64,000 nucleotides of DNA. Source: Microglena sp. YARC. Taxonomy: Eukaryota > Chlorophyta > Chlorophyceae > Chlamydomonadales > Chlamydomonadaceae. Of the stretch, positions 1 through 64,000 are shown piece by piece. The first letter of the stretch is position 1. Each line of letters begins with the position of its first letter. The stretch is from positions 78,815,421 through 78,879,420 of the forward strand of contig CM039462.1 of assembly GCA_022414725.1 (NCBI GenBank), given 5' to 3'. Made by a program: the position numbers and the translations under genes. A model generated the notes under the pieces. The model searched no databases and was not told the origin of the DNA. It saw nothing but the letters and a program-made list of their open reading frames with translations.

Positions 1-3000
1 TTACTACAGGTAAAACAAACCAAGTATGTATGCGCCCAAAGTTCTTCTATCAGTATAAGGTAGTACAGTAAAATGAATCAAGTGGGTATGTGCCCAAGGT
101 CCTTGTATCAATATAAGGCAGTTCAAGGCTGTACAACAAGCATAATGAATAAAGTAGGTATAGCAAGGCTCTTGTATCAGTACAAGGCGGTACAAGGCTT
201 TACAACAAGTAAACGAACCAAGTAGGTATGCGCCCAGGTTCTTCTATCAGTATAAGGTAGTACAGTAAAATGGAATCAAGTGGGTATATGCCCAAGGTCC
301 TTGTATCAATATAAGGCAGTTCAAGGCTGTACAACAAGCATAATGAATAACGTAGGTATACGCAAGGCTTTTGTATCAGTACAAGGCAGTACAAGACTGT
401 ATAACAAGTTAATTGAATCAAGTAGGTATGCATCCAAGGTTCTTCTATCAGTATAAGGCAGTACAGGGCTGTACAATAAGCATAAGAATAAGCAAAGTAT
501 GTGCCCAAGTTCTTCTATCAGTGTAAGACAGTTTTTATTATCCTCGTATCAGTACACCACAGCGTATACGGCTGTATAACAAGTCGAATGAACAAAGTAA
601 GTATGTGCCCAAGGTCCTTATATGAGTACAAGGCAGTACAAGGCTGTATAACAAGCAGAATGAACAAAGCGGCCCCCATATGTGCCAAGGCTCTCTTGTA
701 TTAGTACAAGGTAAAATAAAGCTGTACAACAAGTAGAACGCACAAAGCAAGTGTGCACCCAAGGTGCCTTGTATAGCTATAAGGCAGTTCAAGGCTGTAT
801 AACAAGCAGAATGAACAAAGCAGGTATGTGCCCCAAGTCCTTATAATGAGTACAAGGCAGCTACAAGGCTGTATAACAAGCATAAGATTCAAAGCAGGTG
901 TGATTTTAAGTTCCTCGTATCAGTACAAGGCAGTACAAGACTGTACAATAAGCATAAGAACAAAGCAAGTATGGTCCAAGGTCCTTGTATCAGTAACAAG
1001 GTTGATACACGGCTTTACAACAAGTAAAATGACAAAATGTATGCGTCCCAAGGCTTCTTCCATCAGTATGCAGGCAGTACAGGCTGTACAACAGCATAAG
1101 AACTAAAGAAGTAGTGCTCAAGGTTCTTCTATCAGTATAAGACAGTTTTTTTATCCTGTATCAGTAAGTATAACGGCTGTTCAACAAGTCGAATGACAAA
1201 GGTAAGTATGTGCCTAAGGTTCTTATATGAGTACAAGGTCAGTAAGGCTGTATAACAAAGCAGAAATTCGAACAAAGCGGGTATGTTGCCAAGGTCTTGT
1301 TACAGTGCAAGGTAATACAAGGCTGCACACTGGCCATAACGAATAAGTATAGAATATGTGCCCAAGGTCTTGTTTTAGTACAAGGTAAAATAAAGCTGTA
1401 CAACAAGTAGAACGCACAAAGCAAGTGTGCGCCCATTGTCTTGTATCAATATAAGGCGGCTTCAAAGCTATACACAAGATAATGAATAACGTAGGTATAC
1501 ACAAGGCTTTTTATATCAGTACAAGGTAGTACAAGGCAGTATAAGGCTGTATAAAAAGCGCAGAACGACAAAGCAGGTACATGTGCCCAAGGCTCTTGTA
1601 CATCAGTACAAAGGCGGTAAAAGGGGTTTACTACAACTACAGTAAAACAACCAAGTAATGTATGCGCCATAGTTCTTCTATCAGTATACAGGTAGTAAAA
1701 GTAAAATGAACTCAAGTGGGTGTGTGCCAAGCAAGTCCTTTGTATCAATATAAGGTCAGTTCAAGGCTGTACAACAAGTAATGAATATCAAGTGGGTATG
1801 CGCAAGCCTCTTGTAGGTCAGTACAAGGCGCGTACAAGCTTTACAAACAAGTAAAACCAGTAGGTCGTGGCCCCAAGGTTTCTTCTATCAGTATAAGATG
1901 TAGTACAGTAAATGAATCAAGTGGTATATTGCCAAAGGTCCTTTGTTATCAATATAAGCGTTCAAGGCTGTACAACAGCATACGTATGATAACGAAGTAG
2001 GTATAACCCAACCAAACAGGTACGCAAGGCTTTTGTATCAGTACAATGGAGCAGTACAAGACTGTATAGACAAGTTAATTGAATCAAGTAGTATGCATCC
2101 AAGGTTCTTCTATCAGTATAAAAGGCAGTACAGGGCTGTTACAATAAGCATAAGAACTACAGCAAGTTATGTGCCAGGTTTCTTCTACTCAGTATTGACA
2201 GACGTTTTATTATCCTCGTATCAAGTACACAGTACTACCGGCCTGTTGTATTACCAAGTCGAATGACAAAATAAGTAATGTGCAAGGTCTTATATGAGTA
2301 CAAGGCAGTAATAAGGCTGTATAACAAGCGAATGAACAAAGCGGATATGTGCCAGGTCTTGTATTAGTACAAGGTAAAATAAGCTGGTAAACAAGTAGAG
2401 ACGCCCAAGCAAGTGTGCGCCCAAGGTGCTTGGTATCAGTCATAAGGCAGTTCAAGGCTTATAGACAGCAGAATGAACAAGAGGTATGTGCCCAAGGTCC
2501 TTATTGAAGTAAAGGCAGTAACAAGGCTGAATAAAAGCATAAGATTCAAAGCAGGGTGTGTTTTAAGTTTCCGTCGTATCAGTACAGCAGTACAGACTGT
2601 ACATAAGCATAAGGAAAAGCAAGTATGCGTCCTAAGGTCTTGTATCAGTACAAGGTGATACAAAACAGCGCATATTAGACAGGTACGATGAACCAAATAG
2701 TATGCGTCAAGGGTTTCGCATCAGTATAATAAGGCAGTACGGGCTGTACAACAAGCATAGAACTAAAGCAGTATGTGCTCAAGGTTCTTTCTATCAGTAT
2801 ATAGACAGTTTTTTATGATCCTCGTATCGTAAGTACTACCGGCTGTTCAACAAGTCGCGATGACAAAGTAAGTATGTGCCTAAAGGTTCTTCAATGAAGT
2901 AAAGGCAGTAACAACAGGCTGCTTATAAAAGCAGAAATGAGAACCAAAGCGGGTAATGTGCCAAGGTCCTTGTTACGTGAAAGGTAATGACAAGGCTGCA

Positions 3001-5210
3001 CATTGAGATACACGAATAAAGTAGATATGTGCCCAAAGGTCCTTGTTTTAGTAAAGGTAAATAAAGCTGTTACAACAAGTAGAACGTCACAACTAGCAAG
3101 TGTGCGCCTAATGTCTTGTATTATTATTAAGGCGGTTCAAAGCTATACACAGCAAAATGAATAATACGTGTTATAGCACAGGCCTTTTATATCAGTACAT
3201 AGGTAGTACAAGGCAGTTATAAGGCTGTATAACAAGCAGTACGAACAATATGCAGGGTATGTGCCAAGGCTTCTTGTTATTCAGTACAAGGCCGGTACAA
3301 GGCTTTTACTACAAGTAAAACAACAAGTATGTATGGCGCCCATAGTTCTTCTATCAGTATAAGGTAGTACAGTTAAAATTGGAAAAATCAAGTGGGTATT
3401 GTGCCAAGGTCCTTGTATCAATATAAGGCAGTTCAAGGCTTGTACAAAAGATAATGGAATAAAGTAGGTATGCGCAAGGGCTTTGTATCAGTAACGGGCG
3501 GTACATAGGCTTTACAACAGTAAAACGAACGCAAGTAGGTATGCGCCCAAGGTTCCTTCTATCAGTATAAGGTAGTACAGTAAAATAATAAGTGGGGTAT
3601 TGCCAAGGTCCCTGTATCAATATAAAGGCAGTTCAAGGCTGTACAAACAAGCATATGAATAACGTAGGTATACGCAAGGCTTTTTGTTCTCAGTCACAAG
3701 GCAGTAAAGACTGTATAGACAGTTATTGACATAAGTAGGTAGTGCATCCAAGGTTCTTCTATCAGTATACGGCAGTACAGGGCTGTACCAATAAGCATAA
3801 CAATAATGAAGTATGTGGGCCAAGTTTTTCTATCAGTTAAGAAGTTTTATATTATCCTCGTATCAGTACAAAGCAGTATACGGCTGTACTAACCAATGTC
3901 GCAATGACAAGTAAGTATGTGCCACAAGGTCCTTATCTGAGTCAACGGCAGTACCAAAGGCTGTATAAAAGCAGACTGAACAAAGCGGCAATATGTGCCA
4001 AGGTCTTGTATTGAGTAAGGTAAATAGCTGTACAACAGCTAGAACGACAAACAAGTGTGGCCCATAGGTGCTTGTATCAGTATCAGGCAGTTAACAGGCT
4101 GTATAACAAGCAGAATGAACAAAGCAGTATGTGCAAGGTCTTATATGAGTAAAGGCCAGTACCTAAGGTGTTATAAAGCAAGTAGATTTCACAGCAGGTG
4201 TGATTTCTAAGTTCCTCGTATCAGTAAAGGAAGTAGAAGACTGTACAAATAAGCATAAGGAACAAAGCAAAGTATGGTCCAAGGTCCTTGTTCAGTAAAG
4301 GTGATACACGGCTTTACAACAAGTAAAGATGAACCAAATGTATGCGTCCAAGGTTCTTCCATAGTATCCAGGCAGTACAGGGCTGTACAACAGCATAAGA
4401 ACTCAGCAAGTATGTGTTCAAGGTTTCTTCTATCAGTATAAGACAGTTTTTTTAATGATCCTCGTATCAGTAAGTATACGGCTGTTCACAAGTCGAATGA
4501 ACAAAGTAGTCATGTGCCTCAAGGTTCTTATACTGAAGTACAAGCAGTACAAGCTGTAATACAAGGCAGAATGAACAAAGCGCGGTATGTGCCTGCCCCA
4601 AGGGTCTTGTTAGAAGTGCAAGGTAATACAAGGCTGCTACAATGGAAGCATCAAACCCGAATAAAGTAGATATGTGCCCAAGGTCCTTGTTTTAGTACAA
4701 GGTAAATAAGCTGTACACAACAGTAGAACGCACAAAGCGCAAGTGTGCGCCATGTCCTTGTATCAATATAGGCGGCTTCAAAGTATACAACAAGCATACT
4801 GAATAACGTAGGTATTACCAAGCGCTTTTTATATCAGTACAGGGTAGTAGCAAGGCAGTATACAGGCTGCTAAACAAGCAGACCGACAAACAGGTATGTG
4901 CCAAGGCTCCTTGTATCAGTACAAAGGCCGGTACAAGGCTTTACTACAATAAAGCACAAACCAAGTTCGTATGCCCCATAGTTCTTTTACTATCAGCTAT
5001 ACAGGTAGTACAGTACACTGTCAAGTGGGTATGTGCCAAGGTCTTGTATCATATCAGGCGTTCAACGGCTGTACACACAAGCATAATGAATACAAGTCAG
5101 GTATAACCGCAAGGCTCTTGTATCAGTACAGAGGCGGTACAGGCTTTACAACAAGTAAAACGAACGCAAGGTAGGTAATGCGCCCACGGTTCTTCTATCA
5201 GTATGGTAGT
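1..5210. repeat. Higher-order satellite array, indel-rich
   Basis: The whole interval is variations on a roughly 70-bp monomer containing AAGGTCCTTGTATCAGTACA and a GTACAACAAG-type end. A landmark variant containing TTATTATCCTCG recurs near 533, 2212 and 3851, and a second variant near 1152, 2813 and 4449, so the monomers are organised in a higher-order unit of about 1.65 kb present three times. The first unit is clean, while later units carry many one-base indels, which looks more like poor consensus than biology. Short open frames here are repeat read-through, not genes. Confidence 0.9.
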
Positions 5211-6210
5211 NNNNNNNNNNNNNNNNNNNNNNNNNNNNNNNNNNNNNNNNNNNNNNNNNNNNNNNNNNNNNNNNNNNNNNNNNNNNNNNNNNNNNNNNNN
5301 NNNNNNNNNNNNNNNNNNNNNNNNNNNNNNNNNNNNNNNNNNNNNNNNNNNNNNNNNNNNNNNNNNNNNNNNNNNNNNNNNNNNNNNNNNNNNNNNNNNN
5401 NNNNNNNNNNNNNNNNNNNNNNNNNNNNNNNNNNNNNNNNNNNNNNNNNNNNNNNNNNNNNNNNNNNNNNNNNNNNNNNNNNNNNNNNNNNNNNNNNNNN
5501 NNNNNNNNNNNNNNNNNNNNNNNNNNNNNNNNNNNNNNNNNNNNNNNNNNNNNNNNNNNNNNNNNNNNNNNNNNNNNNNNNNNNNNNNNNNNNNNNNNNN
5601 NNNNNNNNNNNNNNNNNNNNNNNNNNNNNNNNNNNNNNNNNNNNNNNNNNNNNNNNNNNNNNNNNNNNNNNNNNNNNNNNNNNNNNNNNNNNNNNNNNNN
5701 NNNNNNNNNNNNNNNNNNNNNNNNNNNNNNNNNNNNNNNNNNNNNNNNNNNNNNNNNNNNNNNNNNNNNNNNNNNNNNNNNNNNNNNNNNNNNNNNNNNN
5801 NNNNNNNNNNNNNNNNNNNNNNNNNNNNNNNNNNNNNNNNNNNNNNNNNNNNNNNNNNNNNNNNNNNNNNNNNNNNNNNNNNNNNNNNNNNNNNNNNNNN
5901 NNNNNNNNNNNNNNNNNNNNNNNNNNNNNNNNNNNNNNNNNNNNNNNNNNNNNNNNNNNNNNNNNNNNNNNNNNNNNNNNNNNNNNNNNNNNNNNNNNNN
6001 NNNNNNNNNNNNNNNNNNNNNNNNNNNNNNNNNNNNNNNNNNNNNNNNNNNNNNNNNNNNNNNNNNNNNNNNNNNNNNNNNNNNNNNNNNNNNNNNNNNN
6101 NNNNNNNNNNNNNNNNNNNNNNNNNNNNNNNNNNNNNNNNNNNNNNNNNNNNNNNNNNNNNNNNNNNNNNNNNNNNNNNNNNNNNNNNNNNNNNNNNNNN
6201 NNNNNNNNNN
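5211..6210. other. Assembly gap (1000 N)
   Basis: Exactly 1000 N separate the satellite from the viral block. A round number indicates a placeholder of unknown true size, so linkage between the satellite and the sequence to its right rests on scaffolding only. Confidence 0.99.
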
Positions 6211-6309
6211 ATTGGAAACTGTCCAGGAGAATAGCTTGACGCAACCAGAAAGGAGGTTCGACATGTCCAGCGTTGCTGGTTAATCTGGGCGAGGAGACAT
6301 TTGACGTCA

Positions 6310-6940
6310 CTAGGGTTGTTGGTGGTGGTGTTGCGTGTCGTTCATCACCTGAGCACCAGTAGGCGCCAATACATGTCCATCACGCGATTGCTTCTCGCTC
6401 CGAGAAAAGCGCAACCTCAGAATCGTTCGATCACCTTCAAAACGTACCGAAAGAGACATTGCATCAATCCCGAGCGATTGGTTCATTCTCAATTGGGGGC
6501 GGAGGCACCTGAAATGTTACCAGGCGCCGACGAATAGATTTTCACCAACTCGACCTCGAACTCGTACGTCTTCTGCAGCGCCCAATACGTGTTGAGAGAA
6601 CCACCCAGTGTAGTCCCGTTGCTGCTGATCTGATACATTCTCTTGGGCGTAGAGTACAATTCCTTGGGGAACCGCCGCCAAAGCGGACTGCCGTGATGTC
6701 GAGCCGGAACATCTGGAGTACATCTCAAACTGACGCCGTTTCAAACGGGAAGTTTATTACCTCGTACGGACTGACAGGGCCTGCGCCCGGATTGTCTTTC
6801 AGTTTCTTCAATGCAGATACGCGCATGGGAGTACGGCGGATATGGTCAATATCCGATTCAGTCGCTTTCCGGTGACTGTGGACGGCTCGGTGGGCGTGTT
6901 GTCGCGCCGCCCTAGGAGAGATTCGGGCCAACGTCTCCAT
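6310..6940 (-). pseudogene. Reverse-strand viral-type protein, frameshifted, unrecognised
   Basis: The reverse strand reads as protein-like sequence in overlapping frames: a segment with ALKKLKDNPGAGPVSPYEV (about 6740-6840), then one with KELYSTPKRMYQISSNGTTL and a following TYEFEVELVKIY stretch (about 6490-6690), then one with NQSLGIDAMSLSVRFEGD (about 6400-6490). At least two frame changes are needed to join them. The composition (beta-rich, few Cys, high GC) matches the neighbouring viral block. I do not recognise the family; a virion protein is a guess from location. The 5' end is unclear. Confidence 0.35.
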
Positions 6941-6989
6941 TGCGAAATTGCGCTCGCTTCTCGTCGTCTGAATTTAGGGGGAACAATGT

Positions 6990-9900
6990 CAAGACGCGTC
7001 CTATTTGTTTGCGCTCCATCTCGAGGGAAACTCCTTCCCGGACCTCTCGGACACGTCGAGCGTTATCGGACACAGGCATCGCGGTGATACCGGTACGCAT
7101 GAGATCGAGTCGCTAGCGCGCATGGCCGATGCGCCTTCAGGGACACAGTAGTGCTGATGTCTAATGTGGGTGGACGGATGCACGTAAAGATTGCCTCACG
7201 TTCCGTTGCATGCCCGCCGCCAGAGTTGGACGCTTACCGACGAGGGCAGCAGGCACGGTGCCAGCAATGCATCGTATTATGGGTTCCATTGACCCACCGG
7301 CTCGGAGACATTGCAAATGGGTCCCATCGGGTGCGCGGACGTCGTCGCAGGATCGCTCATGGCGTCCGTACTGCAACCTTCCTGGGACTTCAGATGCGTC
7401 GTACATGGACACCCCCGTCCGCGTACGCCTCAACATGGCGTCGTGCAGCTAGGCAAACTTACGTGCAAACGAGCTCGCGACTCTGAACACGACCCTATCC
7501 GTCATGGGTAAGGGTTATGGTGGAAAACACGAGCACTTCCAACAACAGCATCAATGCCTTCCGGACGGCATGTGGCAGAACGGACATGTGGCTCCAGAGC
7601 GCAGATGGAACAGACCGCATGTTATTCCACATCGGCGGGAACTTGAGGTTCCCCCTCAGCGCTACACATGGCGGGCGCAGGAGGTGGGGGCTTCGTCCTT
7701 GACATGAAGCCAGGCGTGGGATGACGCTTCACGAGGGGCACGCTGTTCGCAACCAGCGGTTGACGTCGCAGGCCTGCTAAGCGTCGCAGGGAGGCTGGTG
7801 TGTCGGGACCGGATTGTAGACTTCAGACAGTCGACGCCGATTAGTGTCTACGGCATCCGACGGCAACGTGGAGGGCAGGCAACGGTGTTCGCTACCATTA
7901 CTGCACCTTCCAACGGCCTCTTCGTGCAAAAGGGGGGGTTGTATCAATAGCGCGCGTCGAGGAACCAACTTCCGACGCGTACTCCTCGAACGTGTCTGCA
8001 GTATCGACATCCCTCTTTGCCGCAGTTCAATTCGAATATTTGACATTCGCTGTGAGTACCAACGCGGGACCGTACTGGTAACAGAGGCGTTGTTACGCAG
8101 CCACAGAAGGCGCGACAACGATCGGATCAACTGACACACATAGTATCGGTGGAGTCTACTACTACGAACGAACCGGTCGAGTGCATCCAAGATGACGAAT
8201 CACGCTTCAAAGGCAGGCGGACGTTCATGAGTTCTGATTGCTGGAATCAACGACACAGACTGACTAGCTCAAACTCCCATATATACCCTGATGCGGCTGG
8301 GATCCGAAAGCATCGCTTGTGGCTACCAAGCGTTAATGATACGCGGGTTCAACTTTGCCGCGGAAATAGACATCGGATCGGTATGTATTCGCGTGCGCAC
8401 CCGGTCCGGATGCGGCGAGAATCATACCGCAGGGTCCCGAGTTCGCCCTCACACCGGATGTCGAAGCGACGTCCTCTGTACATATGCACCTGACAGTGGT
8501 CTTCCCCTACCAAGCGTCTTCTGATTACCCCTTCTCGCGGACAAGCTGGATATCAAGCTGGGCTCCCCACATCGGACTTGGGTGCGGCCGCTAGCGAGTC
8601 CGCGGTTCTTACGAACACTCTGTCGCTGGTGGGAGATGCCCCAATATCAGTGCATGGCGAGTGGGTGCAGGCTGAATTTCCCTAGCCGTGCTTTTACCGT
8701 GCACTCTGTGTTCATCGCGTGCTCTTCCAATGAACTACATGGCGGACGACTTCGCGATCGATCGAGCTCCCGAAGGGGATGCGGTTGGCGCAATCTCTAT
8801 TTCGTGCGTCGCAGTCGCCCCTTTTTTAGGAAAGTGGGAAAGGGATGTGGTACACGCTCCCTCGAGGTGCAGGTATTCTTGCCTCTCGTCGCGCGTAAGG
8901 TAAGTGGTCGGTTAACGCGTATGGCATTCTGTGCCACGCTTCCGACCCGGGGGTCTTCTCGACATTCCGTGCAGGTGGACTAGTGCGTTTCCTAGCGTCA
9001 GAGTCCTGCTTGCATCGGACCTTCTATTTTCCAGTCGAGGTAGGAGATGAGGGTGGCCCCGACACGTTGTGTTCTCCCCAGCGGGGCTCATAGGGTTATG
9101 GGGGTGAGGGTGGTGGGACGCCTATCGGCGGCCCTTGCGATGTTGGAAATGCGTTAGAGCCTCGCACAGTCGTTCCTTTTTTGATAATGATCCTGACTTC
9201 CTAACGAGCACGGGAGTTTTCGCGGTTCGGATCTCACCTGCGGCACTCCACGGATGCGTGTAGAGGGTCCCGAGGCCTCTTCAGTTTTTGAGGCGGGCAG
9301 ATGCCTCTCCAATTCCGATGAGGTGGCGAGCATTCTCCGGCTCGGACGGAACGCTCCAGCACAGGAGGATTCTCTACGTTTCGCTGGAGAATTCAGACAC
9401 ACGCTCCTCGCAACACGCCTTTATCATCGATAACGGGGACTTCCATGGCTGGCCCCTCTGTAATGCCAGCGCCCCACCGGGGACACGGTCCTGATCCGGA
9501 CTCCAACACTTACGTAACCATAGGAGGTCGTCTATCGTTCGTAAATAACTACGGAAGTAACGTGGACTTGGACTCTGCAAGCAACCTGGGACTTGGACTC
9601 TGCAAGCAACCTGGACTCCGTGAACAGAGAGGACTCGAACGCGCTTCTTGTACTCGACTGGAACACCGTGAGTTCGCCTTGCGGTACGGGATGCTGGGCA
9701 CACCCGAGGTTCCCTGGGCATTCCATCGCCTGTAGGGAAACTGACTTACAAGACGGTCGTCGTCCTCGGCACCGCCATCTCCGACCTGACGTGGAACGAT
9801 TTTGCATCGCTTCCGCGTGGTCGACCGCAATCCACGGCCTGCCATGGGCGGACGTGCATGCGGGGCATAGGAGGTGCCATCACATAGGTTCATCCTCGAC

Positions 9901-10480
9901 GCGATTGGTGAAGGATGAAGCGAGCAGCTTTTCATCTACACTTTACAGGAGGAAGTCGACGCCGCGATAGGCGGCGCGGACTCCGTCCTCGGGTACTCCC
10001 TTTCTTCCTCCGTCATCGCGGCACGTCGTCGTAGACATCCTCGTCGCGGCCAGCGGTGCGATCCGGGCTCGCTGTATGCCTGGAGACATCTGGACGTGGG
10101 AGGAGGACCCGAGAACGGAGGCCGCCGTCACCCTCTGGCGAGTGAAGTTGGGCGGACAAGTCCCCCTACGTAGAAAGCATGGAGGCCGTACTGGAGGTGG
10201 TGGTCGCTGATGACGGAGGGGGCTCCATCATCGAGGGTAGCGAGTGCGGAGGGATCTGGGAGACGGACCCCGATCACCTTGTGCTGATGTTCCAAAACAA
10301 GAGGAGGGTACTACGGAGAAGGGCAAGTCCGATGGAAGAAAAACTGGCGCCGCACACGTTTACTCTGATCCCTCCAGCGAACACTTCTCTTCATACAGCG
10401 TCGTTCTCTCGATATTCTTTCGATGAGGTCAGTTGGGGCGCGCTCTCGTACCGCCTCCGCTGCATACATGGACCTAAGGG
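6990..10480 (+). pseudogene. Probable upstream part of giant-virus fibre-like protein(s)
   Basis: No long frame is intact, but short forward-strand stretches look like the beta-structured repeats of giant-virus fibre proteins. Near 7517 there is NTSTSNNSINAFRTACG followed by MWLQSADGTDRMLFHIGGN, similar in style to the 'NTS(S/T)...GGI...D' repeats that precede S74 domains. Near 9520 there is GGRLSFVNNYGSNVDLDSAS with a local 27-bp duplication (GACTCTGCAAGCAACCTGG, 9571-9619). A segment with VVADDGGGSIIEGSECGGIW lies at about 10200. The reading frame changes repeatedly. I infer one or two long structural genes, continuing into the S74 gene downstream. Boundaries are approximate and the call is tentative. 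Confidence 0.35.
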
Positions 10481-12704
10481 TTGCCTGTTTCGTCCGATTT
10501 GTTCGTGTTGAGCATCCAGGCAAGTGGATCCGTTTGGGTCAGAGACTGCGTCAATGCGTCAGCTTTGGTGGTCGACGACGTCTCCCTTTCCGGTGACGGG
10601 GGCGTCGTATGGGCTGTTTTGCCTGCTGGGGCAAGCGATATCGTATGGTTGAGGAAAGTGGGTGCTGCTTTATCCGTCGATTGCCTATTCGACGAAGAAG
10701 ATGAGTCGCTTATTGTGGCCCTGCATTTCGGTACGTTTTCCACACATTTCGAGATGGTGACGTTTGACCAGTCTTTGTCCTCATCGGTCGTAGCACTTCC
10801 CGCGTCTGGGGAGAACGTGGTGGTAGCATCCCAGTCCTCCCCGAGGACACCTGGCAACGCGCTCATGTTCAGAGGTATGTGCAACGCCGTGCTCGGAACG
10901 TACTCGGATGTGCGCCTTGCAAGTTCGCTACTCCTGTCGATTCGTGGTGATTCATCCTTTCCTGGGCTAGTGTGGCTTGCGGGATCCAATCAATTGGGGT
11001 ACCTGAGAACGCTGTTGCAGTGATCGGTTTGCGATAATAACAGAAGTACTTGTACTTCAGCTTGGATGAATGTCGTGTCCCTGCACAACTGTTCGTTGGA
11101 CAGAGCGATCATAGCGGCGGGCATCGCTGATTCTGGGTTGTTCATGTTGATGGTATCTATTAATGATATTGTAGATCCACGTGCTGTACGGATAGGATGC
11201 AGTAGGCAGCAGCTACAGCGGCAATCGTTCATTTTTCTATCGAACACTTATGTTCCGGTACCGGTGGTGGGGGTGTTCTGGCATTGCAGCTTCCCGGTCC
11301 ATTCGTCTTCTCTCAGCTCCCTGGCGCGGCGATGGAGGCGCTCGGTGGCGTGTACCTGTCCGGGAACCGGCAGGTTTTTTCTCCGTCTGTGGGGGGCGCG
11401 GGCCTTGTGTTGGCAGCCCCTGACGCGGACGTTGGAATCGTGGCCTCGGGAGATGTCCACCTTCGGAGCACCTTGGGAGAGTGCGAATTTCCTCTGATAT
11501 CGTGGCCGAGCGGGACTGTCGCGTGCTGGGAAGTTCGTGTTTCCTGGGTCCCACCCTCGTTCGAGGGCGCCCTCCGCTTTCAACGAGGAACTTGTCGTGG
11601 ATGGCGACTTGTTTGTGAATCGGTCGATGTCGGTACGTGGTTCGGTATTTTTAGATGGCCCCGTCTCCATGGCACCTTTGGGTCCACCCGTCCGGCTTTC
11701 AGACAACGCGCTGACCGAGGTCGGTCAGATTGTTTTGCGGACAGGGACTTATGGACGGGCGCGGACTTATGCGGCTCTCTGGTCGGAGGGACTTATGCGG
11801 ACGATGAGGACCCGCGTCTATTGTTTAAAGGCTTATCGCATCCGGACACAGCCCAGCGGTACTACGGGCGTGCGCAGATGGGCGAGGTCGGGGGGGGCAG
11901 AGTCTGGTGGACGCGGCGTGGGTGTACGCAGACGGTATGGGAGACGCGCGACCGCACCGTTGGGACGTTCCTGCGTTTGTCCGAGTCTATAAAGTTGCAC
12001 GCTGGCCAGAAGTTAAGGGCTAGCGTGGACGCTTCTGGGGGGGTGCTTGTGCTTGCAAACGACGGTGATTCGCGTTTCCCACTGACCGTCAGTGGAGATG
12101 CACCGTCGGACCTCGTGCAGGCGGCGTTTGGATCCTCTATATCGAGGCCGCCTGTAGCTCCGTTGCCGAGTTACACGGGAATGCGTTTGGAGAGGGGTGG
12201 GGACTTGGTTGATTCTAGGTGGCGAGGGGGGGTGGCGTGATGCAGGTGTCCGACGTTGGCGTCGCCTTGGATCTGAACCCTGCAGGCGGTCTTGTGCGTG
12301 TGAACGGTGTGCCGATTCAGTCCACGTCGGACGGGCGCCAGAAGACGAATCGCTCGGATCTTTTGGGTACCTCGTCTGCGGACATTTTGCGGAGGCTGCG
12401 TCCGTGCACGTACACCCACCGTGGCGTGGTGGAGGCGGGGTTCATAGCACAGGAGGTGTTCAGCGAGGTCCCGGAGATGCGTCACCTCATCTCATTCCCT
12501 AGAGACTTTGAGATCGATGACAACAACACGCTTGGCAATGCGCCGGTCGGGTCAGTGGGTTTGAACTATGTAGGCATTATCGCGTACCTAGTGAGCGCGA
12601 TGCAGGAACAAGCAAAAAAGATCGAGGACCTCCAGGCGAGGATCTCACACGGCGTTGTTGTCCCCGGACGTGAGTCTCGCGAGATTGGAAAGCGATCGAC
12701 TTGA
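10481..12704 (+). pseudogene. Fibre-like protein with C-terminal S74 intramolecular chaperone domain
   Basis: The last 155 codons (from ATG 12240) are a clear peptidase S74 / endosialidase-type chaperone domain. They hold TSDGRQKTNRSDL with the Ser and Lys of the self-cleavage dyad spaced S-x4-K as in the family, then GFIAQEVFSEVPE, GLNYVGIIAYLV and a terminal coiled-coil QEQAKKIEDLQARI. Family members trimerise fibre proteins and then cut themselves off. Upstream, an open stretch of about 180 codons (10481-11023) and a segment with LVVDGDLFVNRSMSVRGSV and NALTEVGQIVLRTGTYG (about 11590-11750) are typical beta-helical fibre sequence, but at least three frame changes lie between 11020 and 12240. 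S74 fibres occur in phages and widely in giant viruses; the neighbours here point to the latter. Non-functional if the frameshifts are real. Confidence 0.75.
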
Positions 12705-12783
12705 GGGCTCAAGCAGCTGAATGTGGGATGAATGCTCTTGGGCGTTCATTCGGGGCGGAAAAAATTGTAATGTACCGTTGAAA

Positions 12784-12801
12784 ATTATTTGAGAACAACT
12801 G
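12784..12801. mobile_element. Solo end of M2 transposon
   Basis: ATTATTTGAGAACAACTG followed by TA is the terminal sequence of the M2 family (compare 20257-20280 and 54911 onward). No partner end is nearby, so this is a relic or a recombination scar between the S74 gene and the next gene. Confidence 0.6.
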
Positions 12802-12810
12802 TATGTTTAC

Positions 12811-13470
12811 TTATTTTCGGAAAGCAAACGAGTCAACTGTTGCTTCCTTTTGGGCTTTGTGAATGTCGCGTGGCCACAACGTACATCCGATCGTCGTCAA
12901 ATTGAAACTGTACCGTCCCACGATATTTGAATCGTGTACCTCACCCTCCTCGTATTCGGATCCTGGGGAGAATGAGTCTGCCACAATTTGGGAACTCGAG
13001 ATCCTCGTTGGGACATGATACACGAGGTCCGAACCGTAATTGTGACACACCCTCTCCCCATCCATCAGTCAGCTGCCCCTTAACGTAATTCAACAACTTG
13101 ACATCGTCCACATCCATCCTCGAGGGCCTCCAATCGTCCGGCACTTTGTTTTTCCCAAAAGAAAACATTCCTCCTCCTCCTCGTTGGTGTTTCTTCCGAG
13201 TCTTCGAAAAACTCAAGACGATCTCGACGAACATGAACCCGTTCGCAACAGGTTTTAAAGGGCGTGCTTGAAATCGACCGGCCACATACCCATCGAGTTC
13301 AGCAGAGGGACCTCTTCGATCAGATGCTCGAAACCGAACGATTTCCATCGTTTTTTTATGGACGCGATCGCTTCTCTCGGAACGGGGGTGGGTGTGGACA
13401 ATCCCAGGTTGACGTCAGGACGGTGACATTGCACGTCGTCCAACACGGCGGGGAAAGTCAGCGTAATCAT
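12811..13470 (-). pseudogene. Unknown viral protein, two frameshifts
   Basis: Three overlapping reverse-strand frames read as one protein of about 220 residues. The N-terminal part starts at 13470 (MITLTFPAVLDDVQCHRPD, then a segment ending VPLLNSMGMWPVDF). The middle part carries DDWRPSRMDVDDVKLLNYV and DGWGEGV. The C-terminal part is acidic and ends near 12811 with RDIHKAQKEATVDSFAFRK. No Cys/His clusters, signal peptide or membrane segment are seen. It is head-to-head with the WLM peptidase gene, so the interval 13470-13618 probably held both promoters. I do not recognise the family; the gene order suggests a conserved giant-virus protein. Confidence 0.5.
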
Positions 13471-13617
13471 TGGCGCAGAATCTAAAATACGAAGATGTTA
13501 AAAAATCACTGACTTGTTGTCGCGTTTCTCTTCTGCACTCGAAGGTTGCAAACGAAAATGTCCGGTCCGACTTTTCTGAGAAAAAATCCTTTCGGAGAAA
13601 AAAACATTTCGGAGAGC

Positions 13618-14203
13618 ATGACAAATAATGAATGGGACGCTTCGCTGAAATTTTTCGCCGTGTTTCATCATCGTGATCATCATTGTAGGGTACCTCCGCG
13701 GATTCTACAGCGAGGTCTTGTTCGTGAGCTCGGACGTCGACGGTCGCGAATACCTGATGCGTCGGCTGCCCGACCGCCAGAACGCGGCGAACCTCATGGC
13801 GCGCATCAACTCGAATCTTAACAAGCTGGTTCAGCATCTCGTGGCCAAGTACCCGAAAAACCCGGTCGTGCGCCAGCTGTACGATAACTACAACCCAGAC
13901 GCTCTCTCGGAGGGCGGGGCGGAACTTGGGTACACATCGTACTCTGTAAACAAGGGTGAGAAGATCGTATTGTGTCTGCGTCAGCGTGACCACGAGCTAG
14001 TTGAGGAGAACATCCTCATGTATGTCGCGATCCACGAGCTGGGTCACCTCGCGACGGACGAGGTGGGACACACGCCCAAGTTCTGGTCGAACTTCAAGTG
14101 GATCCTGGGCGAGGCGATGTCTATCGGGCTCTACACCAAGGTCGACTTTGACAACGAGCCAAAAAAGTATTGCGGGATCAACATCACCTCATCTATCGTT
14201 TGA
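13618..14203 (+). CDS. WLM-family zinc metallopeptidase, membrane-anchored
   Basis: The main frame (13649-14203) contains the zinc-binding helix VAIHELGHLA with the third ligand in the following VGHTPKFW, the HExxH...GHxxxF arrangement of WLM/SprT-like peptidases. Also present are TSYSVNKGEKIVLCLRQRD before it and a C-terminal KYCGINI. Preceding these is a hydrophobic run (FIIVIIIVGYL) that looks like an N-terminal membrane anchor. An ATG at 13618 opens a short frame (MTNNEWDASLKFFAV) that joins the main frame only with a one-base shift near 13650-13670, so the start is broken or misread; otherwise translation would need the GTG at 13673. Family members with this anchor are frequent in algal and amoebal giant viruses; the substrate is unknown. 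All visible catalytic residues are kept. Confidence 0.75.
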
Positions 14204-14248
14204 TGGTTTACAGCGTTCTTGTCTACAAAAAATATACATCGAAAAATA

Positions 14249-14722
14249 ATGAGTCATCCGGGGTACGCGCATGCATTGTACACGGTCCTGTGTGTCGCCT
14301 TCCTGATCGCGTGGATTTCCACTTACATATTGAGGTCGAACACAAGCATCAAAGAAGAGTTGACATTGGAGAACGTAGGGACCACGTACGCCGGTTTAAG
14401 GAATGACCTTGGGTTCTCGATGATAGAGTCTCTCATAATGTTAGCGATCGGGGCGACCGTTCTGGCATTACTGCACGCGTTTGTCTTCCCAACGATCGTA
14501 GGAAACGATAACGAGGCCATGTTTTTCTGCGGTTTGAATCTCATGTACCCGCATTTCAAGTTGTGCCTCTCGCACTTCATCCGCAAGATCTATGATGCTT
14601 TTATGATCTTGGGGGGGGGGTGCATGCCCATACTAATGTACACAGTCCCAATGGATAAGTTTGTCATCTGCATGCTCTGGAGCAGCCTCTTCATCGTCAT
14701 TGCGTCTTTCGCGAGTAGCTGA
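14249..14722 (+). CDS. Small multi-pass membrane protein, viral
   Basis: 157 residues from ATG 14249, 45 bp after the peptidase stop and on the same strand. Hydrophobic segments lie at about residues 9-29 (ALYTVLCVAFLIAWISTYI), 65-88 (SLIMLAIGATVLALLHAFVF), 110-131 and 138-156, giving three or four membrane passes. The first loop is polar (SNTSIKEELTLENVG). No catalytic motif is visible. The frame is intact, unlike most neighbours. Close tandem placement suggests co-expression with the peptidase. Family not recognised. Confidence 0.6.
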   Translation: MSHPGYAHALYTVLCVAFLIAWISTYILRSNTSIKEELTLENVGTTYAGLRNDLGFSMIESLIMLAIGATVLALLHAFVFPTIVGNDNEAMFFCGLNLMYPHFKLCLSHFIRKIYDAFMILGGGCMPILMYTVPMDKFVICMLWSSLFIVIASFASS

Positions 14723-15313
14723 TGGACCGGTCGTTGAAGAGCCAGTTCGCAAAGGCGCCCTGGTCCGTTGGGGGGGCGACAGTGTAAAACTGACGGAAGC
14801 CGGAATTACGTTTGAACAACATCGTGTGGCTCCTGCCATTTATCGCCGTGGAAGAGTTTGTCAACTCGCTTTCGGACCGACGGACGCGTGATGTCGCAAG
14901 GGGGACGCGTCCCTGCCCATCAAGCACTGCGCCCATGTCACCGATTGCAGGATTCATGAACGGGTTTCTTTCGTGGGCGCGCGCGACAGAGCCTCGCCGT
15001 CTCGGGGTCACGTTCGAGACCCTCGTTGCGCATCATCTCGATCGTGTTTCGTTCGCTGGCCAACGTCAAAACGGTGGACCGCGGCGGTCAGCGCACCTGT
15101 CAAAAAACAGGAATTAGCAGCGCCTTGGGGGAGGCACAGAAAATGCACACGGCGATGCCGTAGTATATGGAGAATCTGAACAGTGCGTTCAGCTGCTCTG
15201 TGAGGAGCATCCCTGGAAGGGGTACGAAAACTGTAGAGTGCTTCCGTCGTGCCCATGAAACTGCGTAGGTCATCGTGCCATATGGTTGTGGTTGCCGCCG
15301 CATTGTCGTTCAT
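14697..15313 (-). pseudogene. Conserved algal-giant-virus type protein with one membrane segment, frameshifted
   Basis: Starts at 15313 with MNDNAAATTTIWHDDLRSFM, then shifts frame into MLLTEQLNALFRFSIYYGIA and the rest of a membrane segment (15100-15220). It shifts again into a segment with NPFMNPAIGDMGAVLDGQGR and finally FRQFYTVAPPTDQGAFANWL near the C terminus (14710-14990). From memory, the NP(F/L)xNP and (R)QFYT...NDQ..FA.WL signatures recur in conserved hypothetical, probably virion-associated, proteins of algal giant viruses; this needs a search. Its 3' end overlaps the 3' end of the convergent membrane-protein gene by about 25 bp. At least two frameshifts. Confidence 0.5.
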
Positions 15314-15346
15314 GTTGATATAGCAACTAAACTGCTTTACATGTAC

Positions 15347-15592
15347 TTAGACAAAATTACTTGGGGACCCATACTTGACGGGGCAGCTCGGGAACTGCTT
15401 GGCGATGGCCATGGCGACACTGGCGGTGCTCTGGGGTGTATGGAGAGCCTCGCCAAGTACGACATTTAGTGTATCGGTTTCGGTTTGGCTTAACTCGACG
15501 TTTGAGACGCCTGGAATGGCCCTTACCATGTCCATCTTCTCATCCGTCATTGCGTCACACAATGTAATTGAGATAGTGATAGAGGAGGTCAT
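15347..15592 (-). CDS. Small unknown protein
   Basis: 81 residues from ATG 15592 (MTSSITISITLCDAMTDEKM) to 15347, with a predicted mixed alpha/beta pattern: a beta strand, then MVRAIPGVSNVELSQTET and a helix (ASVAMAIAKQF). It sits in a reverse-strand run between two membrane-associated viral proteins, with about 35-45 bp spacing on each side. No recognised motif. The ending (KYGSPSNFV) may be premature, since frameshifts are common in this block. Confidence 0.45.
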   Translation of the reverse strand: MTSSITISITLCDAMTDEKMDMVRAIPGVSNVELSQTETDTLNVVLGEALHTPQSTASVAMAIAKQFPSCPVKYGSPSNFV

Positions 15593-15635
15593 TTTCAGTT
15601 CATACAATTGTTTTCAAAATAAAATGGGATTGTTT

Positions 15636-16326
15636 TTAATCAGTAGTGAGTGTACGCGGCGGCGCCTCCTCCATGACGACGGTTACCGCATCCCCCATTC
15701 CCAACTTTACGAATGTCTCTAGAATGAATATGAGCATGACGCCTGCTAACACAAACATTGCGAGCTCCATCAACGCTTGTCTAGGCTTCGGGGACAGTGT
15801 CCATTGTGGATGAAAGAATCCTTCGACTGGATTTTTACTGCTTTTAGGCAGGCGAGCGGATGTTATTGGGGGGGTGGTGGGCGGCTCATTGTATGAATCT
15901 GAATCGTTCGCTTCATCATTAGGATGATCATTGTCCGATTCGGAGTCAGGATCATCATTGTCGTATTCGGTATTATTGTATTTAGGATGCTCTTCAATTC
16001 TTTCTTCTTCTTCTTGGCATGAGATTTTTCGATACTCTGTGTCTCGTTGGTAAATGTCCATGATGTCGTCGAATGAGGAATTGAACCCCTGTGTGTACAT
16101 GTCGCACAACGGACTAGGGGTTCTTGTCAAAGACGCACGCGTACGACGGCGTCTTTGATTTCGCAATTGATTCCGCATCCTTTTTCTTCTTCTTCGGAAA
16201 GCTGCTCGTCGTCTTCTTTGTTTTGTAGTTTTTTGTTCCCGGAGCTCGCTTGTCCGTGAAGACACGGCCGTGGTTGTTGTTCCAAACCTCGTTCAGTGGG
16301 GCTCCAGTCAATATGTACGCGGACAT
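15636..16326 (-). pseudogene. C-terminally anchored virion-type protein, one frameshift
   Basis: Starts at 16326 with MSAYILTGAPLNEVWNNNHG, continues through a Lys-rich stretch, and changes frame near 16130. It resumes with PLCDMYTQGFNSSFDDIMD, a long acidic Asp/Glu/Ser linker (residues about 115-165 of the joined product), then LSPKPRQALMELAMFVLAG and a membrane anchor close to the C terminus. A basic N-terminal half, an acidic linker and a tail anchor suggest an inner-membrane or tegument-like virion protein. The starting motif and position next to the DUF5899 gene fit conserved giant-virus protein pairs, but I do not assign a Pfam name. Confidence 0.5.
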
Positions 16327-16452
16327 ATATGCTTGTTGAATGGCTGGCTATTACATGTTCAAACATAACACTTTTTTTGGCACGCGACAAACAGATCTCC
16401 ATGCGCACTTTTTGACAAAAATATTGTGGTTTGAAGGAAAGAACACATCCGC

Positions 16453-18771
16453 ATGGAGGCTGCGCTTCTCCTTATCGTCGCAGGCGCAGGGTACATGCTT
16501 TCAAAGAGACGCAACGAACCGGGAAGGGTGCCGCTAGCTGTCTCCCCGATGACATCATACACGATAAAGAAGAGACCCGGCACATTCCGCAAATCATCAT
16601 CATCATCATCAATGCCTATCTCGGTTGACGCGTCTGACGCGGAGGCGCGCGACCGACCATCCGTTAACGACCCATACCACTGCACACGCGTGCAAGATGT
16701 CTACGCACACGAAAAGGAGCTCCTCATGCAGAACACATTCAGGTCCTCAATGACTGGCGACCGCATGCCAGCCGACGCATGGCAACATGGTCCCTTTCTT
16801 CAAGAGGGAGCGAGCCTCCAGGATCGGCCACAAACCGAGGACACGAGATGGAGAACTTCGTGGGCGAGAAAGGCTCCCAAGACTTCACATCACTAAGCGG
16901 TGGAAAGCGAGAAATTCAGCAACTCTTCAGGCCTGCAGAGGCGAGAGTGGACGTCCTACCGCGCGTGCAATTGCCACGCAATCGCGCTAACGAACTCCCT
17001 TTCGAACAGGTTCGTGTTCAACCGATCCCGCAGGAAAAGATGCGCGAAATGGGGGGTCTGCGCGCGCTAACATTGGACGACATGCGTCCTCTCACGCGTC
17101 CCAAACAGAGCTTGCCTGGACAGATTATCCCCGGGTCGTCCACATCTACTGCTACGGACCGACCTAAGCACCAACCCATCAACACTCAGACGCGCCCCCC
17201 TCTCTCATCCGCGAGCAGAAGACCACCGACGACTTTATGCGCACCGGTGGCGCGGCCGGGTCTCAGCCCGGGTACGACAAGATCCGCATGTCGACCCGGC
17301 ACAACCGAGCGTGAAACGATGCGTTCCGCCGACCTGTACAAGGGTGCAGCTGCCCCTGTGGGCGTGCACCGGATGGAGGACCGAGGAGGGATCCCAACGG
17401 GAACCTCATCTTTCGAACCCCCCTGGGTGAGATGTCGCGAGGGCCTGCCACGACGACGGTCAAGAGCGTCACTGACTACGGTCGAAAGCGGTATGTTCGG
17501 CCCCTGGCAACGCGCGAATGGAGACCGGGTCTCGCACGCGCCCTGGAACTCTCACTACGGCCGTCAAGGCGTTGGTCGCGCGCCTTTGCAGGATGTGCTG
17601 CACACGAAGCGTAAGGAGGAGTACCTCGATTCCGGCTTGTGGTGAACCTGTGTAGGATCTCACGGCGTTCCCAAGCTCACGGTGTACGACTCGCAGGATG
17701 TCACTCGCGAACGACGCGCAAGGATGTTCTCCTCGATTCGGCGCCTGTGGTGAACCTTGTAGGATCTCACGGCGTTCCCAAGCTCACGGTGTACGACTCG
17801 CAGGATGTCACGCGAACGACGCGCAAGGATGTTCTCCTCGATTCGGCGCCTGTGGTGAACCTTGTAGGATCTCACGGCGTTCCCAAGCTCACGGTGTACG
17901 ACTCGCAGGATGTCACGAGAACGACGCGCAAGGAGGTGGGTATCCACGACGGACATCAGACTGGCAACTTTGCGGGCGGCTCTGTGTCACGCCGAGGTCC
18001 TGTGGTGGATCCTGATTCTGGAGCGCGCCACACGCTTTGCGAGGCGACCGCTGTCAACCCTGACGGTCACCAACGTAATTTGTATGCGAAGAACGTTGGT
18101 GGCGTTGTTTACTCGGCTGATGACGCGGCGCCCGATGCGACTCGTAAGGACGTTGCGGTGGGTCAGGATCGTGGTGGTGGCTTGCCAACGATGACATCTG
18201 GACGCGGAGCTTACAGTGTTTCAGTTTTGGACCCTCCTCGATCGACTATGCGTGAGACGGCCGCTGATTCGGGAACACGGTTCGGTGTGTCTCGGCTTGC
18301 AGAGAGTTCTGGTGCGTACGTTGTGGCCAAGCCCGACAGTTTAGAGGCGACGATGCGCAGCACGACGACTGACGGGTCTGAGTACTATGGTACTTCTGAG
18401 TCTGCTGTGACCGGACCGGCTTTCGCGTGGCCGACGTCGGTTCGGTGGAGCCCGCGCTGTCTCGTGAGGCGCTTGTGATGACTGGGCGCGAATTTCTGAG
18501 TTGACAGGAGGGGGGGTGTGACGCTCCAGCTGGGGCGCGGTTCGGTGCCGGCGTAGCTGAGATGGGTGTTGTTGGAGACGAACGTGGCGGGGACCCTGCT
18601 TTGCGTGACGGTGGTTGGCAGAGTAGGTACTTGAATTCTAGTGTCGCTGGGGGAGGTGACATGTTGTTGCCTTACAACACTGTCGAGCCTGATCCTGAGC
18701 CGCGGTACACGGTGGACCGTTTGATGGGTGACATAGAGGGCAGACGTGCACAACAAGACCACCAACAATAA
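16453..18771 (+). pseudogene. DUF5899-type giant-virus protein, multiply frameshifted
   Basis: Begins MEAALLLIVAGAGYMLSKRR, an N-terminal hydrophobic anchor typical of the DUF5899 family of algal and amoebal giant viruses. Diagnostic pieces follow in shifting frames: NMVPFFKRE (about 16784), MENFVGEKGSQDF and REIQQLFRPAEARVDVLPRV (16840-16970), RANELPFEQVRV (about 16990), then a long repetitive C-terminal region ending YTVDRLMGDIEGRRAQQ at 18771. The C-terminal half is built of units with a (T)TRK(D/E)V core; three adjacent copies are near-identical (see 17641-17940). Frame changes occur near 16780-16850, 17640 and 18480-18540. A role in the virion is inferred from family context only. Poly-A-rich sequence follows directly. 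Confidence 0.65.
17641..17940 (+). repeat. 105-bp coding tandem repeat, three copies
   Basis: Copies start at 17641, 17749 and 17854. The last two are identical or nearly so over 105 bp (35 codons, core VGSHGVPKLTVYDSQDVTRT); the first is 108 bp with small indels that break the frame. The period is a multiple of three, so expansion kept the reading frame. Confidence 0.85.
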
Positions 18772-18821
18772 AAAAAATATCGAAGTTTGTATTGTGTTTG
18801 CTGTTGTTGTAGCAGTTAATA

Positions 18822-19390
18822 GGCGTTCCAGCCTCCCCGGTCGTTTTCTACTGGTTGCGAAACATGGTCTACAGTCGGCGGAACAGTAAAATGAAACATC
18901 AAAAAAACGGTATAAGTCGGTGACAATCATATATTGTATAAGTGGATGGTCCTATAAAATGACCCGTCCAGCAAAGAAACCTCCTTACATGACGCATTGC
19001 ACATCAACAAAGACCCCGTGTTCTTTTGGGCCACGGTACTGGGGAAGAGGCGATCGCTTAAGTGCGGCTGGTCCTTCAATGGACACTCTCGAAAGTACCG
19101 ACAAAAGAACGATACGGAGTCTGCAGGATGGAGAGCCGTGATCTAAAAAAGAACCACGATATTCTCGTTAACATCCTGCAATTTGTTGATTCAAAATCGT
19201 ATTGGTGTTCCACTGCCCCGTGGGTTGCTACACCATTTGGTTACACCGTAAGGTGTGCCGTACACGAAGCGGTTTCATTTTAGTATTTCGTTGACTGTAG
19301 AGCGGAATTGTGATTCCTCGGTGCCAATATTACGATAAACGCAAGAAAGAGCCCTGAACCCTGGCGCAATAACTTGTTATAAAAAAAATT
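18822..19390 (-). mobile_element. Old 166-bp-family MITE, interrupted by M1
   Basis: 18822-18869 (AATAGGCGTTCCAGCC ... GGTTGCGAAACATGG) matches one side of the 166-bp MITE in reverse orientation. The continuation AGAGCGGAATTGTGATTCC resumes at 19299, directly after the M1 copy. The far end has decayed. The MITE was therefore here before M1 jumped into its internal TA. Confidence 0.7.
18872..19297. mobile_element. M1 transposon (Tc1/mariner type), non-autonomous full copy
   Basis: 426 bp with ends CAGTCGGCGGAACAGTAAAA and ...TTTAGTATTTCGTTGACTG, flanked by TA on both sides (18870-71, 19298-99). CAGT-type ends and TA duplication are the hallmark of Tc1/mariner elements. The interior has decayed coding-like sequence also found in other M1 copies (frame containing GWSFNGHSRKYRQK in the best copy at 62671-63086), with no recognisable transposase. 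Confidence 0.85.
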
Positions 19391-19447
19391 GAATGCTTGT
19401 GGCAAACTCATTAAAGTGCACACAGCACACAGCTCTATCTCTCACAA

Positions 19448-19863
<416 letters not shown>

Positions 19864-19879
19864 GTTAATTAGTTGTTGT

Positions 19880-20280
19880 GTACATTTTTTTTTGACTTCG
19901 TAGCTCCGATGGAGAAGAGCACAAAGGTACTCGTCGGTTTTGGTGATTGGAAAGGTCTGGGGGCGACACCAATCTCTACAGTCGGCGGAACAGTAAAATG
20001 AAACATATATCAGATGGAAATAAATGTACGACATCGCCGTTAGAAAATTGGCGTTAAGAATGAATGGGCGCTGACTTATTTACGAACATCAGTACATTCA
20101 GGATTGTTCTACTTTGTGGAGGTGGAAACGCTTTGGTGTACATCGAAAACGACGTGAATTTGTAAGCAAACTTTTTACAAAGAGGCGACTCGGTATATTT
20201 CCAACCTGCTGCACCCCAAACGGAACGATCTGCAGTCTGGATGATTATAAGGTGTGTCCCACTTTATTTGAGAACAACTG
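19880..20280 (+). mobile_element. M2 element remnant with Fanzor1 fragments, split by M1
   Basis: 19881-19976 encodes the same segment as the element at 54911-55904 (VLVGFGDWKGLGATPIS). It is cut by an M1 end at a TA (19977-78). Sequence resembling the Fanzor 3' region resumes at about 20160 and runs to the intact M2 end GTGTCCCACTTTATTTGAGA...CTG at 20280, followed by TA. The 5' end of the M2 copy is missing. The nuclease domain is destroyed. Confidence 0.8.
19979..20105 (+). mobile_element. M1 5' end with start of transposase-like frame
   Basis: Begins CAGTCGGCGGAACAGTAAAA after TA, then an ATG at 20028 opens MYDIAVRKLALRM before a stop. This is the style of Tc1/IS630 transposase N termini. 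The same start is at 21590-21688 on the other strand. The rest of the element is missing. Confidence 0.65.
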
Positions 20281-20295
20281 TATGTGTTAATTACC

Positions 20296-20502
20296 ATGGA
20301 AGAGCACAGTAGTGACTTGAAAACAGTAGGTGAGAGGATCGAACATCTAATAAACGAGATGGATTCTTTGCATGAAGCGACAGGCGTGGAGTATTTCAAA
20401 GCCCAGGCATTAGCATGGTCCGGATGGGTGTGGATGCTACAAGATATCAAGCGACGAGAGAGGAAGATTACATTCCCCTGGGATGCTCAGGGAATGGATT
20501 GA
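20296..20502 (+). CDS. Small helical protein, unknown
   Basis: 68 residues from ATG 20296, starting 14 bp after the M2 terminal TA. Predicted helical throughout: EEHSSDLKTVGERIEHLINE is amphipathic with heptad character, followed by a Trp-rich stretch (AWSGWVWMLQDIKRRERK). No recognised family. It could be a real short gene or the surviving end of a longer one cut by the transposon. Confidence 0.35.
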   Translation: MEEHSSDLKTVGERIEHLINEMDSLHEATGVEYFKAQALAWSGWVWMLQDIKRRERKITFPWDAQGMD

Positions 20503-20514
20503 TTGATAATGCAA

Positions 20515-20580
20515 ACACACGCACGCAGAGTGATAGGCGAACGGAGGATAGAGAGATAGAGAGATAAGATTTACATCACA
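20515..20580. repeat. Simple-sequence stretch (CACGCA / GATAGA)
   Basis: Short runs of CACACGCACGCA and GAGATAGAGAGATA between the small reading frame and the LRR pseudogene. No coding signal. Confidence 0.6.
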
Positions 20581-20654
20581 GGATCACGCACGCACACATA
20601 CAGGATCGAATGACACATCCATCGACCGAATGCATGCATGCAAGCAAGCAAGAA

Positions 20655-21510
20655 AGCACGCACACGCATGACCTAACTTCTTTGGCGGGATTCGAAACCT
20701 TAAAACCTGACACCCTCTGTCATACCTATCCTGCGTTGACGCACTTGACATTTCGGGAAGCGAAGATCTCGGACCTGAACCTCTGTCATACCTATCGCGT
20801 TGACGCACTTGACATTTCGGGAAGCGAAGATCTAAAGACCTGACACCTCTCCGGTCTAACTGTTGGTTCACTTGGACATCAATCACACCTACGTGTGCGA
20901 CATATCACCTTTGTCCTTTCTAACTTCATTGATTCACCTGACATGTCGAGCACTTCGTGTACGACCTATCACCCTCTGTCCGGCCTCACTTCATTGGTTC
21001 ACCTGAACATGCGCACATCAACTTGTTCAACAACATATCACCGCTGTCGGCTCACTTCGTTGGTTCACCTCGACATTTCAAATCGAAGGCAGGCTCGAAG
21101 ACATATCACATCTGTCCGTCTCACTTGTTGGCTTACCTGACATCAATTACAGCGACGTGGAAGACATATCACATCTGTCCGGCCTCACTGCGTTGGCTCA
21201 CCTGAACATCAATTACACCAACGTGACCGATATATCAGCTCTGTACGACCTCACTGCGTTGGCTCACCTGAACATGACGCACATCGAAGTGGAAGACATA
21301 GCAGATCTTACTGCCTCAAATCGTTGCTTCACCTCGACATTTCGAACACACTTGTGGAAGACATATCACCACTTTCCAAAACTCACTTCGTTTGCTTCAC
21401 ATCGACATTTCGAAACACGTGTGGACGACATATCACCACTTTCCAAACTCACTTCGTTGAAGTACTTGAAAAATGGAGTGTACTTGCCAGACGCGCATTA
21501 TTTCTTGTAA
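20655..21510 (+). pseudogene. Leucine-rich-repeat protein, frameshifted
   Basis: About a dozen roughly 66-bp units encode 22-residue repeats of the pattern LTALAHLNINYTNVTDIS, the internalin/BspA-like LRR spacing with (D)ISxL at the unit end. The best frame is 21157-21320. Elsewhere frames change every one to three repeats (units visible near 20690, 20760, 20850, 20980, 21060, 21340, 21430). The last unit ends LTSLKYLKNGVYLPDAHYFL at 21508. No start, signal peptide or anchor is identifiable. Such LRR proteins occur in protists and in some giant viruses, so origin is undecided. Inverted M1 5' ends flank the locus on both sides (19979 and 21688). Confidence 0.7.
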
Positions 21511-21589
21511 AAGTATTTGTTGAAATTGCTGAGAAACATTCTTGTTTCAACACTCTCCCATGCGGGGATGTGATCAGAGAACCAGTCGA

Positions 21590-21688
21590 TTCTGAAGTTT
21601 TTAACACACCCAAGTCAGCGACCATTCTTAACGCCATTTTTCTAACGGCGATGTCGTACATTGATTCATTTTACTGTTCCGCCGAATG
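21590..21688 (-). mobile_element. M1 5' end, reverse orientation, transposase-like start
   Basis: Reverse strand from 21688: CATTCGGCGGAACAGTAAAA after a TA, then MYDIAVRKMALRMVADLGVL from 21661. This is an inverted partner of the fragment at 19979-20105. The coding stretch reads on into unrelated sequence. Confidence 0.65.
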
Positions 21689-21727
21689 TAGACCTTGGAA
21701 AAAAATGGTGCATCGCTGTTAATGCAA

Positions 21728-22717
21728 CTATACCTTGTTCTTCTTCTCAAACAATTCCTGGACCGCATCAAGGGTCTTGGGTTGAGCAACGCCTTTGGTA
21801 GACGCTTCTGAAGGTACATACACCATAAATGTTTTGTCTTTACGGGAGAGCAAGTTTTCGGAATCTTGTTCCGAAATCGATTTTATCATATCATGATATT
21901 TCGCCTTGATGATGACCTCCAAGAAAGTTTCCGCAATTATAGAGTTGAACCGGTAGGTTCCCTTCAAGACAGTTGTCTTATCAGGGCTCATGGCAGATTC
22001 TATACCAAGGTTGGTTCTGCAGTCCCTTGAGAAACCATTATTTTTGTTATCGTGGCCTCCAAGACTCTTGTAGAGACCGGTTTTCTGAGAGGTGTTGGGT
22101 TGTAAGGTGAACCAGATGCCCTCCATACCTTTGCTTTTCAGAGTTATGTACACGCTGAGGTAAGCCAAAATCGACTTGAGCCAAAGAGCAAACTTAGATG
22201 CATCAGCATCAGGAGCAGCACGGGTAGAGGGGGGCGCAGGAGCAGCAAAAGCAGCAGGAACATGAGGAGCATCAGCATTGGTAGAGGGATGTGCAGGAGC
22301 AGCATAAGCAGCAGAAGCAACAGGAGTATCACAATCGAATGTATTCAACAACCAATCCATTTCATCATCAATCTCCATATTCTCAGCAGAAGCAGGAGAA
22401 GGAGAATGAGCAGGAGCAGGAGCAGGGAGCAGAAGCAGCAGCAGGAGGAGCATAGCAAGCAGCAGCAGCAGAGCAGGAGCAGCAGCAGCAGGAACATGAG
22501 CAGGAACATGAGCAGGAGCATCAGAGTTACCAGGGAGGACCTGGTTATCCGACACTTGCACCTCATCATGGTCCCAAAGAAAGCTTTCCGCTTCTGAGGG
22601 TCCAACCCGGTATGGGTTTCCATTACTGAAAAGGCTTCCCCAACTTCCCAAACTTCCCAAACTGAGATGTAGGCTTCCGGGGGGTCCCCAACTGGAATTG
22701 GTGTTAAAATCAGACAT
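21728..22717 (-). CDS. Unknown protein with Ala/Pro/Leu-rich low-complexity centre
   Basis: 329 residues from ATG 22717 (MSDFNTNSSWGPPGSLHLSL). Residues about 60-160 are low complexity (Ala/Pro/Leu runs from GCT/CTG triplet expansions) interrupted by an acidic patch, NMEIDDEMDWLLNTFDCDTP. The C-terminal 150 residues look folded: KFALWLKSILAYLSVYITLK, a TGLYKSLGGHDNKNNGFSRD segment, and EVIIKAKYHDMIKSISEQDS, ending in a helix with KTLDAVQELFEKKNKV. No family recognised. The frame is intact over nearly 1 kb, which argues for a real, perhaps recent, gene. The antisense strand over the triplet runs is open only because of the repeats. Confidence 0.55.
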   Translation of the reverse strand: MSDFNTNSSWGPPGSLHLSLGSLGSWGSLFSNGNPYRVGPSEAESFLWDHDEVQVSDNQVLPGNSDAPAHVPAHVPAAAAPALLLLLAMLLLLLLLLPAPAPAHSPSPASAENMEIDDEMDWLLNTFDCDTPVASAAYAAPAHPSTNADAPHVPAAFAAPAPPSTRAAPDADASKFALWLKSILAYLSVYITLKSKGMEGIWFTLQPNTSQKTGLYKSLGGHDNKNNGFSRDCRTNLGIESAMSPDKTTVLKGTYRFNSIIAETFLEVIIKAKYHDMIKSISEQDSENLLSRKDKTFMVYVPSEASTKGVAQPKTLDAVQELFEKKNKV

Positions 22718-22799
22718 CGTTGTGGTGAACTTTAGTAACTTATTGTGATTAACTCGATTTTCATTCAATTTTTTTTACAAAACCCCAAAAACGACGTAG

Positions 22800-22950
22800 T
22801 CTTTGGCATGTTTTTGTTTGCGGTACTTTCGAGAGTGTCCATTGAAGGACCAGCCGCACTTAAGCGATCGCCTCTTCCCCAGTACCGTGTCCCAAAAGAA
22901 CACGGGGTGTTTGTTGATGTGCAATGCGTCATGTAAGGAGGTGTATCCAC
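22800..22950 (-). mobile_element. M1 interior fragment
   Basis: Matches the interior of the full M1 copies (for example the stretch GAGAGTGTCCATTGAAGGAC and the GATCGCCTCTTCCCCAGTAC block) without either terminal repeat. It is a truncated relic upstream of the 21.7-22.7 kb gene. Confidence 0.65.
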
Positions 22951-23182
22951 GTGGCGCTTTCGATACTCGTTTGGTAATGTCGAAGTGCCGCCTGTCTCAT
23001 TGAAGGGGACGTGAGGTCATGCGGGCGCGTCCTGCTAAGGAGGATGGTGGCGAGGACAATGTTACACTCAGACCGGTCAATAATGTTACAGTATATTGAA
23101 TTCAATTCCAATTCTCTATAAAATACACAAAAATGGGAGTGTAAAGGTCTTCGAACATTAACAAAATGTATTATATTTGAGA

Positions 23183-24641
23183 ATGAATATCATTCTCCTG
23201 ATCAGCACTCTTTCGGTGTCCCTATTGCATGTTGCGAAGGGGATCCTTCCCTAGTGGAAGTTGTTCAATGCGTTCGTGTGCTTCCTCGCCTTACGCATTT
23301 CGTTGGATCAACGAGTCGTCGAACTCGGATGGAAGCGGTACTATGTGCTTCGAGGTTTCTAAGGCACTCGCTTGTGAGGAAACGTCTCCAGATTGGTGTT
23401 GCACATCGCTGAAGAACATGGCTAACAAGATCGTGATGACGTCCCCTATCGAGTGCATTCGCACGGTCACCGAGGTTACTTGGAACAACGAGCGTCGTGG
23501 AGGAGGCATCTATTTTGATTTGTTTGATAATGATACAAGAGGGGAATTCAGGATTACCAACATGAGATCAAACTTTTGGAACCATGTTCGGATCGATCTT
23601 TTTGCGTCACTGCTCTTCCTCCTTGCAATAAAATGGATAGCTTCTGTACCGATCCTACAAATGATAACGACCCTACATGCAAGTCGGCCTTCTATGATGT
23701 GTACACACACAAATGTTGCCCAACTTGCGACGTCCAAACCACTTGTCCAATCTCTTGTGGAACATTGGTCCCATGCATGAACAACCAACCATCACCGGAC
23801 ACCACCAATGACGTGCCTCCACCTCTACCCCTGGACAATGATGACATGCATCTACCCATGGACAATGACGTGCCTCCACCTCTACCCCTGGACAATGACG
23901 TGCCTCCACCTCCACCCCTGGACAATGACGTGCCTCCACCTCCACCCATGACATTTACGTGCCTCCACCCTGGACAATCTGACGTGCCTCTACCCATGGA
24001 CAATGACGTGCCTCCACCCATGGACATTTACGTGCCTCCACCCATGGGACAATGACGTGCCTCTACCCATGGACAATGACGTGCCTCCACCCATGGAAAT
24101 TTACGTGCCTCTACCCATGGACAATGACGTGCCTCCACCCATGGACATTTTCGTGCCTCCACCCATGGACAATGACGTGCCTCTACCCATGGACAATGAC
24201 GTGCCTCCACCCATGGACATTTACGTGCCTCCACCTCCACCCCTGGACAATGACGTGCCTCCACCTCCACCCATGGACATTTACGTGCCTCCACCCATGG
24301 ACAATGACGTGCCTCTACCCATGGACAATGACGTGCCTCCACCCATGGACATTTACTTGCCTCCACCCATGGACAATGACGTGCCTCTACCCATGGACAA
24401 TGACGTTGCCTCCACCATGGACATTTACGTGCCTCCACCCATGGACAATGACGTGCCTCTACCATGGACAATGACGTGCCTCTACCCAGGGACAATGTCG
24501 TGCCTCCACCTCCACCCCTGGACAATGACATGCCTCTACCAACTCCAGGAAACCCAGGAAGTTGCAGAGTTATTGTTACTTCATCGTGTGTGTACATGTG
24601 ATGCCCCCACTATCGATCAGTTGCCAAGTTGCTGCATCTGA
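23183..24641 (+). pseudogene. Pherophorin-like secreted Cys-rich protein with Pro-rich rod
   Basis: ATG 23183 opens a signal-peptide-like MNIILLISTLSVSLLHVAKG. After a frame change near 23250 the protein shows a pherophorin-type domain: SGTMCFEVSKALACEETSPD, WCC, IVMTSPIEC, FRITNMRSNF. After another shift near 23575 come TALPPCNKMDSFCTDPTND, CKSAFYDVYTHKCCPTC and C-P-x-x-C pairs. The Cys spacing and the final KCCPTC fit this extracellular-matrix family of volvocine and other green algae. A rod of (DVPPPMDND)-like repeats follows (23815-24540), similar to hydroxyproline-rich glycoprotein rods, with one more shift near 24050. This is the best clue to the host. At least three frame breaks. Confidence 0.65.
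23815..24540 (+). repeat. Pro-rich coding repeat array
   Basis: About 26 copies of a 24-27-bp unit, GACAATGACGTGCCTCCACC and variants, coding D-N-D-V-P-P-P-M/L. Variant units with ATTTACGTGCC (D-I-Y-V-P-P-P) alternate. Reverse-strand reading frames here are repeat artefacts. Confidence 0.9.
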
Positions 24642-24729
24642 TCCAGCTACAGCTAAGCTCACCATTTCGGGCTGTGTCTGTGAGTGTCTTCTTGATTAAA
24701 TGATTAAAAATAGTAAACAAACTGACTGT

Positions 24730-25576
24730 TTACGTGAATCTCGATGTAATTGTGCTACTTTCTGCAATGATCTCCAGAACATGGTCTTGATTCTGAAAGT
24801 CGACAAGCGATCCGTCGTCGTTTTTGAGTGTGATGCCGATATGTCAGATCGCTGACAGAGGCGGGTCCCAAGTCTTTGGTGTCCCCATGATGGTCCGTAT
24901 CCCGCTAGATAGACTTCCGCAATGCTCGGACGTGGAAGTGTTCGTGGGATACTCGATCACTGCGAATGCGGTGTTCACGTTAGCGTTGGGGCTAACAAGT
25001 ACTTCAGCGCTCGGCTGCCACATCTCTACGACGATGAAAACGTCTGAACGCTAGTAGGTCGATACGGAACGGGGCCTCGAGTAGCCAGACGTTAGCGTCC
25101 GTGTCGAAGGTCGCTGACAAAATCGAATCAGACTCGAATCCTATGAGCCGCGCCGGACATGAGGATTCGTTGCCGAACCAAATACCGAACGCAGCATCCG
25201 GATTTGAGAACACGATCCGGCTGTCTACGCCCCTAAAAGACGCAGTGATAGAATGGGATCCTAACTGTGAATTCAAAGCAATAGCGAGAGCTGCACCAGA
25301 CATGTAATCGCCGCTTTGAAGCGCAAGTGTTTTGGGAGGGTGGGTGCCCACCACGATACCAAAGTCGCTATTTCGATGGCCTGGTAACGTGAAGGCTGCG
25401 TTGGGAAGAATAGCTCCTGCAAGATGCACCGACCGGATGTCCCTGATTTCCGTGTCGAGAATTACGGAGTAGTGGTTCGGACTGGGGTAGGTCGAATGGT
25501 CACGCGACCGACTATCGATCAAGATCTTGCGTTCGACACGGTCCGGAGACGACGACACATAGCTGCTCCGATCCAT
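24730..25576 (-). pseudogene. DUF5901-like giant-virus structural protein
   Basis: Starts at 25576 (MDRSSYVSSSPDRVERK). The N-terminal part has the signature of a family frequent in giant viruses: ILIDSRSRDHSTYPSPNHYS followed by IRDIRSVHLAGAILPNAAF, then a beta-rich body with LQSGDYMSGAALAIALN and AAFGIWFGNESS. After a frame change near 25020-25060 the C-terminal part continues in the expected style: SEHCGSLSSGIRTIMGTP (about 24890), a stop at about 24845, then DIGITLKNDDGSLVDFQNQ and termination at 24730. Likely a virion structural protein. One frameshift and one in-frame stop make it a pseudogene. It extends the viral signal to 25.6 kb, beyond the pherophorin-like gene. Confidence 0.65.
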
Positions 25577-25804
25577 TGTTTATTGCATTGTATTTGCCAC
25601 AAAAGAATAATCGTAAAGAAACGCAACACAGATGCCTGCGTCATCGAAACCACTCACTCCGTTGAATTTAAGCTACCCGTATATCCTCGAACCTATGAAT
25701 TTCTTATTACACATCCGGGGGTCCGGGGGACATGTAGTAAGAAAGACAATGAATTCTCCATAGGGGGGTATCATGGGGGTCAACTCTCCCGGGGATGCTG
25801 TCCT
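25577..25804. other. Intergenic, nothing recognised
   Basis: Short AT-rich stretch between the viral gene start and the Fanzor relic. No repeat end or coding signal was identified. Confidence 0.4.
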
Positions 25805-26290
25805 TTACGTACAGGGATTTTCTGTTCGAACTGCCTTCAGGAAGATGCCAGCTGCCCCCACAATGTCTCTGTCGCAGGTGAATTGACAGTTCTTGCAGGT
25901 GTATGTCTCTCCACACTTGTTTAAGAAACCGCACATAGGGCATGTCTGACTTGTGTAATGCTCAAGCACATGCAAGAACACTGTCCCGTACTCTTCACAC
26001 TTCTCCTTCAGCCGATTGAACAGCACAGAGTGGCTCAAAGTCAGCATCTGACGGGCAACCTTGGTTGTCAGCTCCCGTTCAGCACTGATTGTCATCTTCG
26101 CCGTCTCCAATTGAGGTACCAACAACACATCGTAGCGAGCGGCCAAGAAATTTGTTGTCTGGTCCCTAAACTCTTTCTTGAGGTAAAAAATTCTCTTCCG
26201 AATGCGAATCATCTGCATTTTTATCTTCATCCTCTCTTTTGATCGTAAGGTTTTCTCAGTATCCAACCTTGAGTGCAGCTTCGTCGGTAT
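25805..26290 (-). pseudogene. Fanzor2/TnpB-like nuclease, C-terminal half (internal deletion)
   Basis: The reverse-strand frame (no ATG; enters from about 26290) encodes the C-terminal half of a TnpB-family RNA-guided nuclease. It holds a basic helical part (RMKIKMQMIRIRKRIFYLKK), ARYDVLLVPQLETAKM, VLEHYTSQTCPMCG with the glutamate immediately before the zinc ribbon as in Fanzor proteins, CKNC, and the RuvC-III aspartate in CDRDIVGAAGIFL. Upstream the sequence AAATACCGACG joins directly to this half, whereas the same motif at 34564 is followed by the N-terminal domain. About 170 codons including RuvC-I are therefore deleted here. Inactive as it stands. Confidence 0.8.
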
Positions 26291-26294
26291 TTAG

Positions 26295-26440
26295 GCAGAC
26301 CTTTGAAATCGTTTGAATCAACTGGTTTGAATCAATGAACCCCTATCAAGCGGTTTTCCCCTTGAATCAGGGTACCTTGAAAACAGTTTGAATCAGTGAT
26401 TCAATTCAAGCAGCTTATTCATTGAATCAGACGGAAGTCA
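26295..26440. repeat. TTTGAATCA-rich stretch upstream of Fanzor half
   Basis: Many copies of TTGAATCA/TGATTCAA in both orientations. A comparable stretch lies upstream of the other Fanzor half at 34264-34560. It may be the 5' region of the original element. Confidence 0.6.
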
Positions 26441-26685
26441 ATCAAGACAATATCAAACGGAATTCATGGTGGTCGAAGATATTGCACTTCGAAATGTAGC
26501 TAAGCTCCCATATGTAGGCTGCCGAGAGGTAGGAAGCTTTGAATCCGAGGCGGGCGAGCGCCTAGCGATAACCGGCACAAATCCGTACCTTGTAGTACAT
26601 TAGTTGTGCTTTCATTGGCTAGACAAAAATCTAGGGTGGGGTGTAGGTGCTAGCAAGATGATGGCTGTAATCTCAAGTGTCACAA

Positions 26686-26804
26686 CTGGCTATGTAACCA
26701 AGTTGAAATCTGGCTATGTAACCAAGTTGAAGTCTGGCTACGTAACCAAGTTGAAGTCTGGCTATGTAACCAAGTTGAAGTCTGGCTATGTAACCAAGTT
26801 GAAG
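26686..26804 (+). repeat. 24-bp tandem repeat, five copies
   Basis: Unit TCTGGCTATGTAACCAAGTT plus GAAG, almost identical copies. The surrounding 26450-27000 shows no gene. Confidence 0.9.
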
Positions 26805-26999
26805 TTGAATGTAGGAGTTTGGAAACAGCCCAAGTAGGGTGTGTGTGCGTGTTTAAGTACTCGCACTTTGGACAATGGTAGGAAAGAAACTTTTACAAGA
26901 AAGGAAACAAATATAATGCCAGAAAACAAATTGGTATCATATATTTAATTTTTCCTGCTGAGGACGGCTTAGCTGGCTCGAAGCTACACAACAACCTAA

Positions 27000-27390
27000 T
27001 ATACAGAGAGACAGCCTAATGGAGCTGGCTGGAAGCTATACAACCTGGCACACAAAGTGAAAGTCTTATGGAGCTGGCTGGAAGCTGTACAACCTAATGG
27101 AGCTGGGTGAAGCTTTACAACCTGCCACACAAGTGAAAGTCTAATGGAGCTGGCTGGAAGCTCTACAACCTAATGGAGCTGGCTAGAAGCTGTACAACCT
27201 AATGCAGCTGGCTGGAAGCTGTACAACCTAATGGATCTGGCTAGAAGCTGTACAACCTGTCATACAAAGTGAAAGTCTATTGAAGCTGGCTGGAAGTTCT
27301 ACAACCTAAGGAGCTAGCTGGAAGCTGTACAACCCATGGCTGGAAGCTGTACAACCTAATGGAGCTGGCTGGAAGTTAGGTCTAATTCAG
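27000..27390. repeat. Irregular 29-30-bp repeat
   Basis: About a dozen variants of CTAATGGAGCTGGCTGGAAG followed by CTGTACAAC, with spacers containing ACAAAGTGAAAGTCTA. No coding potential. Confidence 0.8.
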
Positions 27391-27584
27391 GAGTAGGGAA
27401 AGTATTCATCGTTGTGGGTATCGCACAATTGATGAATACAATACAGTGCTCTCGTGGGTATCGCACAAGAAGGCTGTATATTGTCAACTACCAGGCCCGG
27501 CTATTGTCCAAGGTGGTGGAAGGGATAATAGGCCTATCTACTGCTGTGCTTGAAATTTCAAATTAAATTTTTGGGTTTTTTGTA

Positions 27585-27646
27585 TGAGGGTTTAAAGGTA
27601 CTGCCTGTCCTGGTCAACAAGGACAGGCAGTACCTTTAAACCCTCA
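27585..27646. repeat. Perfect 27-bp inverted repeat (hairpin)
   Basis: 27585-27611 and 27620-27646 are perfect reverse complements around an 8-bp loop. Pairing continues outward with a small bulge (GGGTTTT / CAAAACCC). It could be a short foldback element or a replication-generated palindrome. There is no adjacent gene end that would make it a terminator. Confidence 0.9.
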
Positions 27647-27889
27647 TAAACAAAACCCAAACTAAAGTCACCCTATGATTACTGCTCCATGCTACTATAT
27701 ATTCAGGGCACTAACATGCCTTAATATCCCATTGGCTAAGCTTGGCACCACATGATGGCAGCTTCCAGGCAGCTCCACTACTGCATATTCGTCCTTTACT
27801 TGCTCCCAACAGCCAGCATTCATGAATGACCTGCAAGGGAAAAACATTAGAATGAGTAAGATAATGCTGCTTAGAATGTGCTGCACTTA

Positions 27890-28560
27890 TCATGTTGGTG
27901 ACTTAAGTGTGTGCAGAGGGTGGTGGATGCATACATGGCTAAACGCATTGACCACCCATTTTGTAGGCAAGCAGCCTCAAGGGCGCTTATGCGGCTACAT
28001 AATGGGGCAGGTGCAGCTAAGCCATATTTTTTATTACTGACATGCATTAATTAAGTTGTTACATGAGGGTGGTTCAGGCATACCATACAAGGCAAATCGC
28101 ATCTCCCGCCCATTCTGTAGCAAGCAGCCTCAAGGGCGCTTATCGGGCTACAGTATGGGTAGGTTCAGCTAAGCCATATTATGATATTATTGATAAGTAA
28201 GATGCATTAATTAAGTTGTTACATGAGGGTGGTTCAGGCATACCATACAAGGCAAATCGCATCTCCCGCCCATTCTGTAGCAAGCAGCCTCAAGGGCGCT
28301 TATCGGGCTACAGTATGGGTAGGTTCAGCTAAGCCATATTATGATATTATTGATAAGTAACATGCATTAATTAAGTTGTTACATGAGGGTGGTTAAGGCA
28401 TACCATACAAGGCAAATCGCATCTCCCGCCCATTCTGTAGCAAGCAGCCTCAAGGGCGCTTATCGAGCTACAGTATGGGTAGGTTCAGCTAAGCCATATT
28501 CTGATATTATTGATAAGTAACATGCATTCATTAAATTGTTACATGAGGGTGGTTCAGGCA
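27890..28560. repeat. 160-bp tandem repeat, four copies plus a divergent one
   Basis: The landmark ATGCATTAATTAAGTTGTTA recurs at 28042, 28202 and 28362, with a diverged copy at 28522: exactly 160 bp apart. Units contain CAAGCAGCCTCAAGGGCGCT. A more diverged copy precedes at about 27890-28040. Confidence 0.9.
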
Positions 28561-28687
28561 TGAAAGCATAACTCACCACAACTTCTTGCCAAGTCCTAGT
28601 TTCGCTCCCCTCGAATCCTCCGAGCGAGCTGCAAGTGGAAACAGACATCAAAGTTAGTGAATGAGTGAGTGTTTCAAGTAGCTCAGT

Positions 28688-28835
28688 CCCCCCCCCCCCC
28701 CCCCCCCCCCCCATCCCCCTCCCAACCCCCTTGTTCTATAGTGTTGTGTAGTGTTGTGTAGTGTTGTGTAGTGTTGTGTAGTGTTGTATAGTGTTGTGTA
28801 CTGTTGTGTAGTGTAGTGTAGTGTACTGTTGTGTT
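28688..28835. repeat. Poly-C tract and GTGTTGTGTA decamer array
   Basis: A 25-base C run (28688-28712) is followed by about ten copies of GTGTTGTGTA. Both are prone to length error. Confidence 0.85.
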
Positions 28836-29001
28836 TTGTCGTGTACGGGTCTCAGCAGCTGCAGCATATTTTTACCAAAGGCCAACTGCCCACCTAGGGA
28901 TCTGCCCAGAAGCTGCAGCATATTTTGTGTGGATCCAACTCTTACCCCCCACCCCGCCCACCCACCCCCCACCCCACCCCCAACCCCTGTAGATAGCGCA
29001 C

Positions 29002-29176
29002 CTGCATATCCTTGGGCATAATGGTTACCCGCTTGGCATGTATAGCCGCCAGATTAGTGTTCTCGAAGAGGCCCACCAAGTAGGCCTCTGTCGCTTCCTG
29101 AAGGGCCAAATTTGCCCCTGCTTGGATTCTGTAATTTCCGAAATCTTGTACAATTTGTCGAACTAGCCTCGTGTAA
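29002..29176 (-). pseudogene. Histone H3-like exon, divergent
   Basis: The reverse strand encodes [20 protein letters not shown], then [20 protein letters not shown] and [15 protein letters not shown], the alpha-1 to alpha-3 core of H3. Relative to canonical H3 the alpha1/loop1 region is changed and one residue shorter ([10 protein letters not shown] versus [11 protein letters not shown]). The exon ends at MPKDMQ with a consensus-like donor (CAG|GTGCGC at 29001) and begins after TCGTAG, a possible acceptor. No exon for the expected [10 protein letters not shown] end was found below 29000, where repeats begin. It is either a fragment of an H3 variant gene (a centromeric type cannot be excluded) or a dead copy. 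Confidence 0.7.
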
Positions 29177-29194
29177 CTACGAGGAGCAGCTTGC

Positions 29195-29287
29195 ACTAAC
29201 GAGGCAACGATCACAAGGCCAAGATGCAGTTGGCGACCAGGGCTGCTCACCGATGCATGTATGCCTTGTGATCGTTGCCTCGTTAGT
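29195..29287. repeat. 24-bp perfect inverted repeat next to the H3-like exon
   Basis: 29195-29218 (ACTAACGAGGCAACGATCAC...) is the exact reverse complement of 29264-29287, with a 45-bp loop. It lies just upstream (reverse strand) of the H3-like exon. Confidence 0.9.
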
Positions 29288-29289
29288 AG

Positions 29290-29819
29290 TTGTCTCCAGT
29301 CGAAGTGAAGAAAAAAAGAGGAAGAGGAGGATCGTAGCGTAGCGTTCAGAATGCGAGTTTACAATCTGGTGGCTCGAATTGCACTTGGCCGGTTCAGTTT
29401 GTGGGTTCAGGGGTTTGGCGTGCGTGGGCTCCGTTGCCAGGGATCTTCTACTGGGCGCGGGGACAGCTGAGAGCCGGACAGGAGTACGGTACACGGTTGC
29501 TTGGAACAACAGTCCAGCTAGCACTACAACAGTTCGCGTCCCGGATTTATTGGAACAGGGAAGAGAGGAACCAACGGTGAAGGGCCAGCAAGGGTAGGAA
29601 AGGGAATATACGGTTAGCACAAGGGTCTATATTGCTTATTAACCGTAGGTATTTCGGCCCAATTTCAGCAGTGAATACAACTGCATTATTTAATGAATAA
29701 CTATTCAAATCTTTGCATACCGTACTTCCTTTAAGTTACATAGACTTAGATATGAATAAGGGATGCTTTGGAATATATGTCAAAGAGGTCATCAATGTGA
29801 TAAAACATGTTTATAACAT
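29290..29819. other. No gene recognised
   Basis: Contains a long reverse-strand open stretch of Ser/Thr/Pro-rich composition without recognisable motifs (to 29620), then AT-rich sequence up to the satellite. I do not support a gene here. Confidence 0.4.
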
Positions 29820-32145
29820 ACCCCCATAGAGTATCCTACAGTAGGAAAATGGTCCCTAAACTTGTCAGGTACCCATATGGGATCAGTCCGATTCAGGAAA
29901 ACCAAAGATCAGAAGCAGATTCGAAGGAACGAGGAAGTTCTGAGTTCAAATCAGTAGTTACTGATCTGCGCTGTTTAAACCGTAACCAGTTGAGATCCTG
30001 AACCCCATAGACTATCTTACAGTAGGAAAATGGTCCCTGAACTTGTCAGGTACCTATATGTGATCAGTCCGATTCAGGAAAACCAAAGATCAGAAGCAGA
30101 TTCGAAGGAACGAGGAAGTTCTGAGTTCAAATCAGTAGTTACTGATCTGCGCTGTTTAAACCGTAACCAGTTGAGATCCTGAACCCCATAGACTATCCTA
30201 CAGTAGGAAAATGGTCCCTGAACTTGTCAGGTACCTATATGTGATCAGTCCGATTCAGGAAAACCAAAGATCAGAAGCAGATTCGAAGGAACGAGGAAGT
30301 TCTGAGTTCAAATCAGTAGTTACTGATCTGCGCTGTTTAAACCGTAACCAGTTGAGATCCTGAACCCCATAAACTATCCTACAGTAGGAAAATGGTCCCT
30401 GAACTTGTCAGGTACCTATATGTGATCAGTCCGATTCAGGAAAACCAAAGATCAGAAGCAGATTCGAAGGAACGAGGAAGTTCTGAGTTCAAATCTGTAG
30501 TTACTGATCTGCGCTGTTTAAACCGTAACCAGTTGAGATCCTGAACCCCATAAACTATCCTACAGTAGGAAAATGGTCCCTGAACTTGTCAGGTACCTAT
30601 ATGTGATCAGTCCGATTCAGGAAAACCAAAGATCAGAAGCAGATTCGAAGGAACGAGGAAGTTCTGAGTTCAAATCTGTAGTTACTGATCTGCGCTGTTT
30701 AAACCGTAACCAGTTGAGATCCTGAACCCCATAGACTATCCTACAGTAGGAAAATGGTCCCTGAACTTGTCAGGTACCTATATGTGATCAGTCCGATTCA
30801 GGAAAACAAAGATCAGAAGCAGATTCGAAGGAACGAGGAAGTTCTGAGTTTAAATCAGTAGTTACCGATCTGCGCTGTTTAAACCGTAACCAGTTGAGAT
30901 CCTGAACCCCATAAACTATCCTACAGTAGGAAAATGGTCCCTGAACTTGTCAGGTGCCTATATGTGATCAGTCCGATTCAGTAAAACCAAAGATCAGAAG
31001 CAGATTCGAAGGAACGAGGAAGTTCTGAGTTTAAATCAGTAGTTACCGATCTGCGCTGTTTAAACCGTAACCAGTTGAGATCCTGAACCCCATAAACTAT
31101 CCTACAGTAGGAAAATGGTCCCTGAACTTGTCAGGTACCTATATGTGATCAGTCCGATTCAGGAAAACCAAAGATCAGAAGCAGATTCGAAGGAACGAGG
31201 AAGTTCTGAGTTTAAATCAGTAGTTACTGATCTGCGCTGTTTAAACCGTAACCAGTTGAGATCCTGACCCCCATAGACTATCCTACAGTAGGAAAATGGT
31301 CCCTGAACTTGTCATGTGCCTATATGTGATCAGTCCGATTCAGGAAAACCAAAGATCAGAAGCAGATTCGAAGGAACGAGGAAGTTCTGAGTTCAAATCA
31401 GTAGTTACCGATCTGCGCTCTTTAAACCGTAACCAGTTGAGATCCTGAACCCCATAGACTATCCTACAGTAGGAAAATGGTCCCTGAACTTGTCAGGTGC
31501 CTATATGTGATCAGTCCGATTCAGTAAAACCAAAGATCAGAAGCAGATTCGAAGGAACGAGGAAGTTCTGAGTTTAAATCAGTAGTTACCGATCTGCGCT
31601 GTTTAAACCGTAACCAGTTGAGATCCTGAACCCCATAAACTATCCTACAGTAGGAAAATGGTCCCTGAACTTGTCAGGTACCTATATGTGATCAGTCCGA
31701 TTCAGGAAAACCAAAGATCAGAAGCAGATTCGAAGGAACGAGGAAGTTCTGAGTTTAAATCAGTAGTTACCGATCTGCGCTGTTTAAACCGTAACCAGTT
31801 GAGATCCTGACCCCCATAGACTATCCTACAGTAGGAAAATGGTCCCTGAACTTGTCATGTGCCTATATGTGATCAGTCCGATTCAGGAAAACCAAAGATC
31901 AGAAGCAGATTCGAAGGAACGAGGAAGTTCTGAGTTCAAATCAGTAGTTACCGATCTGCGCTCTTTAAACCGTAACCAGTTGAGATCCTGAACCCCATAA
32001 ACTATCCTACAGTAGGAAAATGGTCCCTGAACTTGTCAGGTGCCTATATGTGATCAGTCCGATTCAGGAAAACCAAAGATCAGAAGCAGATTCGAAGGAA
32101 CGAGGAAGTTCTGAGTTTAAATCAGTAGTTACCGATCTGCGCTGT
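29820..32145 (+). repeat. 181-bp satellite array, 13 units
   Basis: Units start at 29820, 30001, 30182, 30363, 30544, 30725, 30905, 31086, 31267, 31448, 31629, 31810 and 31991 (landmark ACCCCATA). Identity is very high. Alternation of variants (GTACCTATA/GTGCCTATA, GACCCCC/GAACCCC) suggests a two- or three-unit higher-order pattern in 30905-31990. Confidence 0.95.
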
Positions 32146-32830
32146 TCGAAAGGCGCGGATCTGTAACCAGTTCTCTAAGCTCAGAACTTTCCCGTCCCTT
32201 CGAATCTGGTTATGACATTTTGTTTACCTGAATCTAATTTATCAGATATAGGTACCTAAGAAGTTTAGAAACCATTATCGTAGTGTAGGATAGCCTACTG
32301 GCGTGCAGGGTCCCAACTGGTAGCTGTTCGAAAGGCGCGGATCTGTAACTAGTTCTCTAAGCTCAGAACTTCCCCGTCCCTTCGATTCTGGTTATGATAT
32401 TTTGTTTTCCTGAATCGATATAATCATATATAGGTACCTAAGAAGTTTAGAAACCATTATCTAGGTGTAGGATAGCCTACTGGCGTGCAGGGTCCCAACT
32501 GGTCGCCGTTCGAAAGGCACGGATCTGTAACCAGTTCTCTAAGCTCAGAACTTCCTCGTCCCTTCGAATCTGGTTATGATCTTTTGTTTTCCTGAATCTA
32601 AATAATCATATATAGGTACATGAGAAGTTTAGAAACCATTATCATAGTGGAGGATAGCCTACTGGTGTGCAGGGTCCCAACTGGTCGCTGTTCGAAAGGC
32701 GCGGATGTGTAACCAGTTCTCTAAGCTCAGAACTTCCTCGTCCCTTTGAATCTGGTTATGATCTTTTGTTTTCCAGAATCGGAATAATCATATTTGGGTA
32801 CATGAGAAGTTTCGGGATCATTATCCCCAT
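32146..32830 (-). repeat. Same satellite family in reverse orientation, four diverged units
   Basis: Units start at about 32142, 32323, 32505 and 32687 (landmark GTTCGAAAGGCGCGGAT). The segment CTCAGAACTTCCTCGTCCCT ... TATAGGTACCT is the reverse complement of the forward array, so orientation flips at about 32145. Divergence is much higher than in the forward array. Confidence 0.85.
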
Positions 32831-33109
32831 TGTTCATCAGGTTTGATTAGCATGACCCCCATCAGGGTTGTCTAGGTCCTGCGACGCAGATCCCGCATGC
32901 ACCGCAGGCGCAGGCCCCGAGAATCCGATTCAAATATGGCGACCTGCTTCTCCGCCCATGCGCGTGCGGTTACGGAGGTACTGCATGCTGTACAGTTCAA
33001 ACTGGTCAGCGCAATGGGTTAGCGCTTCAACTTAGCGGCTGTGCAAGCTTTCACTGTTCATTGCGCGTCAATTGGTTCTCGACTCAGCGATATTCCTGCA
33101 GAATAGCGC

Positions 33110-33780
33110 ACCATGCTGCCTGCTTTCCTTGAATTAACTTGGACTGATCTATTCATAGCTTCAGCCATTCCCGAATTGCTTCCTAGATCCATCAATACCT
33201 ACATGCGCGAGCACTTTGCTTCCGCGGCACTTTGCTTTGGGAATGGTTGTGCTTCAACTCAAGACTGTAGCGACCTTCTTCTCCGCCCACGCCGGCGCGT
33301 GCGGTTAAGGTACTGCATTTTTCGTTTCGTCAAGTGGTGCCTTACTTGACCAGAGTTGTGTCGCAGGCATTAAGGCAGCTGCAGCAAAATGACCTATCAT
33401 GGAGCCGCAAGAGTTCCATTGCTCGAGGTGTGAAACAGGTGCGCAGTCAGATAGCGACATGCTGCCTGCTTTCCTTGAATTAACTTGGACTGAGCTTGCT
33501 TTCATAGCTTCAGCCATTCCCGAATTACTTCTGAGATCCGTCAATACCTACACGCGCGAGCACTTTGCTTCCGCGGTACTTTGCTTTGGGAATTGTTGTG
33601 CTTCAACCCAAGACTGTAGCGACCTGCTTCTCCGCCCACGCGCGTGCGGTTAAGGTACTGCGTTTTGCGTCTCGTCAAGTGGTGCCTTACTTGACCAGAA
33701 TTTGTCTCAACTTTGACTGACTCGCTTTTTCGAGTTGTTCCGCAGGCATTAAGGCAGCTGCAGCAAGTCGACCTATCGTC
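33110..33780 (+). repeat. About 345-bp duplicated unit
   Basis: 33112-33330 and 33460-33670 share CATGCTGCCTGCTTTCCTTG through CGCGTGCGGTTAAGGTACTG with about 95% identity. A third partial copy of the end (CTGCTTCTCCGCCCA...) is at 32943. Each unit is followed by a version of ATGGAGCCGCAAGAGTTCCA (33397, 33789). Confidence 0.8.
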
Positions 33781-33788
33781 CAGCTCAT

Positions 33789-34068
33789 CATGGAGCCGCA
33801 AGAGTTCCAATGCTCGAGGTGCAAAACAGGTGCGCATTCAGATAGCGAATTTGGTTTGAACCATGGCTGCTATTTGAAAGTCGGAAGAATGCGCATTGCT
33901 GCCAATGTATCTCAACTAACGCTCACCAACGAACATTTGTCTGCAGGTCTCACTCTTGCGACTGGTCTCGCGTCAGAACGCCTGGATGCTGATGACCTTG
34001 AGGCTGAAGACGATGTCGTTGATGAACAAGAAGCACAGCATGCTGGAGTTTCGTCAATTCGTACCTGA
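33789..34068 (+). CDS. Short frame with Cys-x2-Cys, unknown
   Basis: ATG 33790 opens a 92-codon frame, MEPQEFQCSRCKTGAHSDSE, ending in an acidic helix-like region (ASERLDADDLEAEDDVVDEQ). The same start is duplicated upstream at 33398, where the frame soon diverges. It may be the first exon of a gene duplicated in tandem. One C-x2-C pair alone does not identify a family. Confidence 0.3.
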
Positions 34069-34079
34069 GGAACTACTTC

Positions 34080-34263
34080 GTGGCCAACTGCACTTCCTTA
34101 GTAGCATATATATCTAGCTCTTCAATCACTAATTACTATCATGTTTAACTATCTAAGGATTCATTCATTATGGTGCTTTCAATTTCTGTAACAAAGATCG
34201 AAGAGTCCTGCTGTCCAAATATGCGCCCTCAGTCTTCAGTGCTTGCATTGCTTTACGAAAAAA
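34080..34263. other. Nothing recognised
   Basis: AT-rich sequence between the duplicated unit and the TTTGAA-rich leader of the Fanzor half. Confidence 0.4.
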
Positions 34264-34560
34264 CAGATCTATTTGAACATCGTTTGAGTCATGTTTGAAA
34301 CAACCAACCTTGTTTCAAACCTTTTTCAAGGGGCACGTTGATGACGGCTTGATTAAGATCTATTTGAACATGGTTTGAGTCATGTTTGAAACAACCAACC
34401 TTGTTTCAAACGGATCTCAATCGGTAGGTTTGATGGCCGACTGATTCAAACAGGAAACAAAGATCGATTGAATCAAGGTTATTTCCGATTGAATCTAAGA
34501 ATGAATCAAACGAACAATTCAAACAGGATTTTCTTTGTTTCAAACGACCCTCAAAGAAGT
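34264..34560. repeat. TTTGAA/TTTCAAAC-rich leader
   Basis: Two roughly 95-bp repeats (34268 and 34361, core CATGTTTGAAACAACCAACC) followed by many GATTGAATC/GAATCAAAC motifs, immediately upstream of the KYRRS start of the Fanzor N-terminal half. It parallels 26295-26440. Confidence 0.7.
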
Positions 34561-35060
34561 ACTAAATACCGACGTAGCGCAATCAAGGCTGCCTTGGCAA
34601 ACATCAAGGCTTGCTTTTCGAATCTGAAAGCAGGTAACATCAAGCAGTTTTCAGCTCCGTTCAGACGGAAGAAGACAGAGCTTGAGAGGGGTTGGGCCAT
34701 TGAGATGGATCAGCATAACATTTCCAAGGATGGCGACAAACTCTACATCTTCAAAGACACATTGGGCAACATGCGCTACTTCGGTAGAAAACAACGTCAA
34801 AAGTTGATGCCTGAGAAAAACCCGACCCACGATCCAAAGGTCCAGAAATCCCGCTTCGGCGAACATTTCCTCGTCTTGTCTGTCGCTGCCAGGGACAGGA
34901 GAGAAGAGCGGAAGCCTGTCCATCCCGGCAAGGTTGCAACTGCATCTATCGACCCAGGCGTCCGCAAAACAATGGTCACGTACTCACCAGAGAATGAGGA
35001 ATCATTCATGCTTTGTAAAGGACAGGCATCCGACCTTGTCAAACTCCTGCTGGTTCATGA
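34468..35060 (+). pseudogene. Fanzor2/TnpB-like nuclease, N-terminal half
   Basis: The forward frame encodes the N-terminal part of a Fanzor2/TnpB protein. It has KYRRSAIKAALANIKACFSN, KAGNIKQFSAPFRRKK, RYFGRKQRQKLMPE, GEHFLVLSVAARDR and the RuvC-I motif ASIDPGVRKTMVTYSPE with its catalytic Asp, then FMLCKGQASDLVKLLL. Homology stops at about 35055, before the RuvC-II and zinc-ribbon parts, and the sequence runs into an unrelated gene start (ATG 35073). This half is complementary to the C-terminal half at 25805-26290 but in opposite orientation. An ATG at 34501 (NQTNNSN...) is a possible start. Confidence 0.8.
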
Positions 35061-35072
35061 CGGGCCGTCGTC

Positions 35073-35946
35073 ATGTCTTACATGTCTGCTGCCCAAATCA
35101 CTGCGTTCGTCGATACTACCAATATCTTCAACGCCGTTCAGAAGACGGATCGAACTAAGATATCCAAAATCCCCACCATCCCTCAGTTGAAGAGCATCTG
35201 CAACGCAGTCATATCCCTGACCAGCGTTCCTGATTGCCTCGCCGACTCTGTCGGCGCAATGAAGATGGCACACGCTAAGTTTCTCGAAGATTCCCCAAAA
35301 TGGGAGAAGGAGCCCTTACAGCTAATGCTTCTCCCTGTTGCCGTCGCTGCTGCGAATGCCGTCGCTTCTGCTTCTGCTTCTGCTGCTTCCTCCTTGCTTG
35401 CCCTCGCCAGTGCCCTTGCCCTCCCAGAGGACGACAAAACCACCGAGGACGTTGGCACGGGGTCCGGCAGTAGTGGTAAAAAGCGCCGCGCCAATGGTTC
35501 ACGCTCTGTGTCACCCTCTGTGGCTCCTGCTCCTGCCCCTGTTCCTGCTGCTGCTCCTGCTGCTGCTCCTGCTGCTGCTCCTGCTGCTCCTGCTGGCTCG
35601 TTCTCAACGTGCTCCCTGTCCTCCTCCTTGGCCTCCGGTCGTGTTGGTCGCGGGTCCGTTCTAAAGAACGAGCTTCCTGTTGGCTCCAATATAGGTGCAT
35701 TTACCATCGTGGGGTATTCCCCCACCCTGGGCTGCACTTCTGTCACCATTCACGGCAACCCGTGTGGTAGAAAACAGGTGCTCTTAAGCAACCCCAATGG
35801 TGGGACCTTCACCAATGGCAAGTGCGCGCACCTAGCGTGCATGAAACAGACTCCGCCAAGCGTGAGGCGTACATCGCCACCAAGCGAGCTACGCTTGACG
35901 AGCTTGCAATTGAGCTTCGCTCCCTGTCCCTCAGCCAGCAGCTTTA
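35073..35946 (+). pseudogene. Unknown protein with Ala/Pro-rich centre, one frameshift
   Basis: ATG 35073 opens MSYMSAAQITAFVDTTNIFN with a helical N-terminal domain (to about residue 85, AKFLEDSPKWEKEPLQ). A low-complexity Ala/Ser then Ala/Pro region follows (GCTCCTGCT repeats, 35340-35600), with KKRRANGSR as a basic patch. A beta-like segment has NIGAFTIVGYSPTLGCTSVT. Near 35840 a shift to another frame gives a natural ending, KREAYIATKRATLDELAIEL, with a stop at 35946, whereas the original frame runs on to 36131. Family unknown. The join to the truncated Fanzor half suggests a rearrangement or capture point just upstream. Confidence 0.45.
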
Positions 35947-36415
35947 GTTATATAGATACTCAGTTATTTAGATACTCTTTTTTTAGAGACGATAAAAAAT
36001 GGTCCTGCCTGTATGTACTGTACTGTACCCCTCCGTTTGCGTGCGTGCGTGCGTGTGTGAGGATGCGGTCTGGCGAGCGCTCTTTACACATCCCATCCAT
36101 CATCCCCCTTTTGTTTGTGATTCGTGAGTGAGTGAGTGCACTACTGTGGATTTTGACCACCTGATTCATTCACCAATCTGAACTACAATTGTGATGTGTT
36201 TTTCAAGAAGTCCCCAATCGACGGGTCTATAACTGTTTAGAAGCAGAAGATGGTGGTGAAGAACGTCAAGGTCCACAAAGTACTGCACTGTAGAGACAGT
36301 GTCAAAAAAGCATCATCCAATGTGAGGAGTGGCGCATCCAAGATGAAGAGGCAATCCCCATCGATGCTTTCGGGCGTGAGCCACAAACTGCACTCGAGGC
36401 TCGATTCTGTTGATA
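35947..36415. other. No gene recognised
   Basis: Holds short GTGCGTGCGTGCG and GTGAGTGAGTGAG runs and the boundary of an M1 copy. A short open frame at 36250-36438 lacks recognisable features. Confidence 0.4.
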
Positions 36416-36712
36416 CAGTCGACGGAATACTAAAATGAAACCGCACACACCTTACGGTTAGCAGTGGAACACCAATACGATTTTGAATCAACAAATTGCA
36501 GGATGTTAACGAGAATATCGTGGTTCTTTTTTAGATCCCGGCTCTCCATCCTGCAGACTCCGTATCGTTATTTTGTCGGTACTTTCGAGAGTCTCCATTG
36601 AAGGACAAGCCGCAGTACCGTGGCCCTTCCTGGACCTTCCCCAGTACCGTGGACCAAAAGAACACGGGGTCTTTGTTGATGTTTAATGCGTCATGTAAGG
36701 AGGTTTCTTTGC
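36416..36712 (-). mobile_element. M1 copy, 3' part in reverse, truncated
   Basis: Begins with the M1 end CAGTCGACGGAATACTAAAA after TA and follows the M1 interior (TTGCAGGATGTTAACGAGAA) up to the GGTTTCTTTGCTG breakpoint at about 36712. The other end is absent. Confidence 0.75.
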
Positions 36713-36869
36713 TGCGCAGACATTTATTCATATTCACGAAGAATTCGAGGACCAGCGCGCACCAATCTGGCCGAAGGTGAGTCCCCCGATATTGGTAAGC
36801 GACCGACTCTAGGACATGCTGAGGGGCATGAGGATGCATAAAGCTGCATCGTGTTGGTTTACATACAGA

Positions 36870-37565
36870 ATGGGTGATGTCATGAAAACTGCCTCGCAAA
36901 ACCTACAATCCTACCAGGAGCCCCCCCCTGCATGGGCCACGTCCATGCTGCAGCAGCTCTATAAACTTGAGCATGCAGTGTCTGACATCAAGTTGGACAT
37001 TTTGGAGATGAAGTCATCTATCAGGTTGGCATACTGTTGTCATCTTGGGATGATAGATATCCTTGTACATAACACTGATGCTTGCACCGCGCTGCTTGCC
37101 ATGCGCAGGAACATGGGCTCGTCCTCCAGCATGAGCATGGCTGAGATAGTTGCCGATTACGAGGTAAACAATCGTGGAGAAGGACTAGTCGGGCCTTTTG
37201 GGGGCGACTGCCAGTTTGCTGCTAGGGCTGCTGAAGAATTCTTCTCAAAAATCCATGGGCTGATGCGTGCGATAATGGTCACTGTCGTAATGTACTCTCC
37301 GTCGGGCGCCACCCTATCATTGGCTCCAGGCATCAACGGCACTGCTCCTGTCAAAGACAGAACCGTCCCAGATGGTGCTAAATCGTACAGGTTGACAGAG
37401 GGCAGTTGTGTTTGGACTCAGGATGATACGCAACACCCGGGTCCTTGCAAGGGATACGTCCACTATGTTGCAAGTGTGGTCACTCTGGATGGTCACAATA
37501 TCATGGTTGACTGGGGTATTGCTCAATTTGCAAAGCTACCGAGCGACATGATGATGTTTGTCTGA
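36870..37565 (+). CDS. Unknown protein with possible Cys-His-Asp enzyme core
   Basis: 231 residues from ATG 36870 (MGDVMKTASQNLQSYQEPPP). The N-terminal 60 residues form a likely coiled coil (LYKLEHAVSDIKLDILEMKS). The C-terminal 130 residues contain FGGDCQFAARAAEEFF, GYVHYVASVVTLDGHNIMVD and a terminal WGIAQFAKLPSDMMMF. The order GDC...HYV...MVDW resembles the Cys-His-Asp layout of papain/NlpC or transglutaminase-like folds, but this is a pattern-level inference. The frame is intact. An upstream in-frame ATG at 36816 is less likely because it lies in sequence following the M1 relic. Confidence 0.5.
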   Translation: MGDVMKTASQNLQSYQEPPPAWATSMLQQLYKLEHAVSDIKLDILEMKSSIRLAYCCHLGMIDILVHNTDACTALLAMRRNMGSSSSMSMAEIVADYEVNNRGEGLVGPFGGDCQFAARAAEEFFSKIHGLMRAIMVTVVMYSPSGATLSLAPGINGTAPVKDRTVPDGAKSYRLTEGSCVWTQDDTQHPGPCKGYVHYVASVVTLDGHNIMVDWGIAQFAKLPSDMMMFV

Positions 37566-38398
37566 TGATTGCAAATCCTTGTTGACCGCATTAGCGCTTG
37601 CACGCACTGCATGGCTGGTGGCATGATGTTGCATGACCGTGTTGGAATGCATGCATGGTGGTCGTCAGGCCTGTGGTGTGGTTTGAGAGAGAGGCGATTG
37701 TTTACATCAAGCTCCCCTTGGATGTCGGGTACCACACTTGGTCTCGCATCACTGGCTTCTGTTCTTCATGGATGCGTCCAATAGCACCTGCAATCAGCAG
37801 CATTCACAATACTGACGTGCGCAGCCAAAACATATATTGTCATTGCTCATTGCATGCACACACACCTCCTTTGCAGGATGACCAAATACACCGTCCTTGC
37901 TGTTCATGTTCTGCATGGCCACGCGTACGTTGGGGCAATGCTCCTTGAGCACTGTTCCCAGTTTGTGGTAAGTCGTAAGCTGTCCCACTTTGCTTGCACA
38001 ACACCCGGCTGCAAGAGCGGCATATGAGCGTCGCATCAAGAGGCTAATGTTTGTACATGCTTGCCTGATGAAAGCCGAACGATATGTGTTACGCCACACT
38101 ACTTGCCGTAGAACATGCTAGCAAATTGCGTCTCCGACTGTAATTGTATTCCCATTGTCTGTGAAGGTGCGCGTTCCCTTGACTTGAGCAATCATGAAGC
38201 CATGCATGTCCATGTACACATGTGTGTGCGTCAAGATGGCAGCACATACAGTACACTAAATCTAAAAAAACTCTAGGTGTTTCACTGCCGAAATGAAAAC
38301 ATTAGCCCCCCGTTTTATTTTGGCAGTAGCACAGATGGTGTCAAAACGTTCCCCACACAATCTCCACCTCAGACTCAGACTCAGACTCAGACTCAGAC
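37566..38398. other. No gene supported; short open stretches only
   Basis: A 50-codon frame at 37878 (MTKYTVLAVHVLHGHAYVGA) and a shorter one at about 37655 look protein-like but are not linked by clear splice sites. The stretch may hold a decayed gene. GACTCA hexamers fill 38367-38432, running into the end of the caspase-like gene. Confidence 0.4.
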
Positions 38399-39196
38399 TC
38401 AGAACTCCATCTCAGACTCAGACTCAGAACCCGCATCATCATTAGTGATGCAACAAGAACCCACCGGGAGAGCGGGAGTCCCGAACACACCCCGGAAATC
38501 GTGCGTCATCCGTACTTGCGCCCCACTCCAATACTTGTCCAATGCCGTCTCGAACCCATCGTACGTCACCAGCACCTCCTGATCAAACATGCGCCCCAGT
38601 GCGACACCGAACTTGCTGCCCCGGCTGTTACCAGTGGTCTTGCCAAACTGCTGCATGGCTGCCACTGTCATGCCGTAGTAGGTGCTTGGCGCGCCTGCCC
38701 CCCCTTGCATCTGAGCACCTCGCAGCCTTACTGCGTCCCTGGTACCTTGCCCATCCTGCCACATCTCCCCCTCGGCCTCGTACATGTTCAGCAACCTCAC
38801 AAATGTGCCTTTGAACTTCGCCGCCACGCACTCAATTGCCTCAGCTGTGACCAGCTGCTTGAATGAACACACGAGACTACCGTGCTGCGGCGACCCCTGC
38901 CACATGCCATGGCCGCAGAACAACAACACAGCCACCTCCGTTTCGTGGGACAACAACCACTTCAGGTGGTCCAATACAGCGCTGGACAACACCTCGCCCT
39001 CCAGTGTTTCAAAACTGAAACCCGGCCCTAACTGGCGGCGTAGCACTGCTGCGTCGCGTGCAAAACCCTCAGTGCTGTACTTGCCCAGGTCACTGGGGAG
39101 CACTCCTGCTTTCTCCATCACGTATCGAGTCCTGATATCCAACCCAGGCGTGCCGTAACTAGGGCTGACCAGCAAGGCACGCTTTTGTCTCTGCAT
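38399..39196 (-). CDS. Caspase/metacaspase-like (C14) protein, catalytic Cys apparently lost
   Basis: 265 residues from ATG 39196. Features of a C14 p20 domain are: strand 1 RALLVSPSYGTPG; helix with DAAVLRRQLGPGFSFETLEG; and the catalytic-His strand VAVLLFCGHGMW (His about 96). The position where family members carry the DxCH/S or DMC nucleophile reads RLLNMYEAEGEMWQ, with Tyr 139 in place of Cys. A TGC-to-TAC change would suffice, so this may be a pseudoenzyme or one base misread. The C terminus ends SESESEMEF from GACTCA repeats. The p10-like part has GVALGRMFDQEVLVTYDGFE. Metacaspase-type proteins occur in algae and some algal viruses. Confidence 0.6.
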   Translation of the reverse strand: MQRQKRALLVSPSYGTPGLDIRTRYVMEKAGVLPSDLGKYSTEGFARDAAVLRRQLGPGFSFETLEGEVLSSAVLDHLKWLLSHETEVAVLLFCGHGMWQGSPQHGSLVCSFKQLVTAEAIECVAAKFKGTFVRLLNMYEAEGEMWQDGQGTRDAVRLRGAQMQGGAGAPSTYYGMTVAAMQQFGKTTGNSRGSKFGVALGRMFDQEVLVTYDGFETALDKYWSGAQVRMTHDFRGVFGTPALPVGSCCITNDDAGSESESEMEF

Positions 39197-39259
39197 CTGC
39201 GGGGGTTAATATTGAATCACACATATTTCTCTATGTACAACTTGCGCAACCAAAACATA

Positions 39260-39375
39260 CAGTTGTTCTCAAATAATTTTAGGACACTCTGTATAATTTG
39301 AATGATATCCCCTGAAACCAGATACAGGTCCGTGGTTCACTACAAATATTTTTTGAGGAGTCTGAGGAAGGTTCT
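39260..39375 (+). mobile_element. M2 left end, truncated by a MITE
   Basis: CAGTTGTTCTCAAATAATTT after TA, followed by the M2 left-end sequence (ACACTCTGTATAATTTGAAT, CCAGATACAGGTCCGTGGTT) also found at 54911. It is cut at 39375 by the MITE. Confidence 0.8.
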
Positions 39376-39541
39376 AATGGGCGTTCCTGCCTCCCGGCCG
39401 ATTTTTTAAAATTTCTAATCAGGATTTAGAGCCTCTTGAACGACTAGCTAGCTTGAGACATAAGCACCAAGGAATCACAAATCCGCTCCATACCATGTTT
39501 AGCAACCAGTCAAAATCGGCCGGGAGGCAGGAACGCCCATT
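39376..39541. mobile_element. 166-bp MITE, copy 1
   Basis: Ends AATGGGCGTTCCTGCC ... GGCAGGAACGCCCATT, 166 bp, about 30-bp terminal inverted repeats. Flanks are TTCT and ATAT, so no intact target duplication is seen here, probably because the flank was later rearranged. Confidence 0.85.
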
Positions 39542-39784
39542 ATATATACAACGTGTCCAAGAAGCCATAGTGGCATTCTCCAATTTGGAAATAAATAGTT
39601 TTGTTCACGATCAATGATGCGTGTCCAAGAAAGAAATAATGATGCGGGACTCCCAAGCAGCGTGATTTTTAAGAGGCGCGCTCCACCATCCCAAACAAAC
39701 ACAGGTTTGTTAAGCAGAATAAAAAGTATTTGTTCGCTTGTGCATGTATGAATGTATGTATGCATGCACGAACGAACGAACGAA

Positions 39785-40453
39785 CTATGATGATAACGAC
39801 GACGGAGCCTGAGCAGCAGCCGCAGAGTAGTTGAACCTGTCAGCGCACGTAGATTTGTACGTGTCTACGCACTCAGACTGTGTCTGAGATGCGCTGATGA
39901 CCTTCGCGTGTCTCTCGAAACAGCTTGTAGCGTAGGCCTTGTTGACCTTTTCTGCTACATGCTTTGGTGATGACGCGTGCGTGGTGCACAGCAGGCCAGT
40001 GGCCTGGCGAGTTTTTTTGCACTGTCTAGCTCGGGACGAATCGAGCAGGACGATGCAGCACTTCGTATTGCAGAATGGCAGATTGAGGCTGGTGAGCAGG
40101 TCGTGTCCAAAGTGGTACGGGGACAACTCTGGAACTAGCTGACTCTTCAGCAGGATATTCTCATGCATGGTAGTCTCGGAGATGAGCTTCAGCTCATCGA
40201 AATGCTTGATAAGTGTCTGATTCTTGATCCGACAGTTATCGAGCTCGCGCAAGAGCGCATCGTAGTCTTCGACTGTAGTAGTCATCGGCTCTTCAGACGC
40301 ATTGGACTCCTCCTTGAAGGAGTCGTCCTGCTTGACGTGGTTGTGGCAGTATTTACGGCCGTTAGTTACGATCCGGGAACATGGGAAACCGTCACCCTTG
40401 GTCCCGGCGCAAGTGCAGCTGGCGTTAGAGGTGGTTGTTGTGGATCCAGACAT
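39785..40453 (-). CDS. Cys/His zinc-binding protein, two C-x-G..C-H modules
   Basis: 222 residues from ATG 40453. The first module has CAGTKGDGFPCSRIVTNGRK followed by YCHNH. The second has QCKKTRQATGLLCTTH at about residues 160-175. Both match the small C...T..G..C......C..H zinc-binding module common in giant-virus proteins (DUF5763-like; name tentative). A coiled coil (YDALLRELDNCRIKNQTLIK) separates them. The C terminus is Ala-rich. The gene lies between two inverted M2 ends (39260 and 40592-40709). Function unknown; nucleic-acid or protein binding is plausible. Confidence 0.5.
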   Translation of the reverse strand: MSGSTTTTSNASCTCAGTKGDGFPCSRIVTNGRKYCHNHVKQDDSFKEESNASEEPMTTTVEDYDALLRELDNCRIKNQTLIKHFDELKLISETTMHENILLKSQLVPELSPYHFGHDLLTSLNLPFCNTKCCIVLLDSSRARQCKKTRQATGLLCTTHASSPKHVAEKVNKAYATSCFERHAKVISASQTQSECVDTYKSTCADRFNYSAAAAQAPSSLSS

Positions 40454-40591
40454 TTCGGGTATTTCAGTGAGTGAATTTGGCGATTACGTGTGTTGTTGTT
40501 GTTGTTGGTTGTTGTGCTGGAGAAAACGTTTCAATTTTTTTCGAAACGTAGTCTATTTGGCGCGCGGGGTCCGCGTTGCCTCATCCGCGTT

Positions 40592-40709
40592 TCAAATAAA
40601 GTGGGACACACCTTACAAACTTTCCTCAGACTCCTCAAAAAATATTTGTAGTGAACTGTATCTGGTTTCATGGGATACAGAGTGTCCCAAAATTATTTGA
40701 GAACAACTT
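40592..40709 (-). mobile_element. M2-derived 118-bp MITE
   Basis: Both M2 end types are present in 118 bp: CAAATAAAGTGGGACACACC at one side and TGTCCCAAAATTATTTGAGA at the other, with the M2 left-end interior between them. It is inverted relative to 39260. Its outer edge supplies the stop codon of the adjacent LRAT-like gene. Confidence 0.75.
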
Positions 40710-41293
40710 TATGATATTGTGCACCCAGATGACCTAGAAGACGTTCGAAGCAAGGACTTGTCGAACTTTTGTATATCATCACAAATGTCTCGCAAAACTC
40801 GGTACACCTTGTCTGAGTTGTGCTTCAAGCCACCTGTCTTGCAAATCCATGCGAAACACTCACAATTCCAGTGGATCAAGTCATACTTGCGCACAGCCAT
40901 ACTTGGAGTTTCCACCATGAGCTTTGCTACGTTGGCAGCACGCTTACGATGGACAAGCTTGTCAGCAAAGTCAGTTGGAGAAGTATATTGCACAATTCCG
41001 TACGTTGTGTGGCGTGCGAGAAAATTGATGTAGGTATCAATTTGCAGGCGGGCATCGCGCATGCGTCTGTCTCCTGAGGGTGAAGTGAAGTGGGCGATAT
41101 CTGGGTCTTGGTCCAGACGGGACTCCCTGAGCACAATGCCATGGTGCGCATATCCATGGCGCCAACCTCCGCCCATCACGACGATGTGGTCTCCATGGGA
41201 GAGGAGCTTCCATGCCTCTGCAGTTGCATGCACTTCGGTTCCTTCAGGGGCCAACGTCCAATTACTAGTTGCTTGGTCCTCTATCATTGCCAT
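40709..41293 (-). CDS. LRAT/NlpC-P60-fold domain protein A
   Basis: 194 residues from ATG 41293. The fold signature is present in order: GDHIVVM, the catalytic-His block GYAHHGIVL (His about 50-51), and the nucleophile block IHWNCECFAWICKTG (Cys about 144), as in lecithin-retinol-acyltransferase-like proteins. These are acyltransferases or peptidases; substrate cannot be told. Closest relative in the window is the protein at 52157 (shared TLAPEGT, RMRDARLQI, NCECFAW). Codons upstream of the ATG remain similar between the two (RARRR), so an upstream start or exon is possible. The stop codon TAA lies in the abutting M2 MITE end. Confidence 0.7.
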   Translation of the reverse strand: MAMIEDQATSNWTLAPEGTEVHATAEAWKLLSHGDHIVVMGGGWRHGYAHHGIVLRESRLDQDPDIAHFTSPSGDRRMRDARLQIDTYINFLARHTTYGIVQYTSPTDFADKLVHRKRAANVAKLMVETPSMAVRKYDLIHWNCECFAWICKTGGLKHNSDKVYRVLRDICDDIQKFDKSLLRTSSRSSGCTIS

Positions 41294-41427
41294 CCGCCTA
41301 CGTGCACGGCGAATTATTATACGTTGCAAGCAAGTAATTGCACGACAAAATCGTGTCGGATAAATGCATTGTTGTACGTGTGTGTCTAATAAATCCCAAA
41401 TTCTAGTTGGTAATGCTTTAATTGCTA

Positions 41428-41690
41428 CAGTCGACGGAATACTAAAGTGAAACCGCCTCGTGTACGGCACACCTTACGGTGTAACCAAATGGTGTAGCAA
41501 CCCACGGGGCAGTGGAACACCAATACGATTTTGAACTAACAAATTGCAGGATGTTAACGAGAATATCGTGGTTCTTTTTTAGATCACGGCTCTCCATCCT
41601 GCAGACTCCGTATCGTTCTTTTGTGGGTACTTTCGAGAGTGTCCATTGAAGGACCAGCCGCACTTAAGCGATCGACTCTTCCCCAGTACG
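41428..41690 (-). mobile_element. M1 copy, 3' part in reverse, truncated
   Basis: CAGTCGACGGAATACTAAAG after TA (41426-27), then the M1 interior up to CCCCAGTACGG at 41690 where similarity stops. Confidence 0.8.
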
Positions 41691-41714
41691 GTACTACACC
41701 TTATGTATTGAATA

Positions 41715-41910
41715 AAGGTGAGCTCGACAAAGTCGATGCTACGCTGCACGAAATCTGACAGTGATAAGCTCAAGCGTTGCAGTGCACAGTTTGTCCGAGT
41801 GTACAAACAAGTGAATCTTTTACAAACAACATACACATTGTGTAAGACTTGACAGTTAGTTACACAGTAGTAGTGTGTCTGCTGGTTGATGTGACAAGAC
41901 GTTCCACCAG
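41715..41910. repeat. Dispersed repeat shared with 56790-57100
   Basis: GAGCTCGACAAAGTCGATGC through TGTGTAAGACTTGACAGTTA occurs in both places in the same orientation. At 56790 it is interrupted by extra GATAAGCTCAAGCG units. No coding signal. Confidence 0.75.
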
Positions 41911-42034
41911 ACGTAGCACCATTAGATGCACATTGTACCAAGGCTTGACGTGTTGGCACTGCGCAAGATACCATCTACAGTTTGGGCGGGATTGAATGGG
42001 CGTTCCTGCTTCCGAACGGATTTTTTATTTTACT

Positions 42035-42210
42035 GAAATCTTACGATAAATATTGTAAGATCGTTTTCGCAAATTAATTGATTTTGCTTTTTTGGTGTAT
42101 TTTACGAAAATATCTTACAATTTATTTTGTAAGATCGTTTTCGCAAATTAATTGATTTTGCTTTTTTGGTGTATTTTACGAAAATATCTTACAATTTATA
42201 TTGTAAGATT
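42035..42210. repeat. Subterminal 74-bp tandem repeat with palindromes
   Basis: Two copies of a 74-bp unit containing TTTTCGCAAATTAATTGATT, bounded by CTTACAATTTA...TTGTAAG palindromes. Related palindromes near the other end are at 51738-51752, 51815-51834 and 51959-51982. These are candidate transposase-binding sites. Confidence 0.75.
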
Positions 42211-42889
42211 GTTTTGTTGTATTCAGAAGAAAGAGACTATTCCCTTCAATTTCAATTGTAACATTGATTTGCTCGTTTGGAGAGAGAGAAAGTTCCTTCG
42301 AAGTATTCCAATACAAAATCAATTGTAGAGGACAGTCAAGAGGAAGGTGAAAGCTGTTTACAAAGTCTTGAACGCATTGCTCATAATTATTTATCTCACA
42401 ACTCACAACTCAACAGTTCGAAAGTACAACTTAGTACTTATGACTCCGAAATCTGTACTTATGTGTACCTCACTTATGTATAACTCACAACTCAGAACTT
42501 ATATGTACTTATACAAGTCAGAACTAATAACTCCTAACTCAGGACTTATTATTCATAATTTCATACCTCATAGCCTCATTATGTACATAACACAAATTTA
42601 TATCCTTAAATCTGCAAACTGCCATCCTAGAATCCTGAAATCACTCAAAATGTGTGTTGGATAAGGCAAAACTAGTACACTCGTGCAACTTGTGCACGGT
42701 GCTAATGTTGCACTGCTGCCAACAAGTCCATTGGTGATAACTTCTGCACTTGGTGCTGACAGGTCATGTGCTAACTGACGCCATGGTGCTACCTGACACA
42801 ATACTGTCTACTCTAGATTGGCTGTGGGAACAGGCTATCACGTTGTAGAAAGAGGGCCAATGCTAACTTGTTGGGTAACAACAGCGCCT

Positions 42890-43141
42890 GTACAATCGCT
42901 GCACTAGAATCTCCTCCTCCATGCCCCATCCCCATCTTCCTCCTCCTCATCTCCTCCTCCTTAGCAATGTCTACATTGTCTCCATCCGATTGCACAGCCT
43001 CTGCCTTGGTGTCCTTCTCAATGGATTGGCAGCTTGACCCCTTTGCATGACTCTTGCTGTGCATTGATTGCCATGCCCAGCACCTTCTCTGGCAGCTTGA
43101 CCCCTTTGCATGACCTGGCAGCTTGACCCCTTTGCATGACC
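42890..43141 (-). repeat. Left-arm inverted copy of the transposase acidic-tail region
   Basis: 42895-43030 (ATGCCCCATCCCCATCTTCC ... CTTCTCAATGGATTG) is the reverse complement of about 51517-51640 in the right arm. It is followed by three or four copies of GGCAGCTTGACCCCTTTGCA. It shows that the left arm is a rearranged inverted copy of the right arm. Confidence 0.8.
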
Positions 43142-44289
43142 CCTTGATATGCATTGATTTACCCCCCTTGCCGGGCCCCCCCTTGCTGCGCATGCATGAA
43201 AGACTGTTTTGATAAGTCGGAAAGGGTTTGCTTCATGCCTTGCGCTTTCACCTCTTTTCAAGCCTTGCGCTTTCACCTCCTTTCATGCCTTGCGCAAATT
43301 GCCTTTCGCATCCTGCATTGCTTTGCTGCGCATCTGCATTAGCACAGGGTGGCCCTGCATGGTCCCGAGTTGCACCTAATTCTCGCACCCTTTGCGCAAT
43401 GCATTTCACTGCTATGGGAATTCACTTCAGCTCTGTTCTCATGATCTGCTGCTTTGCCTTTCGCTTTCTGCATCGCCTTGCTGCGCATCTGCATTAGCAC
43501 CGGGTGGTTGTGAATAACCCCCGAGTTGCTTCTAATTCTCGCACCCTTTGCGCAATGCATTTCACTGTCACTGTCCTGCCTAGCACCTTCTCTGGTGGAT
43601 GCTGGGCAGATAGCCAGGAGCACTGGCGCTCGGAGCACTGGATAGGTCTGCCTACCTGCATGGCGGTTACCCGCCTGCACCTGCCAGACCAGACCAGGAC
43701 ACGCGCCGGGCCAGCACCTGCGCCGGAGTACTGGCGTACAGCTCTGCACCCGCCTGCACCTTCCTGAGGCCTGCCTACCTGCATGATGGTTACCCGCCTG
43801 CACCTGCGTCAGAGTAATGGCGGACAGTACTGCATACCCATATGGCATGCATCCTTAGCTACCGTTCCAAGATTTCCATAGCGTCTGGTTTGGTTATGAA
43901 TTGCATTGTAGTGGTAGACTGCAATTGTAGCCCAGACTTAGCTTGCCTTGTGCCTGTGTTGACCAAGTTACTGCTTGCCAACAGGTTGCCTTGTTTATTG
44001 GTTAATCTTTGCCGGAGTGTGGTTGGGTGTTTATGTTGTGATTGGTACTTTACATGACACTGACATATGGATCATGTACACCTGCAGTTCTTCTATTTTA
44101 CTGTGTTCTTGCCCACCTCGGCCACCTACCTATTTACTAGCTTTGTTTTAGTGGCCCAGTACTGCAATAGGTAAAGCAAAGATGTGAAGTTGAGGCCTGC
44201 TTGACTTGCATAGCATGACTGATGAAATGTCATAGCCCAGAAGAATTTAGCCCTTTTGCCTGTTCCGTCTAGGCATTCGGTGGATCAAG
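43142..44289. other. Left-arm sequence, no gene recognised
   Basis: Contains short direct repeats (CATGCCTTGCGCTTTCACCT; CTGCGCATCTGCATTAGCAC; GGTTACCCGCCTGCACCTGC). Open frames on both strands are repeat-derived and lack motifs. Confidence 0.5.
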
Positions 44290-46440
44290 TTTTCTTTGAC
44301 TGGTTTTAGGATTGATTTTCTATGATCGGGAGGACTGTGTGTATTCCGAGTTTGGTTTTTCTCAATCATTCGCTCGTTGGGTTTGACAATGCTCCCGATT
44401 ATGATCGGGAGGACTGTGGGTATTCTGAGTTTGGTTTTTCTCAATCATTCGCTCGTTGGGTTTGACAATGCTCCCGATTATGATCAAGAGGACTGTGGGT
44501 ATTCTGAGTTTGGTTTTTCTCAATCATTCGTTCGTTGGGTTTGACAATGCTCCCGATTATGATAGGGAGGACTATGGGTATGCCAAGTAAACAAAAAAAC
44601 AAAAACAAAAAAAATGCCGAGTACATGTTTTCTGAATCATTCGCTCGTCAGGTTTGTCAGTGCTCCCGATTATGATCGGGAGGACTGTGTGTATTCCGAA
44701 TTTGGTTTTCTCAATCATTCGCTCGTTGGGTTTGACAATGCTCCCGATTATGATCGGGAGGACTATGGGTATTCTGAGTTTGGTTTTTCTCAATCATTCG
44801 TTCGTTGGGTTTGTCCATGCTCCCGATTATGATCAAGAGGACTGTGGGTATTCTGAGTTTGGTTTTTCTCAATCATTCGTTCGTTGGGTTTGACAATGCT
44901 CCCGATTATGATAGGGAGGACTATGGGTATGCCAAGTAGACAAAAAAAAAAAAAAAAAAAAAATGCCGAGTACATGTTTTCTGAATCATTCGCTCGTTAG
45001 GTTTGTCAGTGCTCCCGATTATGATCGGGAGGACTGTGTGTATTCCGAATTTGGTTTTCTCAATCATTCGCTCGTTGGGTTTGTCAATGCTCCCGATTAT
45101 GATCGGGAGGACTGTGGGTATTCTGAGTTTGGTTTTTCTCAATCATTCGTTCGTTGGGTTTGTCCATGCTCCCGATTATCATCGGGAGGACTGTGGGTAT
45201 TCTGAGTTTGGTTTTTCTCAATCATTCGCTCGTTGGGTTTGACAATGCTCCTGATTATGATCGGGAGGACTGTGGGTATTCTGAGCTTGGTTTTTCTCAA
45301 TCATTCGTTCGTTGGGTTTGACAATGCTCCCGATTATGATCGGGAGGACTGTGGGTATTCTGAGTTTGGTTTTTCTCAATCATTCGTTCGTTGGGTTTGT
45401 CCATGCTCCCGATTATGATCGGGAGGACTGTGGGTATTCTGAGTTTGGTTTTTCTCAATCATTCGCTCGTTGGGTTTGACAATGCTCCCGATTATGATCG
45501 GGAGGACTGTGGGTATTCTGAGCTTGGTTTTTCTCAATCATTCGTTCGTTGGGTTTGACAATGCTCCCGATTATGATCGGGAGGACTGTGGGTATGCCGA
45601 GTACAAAAACAAAAACAAAAAAAAACAAAAAAATATGCCGAGTACATGTTTCTGAATCATTCGCTCGTTGGGTTTGACAATGCTCCCGATTATGATCGGG
45701 AGGACTGTGGGTATTCTGAGTTTGGTTATTCTCAATCATTCGCTCGTTGGGATTGACAATGCTCCTGATTATGATCGGGAGGACTATGGGTATGCCAAGT
45801 CAAAAAAAAAAAAAAAAAAATATGCCGAGTACATGTTTTCTGAATCATTCGCTCGTTGGGTTTGTCAGTGCTCCCGATTATGATCGGGAGGACTGTGGGT
45901 ATTCTGAGTTTGGTTATTCTCAATCATTCGCTCGTTGGGTTTGACAATGCTCCCGATTATGATCGGGAGGACTATGGGTATGCCGAGTACAAAAAAATTT
46001 AAAAACAAAAAATTTGCCAAATACATGTTTTCTGAATCATTCGCTTGTTGGGTTTGTCAGTGCTCCCGATTATGATCGGGAGGACTGTGTGTATTCCGAA
46101 TTAGGTTTTCTCAATCATTCGCTCGTTGGGTTTGTCAATGCTCCCGATTATGATCGGGAGGACTATGGGTATGCCGAGTACATGTTTTCTGAATCATTCG
46201 CTCGTTGGGTTTGTCAGTGCTCCCGATTATGATCGGGAGGACTGTGTGTATTCCGAGTTTTGTTTTCTCAATCATTCGCTCGTTGGGTTTGTCAATGCTC
46301 CCGATTATGATCGGGAGGACTGTGTATATTCTGAATTTGGTTTTCTCAATCATTCGGTCGTTGGGTTTGACAATGCTCCCGATTATGATCGGGAGGACTG
46401 TGGGTATTCTGAGTTTGGTTTTTCTCTATATCTGAATCTG
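44290..46440 (+). repeat. About 79-bp repeat array built on the palindrome CTCCCGATTATGATCGGGAG
   Basis: Roughly 27 units, each with CAATGCTCCCGATTATGATC GGGAGGACTGTG and a TCAATCATTCG(C/T)TCGTTGGG part. Poly-A blocks interrupt it near 44597, 44941, 45605, 45799 and 45990. Each unit can fold into a hairpin with a stem of at least 8 bp. Frames encoding ...APDYDREDCGY... are repeat read-through. Confidence 0.95.
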
Positions 46441-46497
46441 ATTTTGAATCTGAATCTGAATCTGAATCATTTGCTTTACCAACCTATTTGTCTTCCG

Positions 46498-46795
46498 CAG
46501 GGTCTACAATGACAGTACCGTGGAAGTAAAACTCCAATCGGACGGGAAGGATTTGGGATGCGGCGTCATGGACGAATGGACCAAGGAGCGCCAAGTGCCA
46601 ATGAACATCGAAGTCGTTGTTGGTGGACCAGACTTCTATGTTACGGCTACGCACGCTCACTGGTTGAGGTTTCGCGGCGAATGCAGGCATATGTGCGGAG
46701 CATTCTGGTCGACACTCACCCTTGTGGAAGTCAAGACAGCCCAGTTGCTTGAAGTCACTAGCATTCGGAGGCCCATGTCAGGAGCTGGGCTATAA
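46498..46795 (+). pseudogene. Element-internal exon-like frame, left arm copy
   Basis: After a CAG acceptor-like site at 46500 the frame reads VEVKLQSDGKDLGCGVMDEW, then TKERQVPMNIEVVVGGPDFY, TATHAHWLRFRGECRHMCGA and LLEVTSIRRPMSGAGL with a stop at 46795. It has a C-x3-C/H cluster (GECRHMCG). An inverted copy is at 47217-47640. It may be an exon of the transposon's own gene, duplicated by the palindrome. Family unknown. Confidence 0.5.
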
Positions 46796-47216
46796 GGAGA
46801 TAACAATTTGAATACGATGACCTTACAAAGTTGTCGGCGATCTGTCCTCTTCGTTGATTGTAGGAAGCTGACCTCGTCGCGCCTTTCCTGACTTCTTCGC
46901 GGAGGCCGTAGGAAATGTAAAGAGTGCAGAAGTTACGCAATATCCTATCGAAATTGAAAGCGGCAAGTGCGGTCAGCACACAATGGTTGTTTCGAACGGT
47001 GTACATCCCACCGCGTACGTAACATTCGAAATGTACCTGTCAGATTTGAAATTTAACCTGAGCCACGGTGCAGCAGTACAGTCCGTTCGATTGCTCTCAT
47101 ACCGGCGTCAGGTAAAGGCCCTTTTGGTGTACATCGAGGTGACGTCCTCCTGTCGCTAGGACCAAACTCCTCGAAATCGCTCCTGAGCTTTCCTTCGCAT
47201 GTCTCAACCCACCGCC

Positions 47217-47640
47217 CTAGTTCCTCAAGCTCTTTGTCGGCGATAAATTCCGCCCTCGCCGACCCTGACAGGCTTGCTGCGCATTTGTCAACCTCCAACC
47301 CAAGAGCCTGAATGTGAACTGGTATCCATGATAGGGCTCTAACATGGGCCTCCGAATGCTAGTGACTTCAAGCAAAAGGGCTGTCTTGACTTCCGCAAGG
47401 GTGAGTGTCGACCAGAATGCATCTGCTCCGCACATATGCCTGCATTCGCCGCAAAACCTCAACCAGTGAGCGTGCGTAGCCGTAACATAGAAGTCTGGTC
47501 CCACAACAACGACTTCGATGTTCATTGGCACTTGGCGCTCCTTGGTCCATTCGTCCATGACGCCGCATCCCAAATCCTTCCCGTCCGATTGGAGTTTTAC
47601 TTCCACGGTATTGTCATTGTTGACCCTGCGGAAGACAAAT
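47217..47640 (-). pseudogene. Element-internal exon-like frame, right arm copy
   Basis: The reverse strand repeats the frame of 46498-46795 with few changes (VVVVGPDFYVTATHAHWLRF, CRHMCGADAFW) and reads further: LLEVTSIRRPMLEPYHGYQF then FRLLGWRLTNAQQACQGRRG. The extra codons beyond the left copy suggest this copy is nearer the ancestral form. Same unknown family. Between the two copies, 46800-47216 is a single-copy centre with no recognised gene. Confidence 0.5.
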
Positions 47641-47689
47641 AGGTTGGTAAAGCAAATGATTCAGATTCAAAATCAGATTCAGATTTAGA

Positions 47690-48990
47690 GAAAAACCAAA
47701 CTCAGAATACCCATAGTCCTCCCGATCATAATCGGGAGCATTTTCAAACCCAACAAGCGAATGATTGAGAAAACCAAATTCGGAATACACACATTCCTTG
47801 GGATCATAATTGGGAGCACTGACAAACCCAACGAGCGAATGATTTAGAAAACATGTACTCCGGCATTTTTTTTTTTTTTTTGTACCTCGGCATACCCATA
47901 GTCCTCCCGATCATAATCGGGAGCATTGTCAAACCAGACGAACGAATGATTGAGAAAAACCAAACTCAGAATACCCACAGTCCTCTTGATCATAATCGGG
48001 AGCATTGTCAAACCCAACGAGCGAATGATTAAGAAAACATGTACTCAGCATATATTTTTTTTTTTTTTTTTTTTTTACTCGGCATACCCATAGTCCTCCC
48101 GATCATAATCGGGAGCATTGTCAAACCCAACGAACGAATGATTGAGAAACACCAAGCTCAGAATACACACAGTCCTCCCGATCATAATCGGGAGCATTGA
48201 CAAACCCAACGAGCGAATGATTGAGAAAACCAAATTCGGAATACACAGAGTCCTCCCGATCATAATTGGGAGCATTGTCAAACCCAACGAGCGAATGATT
48301 GAGAAAACCAAATTCGGAATACACACAGTCCTCCCGATCATAATCGGGAGCTCTGACAAACCCAAGAGCGAATGATTCAGAAAACATGTACACGGCATTT
48401 TTTTTTTTTTTTTTTTTTTTGTACTCGGCATACCCATAGTCCTCCTGATCATAATCGGGAGCATTGTCAAACCCAACGAACGAATGATTGAGAAAAACCA
48501 AGCTCAGAATACCCACAGTCCTCCCGATCTTAATCGGGAGCATTGACAAACCCAACGAGCGAATGATTGAGAAACCAAATTCGGAATACACAGAGTCCTC
48601 CCGATCATAATCGGGAGCATTGTCAAATACAACGAACGAATGATTGAGAAAACCAAATTCGGAATACACACATTCCTCCCGATCATAATCGGGAGCACTG
48701 ACAAACCCAACGAGCGAATGATTCAGAAATCATGTACTCGCATTTTTTTTTTTTTTTTTTGTACTCGGCATACCCATAGTCCTCCCTATCATAATCGGGT
48801 GCATTGTCAAACCCAACGAAACGAATGATTGAGAAAAACCAAACTCAGAATACCACAGTCCTCTTGATCATAATCGGGAGCATTGTCAAAACCCAACGAG
48901 CGAATGATTGAGAAAACCAAACTCGGAATACACACAGTCCTCCCGATCATAATCGGGAGCATTGACAAACCCAACGACCCTATTCGCTTG
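47690..48990 (-). repeat. Inverted array of the same 79-bp palindrome repeat
   Basis: About 16 units in reverse orientation (CAGTCCTCCCGATCATAATC GGGAGCATTG), with poly-T blocks near 47863, 48055, 48400 and 48744. It mirrors 44290-46440. Confidence 0.95.
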
Positions 48991-49245
48991 AAGTCACCTA
49001 CTACACTGCTAGCTGCCAGGCAGATGCCTGGTCACCAGCTGCTAGAGTGGGTGTCGGACCTAAGCCCGGCACCGTTACTGATACAGCTATAGGCTGTATC
49101 ATTACATTCCCCCCAATCCCTGGTATTCTGGTACCCAGAATTCCTGGATTCCACAACACAAGTCATAAGGAGTAAGCCAGACAAATATTCCCGTGGAGAA
49201 GAAAAGTAGGGGGAAAGCAATCCTAAAACCAGTCAAGGCGTAGGT

Positions 49246-51684
49246 ATGACATCCGTGAAAAACTGTCTGAACAGTATCCGAAGCTCTTCTTGCACGCATC
49301 CGCTGATGCAATGGACAACAAGAAGACTAATCTTCCTCAGTCACGCCACTTCTCACATACAAAGAAGACCGCAGGAGGTGAACTTCTAAAGACACGCATC
49401 ATGTGTGAGTACAAATACAGCGCATGTAGGACATGTCCTCCCGATCATAATCGGGAGCATACACAGTATTTAAAACTTGAAATGATTACTTAACAAAATA
49501 ATGCTAATATTCTGACTTCATGTTTCCTTCTATGTTAACTCAGGATTATTCTCCAGGGAAGAGGCTTCATTGGTTATTGGGCTTTGCCATTCTACTCGCA
49601 GTCCATCAATCTGACTATATCATGCTTCCAACATTTCTTCAACCGGGTCCTTGAAGAAGAGGGGCAGCTTCCACCGTATTGCTTCTTGCAAATGGACAAC
49701 GCGGAAAAGGACAACAAGAACGCTTTCATGTTCGCATACTTGTCCTTGTTGGTTGAGATGAACTGGTTTGAGGAAGTGTACGTCCATTTCCTCCCTCCCG
49801 GACACACACACATAGCAATCTTGACCAAAAGTACTCTGTGATCTCGCAAGGGTTAAAGAACATGGAAGTGTACACCCTGGACCATCTGATGGGCATTGTT
49901 GGTAACTTATTCAAGAGAATGGGCCCTTACACAAGGCAAGACGTCGTGACCTCTATAGGGGACTTCTCCGCTGTCCTCCTAGACAACGTTTACAAGTTGT
50001 TCGGTCATGGCACTAGCACCGTCAAAGGAGTTAATCGCCGTTTACACGCATTCAAGATAACGAAAGGTCCAACGGGAGAGTCGGTAAGAATACTTGATAT
50101 ACTGATATTTACAAATTAAATGCTACCGTGCGTGTATGTACTGTCTGCACAATGCTCCCGATTATGCTCGGGAGGAATATGGGTGTGCCATGTCCTCATT
50201 GATTTACATGTACAGTCTTCAATACAAATTAAATGATACAAAGGAAGTTGTACCTAGGACCTACGATGTATTATCCAAGGGATGCTCCCGAGTATAGTCG
50301 GGAGGAATATGGGTGTCCTAAATGATTCACTAATACACAATACATGTTTGCACACCAACAATTGCAGGGGTCTATTACAAGGAGTATGACGAGTCAGGAT
50401 CTTGGAGAGGACAGTGGGACAATGACGCTGAACCTATTTACGTCCTCCAAGGCTTCCCACTGGTGGACACCAGAACAGTATTTAAGGAAGCCCCCGAGAT
50501 CAAGATTGAAGAGCTCGAGAATATCGAGGCAAACTGGGCGGCTGTCTGGAAGACTATTCATAACGAGAAGCCCGGAGGTGACGTCCTTGCAGGCCACATG
50601 GCCGATGGTCCTGTACAAACCGCCGGTGACGACCGTGCAGGACCCGTAGCTGATGTCCGTGTACGACACGCAGCGGAGGACCTTCTAGAACCAGAAGCCG
50701 ATGACCAGCAGCAGATGGATGAACCAGCAGCCGATGGCCCATCCATGCCCAGACCTTCAAACATATTGCCGAGAAGCTTCGTGAAACTTGGAAGCCAGCA
50801 ATAAGTGGTGGACTGATTTCTTCAACGTTGAGAAGAGTTATTGGAGCACTCAACCAGATGATGCTGTGACTGGGGAGTACCCGAAAGACCAACATTTTGT
50901 CGACTTTCCCATCGGAGTTGTTAGCAACCAGTCGTGTTCTGACACAGTCTGAGAAATCAATGGCCAAGCGCTTGATAGCATCATTGGATGACTTGTCCAT
51001 GGATGTGTCAGACCTTTTACCTGCAAGTAACGAGATTGCCAAGACTATGAAGGTCGCACACACTTTGGAGACTAATATGGAAAGGCCAGAGGAGGAGGAT
51101 GTGTTGTACTTATATTCTTCACAAGGGACGAAGCCGGATAGAAGAATAGCCTACGAGCCCACTACTGATTTGGTTGTTGGTCATGTCGCTGTGGTCAAGG
51201 TACAAATGGATGACTCTAGCGGATTGAGAGGATGGGACGTGGTGGAGGTCAAATCACTACCAGTGAATGGAGAAGTGGAATGTGTGTATTTAAAGCCCTT
51301 GTACTCTGGGGCTCAGAAGTTGGTGTACACTGAAACACAATACCCAACTTGGCCAGAAGATTGGATGGACCACAAGCTTGTGCTATTACCGTGGGGGTTA
51401 GGAGAAAAGCAACATGGACGGGCGATATTCCCATTGACGCATTTCAATTTAGCTGCGAACCCACCAAGGGTATGAAGATCCAGAGAAAGTACCACACAAG
51501 CATGCTCCTAGCTTGTCAATCCATTGAGAAGGACACCAGGGCAGAGGCTGTGCAATCGGATGGAGACAATGCAGACATTGCTGAGGAGGAGGAGATGGAG
51601 GAGGAGGAACATGGGGATGGGGACATGGAGGAGGAGAAGGAGGAAGAGGAGGACGAGGAGGGGGGGGAGGAGGAGGAGGAGTAA
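49246..51684 (+). pseudogene. DDE-type transposase, intron-containing, frameshifted
   Basis: Exon 1 (about 49246-49402) reads YDIREKLSEQYPKLFLHASA then DAMDNKKTNLPQS. It splices by GT-AG (49403-49543) in frame to GRGFIGYWALPFYSQSINLT, FLQMDNAEKDNKNAFMFAYL and FEEVYVHFLPPGHTH. A 2-nt disruption at about 49812 separates this from LDQKYSVISQGLKNMEVYTL. The D-x-M-D..KT, DN...NKN and GHTH...DQ blocks match a family of eukaryotic transposase-like proteins (DUF7869-like; name tentative). A second intron lies at about 50084-50367, then YKEYDESGSWRGQW, a charged linker, KSLPVNGEVECVYLKPL and a Glu-rich tail to 51684. The frame is also broken around 50800-50940. It probably mobilised this element and the 166-bp MITEs before decay. 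Confidence 0.7.
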
Positions 51685-51699
51685 GATGTTTGACACATA

Positions 51700-51990
51700 G
51701 CCGTTTTTTACTAAATTAGGAAAATTAAATGAATTATACTTACGATTTTTATTGTAAGATGTAAAAGCTGAATTCTGCCTGCCGACTTATAACCGTCCGC
51801 TTTCCCTTTATTTCTTACAATTATAATTGTAAGACACGAATTGATGTTAACACCTTTTGTTACAAAATATGGCATTTCAACGTTGTAACATTCGCAATCT
51901 GTACGTTTCTCCGTCTTTCAAGCTCATTTTAAGCATATTTTGTCAAAATTGACTACAATCTTACGATTTTTATCGTAAGATTGCATTTGG
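51700..51990. other. Right subterminal region of the transposon
   Basis: AT-rich, with three TTACAAT/ATTGTAAG-type palindromes and no coding signal. Confidence 0.6.
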
Positions 51991-52156
51991 AAAGCATCAA
52001 AAGACCCCCAAAAAGTGATTGTAAGATTGGAAATCCGTTCGGAAGCAGGAACGCCCATTATTGGATGTGCACACACAAAATTGACTGTTTCCGGATAGTT
52101 TTCGGTTTGCAGTTGCTACCTACCAACGCTATTTGTTGCATCGTGCTCGCAGGCGA

Positions 52157-52756
52157 ATGGCTAAGTTCATTGAACTTCTTGAGGGGCAGTCACAGGGACA
52201 CTTGACTCTAGCCCCGGAGGGAACTGTGCAGCATTTTAGCACAGATTCTTGGAAGCTCTTGAACCCTGGTGATCATGTGGTCGTGATTATCGGAAGGTGG
52301 CGCCTTGGTTATGCACACCATGGCATTGTGATAAGCCCTTATGGCCCTGGTCAAGATCCTCAGGTTGCGCACTTCGTGTCTCCGACTGGTGACATGTTGA
52401 TGCGAGATGCTCGATTACAGATCGGCTCGCACACCGAGTTCATTGGAGCAAGAGCGACTTTTGGTATCGTGCCGTATGCCTCTGCCAACTCCGAGGCCGA
52501 TAAATTCGAACGCCAACGCGCCGTTGACCTTGCCAAGTGGATGGTGGAATCACCTGAGTTTGCACGGAAGAAGTACAATCTGATTGCATGGAATTGCGAG
52601 TGCTTTGCTTGGGTCTGCAAAACTGGTGACATCAATGCGCATTCCCACCATGTTGAGCGTGTCCTAAAAGCCATCAGCGATGATCTGCGGAAGGGGGAGA
52701 GGTCCATTCTTCTGCGAACGGGAGCAGTTGATTCAAGTTCTTGTATTGTCGCATGA
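52157..52756 (+). CDS. LRAT/NlpC-P60-fold domain protein B
   Basis: 199 residues from ATG 52157. GDHVVVIIGRW, GYAHHGIVIS (His about 54-55) and IAWNCECFAWVCKTG (Cys about 147) give the complete His/Cys signature. It is a close paralogue of the protein at 40709-41293 (shared LTLAPEGT, LMRDARLQIG, AWVCKTG). The ATG is 97 bp downstream of the 10-kb transposon end, so any original promoter was displaced or is now contributed by the transposon. Intact frame. Enzymatic substrate unknown. Confidence 0.75.
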   Translation: MAKFIELLEGQSQGHLTLAPEGTVQHFSTDSWKLLNPGDHVVVIIGRWRLGYAHHGIVISPYGPGQDPQVAHFVSPTGDMLMRDARLQIGSHTEFIGARATFGIVPYASANSEADKFERQRAVDLAKWMVESPEFARKKYNLIAWNCECFAWVCKTGDINAHSHHVERVLKAISDDLRKGERSILLRTGAVDSSSCIVA

Positions 52757-52814
52757 CACTTCGCCTACCCATCCAACTGCATAGGGTTCATCAGCTTAAA
52801 TGCTGAAATACGGA

Positions 52815-52860
52815 ATGAAGGGACATGTTTCCTATCCTATCCTATCCTATCTATCTAATT
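52815..52860. repeat. CCTAT pentamer run
   Basis: Four CCTAT units followed by CTATCTAT in the intergenic space. Confidence 0.7.
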
Positions 52861-52924
52861 CCCGACATGTTTCCTCCGTTCCGTTTGCTCCGGCGACAAA
52901 ACGAAATGAAGCCGGACAGCGGTA

Positions 52925-52996
52925 ATCGGTCTTCGACCTTCGAGAGTGCCCATTGAAGTACCATCCGCACTGAAGCGATCGCCTCTCTTCCTGTAC
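52925..52996 (-). mobile_element. M1-related fragment with one end
   Basis: Carries the M1 interior motif CGAGAGTGCCCATTGAAG...GCGATCGCCTCT and ends in GCCGACTG followed by TA, the M1 terminus. Truncated on the other side. Confidence 0.6.
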
Positions 52997-53061
52997 ACGC
53001 CGACTGTACCTTGTTTGGTTGCGTTTATTATATGCATCAAATTCCCTAGTCATGTGAGTAA

Positions 53062-53598
53062 ATGAGCATCACACAGACAACTTGTAAGCCACAAGTAATG
53101 TACATTTTAGGGCGCAGGGAAAATGGGAAGAGTCACGCTATCACTCAACTTATTGCTCAACATTCACCACCCACTCTAATATTGGTCATGACAGAACATA
53201 ACAAGGAGTACCATGCTTTACATACACCAGAGGCAACGTTGTGTAAACTGTCTGAATCTGAATCAGAATCACCTTCACTTGACGGTTTCAATGTGCTAGC
53301 ATTTGATGACATCCATCTTTTTAATGTACAAGGCCGCCAATTGTTACACAATGCCATGCAGTCGAAAGCTCGTGCCGTCATCGTGTCTGTCTCTCACCCG
53401 TGCAGCATTCCCCTAGCCGGTCGAGACACCATCTTACAACTCAGTCAGTATCATGACCATCACGGATCTGACTGGGTGAAGATGTTGAAGGCCACGTATG
53501 CATTCCAACTAGCTGCAAATGTGCCTGGTTCTGGAAATACATCCACAGGCACAGCCCCACCGTTGTGCTGCACTGCCAAGTGTGTAGTTTCCATGTAA
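53062..53598 (+). CDS. P-loop ATPase, divergent A32/FtsK-like
   Basis: 178 residues from ATG 53062. Walker A is MYILGRRENGKSHAITQLI (G17-S24). Walker B is FNVLAFDDIHLF (about 78-85). A following block, SKARAVIVSVSHPCSIPLAG, sits where A32-type genome-packaging ATPases of large DNA viruses and Polinton-like viruses have the RH..ivv..Q...ip motif. Length is short for that family (usually about 230-270), and an arginine finger is not obvious. A PP-loop in a host protein is an alternative. The TAA stop is created by the 166-bp MITE at 53597. Without the insertion the frame would end two codons later, so the coding effect is minimal. Confidence 0.45.
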   Translation: MSITQTTCKPQVMYILGRRENGKSHAITQLIAQHSPPTLILVMTEHNKEYHALHTPEATLCKLSESESESPSLDGFNVLAFDDIHLFNVQGRQLLHNAMQSKARAVIVSVSHPCSIPLAGRDTILQLSQYHDHHGSDWVKMLKATYAFQLAANVPGSGNTSTGTAPPLCCTAKCVVSM

Positions 53599-53762
53599 TG
53601 GGCGTTCCTGCCTCCCGGCCGATTTTTTTAAATTTCTAATCAGGATTTAGAGCCTCTTGAACGACTCGCTAGCTTGAGACATAAGCACCAAGGAATCACA
53701 ATTCCGCTCCATACCATGTTTCGCAACCAGTCAAAATCGGCCGGGAGGCAGGAACGCCCATT
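53597..53762. mobile_element. 166-bp MITE, copy 2, with ATGT target duplication
   Basis: Ends AATGGGCGTTCCTGCC ... GGCAGGAACGCCCATT. Target duplication ATGT is at 53593-96 and 53763-66. It is inserted at the very end of the ATPase gene. Confidence 0.95.
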
Positions 53763-53766
53763 ATGT

Positions 53767-54224
53767 CACAATAGTGGGCAAGTGTGACACGGACAACCTC
53801 ATTGGCTTGAAGGAAAACCGAATGCTCTCAAGCAGAACCTCATTGGCTTGAAGGAAAACCGAATGCTCTCAAGCAGAATCCTGCTTGAGACGAAACGTGT
53901 TCCCCATGCTCCTCTAACCATGAGTGTTAACAGATCAGATCCGACACGTGTTTCTGCGAGTCATCAGCTGAATTCCACTGCCCCACTCCGTGGGGCCCGC
54001 GATTTCTCTTTCATGATCCCGAAATAGTTTGTCAAGCAGACGTCTGCTTGAGACTACACATGTGTTTTCCTCGCGCCCATGAAAATACGTGTGTAAACAG
54101 GTCAGATCTGACACGTGTTTTCTCGCGCCTCGAAGCACGCGTGTAAACAAGTCAGATTGCCGACGATGCTCTGGACTTGAGCAGACTCCCACATACATCA
54201 CAACAAAAACAAAATGAAAATCTT
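53767..54224. other. Intergenic with short duplications
   Basis: A 43-bp direct duplication (CTCATTGGCTTGAAGGAAAA..., 53797-53878), a perfect 20-bp palindrome TCAAGCAGACGTCTGCTTGA (54032-54051) and repeated ACACGTGTTTTC(T)CGCGCC motifs. Related phrases recur at 63640-63850. No gene seen. Confidence 0.6.
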
Positions 54225-54857
54225 TTAAACAAACCAGGCTTTGATTTTTTGTGTTGGATAAAAAGGCATCGCATGTGTCATCAGGTACACCTGAGCGGCA
54301 ATTCGAGACAACTTAACTGAATCCCACCTGAGCGTACGGCACCATGTCGCAAAGTGGTCACAGTTGCGGCCCAGCAAGTGATAGAGGCCAGAGCAATCTT
54401 GCAGATCCCTGTGCAGCCCCAACGCCAGTGCTGCCGAGAACTCCCGAAGCTCTGGTGTGTCGCTATCCCAACACATTACAGCAAGCTCAGGCCAGCCGGG
54501 GACAGCCATGAATTCGCCCAATGTACGCAGCCGGATCTTGGCCTCTTGTTTGCCCGCATCCTGTGAGCCCCAAAAATCAACCACGAGATTTTTACCCCCC
54601 TGCACTCCTGAAATGGGACCAACAAAGATTCCATGATGGAATCTCTCCTTGCTACCCGCTGTCCGAATGAGGATCTGATCGCCAGAAAGGAGCTCTGTGG
54701 CAACTTCAGCTATGTCAACGCGGCGGGCTGACTGCGGGAGCAAGTTGTGAATGCCCATGACATTCATCGCGCCCTCCATGAGGGCGAAAACGTCACTATC
54801 AGCACCTTCTGACTTTACGCCCAGGATCTTGGCCACCAACAACATCAGGCTGTTCAT
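54225..54857 (-). CDS. LRAT/NlpC-P60-fold domain protein C
   Basis: 210 residues from ATG 54857. N-terminal hydrophobic start MNSLMLLVAKILGVK, then LSGDQILIRTAGSKERFHHG (His 74-75), VVDFWGSQ, RTLGEFMAVPGWP and LLGRNCDHFATWCRTLRWD (Cys about 166). The HHG...NCDHFATWC arrangement is the classical LRAT/H-rev107 form, more canonical than the other three in the window. About 110 residues of N-terminal and spacer sequence differ from proteins A and B, so it belongs to a separate branch. Intact frame. Its start lies 53 bp from the M2/Fanzor element. Confidence 0.75.
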   Translation of the reverse strand: MNSLMLLVAKILGVKSEGADSDVFALMEGAMNVMGIHNLLPQSARRVDIAEVATELLSGDQILIRTAGSKERFHHGIFVGPISGVQGGKNLVVDFWGSQDAGKQEAKIRLRTLGEFMAVPGWPELAVMCWDSDTPELREFSAALALGLHRDLQDCSGLYHLLGRNCDHFATWCRTLRWDSVKLSRIAAQVYLMTHAMPFYPTQKIKAWFV

Positions 54858-54910
54858 CTCGACAGGCGTTGTTCACTTATTATCCTGGAAAGTAAATAAT
54901 TGAAACCATA

Positions 54911-55904
54911 CAGTTGTTCTCAAATAATTTTGGGACACTCTGTATAATTTGAATGATATCCCCTTAAACCAGATACAGGTCCGTGGTTCACTACAAGATC
55001 ACTACACAGATGGGTCAATGCTGATCAGGCTGGTAAAAGTAAGCGTTTAAAACGAAAAAGGAAAGAATTGTCCATGCTTTTACGTTCCACGATATCCAAT
55101 AATATTGCAGAGAACCCCTTCATAACATGCAAGGATTTGGTAGGTATAATTTGCAAGAGTTGTAATGTGAGATTATCGATCAGTACGGCATCGAGACACA
55201 TAAAACAATGTGGATTTTCTAGGAAGAAGGCGTTTCCCCCAGTTGACTTCGTAGCTCCGAGAGAGAAGAGCGCGAAGGTACTCGTCGGTTTTGGTGATTG
55301 GAAAGGTCTGGGGGCGACGCCAATCTCTAGGCGGACTTGTGGCCCTCTCCAAGCTATTCGTTTCGAGCTTCGTAGCCGAGGAAACGTCATCATGGAGGAC
55401 GTCGATGAGTTCAGAACATCTCAACGATGCAGCTGCTGTGAGAACCGCCTTAGCAACATGGTGGCACTCACTCATCGTAAGAAGCAAGACGGTACTGGTT
55501 GGGAATGTACAGAAGGACGCAAGCGGATTCACAAGATTCTCCACTACAAAAGCAGTCAAAGCGGAGCGCCACGCCAACAGAGCGGTGGTAGGCTCCACTG
55601 CGGGAAGACTTGGGACCGCGATGTGAACGCTTCCAGGAACATCCTGATGCTTACACTCCACCAAGTCTTTGGGAGAGAGCGACCTCTCGCGTTTCGCCGA
55701 GACGCGCCGAGAAGTTCCTCGAAAACCCCACCACCCCCTGATACTGATATGGGGACACAGACGGTTGAACGGTTTACCAAAGAGACTACTCGGAATATCT
55801 TCGAGAACCTCTTCAACCTTCTGCACCCCCCAACGTTGCCCAAACGCAACGATCTGCAGTCTGGATGATTATAAGGTGTGTCCCACTTTATTTGAGAACT
55901 ACTG
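54911..55904 (+). mobile_element. M2 transposon, full-length 994-bp copy
   Basis: Ends CAGTTGTTCTCAAATAATTT and ...ACTTTATTTGAGAACTACTG, flanked by TA (54909-10, 55905-06). The terminal repeats differ after about 18 bp (ATTTTGGGACACTC versus AAGTGGGACACACC), as between the two ends of other copies. It contains one coding region joining a transposase-type HTH to a Fanzor1 C-terminal half. Confidence 0.9.
55068..55868 (+). pseudogene. Fusion: IS630/Tc1-type HTH + Fanzor1 C-terminal half
   Basis: A 266-codon frame. Residues about 1-55 (STISNNIAENPFITCKDLVG, RLSISTASRHIKQCGFSRKK) look like the paired/HTH DNA-binding region of an IS630/Tc1 transposase. From about residue 60 it becomes the C-terminal half of a Fanzor1 nuclease: VLVGFGDWKGLGATPISRR, CGPLQAIRFELRSRGNVIME, DVDEFRTSQRCSCC with the alternative RuvC-II Glu next to the zinc ribbon, and KTWDRDVNASRNILMLTLHQ with the RuvC-III Asp. 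RuvC-I, the N-terminal nuclease lobe and the transposase catalytic domain are all absent. An internal deletion of an element that carried both genes is the simplest explanation. No activity expected from the nuclease half. Confidence 0.75.
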
Positions 55905-55909
55905 TATCA

Positions 55910-56538
55910 ACACAAGCTACTCTGAACAAAATGAGCCCTTGTATTCCATCCTACTGGGGGAGTAGTTCCATGGTTCCGTCACACCTCCCTATATCCGCCC
56001 CCCCCCCCATCTCAGAACCCTAAATGGATGTCGAGCAGACGCCTGCTTTAGAAGACACATCGGAAAACGCCCAAGTGTTCCAGTGATAAGCTCAAGTGTT
56101 ACAGTGATAAGCTCAAGTGTTACAGTGATAAGCCCAAGTGTTCCAGTGATAAGCTCAAGTGTTACAATGATAAGCTCAAGTGTTACAGTGATAAGCTCAA
56201 GTGTTACAGTGCACTCCGATGACTTTCAGTGAGAAAGAAGCCCAAGTGTTCCAGTGAGAAAGAAGCTCAAGCGTTACAGTGAGAAAGAAGCTCAAGCGTT
56301 ACAGTGAAAGCAAACGAGGCAACTGTTGCAAGGTATTGAAACACCCCAGACAGCCCACCGAAGTAGAACCATTCTGCTGGAAGCAACAGGATAGCAATAA
56401 GCTTCAACACCGTGGGTGCCGTATCATCCGATATCTGCATTTCCTCTTTTACACTCTCTATTACAACACGGGAAAACATCCAACGTCAAGAATTTGTGTC
56501 GTCTAGATCATAAGCAGAAAACTGTTGTAAACATCCAT
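55910..56538. repeat. Intergenic with GATAAGCTCAAGTGTTACA tandem repeats
   Basis: About ten copies of an 18-24-bp unit, (CAGTGATAAGCTCAAGTGTTA), at 56080-56310 with GAGAAAGAAGC variants. The same unit recurs at 56880-56985 and at 41765. No gene seen in the remainder. Confidence 0.8.
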
Positions 56539-56796
56539 ATGATGACAACGCCAGAAATAATGCAAATGTGTGTTGATGCGTGGACAGAAAGCTTACGGGA
56601 CAGTATATTGGCCTTACATAATATCAAAAGTTCAATTGATGCTACGTATTTCACACAGTACCAGCGAGATATAATCACACAATCAGTCATCGATCTCCAA
56701 AAAACAGTGAACAGCCCCGTTTTTCATACGAGACGCTTTACACATCAATCCACTTGTCAACAGTCGCAGGTGGAAGGCACGTCCGAATCAAGGTGA
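56539..56796 (+). CDS. Small helical protein, unknown
   Basis: 85 residues from ATG 56539: MTTPEIMQMCVDAWTESLRD, ILALHNIKSSIDATYFTQYQ, RDIITQSVIDLQKTVNS, predicted helical, with a Thr/Ser-rich end. The last ten codons enter the dispersed repeat starting near 56790, so the natural C terminus may be lost. No family recognised. Confidence 0.35.
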   Translation: MMTTPEIMQMCVDAWTESLRDSILALHNIKSSIDATYFTQYQRDIITQSVIDLQKTVNSPVFHTRRFTHQSTCQQSQVEGTSESR

Positions 56797-56879
56797 GCTC
56801 GACAAAGTCGATGCTACGCTGCACGAAATCTGACAGTGTCCATGGGGCCCGCGGTTTCCCCTTCACAATCCCGACAAAG

Positions 56880-56985
56880 TGTTCCAGTGATAAGCTCAAG
56901 CGTTGCAGTGATAAGCTCAAGCGTTGCAGTGATAAGCTCAAGCGTTGCAGTGATAAGCTCAAGCGTTACAGTGATAATAAGCTCT
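56880..56985. repeat. GATAAGCTCAAGCGTTGCAGT tandem repeat
   Basis: Five near-identical 21-bp units inside the dispersed repeat shared with 41715-41910. Confidence 0.9.
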
Positions 56986-57097
56986 CCTTAATTTAATGCC
57001 CAAGTGTTACAAACAAGTGAGTCTTTTACAAACAACATACACATTGTGTAAGACTTGACAGTTAGTTACACAGTAGTGTGTAGTGTGTGTCTAATGC

Positions 57098-57170
57098 TTG
57101 ATGTGAACTGTGGGCTCCCCTCCGGTCGCTCCGCTGGGGGGAAGAGGTGAAAGGGGCCTCCGCCACTCGT
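57098..57170 (+). repeat. Dispersed GC-rich motif shared with 61045-61170
   Basis: GATGTGAACTGTGGGCTCCC CTCCGGTCG...GGTGAAAGGGG occurs in both places. It stands out from the AT-rich surroundings. Confidence 0.7.
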
Positions 57171-57396
57171 TTAATGTGGTACGGTGGTTCTCATCCAAGT
57201 GACATCTCACTTGACAAGCAGTTTTGATGTTGGTTTGGTTGGTTGATGATGAGAACAACCGTGATGTCTTTTTTACGCCCCCCTTGTTCTTCATCTGCCT
57301 GTGGAACCACTTTACTGTCCCCGCTTTCCTCGAGATACATGTGGAACAAGGCAACCAGAAATCTTCCTCAAAAAACAAAACTTAAATGATAACACG

Positions 57397-57801
57397 ATGG
57401 CCAACAACATTTCAAGACAAATTGCTTTCTGGATCGGGTGCATAGGAATCAGGACAGCTTTCTTGATTCTTGCCTTTCTCGCGACACCTAGGTATCTAAG
57501 GGCTATTGGCGTCTTTGCCCTTGTGCCAGCAATAGGGTTCTTTGTCCTATACTTTGGAGGCCTTCGTAAAACGGGGATAGAGGTGGCGCCAGATGGCGGG
57601 AAGATCTGGTGGTCGAAACTTCGCCCTGTTCATGGCACATTATACCTATTGTTTGCAATCCTTGCGCTCTCCCGCTGGCAAAGACATGCATGGGTCGCCT
57701 TGGCTGTCGATGTATTCATCGGTGTCCTCGCTAAACTGTGTTTCCCTATGTTTTTGCCAGGGGTCTCGACTCGACTCGACTCGACACATGTGCCGCCGTG
57801 A
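57397..57801 (+). CDS. Multi-pass membrane protein of giant-virus type
   Basis: 134 residues from ATG 57397 (MANNISRQIAFWIGCIGIRT). Hydrophobic segments are at about 8-27, 37-57, 78-95 and 100-120. The diagnostic-looking block is ISRQIAFWIGCIGIRTAFLI, then GVFALVPAIGFFVLYFGGLR, KTG and GGKIWWSKLRPVHGTLYLLF. From memory, small four-helix proteins with FWIGCI.(S/T)R...PAIGF..(Y).RKTG...IWW occur in many algal and mimivirid giant viruses; a search should confirm. The last residues (VSTRLDSTHVPP) come from a TCGAC repeat, so the end may be modified. Intact frame. Confidence 0.55.
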   Translation: MANNISRQIAFWIGCIGIRTAFLILAFLATPRYLRAIGVFALVPAIGFFVLYFGGLRKTGIEVAPDGGKIWWSKLRPVHGTLYLLFAILALSRWQRHAWVALAVDVFIGVLAKLCFPMFLPGVSTRLDSTHVPP

Positions 57802-57905
57802 TGCGAGTGGTCTCGACGTGATGCGAGTGTGACTCGACAGTATCCGCCGTCCGTTCGTGGCCTAAGCCCCCCCCTCACCCAAATCCTGTGTAGTGCTGGC
57901 GGTAC
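57765..57905 (+). repeat. TCGAC repeat and shared tail, copy 1
   Basis: (CTCGA)n followed by CACATGTGCCGCC and CCTAAGCCCC...AAATCCTGTGTAGTGCTGGC. The same series is at 60731-60863. It ends one gene (57801) and lies close to the start of another (60598), so it may be a mobile or regulatory module. Confidence 0.7.
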
Positions 57906-58165
57906 AATCGATTGCCGGACATGATAAAATGCCCGAAACTGCATAATTTCCTTTTGTTTTGTTCTCTCTTTCTTCGCACACGACCGACCGACATCTTCCT
58001 CCTTTTATCATTAGACGCCATGTGCATTCAAAGCAAGCACTCCTGCAGCAGCCAGCGAAAAAATAAATTCAGACCAAATAATATCATCCCCGGGCTTCGG
58101 GCTACGCAATGGTATTTGCAGATCCAATGGCATAAAGAAAGTCGTGTAATACGTAGGTAGCACAA

Positions 58166-58492
58166 ATGTCTAAACTTCAATATGAACTATGTGCACAAAG
58201 TATACTGGGGAAACTAAGTTTAGTCGATTCATTGCTACATGCTGGTGCTGAGCCGTTCACCACTGTTGGAGGCTGTGGGGCATTGTGTCACGCAGCATTC
58301 CACGGGCACAAGAAGGTAGTGCTAAAGATTGTCTGTTATTGGTCAGCCTTTACAGACCTGGGAATCTACAGAGAAACAAATGTTGCAGAGATGATTGAGC
58401 TTGCATTATTCCTTGCTCAACGTAAAAAAGAATCCTTTATTGCAAACTATTTAAATCAGATTTACACGCTTGGATGTAAATCTCACACCTAG
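58166..58492 (+). CDS. Ankyrin-repeat-like protein 1
   Basis: 108 residues from ATG 58166. GKLSLVDSLLHAGAEPFTTV and ALCHAAFHGHKKVVLKIV match the two-helix ankyrin consensus (one and a half to two repeats), followed by a helical end with EMIELALFLAQRKKESFIAN. It is a paralogue of the protein at 58839, sharing the E-x2-L-x-L-A and N-Y-x(2-3)-I ends. Ankyrin proteins are abundant in giant viruses and eukaryotes alike, so origin is open. Partner unknown. Confidence 0.6.
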   Translation: MSKLQYELCAQSILGKLSLVDSLLHAGAEPFTTVGGCGALCHAAFHGHKKVVLKIVCYWSAFTDLGIYRETNVAEMIELALFLAQRKKESFIANYLNQIYTLGCKSHT

Positions 58493-58838
58493 ACATCCAG
58501 TGAGGGATACCCTTGAAACACACAATATGTTTTCAAGCAGTGCGCTCGTTACACGGGAGGACATGACAGGGAGGGTGGGACGAGACAGGACGGTACGGGA
58601 GAGGTGTCCATCAATCCAAAAGCAATGCACCATTTTCATGGCGCGCTTGAGTAGCAACGGTTGGCCAAGGGAGCTCAGTTTTGTAGCAAACATGGCATCC
58701 GTCCTAAATCCTAAACCCTGAGGGCAATGCAAACTATCAAATCGTTTCTCCAAAACCACAGGATGCCAACGGACGCCCCCAAGAAAGTATGCAGTGATAG
58801 AATGCAGTGTAAGGAAAAGTGGTTGTCATGATCGTACA

Positions 58839-59153
58839 ATGGATGGTCAAAAGAAACTCAATTTTGAACTCGTGCTTCAATGCGGACAAGGAGACATAAC
58901 GGCAGTTCAACGGCTACTCAAGGCGGGTGCGAATCCGTGCTATCAGCAGGGCACTCCATTGATGTTTGCCATAGCAATTGGGCATTGTGCCATTGTAAGT
59001 TTCTTGATAAAACATGATGCTTATTATGCTAACCAAACATTCCTAGAGATGGCATTGCATTTGGCAAACCGTTTGGATAAGGTGAGACTTGGTAATTACA
59101 TCGAAAACATCATCAAGAACGGACAATCATGGGCAAAAGTGAAAGATGCATGA
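58839..59153 (+). CDS. Ankyrin-repeat-like protein 2
   Basis: 104 residues from ATG 58839 (MDGQKKLNFELVLQCGQGDI). AVQRLLKAGANPCYQQGTPL and MFAIAIGHCAIVSFLIKHDA are good ankyrin repeats. The C-terminal helix LEMALHLANRLDKVRLGNYI parallels protein 1. It is preceded by 345 bp without a recognised gene. Tandem duplication with divergence explains the pair. No further domains. Confidence 0.65.
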   Translation: MDGQKKLNFELVLQCGQGDITAVQRLLKAGANPCYQQGTPLMFAIAIGHCAIVSFLIKHDAYYANQTFLEMALHLANRLDKVRLGNYIENIIKNGQSWAKVKDA

Positions 59154-59306
59154 TCGAAGACGCACCCTTCAGAAATGCTTGCCAACTTGCCTGCATGCAC
59201 ATTGGTTTTTGTTGGACCAAATCTTCTCAACCACGACAATGTCCTCAGGGTGAACACATCATAATCCCAAGTCCTCCCACAGTCATCTTGACTGTGTTTA
59301 TCTTAT

Positions 59307-59472
59307 AATGGGCGTTCCTGCCTCCCGGCCGATTTTTTTAAATTTCTAATCAGGATTTAGAGCCTCTTGAACGACTCGCTAGCTTGAGACATAAGCACCA
59401 AGGAATCACAATTCCGCTCCATACCATGTTTCGCAACCAGTCAAAATCGGCCGGGAGGCAGGAACGCCCATT
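59307..59472. mobile_element. 166-bp MITE, copy 3, with TTAT target duplication
   Basis: Same ends and length as the other copies. Target duplication TTAT is at 59303-06 and 59473-76. It differs from copy 2 by very few bases, so amplification was recent. Confidence 0.95.
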
Positions 59473-59647
59473 TTATACACTTCGCTCGACACTGCGTTCT
59501 TTAAAGAACCTGTCAGCTTGTAATCAATCACGCGGCCTACCTTAACTTCCAGTTTGCAATATTTCTTGGGCCTCGCAAGAATTCCGGGACGGGTGGGGTA
59601 CATTGTAAATCAATTGTGGATGTTAATGGCTGCATTCAGGTCACGGT

Positions 59648-60598
59648 TTACAAACAACTTGCTGTTCTCCATTTTGGAATGCACTCCTCGGAGATACGGA
59701 ATTCGTAAATGGTAAACTTAGCAGAGCTGTACGCGATGACAATTTTTTCCTCCCAGTGAGACTGTACCTTCTGCAACACATCCTGTCCCAGGGGGGACTC
59801 GTTGGCCTCAGCAGCTGTGGCGAGATAGGTGTCAGCAAAGGCCTGCCACTGAGGCGACCACGGCCGAGGGTAGTATGGGTCATTGCTGACCATGCTGCTG
59901 ACAATCACTATCGCAGACCCCCCATGCGGTCGCATTTGGTTGAAATCGATGCATTCGTAGAACGGCACCTTACTCAGGGGATTTTCAGGATGACCACACA
60001 ACACGAACTCGATGTCGCGCCCATCTCGGCCAGCTTTGAAGTTGATCGAAGCCAGCATCTGTCCCATGCCAGCAGCTATCTTATCTGCAGGAAGTCCAAG
60101 GCGCTCAATTCGGTCGGCAGACAAGGGGAAATTCTCAGTGTTCACGAACCGGCTGCCTTGACGCGATGTCCCATTGCCCAGGTAGAGTCTTGCCAGAAGC
60201 TGAGGGGGGGGCTGGTCGCTGAAAGGCTTAGGAAGGAACAAATCCCGTATACGGGTAGCAAGCCAATGTGAAACAGGCCATATGCGTTGCATGACATACA
60301 AGGCATGCGGTGGCAACCCCATGTCTTCTGTCCGCTGAATACCTACCTCCTGCGCAAAACTGTAGTAGTCTGTGTAGCTGCCATGGGCACGCGGAAGTTG
60401 AAAGAACTCAGACGAGCCACCACAAACACTGTTCAAAGTCAAGAGGTCATCATGTTCCTTCATCAACATTGCCACTGCATCTTTGCAAGGGTCCTTAATT
60501 TGCTTCAACACCACCCCTCCGCGACCTTCACTGACAAACACGGTTGCGAAGCTGCCCATTCCTATGCGCTTAAAACTACTGATTGTTGCCAGATCCAT
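59648..60598 (-). CDS. DUF3669 protein (kinase-like fold)
   Basis: 316 residues from ATG 60598. The N-terminal block SFKRIGMGSFATVFVSEGRG and VVLKQIKDP resemble a degenerate kinase glycine loop and lysine. The middle has LLARLYLGNGTSRQGSRFV, NTENFPLSADRIERLGLPAD and KIAAGMGQMLASINFKAGRD. The C-terminal block is GRDIEFVLCGHPENPLSKVP, YECIDFNQM, then SNDPYYPRPWSPQWQAFADT. This succession (NFPL..D..E.LGL, DIEFVL, DFNQ, NDPYYPRP) is the DUF3669 pattern, best known from filamentous fungi. Function unknown. The frame is intact, so it may be expressed. Occurrence beside algal/viral genes suggests horizontal transfer, though broader distribution is possible. Confidence 0.75.
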   Translation of the reverse strand: MDLATISSFKRIGMGSFATVFVSEGRGGVVLKQIKDPCKDAVAMLMKEHDDLLTLNSVCGGSSEFFQLPRAHGSYTDYYSFAQEVGIQRTEDMGLPPHALYVMQRIWPVSHWLATRIRDLFLPKPFSDQPPPQLLARLYLGNGTSRQGSRFVNTENFPLSADRIERLGLPADKIAAGMGQMLASINFKAGRDGRDIEFVLCGHPENPLSKVPFYECIDFNQMRPHGGSAIVIVSSMVSNDPYYPRPWSPQWQAFADTYLATAAEANESPLGQDVLQKVQSHWEEKIVIAYSSAKFTIYEFRISEECIPKWRTASCL

Positions 60599-60730
60599 CG
60601 CCCTTGATATAATGAGCAGAGGAAGAAGAACTTCATACAAACGCTCCAATGCTTGTGTGTGAAATGATTCCGCCGTTTGCATGTGGAGTCAGATGGACAA
60701 TGAGAAGAAGGCGACAGACGCGAGAGGTCG

Positions 60731-61170
60731 CCATGTGACTCGACTCGACTCGACTCGACACAGATACCGCCGTCCTTGATGAGAGTGGTCGCCGTTCCTC
60801 TAAAAACGAGTCTAACGTAGTGGCCTAAGCCCCCTCACCAAAATCCTGTGTAGTGCTGGCGGCGGTATGCCAACCTAGATTCTGCATTACGGATGTCATC
60901 AATGACATGCGGGAGAAGATGTGGTTTGTACTGGATTGATTGAGTTGCCGGGTGATGATGAGGCGAAGAGACGTTGCTGATGCGATGCTGTCCATGTCCG
61001 AGATGGAGGCGGAGTCGCGTGTGTGTGTGTGTGTATCTGCTGGTTGATGTGAACTGTGGGCTCCCCTCCGGTCGCCCACCCGCTCGGTTCCTCGCGGACT
61101 CCTTTGTGGGGGCTCCCCTCCGGTCGCCCCCGGTCGCTCCGCTGGGGGGGGAGAGGTGAAAGGGGCTCCG
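60731..61170 (+). repeat. TCGAC repeat, shared tail and GC-rich motif, copy 2
   Basis: 60731-60863 repeats the module of 57765-57905. 61045-61170 repeats the GC-rich motif of 57098-57170 (CTCCCCTCCGGTCGC, GGTGAAAGGGG). The modules occur in the opposite order here. No gene seen in 60863-61400. Confidence 0.7.
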
Positions 61171-61400
61171 CCGCTTGTTGAATACAATTAAAAGTTGTGT
61201 ATTAGTCTGGGAGTGGGGGGTTTAGGGTTTGTGCACGTCGGCTCCGCGAACCGGGCGCAGGATCGGGCACAGCAGGCGCGACATGAGCCTCGCCTTCGGA
61301 GAGCCGACAGCACCAAGCTTGTTCTCCATCAGGAACTCCTCGTCGACGCGGTCGATGCCCCAGGTTGCTGTGACCCCTTTAGGCAAAATTTGCTACCCAC

Positions 61401-61763
61401 TCAAATGCTCTTCAGATCAGCACCATTCGCTGTGAACAGTGCATGCTGCTGCTGTTTGTGAATCTTGAGGATCGTGCTGCCCATGAACGCCACCACATAT
61501 GACTTATTAATCTTGATGATATACGACCTCTCCACGCGAACAGCCTCATTGGTGATTGTAAGCTCCTCACCAGTTGCCTCATGCACACTGACCTCATGTG
61601 TGTCCACACAAACGCCCTCCGCATTCTCAACCCATATGCGTGCCATGTCATGATCGAGGCTCTGGAGCTTGACAACGATGTTCGGATCCATGGACGTCCT
61701 CAGCTCGTACACATGGCGTTTCAAGTAGCTCATGGACATGGTGCCGGCGGCTGCAGGAATCAT
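61401..61763 (-). CDS. Unknown 120-residue protein
   Basis: From ATG 61763: MIPAAAGTMSMSYLKRHVYE, then RTSMDPNIVVKLQSLDHDMA, an acidic ENAEGVCVDTHEVSVHEATG, and a beta-rich KINKSYVVAFMGSTILKIHK. The frame ends ...LFTANGADLKSI near 61404. It resembles a small beta-barrel or PH-like fold by pattern only; no family recognised. Its start abuts an 8-bp tandem repeat (61769-61866). Confidence 0.45.
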   Translation of the reverse strand: MIPAAAGTMSMSYLKRHVYELRTSMDPNIVVKLQSLDHDMARIWVENAEGVCVDTHEVSVHEATGEELTITNEAVRVERSYIIKINKSYVVAFMGSTILKIHKQQQHALFTANGADLKSI

Positions 61764-61768
61764 GTTGG

Positions 61769-61866
61769 TAAATGTGTAAATGTGTAAGTGTGTAAGTGTG
61801 TAAGTGTGTAAGTGTGTAAGTGTGTAAGTGTGTAAGTGTGTAAGTGTGTAAGTGTGTAAGTGTGTA
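61769..61866. repeat. GTAAGTGT 8-bp tandem repeat
   Basis: About 12 units directly upstream of the reverse-strand gene start at 61763. It could influence its promoter. Confidence 0.9.
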
Positions 61867-62009
61867 AAATGTGTATCTGATTGTGTTTACACTACATTTC
61901 CAATGTCGCGTCTCGGTGTTGTGCATGGTCGCATGCGTTTTTTAATAAGCCATCAGCTTGACATTATCACCTGCAATGGACGCACTTATTACAAAAAATC
62001 GTTCATTCA

Positions 62010-62078
62010 AGGTGCACAGCATCCCTTATAAATGTATAGGTATACATCATTATAAATGTATAGGTATACATCCTTATA
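62010..62078. repeat. TATAAATGTATAGGTATACATC direct repeats
   Basis: Two full copies and part of a third of a roughly 30-bp unit lie immediately upstream of the ATG at 62080. TATAAAT-like motifs could act as promoter elements. Confidence 0.7.
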
Positions 62079-62079
62079 A

Positions 62080-62646
62080 ATGCAGGTTGTACCGTCCGGT
62101 GGCATAGCAGTGCAGATGGACATTGAACGATTTTTGTCCCGAGCCCTCCAAGTGATTGGCCTTGGAAAGAACGAATTGGCTGCTAGTTATTTTGCCACTT
62201 GTGACGAATGCGACTGCGATACGCTGGCACAAAAGGCCGAGCCGGGGGATCACAATGCGGTATGGGATGAGACGGTGGGGTACTGGCATCACGGCATATT
62301 TGTCGGGATCGATGGCGGATCGAACTATGTCATTGACATGACGCCAGATAGTGGCATCGCCCGTCGCCTGCTCTGGCAATTTCTCAAGTCGGCGGACGGG
62401 GTAGCCATCATCCGCTACGACAGAGCACTGAGCAGGGAAAACACGTTAAGTTTGGCCAGCGTGATCATTGAGTATACCAACACCATGGACCCGCCTCCAG
62501 CGTACGACATAGCCAAGCGGAACTGCGACATCTTTGCGGCATCATGCAGGTTTGGCAGGTACGTAAAATTTCGTCTAGCACCCAAGGGGAATATCAGGGG
62601 GGGGGCTCCCTCCCGATCCTCAAAACTACGCGTGTCCTTCGGCTAG
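62080..62646 (+). CDS. LRAT/NlpC-P60-fold domain protein D
   Basis: 188 residues from ATG 62080, or 176 from the internal ATG 62116 (MDIERFLSRALQVIGLG). AEPGDHNAVWDETVGYWHHG (His 70-71), IFVGIDGGSNYVIDM and YDIAKRNCDIFAASCRFGRY (Cys about 149) give the complete signature. A Cys-rich stretch CDECDCDTLA (residues 41-50) precedes the domain and is not present in the other three. FLKSADGVAIIRYD matches the spacer of protein C (TLGEFM...) rather than A/B. Intact frame. Confidence 0.7.
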   Translation: MQVVPSGGIAVQMDIERFLSRALQVIGLGKNELAASYFATCDECDCDTLAQKAEPGDHNAVWDETVGYWHHGIFVGIDGGSNYVIDMTPDSGIARRLLWQFLKSADGVAIIRYDRALSRENTLSLASVIIEYTNTMDPPPAYDIAKRNCDIFAASCRFGRYVKFRLAPKGNIRGGAPSRSSKLRVSFG

Positions 62647-62670
62647 CAAATTTCACACATTACTATTCTA

Positions 62671-63086
62671 CAGTCGGCGGAACAGTAAAATGAAACATCC
62701 CAATAAACGGTATAAGGCGGTGACAATCATGTGGATGGTCCTACAAAATTGCCCGTCCAGAAAAGAAACCTCCTTTCATGACGCATTGCACATCAACAAA
62801 GACCCCGTGTTCTTTTGGGCCACGGTACCGGGGAAGAGGCGATCGCTTAAGTGCGGCTGGTCCTTCAATGGACACTCTCGAAAGTACCGACAAAAGAACG
62901 ATACGGAGTCTGCAGGATGTAGAGCCGTTATCTAAAAAAGAACCACGATATTCTCGTTAACATCCTGCAATTTGTTGATTCAAAATCGTATTGGTGTTCC
63001 ACTGCCCCGTGGGTTGCTACACCATTAGGTTACACCGTAAGGTGTGCCGTACACGAAGCGGTTTCATTTTAGTATTCCGTTGACTG
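62671..63086. mobile_element. M1 transposon, full 416-bp copy
   Basis: CAGTCGGCGGAACAGTAAAA ... TTTAGTATTCCGTTGACTG flanked by TA (62669-70, 63087-88). It contains an uninterrupted 81-codon frame from 62690 (MKHPNKRYKAVTIMWMVLQN ... GWSFNGHSRKYRQK ...) of unknown nature, broken in the other copies. The two ends are not identical beyond about 10 bp. Confidence 0.9.
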
Positions 63087-63119
63087 TAATATGGCTCCAA
63101 ACACGGAACTCGATGGTGT

Positions 63120-63503
63120 TCACACGTCATGGCACGGCAGCAGTTCACGTGGTTGGCCTGCCTTGTCACATAAACTTGGCAGGGTGGAAACAATGACGAC
63201 TCCGACGAAGGTGACCACGAAGCCGGCAAATTGCTCGTTGTCCTGCTGTCTGCGGTTGATGATGTCGGCGGGGAGTGATGGCGGCGGGATGGCCTCGCTG
63301 CGATACATAAAATCACTGACCATGTCAGTCAGCTTTTCTTTGGCAGCTGCAAAAGCCTCCTCCATTGTACCACCCGCACCAATCGCACAGTCAACATCAG
63401 GCACGAACACTTCGTGGCATGAATATCCATCCTCAGGTCGGAAACAAGTGTTGTATACACCCCAGAATTCATATGAATCGAGGTATACTTGTGGCGCTGA
63501 CAT
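63120..63503 (-). CDS. HicB-like small protein
   Basis: 127 residues from ATG 63503 (MSAPQVYLDSYEFWGVYNTC). Residues about 31-75 read EVFVPDVDCAIGAGGTMEEA, FAAAKEKLTDMVSDFMYRSE and AIPPPS. This matches the HicB antitoxin fold signature: a strand ending in a P-D-(x)-C/G turn, G.T.EEA...A.E.L, then IP.PS. A C-terminal hydrophobic run (FAGFVVTFVGVVIVSTL) could be a membrane anchor, unusual for HicB. No HicA-like partner is seen nearby. HicB-like domains also occur outside toxin-antitoxin pairs, so only the fold is claimed. Confidence 0.55.
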   Translation of the reverse strand: MSAPQVYLDSYEFWGVYNTCFRPEDGYSCHEVFVPDVDCAIGAGGTMEEAFAAAKEKLTDMVSDFMYRSEAIPPPSLPADIINRRQQDNEQFAGFVVTFVGVVIVSTLPSLCDKAGQPRELLPCHDV

Positions 63504-63560
63504 GAAGGGCTCAAGCTCAACCAAGGGTTCACGTTTACTTATCTTGTTCGCCGTACGCTT

Positions 63561-63590
63561 ACACTCGACGGAATACTAAAATGAAACCGC
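63561..63590. mobile_element. Solo M1 end
   Basis: CACTCGACGGAATACTAAAATGAAACCGC after TTA is an M1 terminus without a partner. Confidence 0.6.
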
Positions 63591-63599
63591 TTTCTGGAC

Positions 63600-64000
63600 T
63601 GAACAAGAGGAAGACGAATTAGAATTCATTGTGAATTGCTTTAATCTGAGTGAGCGAGTCATCAGCTGAATCCCTATGCACCGCTACACGGTGCCCCGCG
63701 CTCCTCCCGTTCATAAATCCAACTGAGTTGTCAAGCAGGAGTCTACACGTGGTCTTCAGGAATCAGTTGAATGTGTTGGCAGAACCCCACGTATTCACTG
63801 TGCGAGTCAGCAACTGAATCCCTATGCACCGCGCTCCTCCATTCAGATTGGTGCGCGCTGGTCCTCGAATTCGTCGTGAATGTGAATGAATGTATGCGCA
63901 GCAAAATTTGTTATTCGAAAACCAGACTAGGATAAAAGGAGAAGCAGAAAAACACATCATACATGCAGACTTTTGGGGATTTATATCGGTGCGTCATGGC
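63600..64000. other. Intergenic repeats related to 53.9 kb
   Basis: GAGTCATCAGCTGAATCCCT and GAGTCAGCAACTGAATCCCT, each followed by ATGCACCGC..GCTCCTCC, recur here and in altered form at 53955-54010. No gene recognised before the window ends. Confidence 0.5.

Follow-up and report, generated by a model that had tools for sequence, protein, structure and literature searches.

What is the element at positions 41995..52059 of the window, the 64,000-nucleotide stretch of Microglena DNA analysed here, and how did parts of its interior come to lie in both orientations? Its ends answer the first question; its inverted interior and its longer relatives in the same genome bear on the second.

Ends and family size

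The element spans 10,065 bp, and its outer parts are these.

41991..41994, no strand: left 4-bp duplication (TSD), ATTG, read directly; 4-bp TSDs in 10/10 other copies
52060..52063, no strand: right 4-bp TSD, ATTG
41995..42023, forward: left inverted end (TIR), 29 bp, a perfect inverted match to the right TIR at 52031-52059
42029..42221, no strand: left subterminal palindromic repeats, 74-bp period, ATCTTAC..GTAAGAT, repeat families D9/D10
41995..42779, forward: ancestral left end, 92.5-98% to the left end of relative L052
51700..52059, forward: ancestral right end, including the TIR at 52031-52059, 73% over 148 bp to the right end of sister s_c3_40.67

From the perfect 29-bp TIRs and the ATTG TSD, the earlier note had read a single DNA-transposon insertion and called for a search of the host assembly for further copies. 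The search bears this reading out and uncovers a large family. The 25-bp core of the TIR has 671 exact matches genome-wide (reversed control, 0), and all ten fetched copies have ends of the same kind, flanked by 4-bp TSDs of 10 different sequences. TIRs with fixed-length TSDs at many unrelated sites (10/10 copies and the window) identify a TIR DNA transposon. Homology of the left end to L052 stops at 42779, adjoining the 3′ end of the L052 gene-B reading frame; the sister-family left end matches the window element's left end weakly (69% over 119 bp).

Sola2 elements, in the part of PMC3627910 used here, have 4-bp TSDs, short TIRs and families with most of the transposase deleted, their TSDs being AT-rich (AWWT; ATAT, AAAT, ATTT). 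The present family shares the 4-bp TSDs and short TIRs, but its TSDs have an A+T fraction of 0.61 and one of 11 fits AWWT, the comparison being one of TSD and TIR features.

The inverted interior

Between the ends lie the following features, up to the transposase gene.

42910..43031, reverse: inverted fragment of the transposase-gene 3′ end, 94% identical to 51514-51637, in 9/10 fetched copies
43032..44295, no strand: left internal sequence, with no match in L052, L053 or three sister loci; conserved among copies
44296..44318, reverse: 23-bp inverted copy of the right-arm filler end, 49214-49236
44321..46430, forward: left hairpin array, ~79-bp units, 24 palindromes, read as an inverted duplicate; orientation opposite to both L052 arrays
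46437..46781, forward: left exon copy, read as an inverted duplicate of a putative gene-B exon, 96% to the right copy over the best 266 bp
46770..46804, forward: junction of the inverted duplicate with the centre, an exact 35-mer
46794..47339, reverse: centre, likely the remainder of the same coding region, 83.5-90.8% to L052 6385-6613 and 8602-8918
47339..47689, reverse: right exon copy, 85% to L052 8922-9247, orientation as in L052
47690..48979, reverse: right hairpin array, 14 palindromes, L052-like orientation
48980..49236, no strand: filler at the site of the relatives' gene-B exon 1 and transposase N-terminal exon; absent from L053

All three internal inverted pairs described earlier (the opposed arrays, the coding pair and the outer pair) were recovered. 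The element had also been called largely one giant inverted repeat, which overstates the case: 4,540 of its 10,065 bases (45.1%) have an inverted partner in the other arm. Nor do the three pairs share one centre, that of the outer pair lying at 47.27 kb, offset by about 0.2 kb from those of the exon pair (47.06 kb) and the TIRs (47.03 kb). As for the proposal of a right arm joined to a degraded inverted copy of itself, the transposase gene does lie in the right half and some pieces are inverted, but the left end is ancestral and does not derive from the right end by inversion. Apart from the TIRs and subterminal repeats, what is present in inverted duplicate is the array-plus-exon block, 122 bp from the transposase 3′ end and the 23-bp piece. 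A search inside the element for a leftover TIR, allowing up to 9 mismatches, found none.

The inverted arrangement of the interior is genuine and shared across the family. The junction 35-mer has 80 exact occurrences in the genome, counting the window (control, 0); the whole arrangement is present in seven of the ten fetched copies and the opposed arrays in nine, with the centre single. Palindrome matches, at up to 3 mismatches, number 41 against 0.14 expected. Filler sequence 48985-49213 has at least 40 near-identical copies, 40 out of 251 candidates having been scored.

The mean divergence between copies is 1.0-1.6%, and the 10-kb form is best read as recent. The two arms of the 3′ fragment stand 4.2% apart with 3 fixed differences, exceeding the divergence among copies of one arm. 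The exon pair has no fixed left/right difference, and its right copies vary more than the left (2.99% vs 0.94%, the right-right figure leaving out the flipped exon of c2_52.2). Three of the 10 right-orientation exons (c2_52.2, c4_15.12, c4_54.2) resemble left exons more closely than they do the remaining right ones, which indicates, at the level of sequence comparison, that exchange or flipping between arms has occurred; the exon-pair pattern needs such exchange on top of a simple history of original and duplicate. Copy-specific homogenisation was considered and rejected, both for the exon arms (2.86% within a copy vs 2.88% between copies) and for the C-terminal pieces (4.16% vs 4.14%).

Two genes and the longer relatives

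The right half of the element holds what survives of the transposase gene.

49237..49420, forward: transposase exon piece tp1, 5′-truncated, 98.9% to L055/L056, where the exon extends upstream
49438..49457, no strand: hairpin in transposase intron 1
49545..50083, forward: transposase DUF7869 core, with a frameshift in the window copy; PF25273 E 3.5e-24 and 5.3e-08 for the two frames
50155..50304, no strand: two hairpins in transposase intron 2 (50155-50174 and 50285-50304)
50371..51684, forward: transposase C-terminal coding region, with frame changes in the window copy; 51514-51637 is the source of the inverted fragment

Matching the Pfam model PF25273 at 85.9 bits (cut-off 26), the window transposase core belongs to the DUF7869 proteins, a domain of unknown function; the sister protein matches at 1.4e-36. 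As to an RNase H-like DDE/D catalytic core, the AlphaFold model of the transposase is poor (mean pLDDT 44.5) and the best hit of a PDB profile search was a ribosomal protein (E 0.36). No close relatives of P0001 were confirmed among viral contigs or prokaryote genomes. Residues 1-119 of P0011, the transposase N-terminus, were sought in the window element and not found; the N-terminal 119-125 residues of the relatives are absent, and immediately before tp1 the reading frame meets a stop. Of 11 copies (window included), 4 have every one of the four remaining transposase segments open, one of these copies having ~1 kb extra between tp3 and tp4, and pN/pS among copies is 0.83, a crude, near-neutral value that decides nothing. 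The truncated transposase of the 10-kb form probably does not work.

What is missing here can be seen in the relatives, which combine a DUF7869 transposase having its N-terminal exon with a divergent second gene, B, whose coding pieces have hairpin arrays between them. In the relative represented by L052/L053, gene B is present, both arrays have the same orientation, the exon piece is single (L052, a 10-kb stretch, holds it in right-arm orientation), and gene-B exon 1 and a decayed transposase N-terminal exon precede tp1. L055 and L056 have an unbroken N-terminal exon that continues into tp1; over tp1/tp2 they are 98.7-98.9% identical to the window. Two stretches, C1:61945387-61959049 (13.7 kb) and C1:8004295-8018828 (14.5 kb), are bounded by neighbouring TIR ends in opposed orientation; both enclose N-terminal exons and share the exact 25-bp core of the 10-kb form, and elements of this length are the putative full working parents. 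The 80 junction loci were compared with 56 of the 150 listed N-terminal matches, and no locus came within 15 kb of one. The window form is without most of gene B and without the transposase N-terminus, coding parts present in the relatives, as in a non-autonomous derivative.

The peptides of the exon and centre found no match in the three sister loci, so the duplicated coding piece is assigned to a gene-B exon by position, putatively. Gene B itself has motifs that, to the eye, suggest a possible DNA methyltransferase; its match to an NCBIfam methyltransferase is weak (E 0.011; 15.4 bits, where the cut-off is 244), searches of Pfam and the PDB gave no match, and its structure model is poor (mean pLDDT under 45). 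Positions 3384-4835 of L052 look ParB-like, by eye only.

Origin of the 10-kb form and its hairpins

We consider it probable that the 10-kb form is a deletion/inverted-duplication derivative of a larger TIR element with a DUF7869 transposase, likely mobilised in trans by longer relatives. A two-gene element would have lost the N-terminal part of its transposase and the greater part of gene B, and one coding piece together with its hairpin array would have been duplicated in inverted orientation. The hairpin arrays may have been where a template switch or a recombination event produced this duplication, which would be older than the spread of the copies. Because much of both genes of its relatives is gone from the 10-kb form, it is probably non-autonomous, and the longer elements may move it by cut and paste. 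Support comes from the TIRs, the TSDs, the family size, the shared junction and the pieces missing here but present in relatives. Against this account stand the open copies, so that the shortened gene might still make something, the variability of the exon pair, the assignment of the duplicated piece to gene B by position, and the sister copy s_c1_49.08, which also has two mutually inverted arrays (~65%).

A second copy may instead have inserted into the first in opposite orientation, most of both then being deleted. Such a copy-in-copy arrangement is seen at one junction in the genome (L005) and would yield the observed order of pieces, but no inner TIR trace is found and several deletions are required, all predating the spread of the copies; we regard this as unlikely. 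Less likely still is a head-to-head inverted dimer of the whole element that later lost the transposase from its left arm. The left arm is indeed colinear with an inverted right arm (3′ fragment, array, exon), but the left end matches the left ends of the relatives and not the right end, no inner TIR remnant exists at up to 9 mismatches and the centre is present once; the ancestry of the two ends led us to reject a whole-element dimer. An equally slight chance is given to an autonomous 10-kb form, with a shortened working transposase and gene B dispensable, since its high copy number and the open segments are set against the missing N-terminus, the stop upstream of tp1 and the longer elements with the same TIR core. 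Although inverted repeats are prone to misjoins and the assembly has gaps (1,000 N at ~5.2-6.2 kb of the window), an assembly artefact has next to no probability, being excluded by the exact inversion junction at 80 loci and by the layout that 7/10 fetched copies share between different TSDs. A chance origin of the structure was dismissed on the palindrome count, the 671 TIR ends and the 80 junctions.

The derivation we favour has partial analogues in Mu killer (PMC3440606) and Foldback-type elements (PMC3573991, PMC4079207), so the earlier statement that no element of such structure is described was too strong. Mu killer, as presented there, is a maize derivative of MuDR with both ends from the same MuDR end and the transposase gene duplicated. 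Like it, the window element combines internal deletion with an inverted duplication of partial copies of its own gene sequence, the exon being putatively that of gene B. Unlike it, the window element has distinct, ancestral ends; Mu killer is a locus, whereas the window form has multiplied, and its main duplicated block is the putative second-gene exon plus array. Galileo and Tetris, in the excerpts consulted, have tandem repeats of variable number in inverted arms, inside long TIRs (PMC3573991, PMC3688188, PMC4079207), and Tetris is apparently non-autonomous, sharing its ends with another element. The window element too has inverted arms with tandem repeats, but its TIR is 29 bp and its arrays are internal, 2.3 and 3.1 kb from the ends. 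KolobokP, according to part of PMC9587614, comprises composite-like eukaryotic DNA transposons with long repeats and a second gene, as here, but its repeats are direct and terminal.

Here the change of a two-gene transposon into a multi-copy derivative that contains an inverted duplication can be traced within a single genome, the transposase segments of the derivative lying ~1% from those of the longer relatives. If the inverted arms are transcribed, the element would allow a direct test of whether, outside maize, derivatives inverted on themselves silence their parents or live on them as parasites.

An unexpected feature of the family is its stem-conserving palindrome. It occurs singly in introns as well as in arrays; between sister families the stem persists although both of its sides have changed, and to judge from these sequences it looks selected. 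A hairpin in every transposase intron was considered and rejected, sister intron 1 (s_c1_49.08 11150-11370) being without an exact one. An Rfam search of the element at E 0.1 found no known RNA family, and a tRNA search of the window found none. A long shot is that CTCCC..GGGAG is a dedicated intronic hairpin of the lineage, expanding into arrays, and that in the 10-kb form one such array and exon have become a mobile inverted repeat able to supply dsRNA, a Mu-killer-like silencer that spreads by transposition and acts on its full-length parents; the dedicated-hairpin part is suggested by stems lying between coding pieces of gene B and in each of the two placed introns of the transposase, and by a stem rebuilt through paired changes between sister families. 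One form of the palindrome has 8,867 exact copies.

Structure and coding content of the element

Both ends of the element and its duplication were re-read, which bore out the single insertion described in the earlier note, and self-comparison recovered each of the three inverted pairs listed there. The features are as follows.

41995-52059: the element, with perfect 29-bp inverted ends (TIRs) and an ATTG duplication at each side
42910-43031 with 51514-51637: outer inverted pair (94%); the left member is an inverted piece of the transposase 3′ end (3′ fragment)
44.32-46.43 with 47.69-48.98 kb: opposed hairpin arrays
46437-46781 with 47339-47689: exon pair (96% over the best 266 bp)
49438, 50155 and 50285: single hairpins in transposase introns 1 and 2

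The array palindrome has 41 matches in the window (up to three mismatches), all within the element, against 0.14 expected. The common centre proposed for the inverted pairs holds for the exon pair (about 47.06 kb) and the TIRs (47.03 kb), which lie close together, but not for the outer pair (47.27 kb). An inverted partner across the middle was found for 2,666 bases on the left and 1,874 on the right, 45.1% of the element; part by part the earlier observation holds up, but its view of the element as largely one giant self-inverted repeat does not.

The right half encodes a DUF7869 protein (PF25273, E 3.5e-24), frame-broken in the window copy, whose AlphaFold model is poor. Its four surviving coding segments (tp1-tp4) are all open in four of 11 copies (the window and ten fetched), including c4_54.2, in which an additional 1 kb or so separates tp3 from tp4; a crude estimate of pN/pS among copies is 0.83. 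The related database protein P0011 (368 aa, including the N-terminus) aligns to the window family only from residue about 120-126. An in-frame stop directly precedes the start of this match in the element, and the N-terminal exon's place is taken by a 257-bp filler (48980-49236), of which the part 48985-49213 recurs in near-identical form 40 times or more (251 candidates, 40 of them scored). The exon pair has a single database relative, P0006 (94% identity over 63% of the query), and its peptides gave no match in three sister-family loci.

Copies in the genome and comparison of their arms

The earlier note had proposed searching the host assembly for the same ends with 4-bp duplications, and this search returned a large family. 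Across the 568-Mb assembly the first 25 bp of the TIR have 671 exact matches (329 +, 342 -; reversed control, 0). Ten copies were fetched, picked among 40 scored left-end matches of 479 candidates, and all ten carry 4-bp duplications, no two with the same sequence. Seven have the complete order, with left array and left exon before the centre and right exon and right array after it; opposed arrays are present in nine, and the inverted 3′ fragment also in nine. Copy c1_50.0 lacks the middle, c4_14.22 lacks the centre together with half of its left exon, and c2_52.2 has a single left-type exon in inverted orientation; such variants are what recombination between arrays would give. Within the unique parts, two copies differ on average by 0.99% on the left, by 1.63% in the left exon and centre, and by 1.33% on the right. 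The 35-mer spanning the junction of left exon and centre occurs exactly at 80 places genome-wide, including the window (control, 0), so a single rearrangement came before the spread of the copies. At one locus (L005, 1705/1706) an oppositely oriented element copy is nested in another, at element position 6973, with one junction seen.

Same-arm copies of the 3′ fragment differ by 0.3-1.0% on average and those of different arms by 4.2%, with three fixed differences, so the duplication predates the spread. No fixed left/right difference was found in the exon pair when arms were compared across copies, and the right exon is more variable (2.99%; nine sequences, c2_52.2 left out) than the left (0.94%; eight sequences). 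Copy-specific homogenisation of the exon arms is not seen, since they differ by 2.86% within one copy and by 2.88% between copies. In c2_52.2, c4_15.12 and c4_54.2, however, the exon in right orientation resembles left exons more closely than it does the remaining right exons, so there has been some exchange between arms or flipping.

Longer relatives and the probable derivation of the 10-kb form

Transposase places were searched in the same genome with the protein P0004 and with the P0011 N-terminus (at least 150 listed for each). In loci L055 and L056 the N-terminal exon is unbroken and continues into tp1, with 98.7-98.9% identity to the window in tp1 and tp2. Exon 1 of a second gene (gene B) begins upstream in divergent orientation, its first 28 residues lying where the sequence read ends. 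Such N-terminal exons are enclosed by opposed TIR ends 13,663 and 14,534 bp apart. Of the 56 N-terminal matches compared, none has any of the 80 junction loci within 15 kb.

In L052 and L053 the left end is 92.5-98% identical to the window up to 42779, and gene B comes next, on the minus strand. Two arrays follow, both oriented like the window's right array, with the centre and exon piece between them, the latter once and in right-arm orientation. After the arrays come exon 1 of gene B, the transposase N-terminal exon in decayed form, and tp1-tp4, which run up to an assembly gap. The L052 centre is split by a reverse-transcriptase element (PF00078; 6613-8602), breaking homology at window 47020-47022. 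Gene B of this large relative (L052 748-4835, -) consists of three long ORFs with a weak DNA-methyltransferase likeness (NCBIfam E 0.011, far below the cut-off); it had no Pfam match and, for the one piece tried, no PDB match. By eye it is ParB-like.

A sister family combines a DUF7869 transposase with a divergent gene B.

L029 with L049 (C1:438628-452023): sister-family copy
L035 with L050: sister-family copy
L040 with L051 (s_c1_49.08): sister-family copy

Its tp2 DNA is about 81% identical to the window, its TIRs are related, and a TCTA duplication flanks the single copy whose two ends were both read. Copy s_c1_0.45 has one array, no inverted self-match and a gene B divergent from the transposase; s_c1_49.08 has two mutually inverted arrays (about 65%), and the opposed layout may therefore have more than one origin. 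Thirteen EukProt proteins (P0007, P0008, P0010, P0012, P0014-P0018, P0020-P0023) match part of the sister transposase, 12 at 98-100% and P0020 at 90%; they probably come from the same species or one very close to it.

Because of the comparison with L055/L056 and L052/L053, we take the right-arm exon and array as ancestral in orientation and the left ones as the inverted duplicate. Judged from these sequences, the window form has lost the transposase N-terminus and the greater part of gene B by deletion. The exon piece would be part of gene B, by its place and strand among the gene-B pieces of L052/L053 rather than by protein match. The order of these steps is inferred, as is their mechanism, which may have been a template switch or recombination between arrays. 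Its ends, duplications and recent spread argue that the 10-kb form moves; as it lacks the N-terminus and gene B, and near-identical longer relatives are present, it is probably moved in trans. We consider it likely that the element derives by deletion and inverted duplication from a larger DUF7869-transposase element and multiplied through mobilisation in trans; the exchange of exons between arms, together with two features of the hairpin described below (a sister intron without an exact one, and the 10:11 column), lowers our confidence in this slightly.

The element is an inverted-duplication deletion derivative, a kind already known, here multiplied. Mu killer is described as an internally deleted, partly duplicated MuDR whose mudrA copies end in an inverted duplication (PMC3440606). 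In Galileo and Tetris the inverted arms contain tandem repeats, and those of Galileo hold additional transposase-binding sites (PMC3573991, PMC3688188, PMC4079207); the 4-bp duplications of Sola2 are AT-rich (PMC3627910). The term DUF7869 was absent from the literature searched.

The hairpin palindrome and neighbouring features

The array unit palindrome is CTCCCGAT-TATG-ATCGGGAG. Its stem sits singly in transposase introns 1 and 2 of the window and recurs at the same places in L055 and L056, also before their N-terminal exon, and between gene-B pieces in L052. Sister-family intron 2 has a different form, e.g. CTCCCCTA-TGCG-TAGGGGAG, with related forms in sister arrays; sister intron 1 has no exact hairpin, and a loose-pattern match falls inside sister gene-B coding sequence (s_c1_0.45 10954). 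Between families, both halves of the stem have changed in the CTCCC-N10-GGGAG palindrome of introns and arrays (window 44392-50304; L052, L053, L054-L057; genome-wide). The form TGCTCCC-N10-GGGAGGAC has 8,867 exact genome copies (4,336 +, 4,531 -; reversed control, 1).

Pairing was tested on 39 types of 20-mer (404 occurrences, some in overlapping loci) with 2000 shuffles. Complementarity was 77% at pair 7:14 (42% in shuffles; reached by 0 of 2000), 67% at 8:13 (45%; 4 of 2000) and 56% at 6:15 (45%; 25 of 2000), and at 9:12 no higher than in shuffles. At 10:11 it was 85% (45%; 0 of 2000); these neighbouring bases cannot pair in a hairpin, so this column favours dyad symmetry of the DNA or a fixed AT/GC centre. 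The values support, without proving, conservation of the stem by pairing, as the types are related by ancestry and a dyad protein site would covary too. That the lineage has a dedicated intronic hairpin, and that the 10-kb form is a mobile inverted repeat silencing as Mu killer does, seems to us improbable, and slightly more so in view of the sister intron without an exact hairpin, the 10:11 column and the exchange between arms. The relatives form a clear series, which, with the stem-conserving intronic palindrome, adds to the interest of the derivative.

Other features of the window are as follows.

40709-41473 (-), 52085-52756 (+), 54225-54872 (-): LRAT-domain ORFs (PF04970) flanking the insertion
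54957-55868 (+): ORF with a Cas12f1-like TNB-domain match (PF07282, E 2.1e-07)
13649-14203 (+), 25004-25579 (-): WLM metallopeptidase match and a sub-threshold DUF5901 match
29.83-32.83 kb: tandem array, about 181-bp spacing

The element sits just upstream of one LRAT-domain ORF, and the TNB-domain ORF may be kin to TnpB/Fanzor. Giant viruses carry WLM metallopeptidase and DUF5901 genes, and virus-derived DNA may therefore be present around these matches. Units of the tandem array also match each other inverted, at about 76%.
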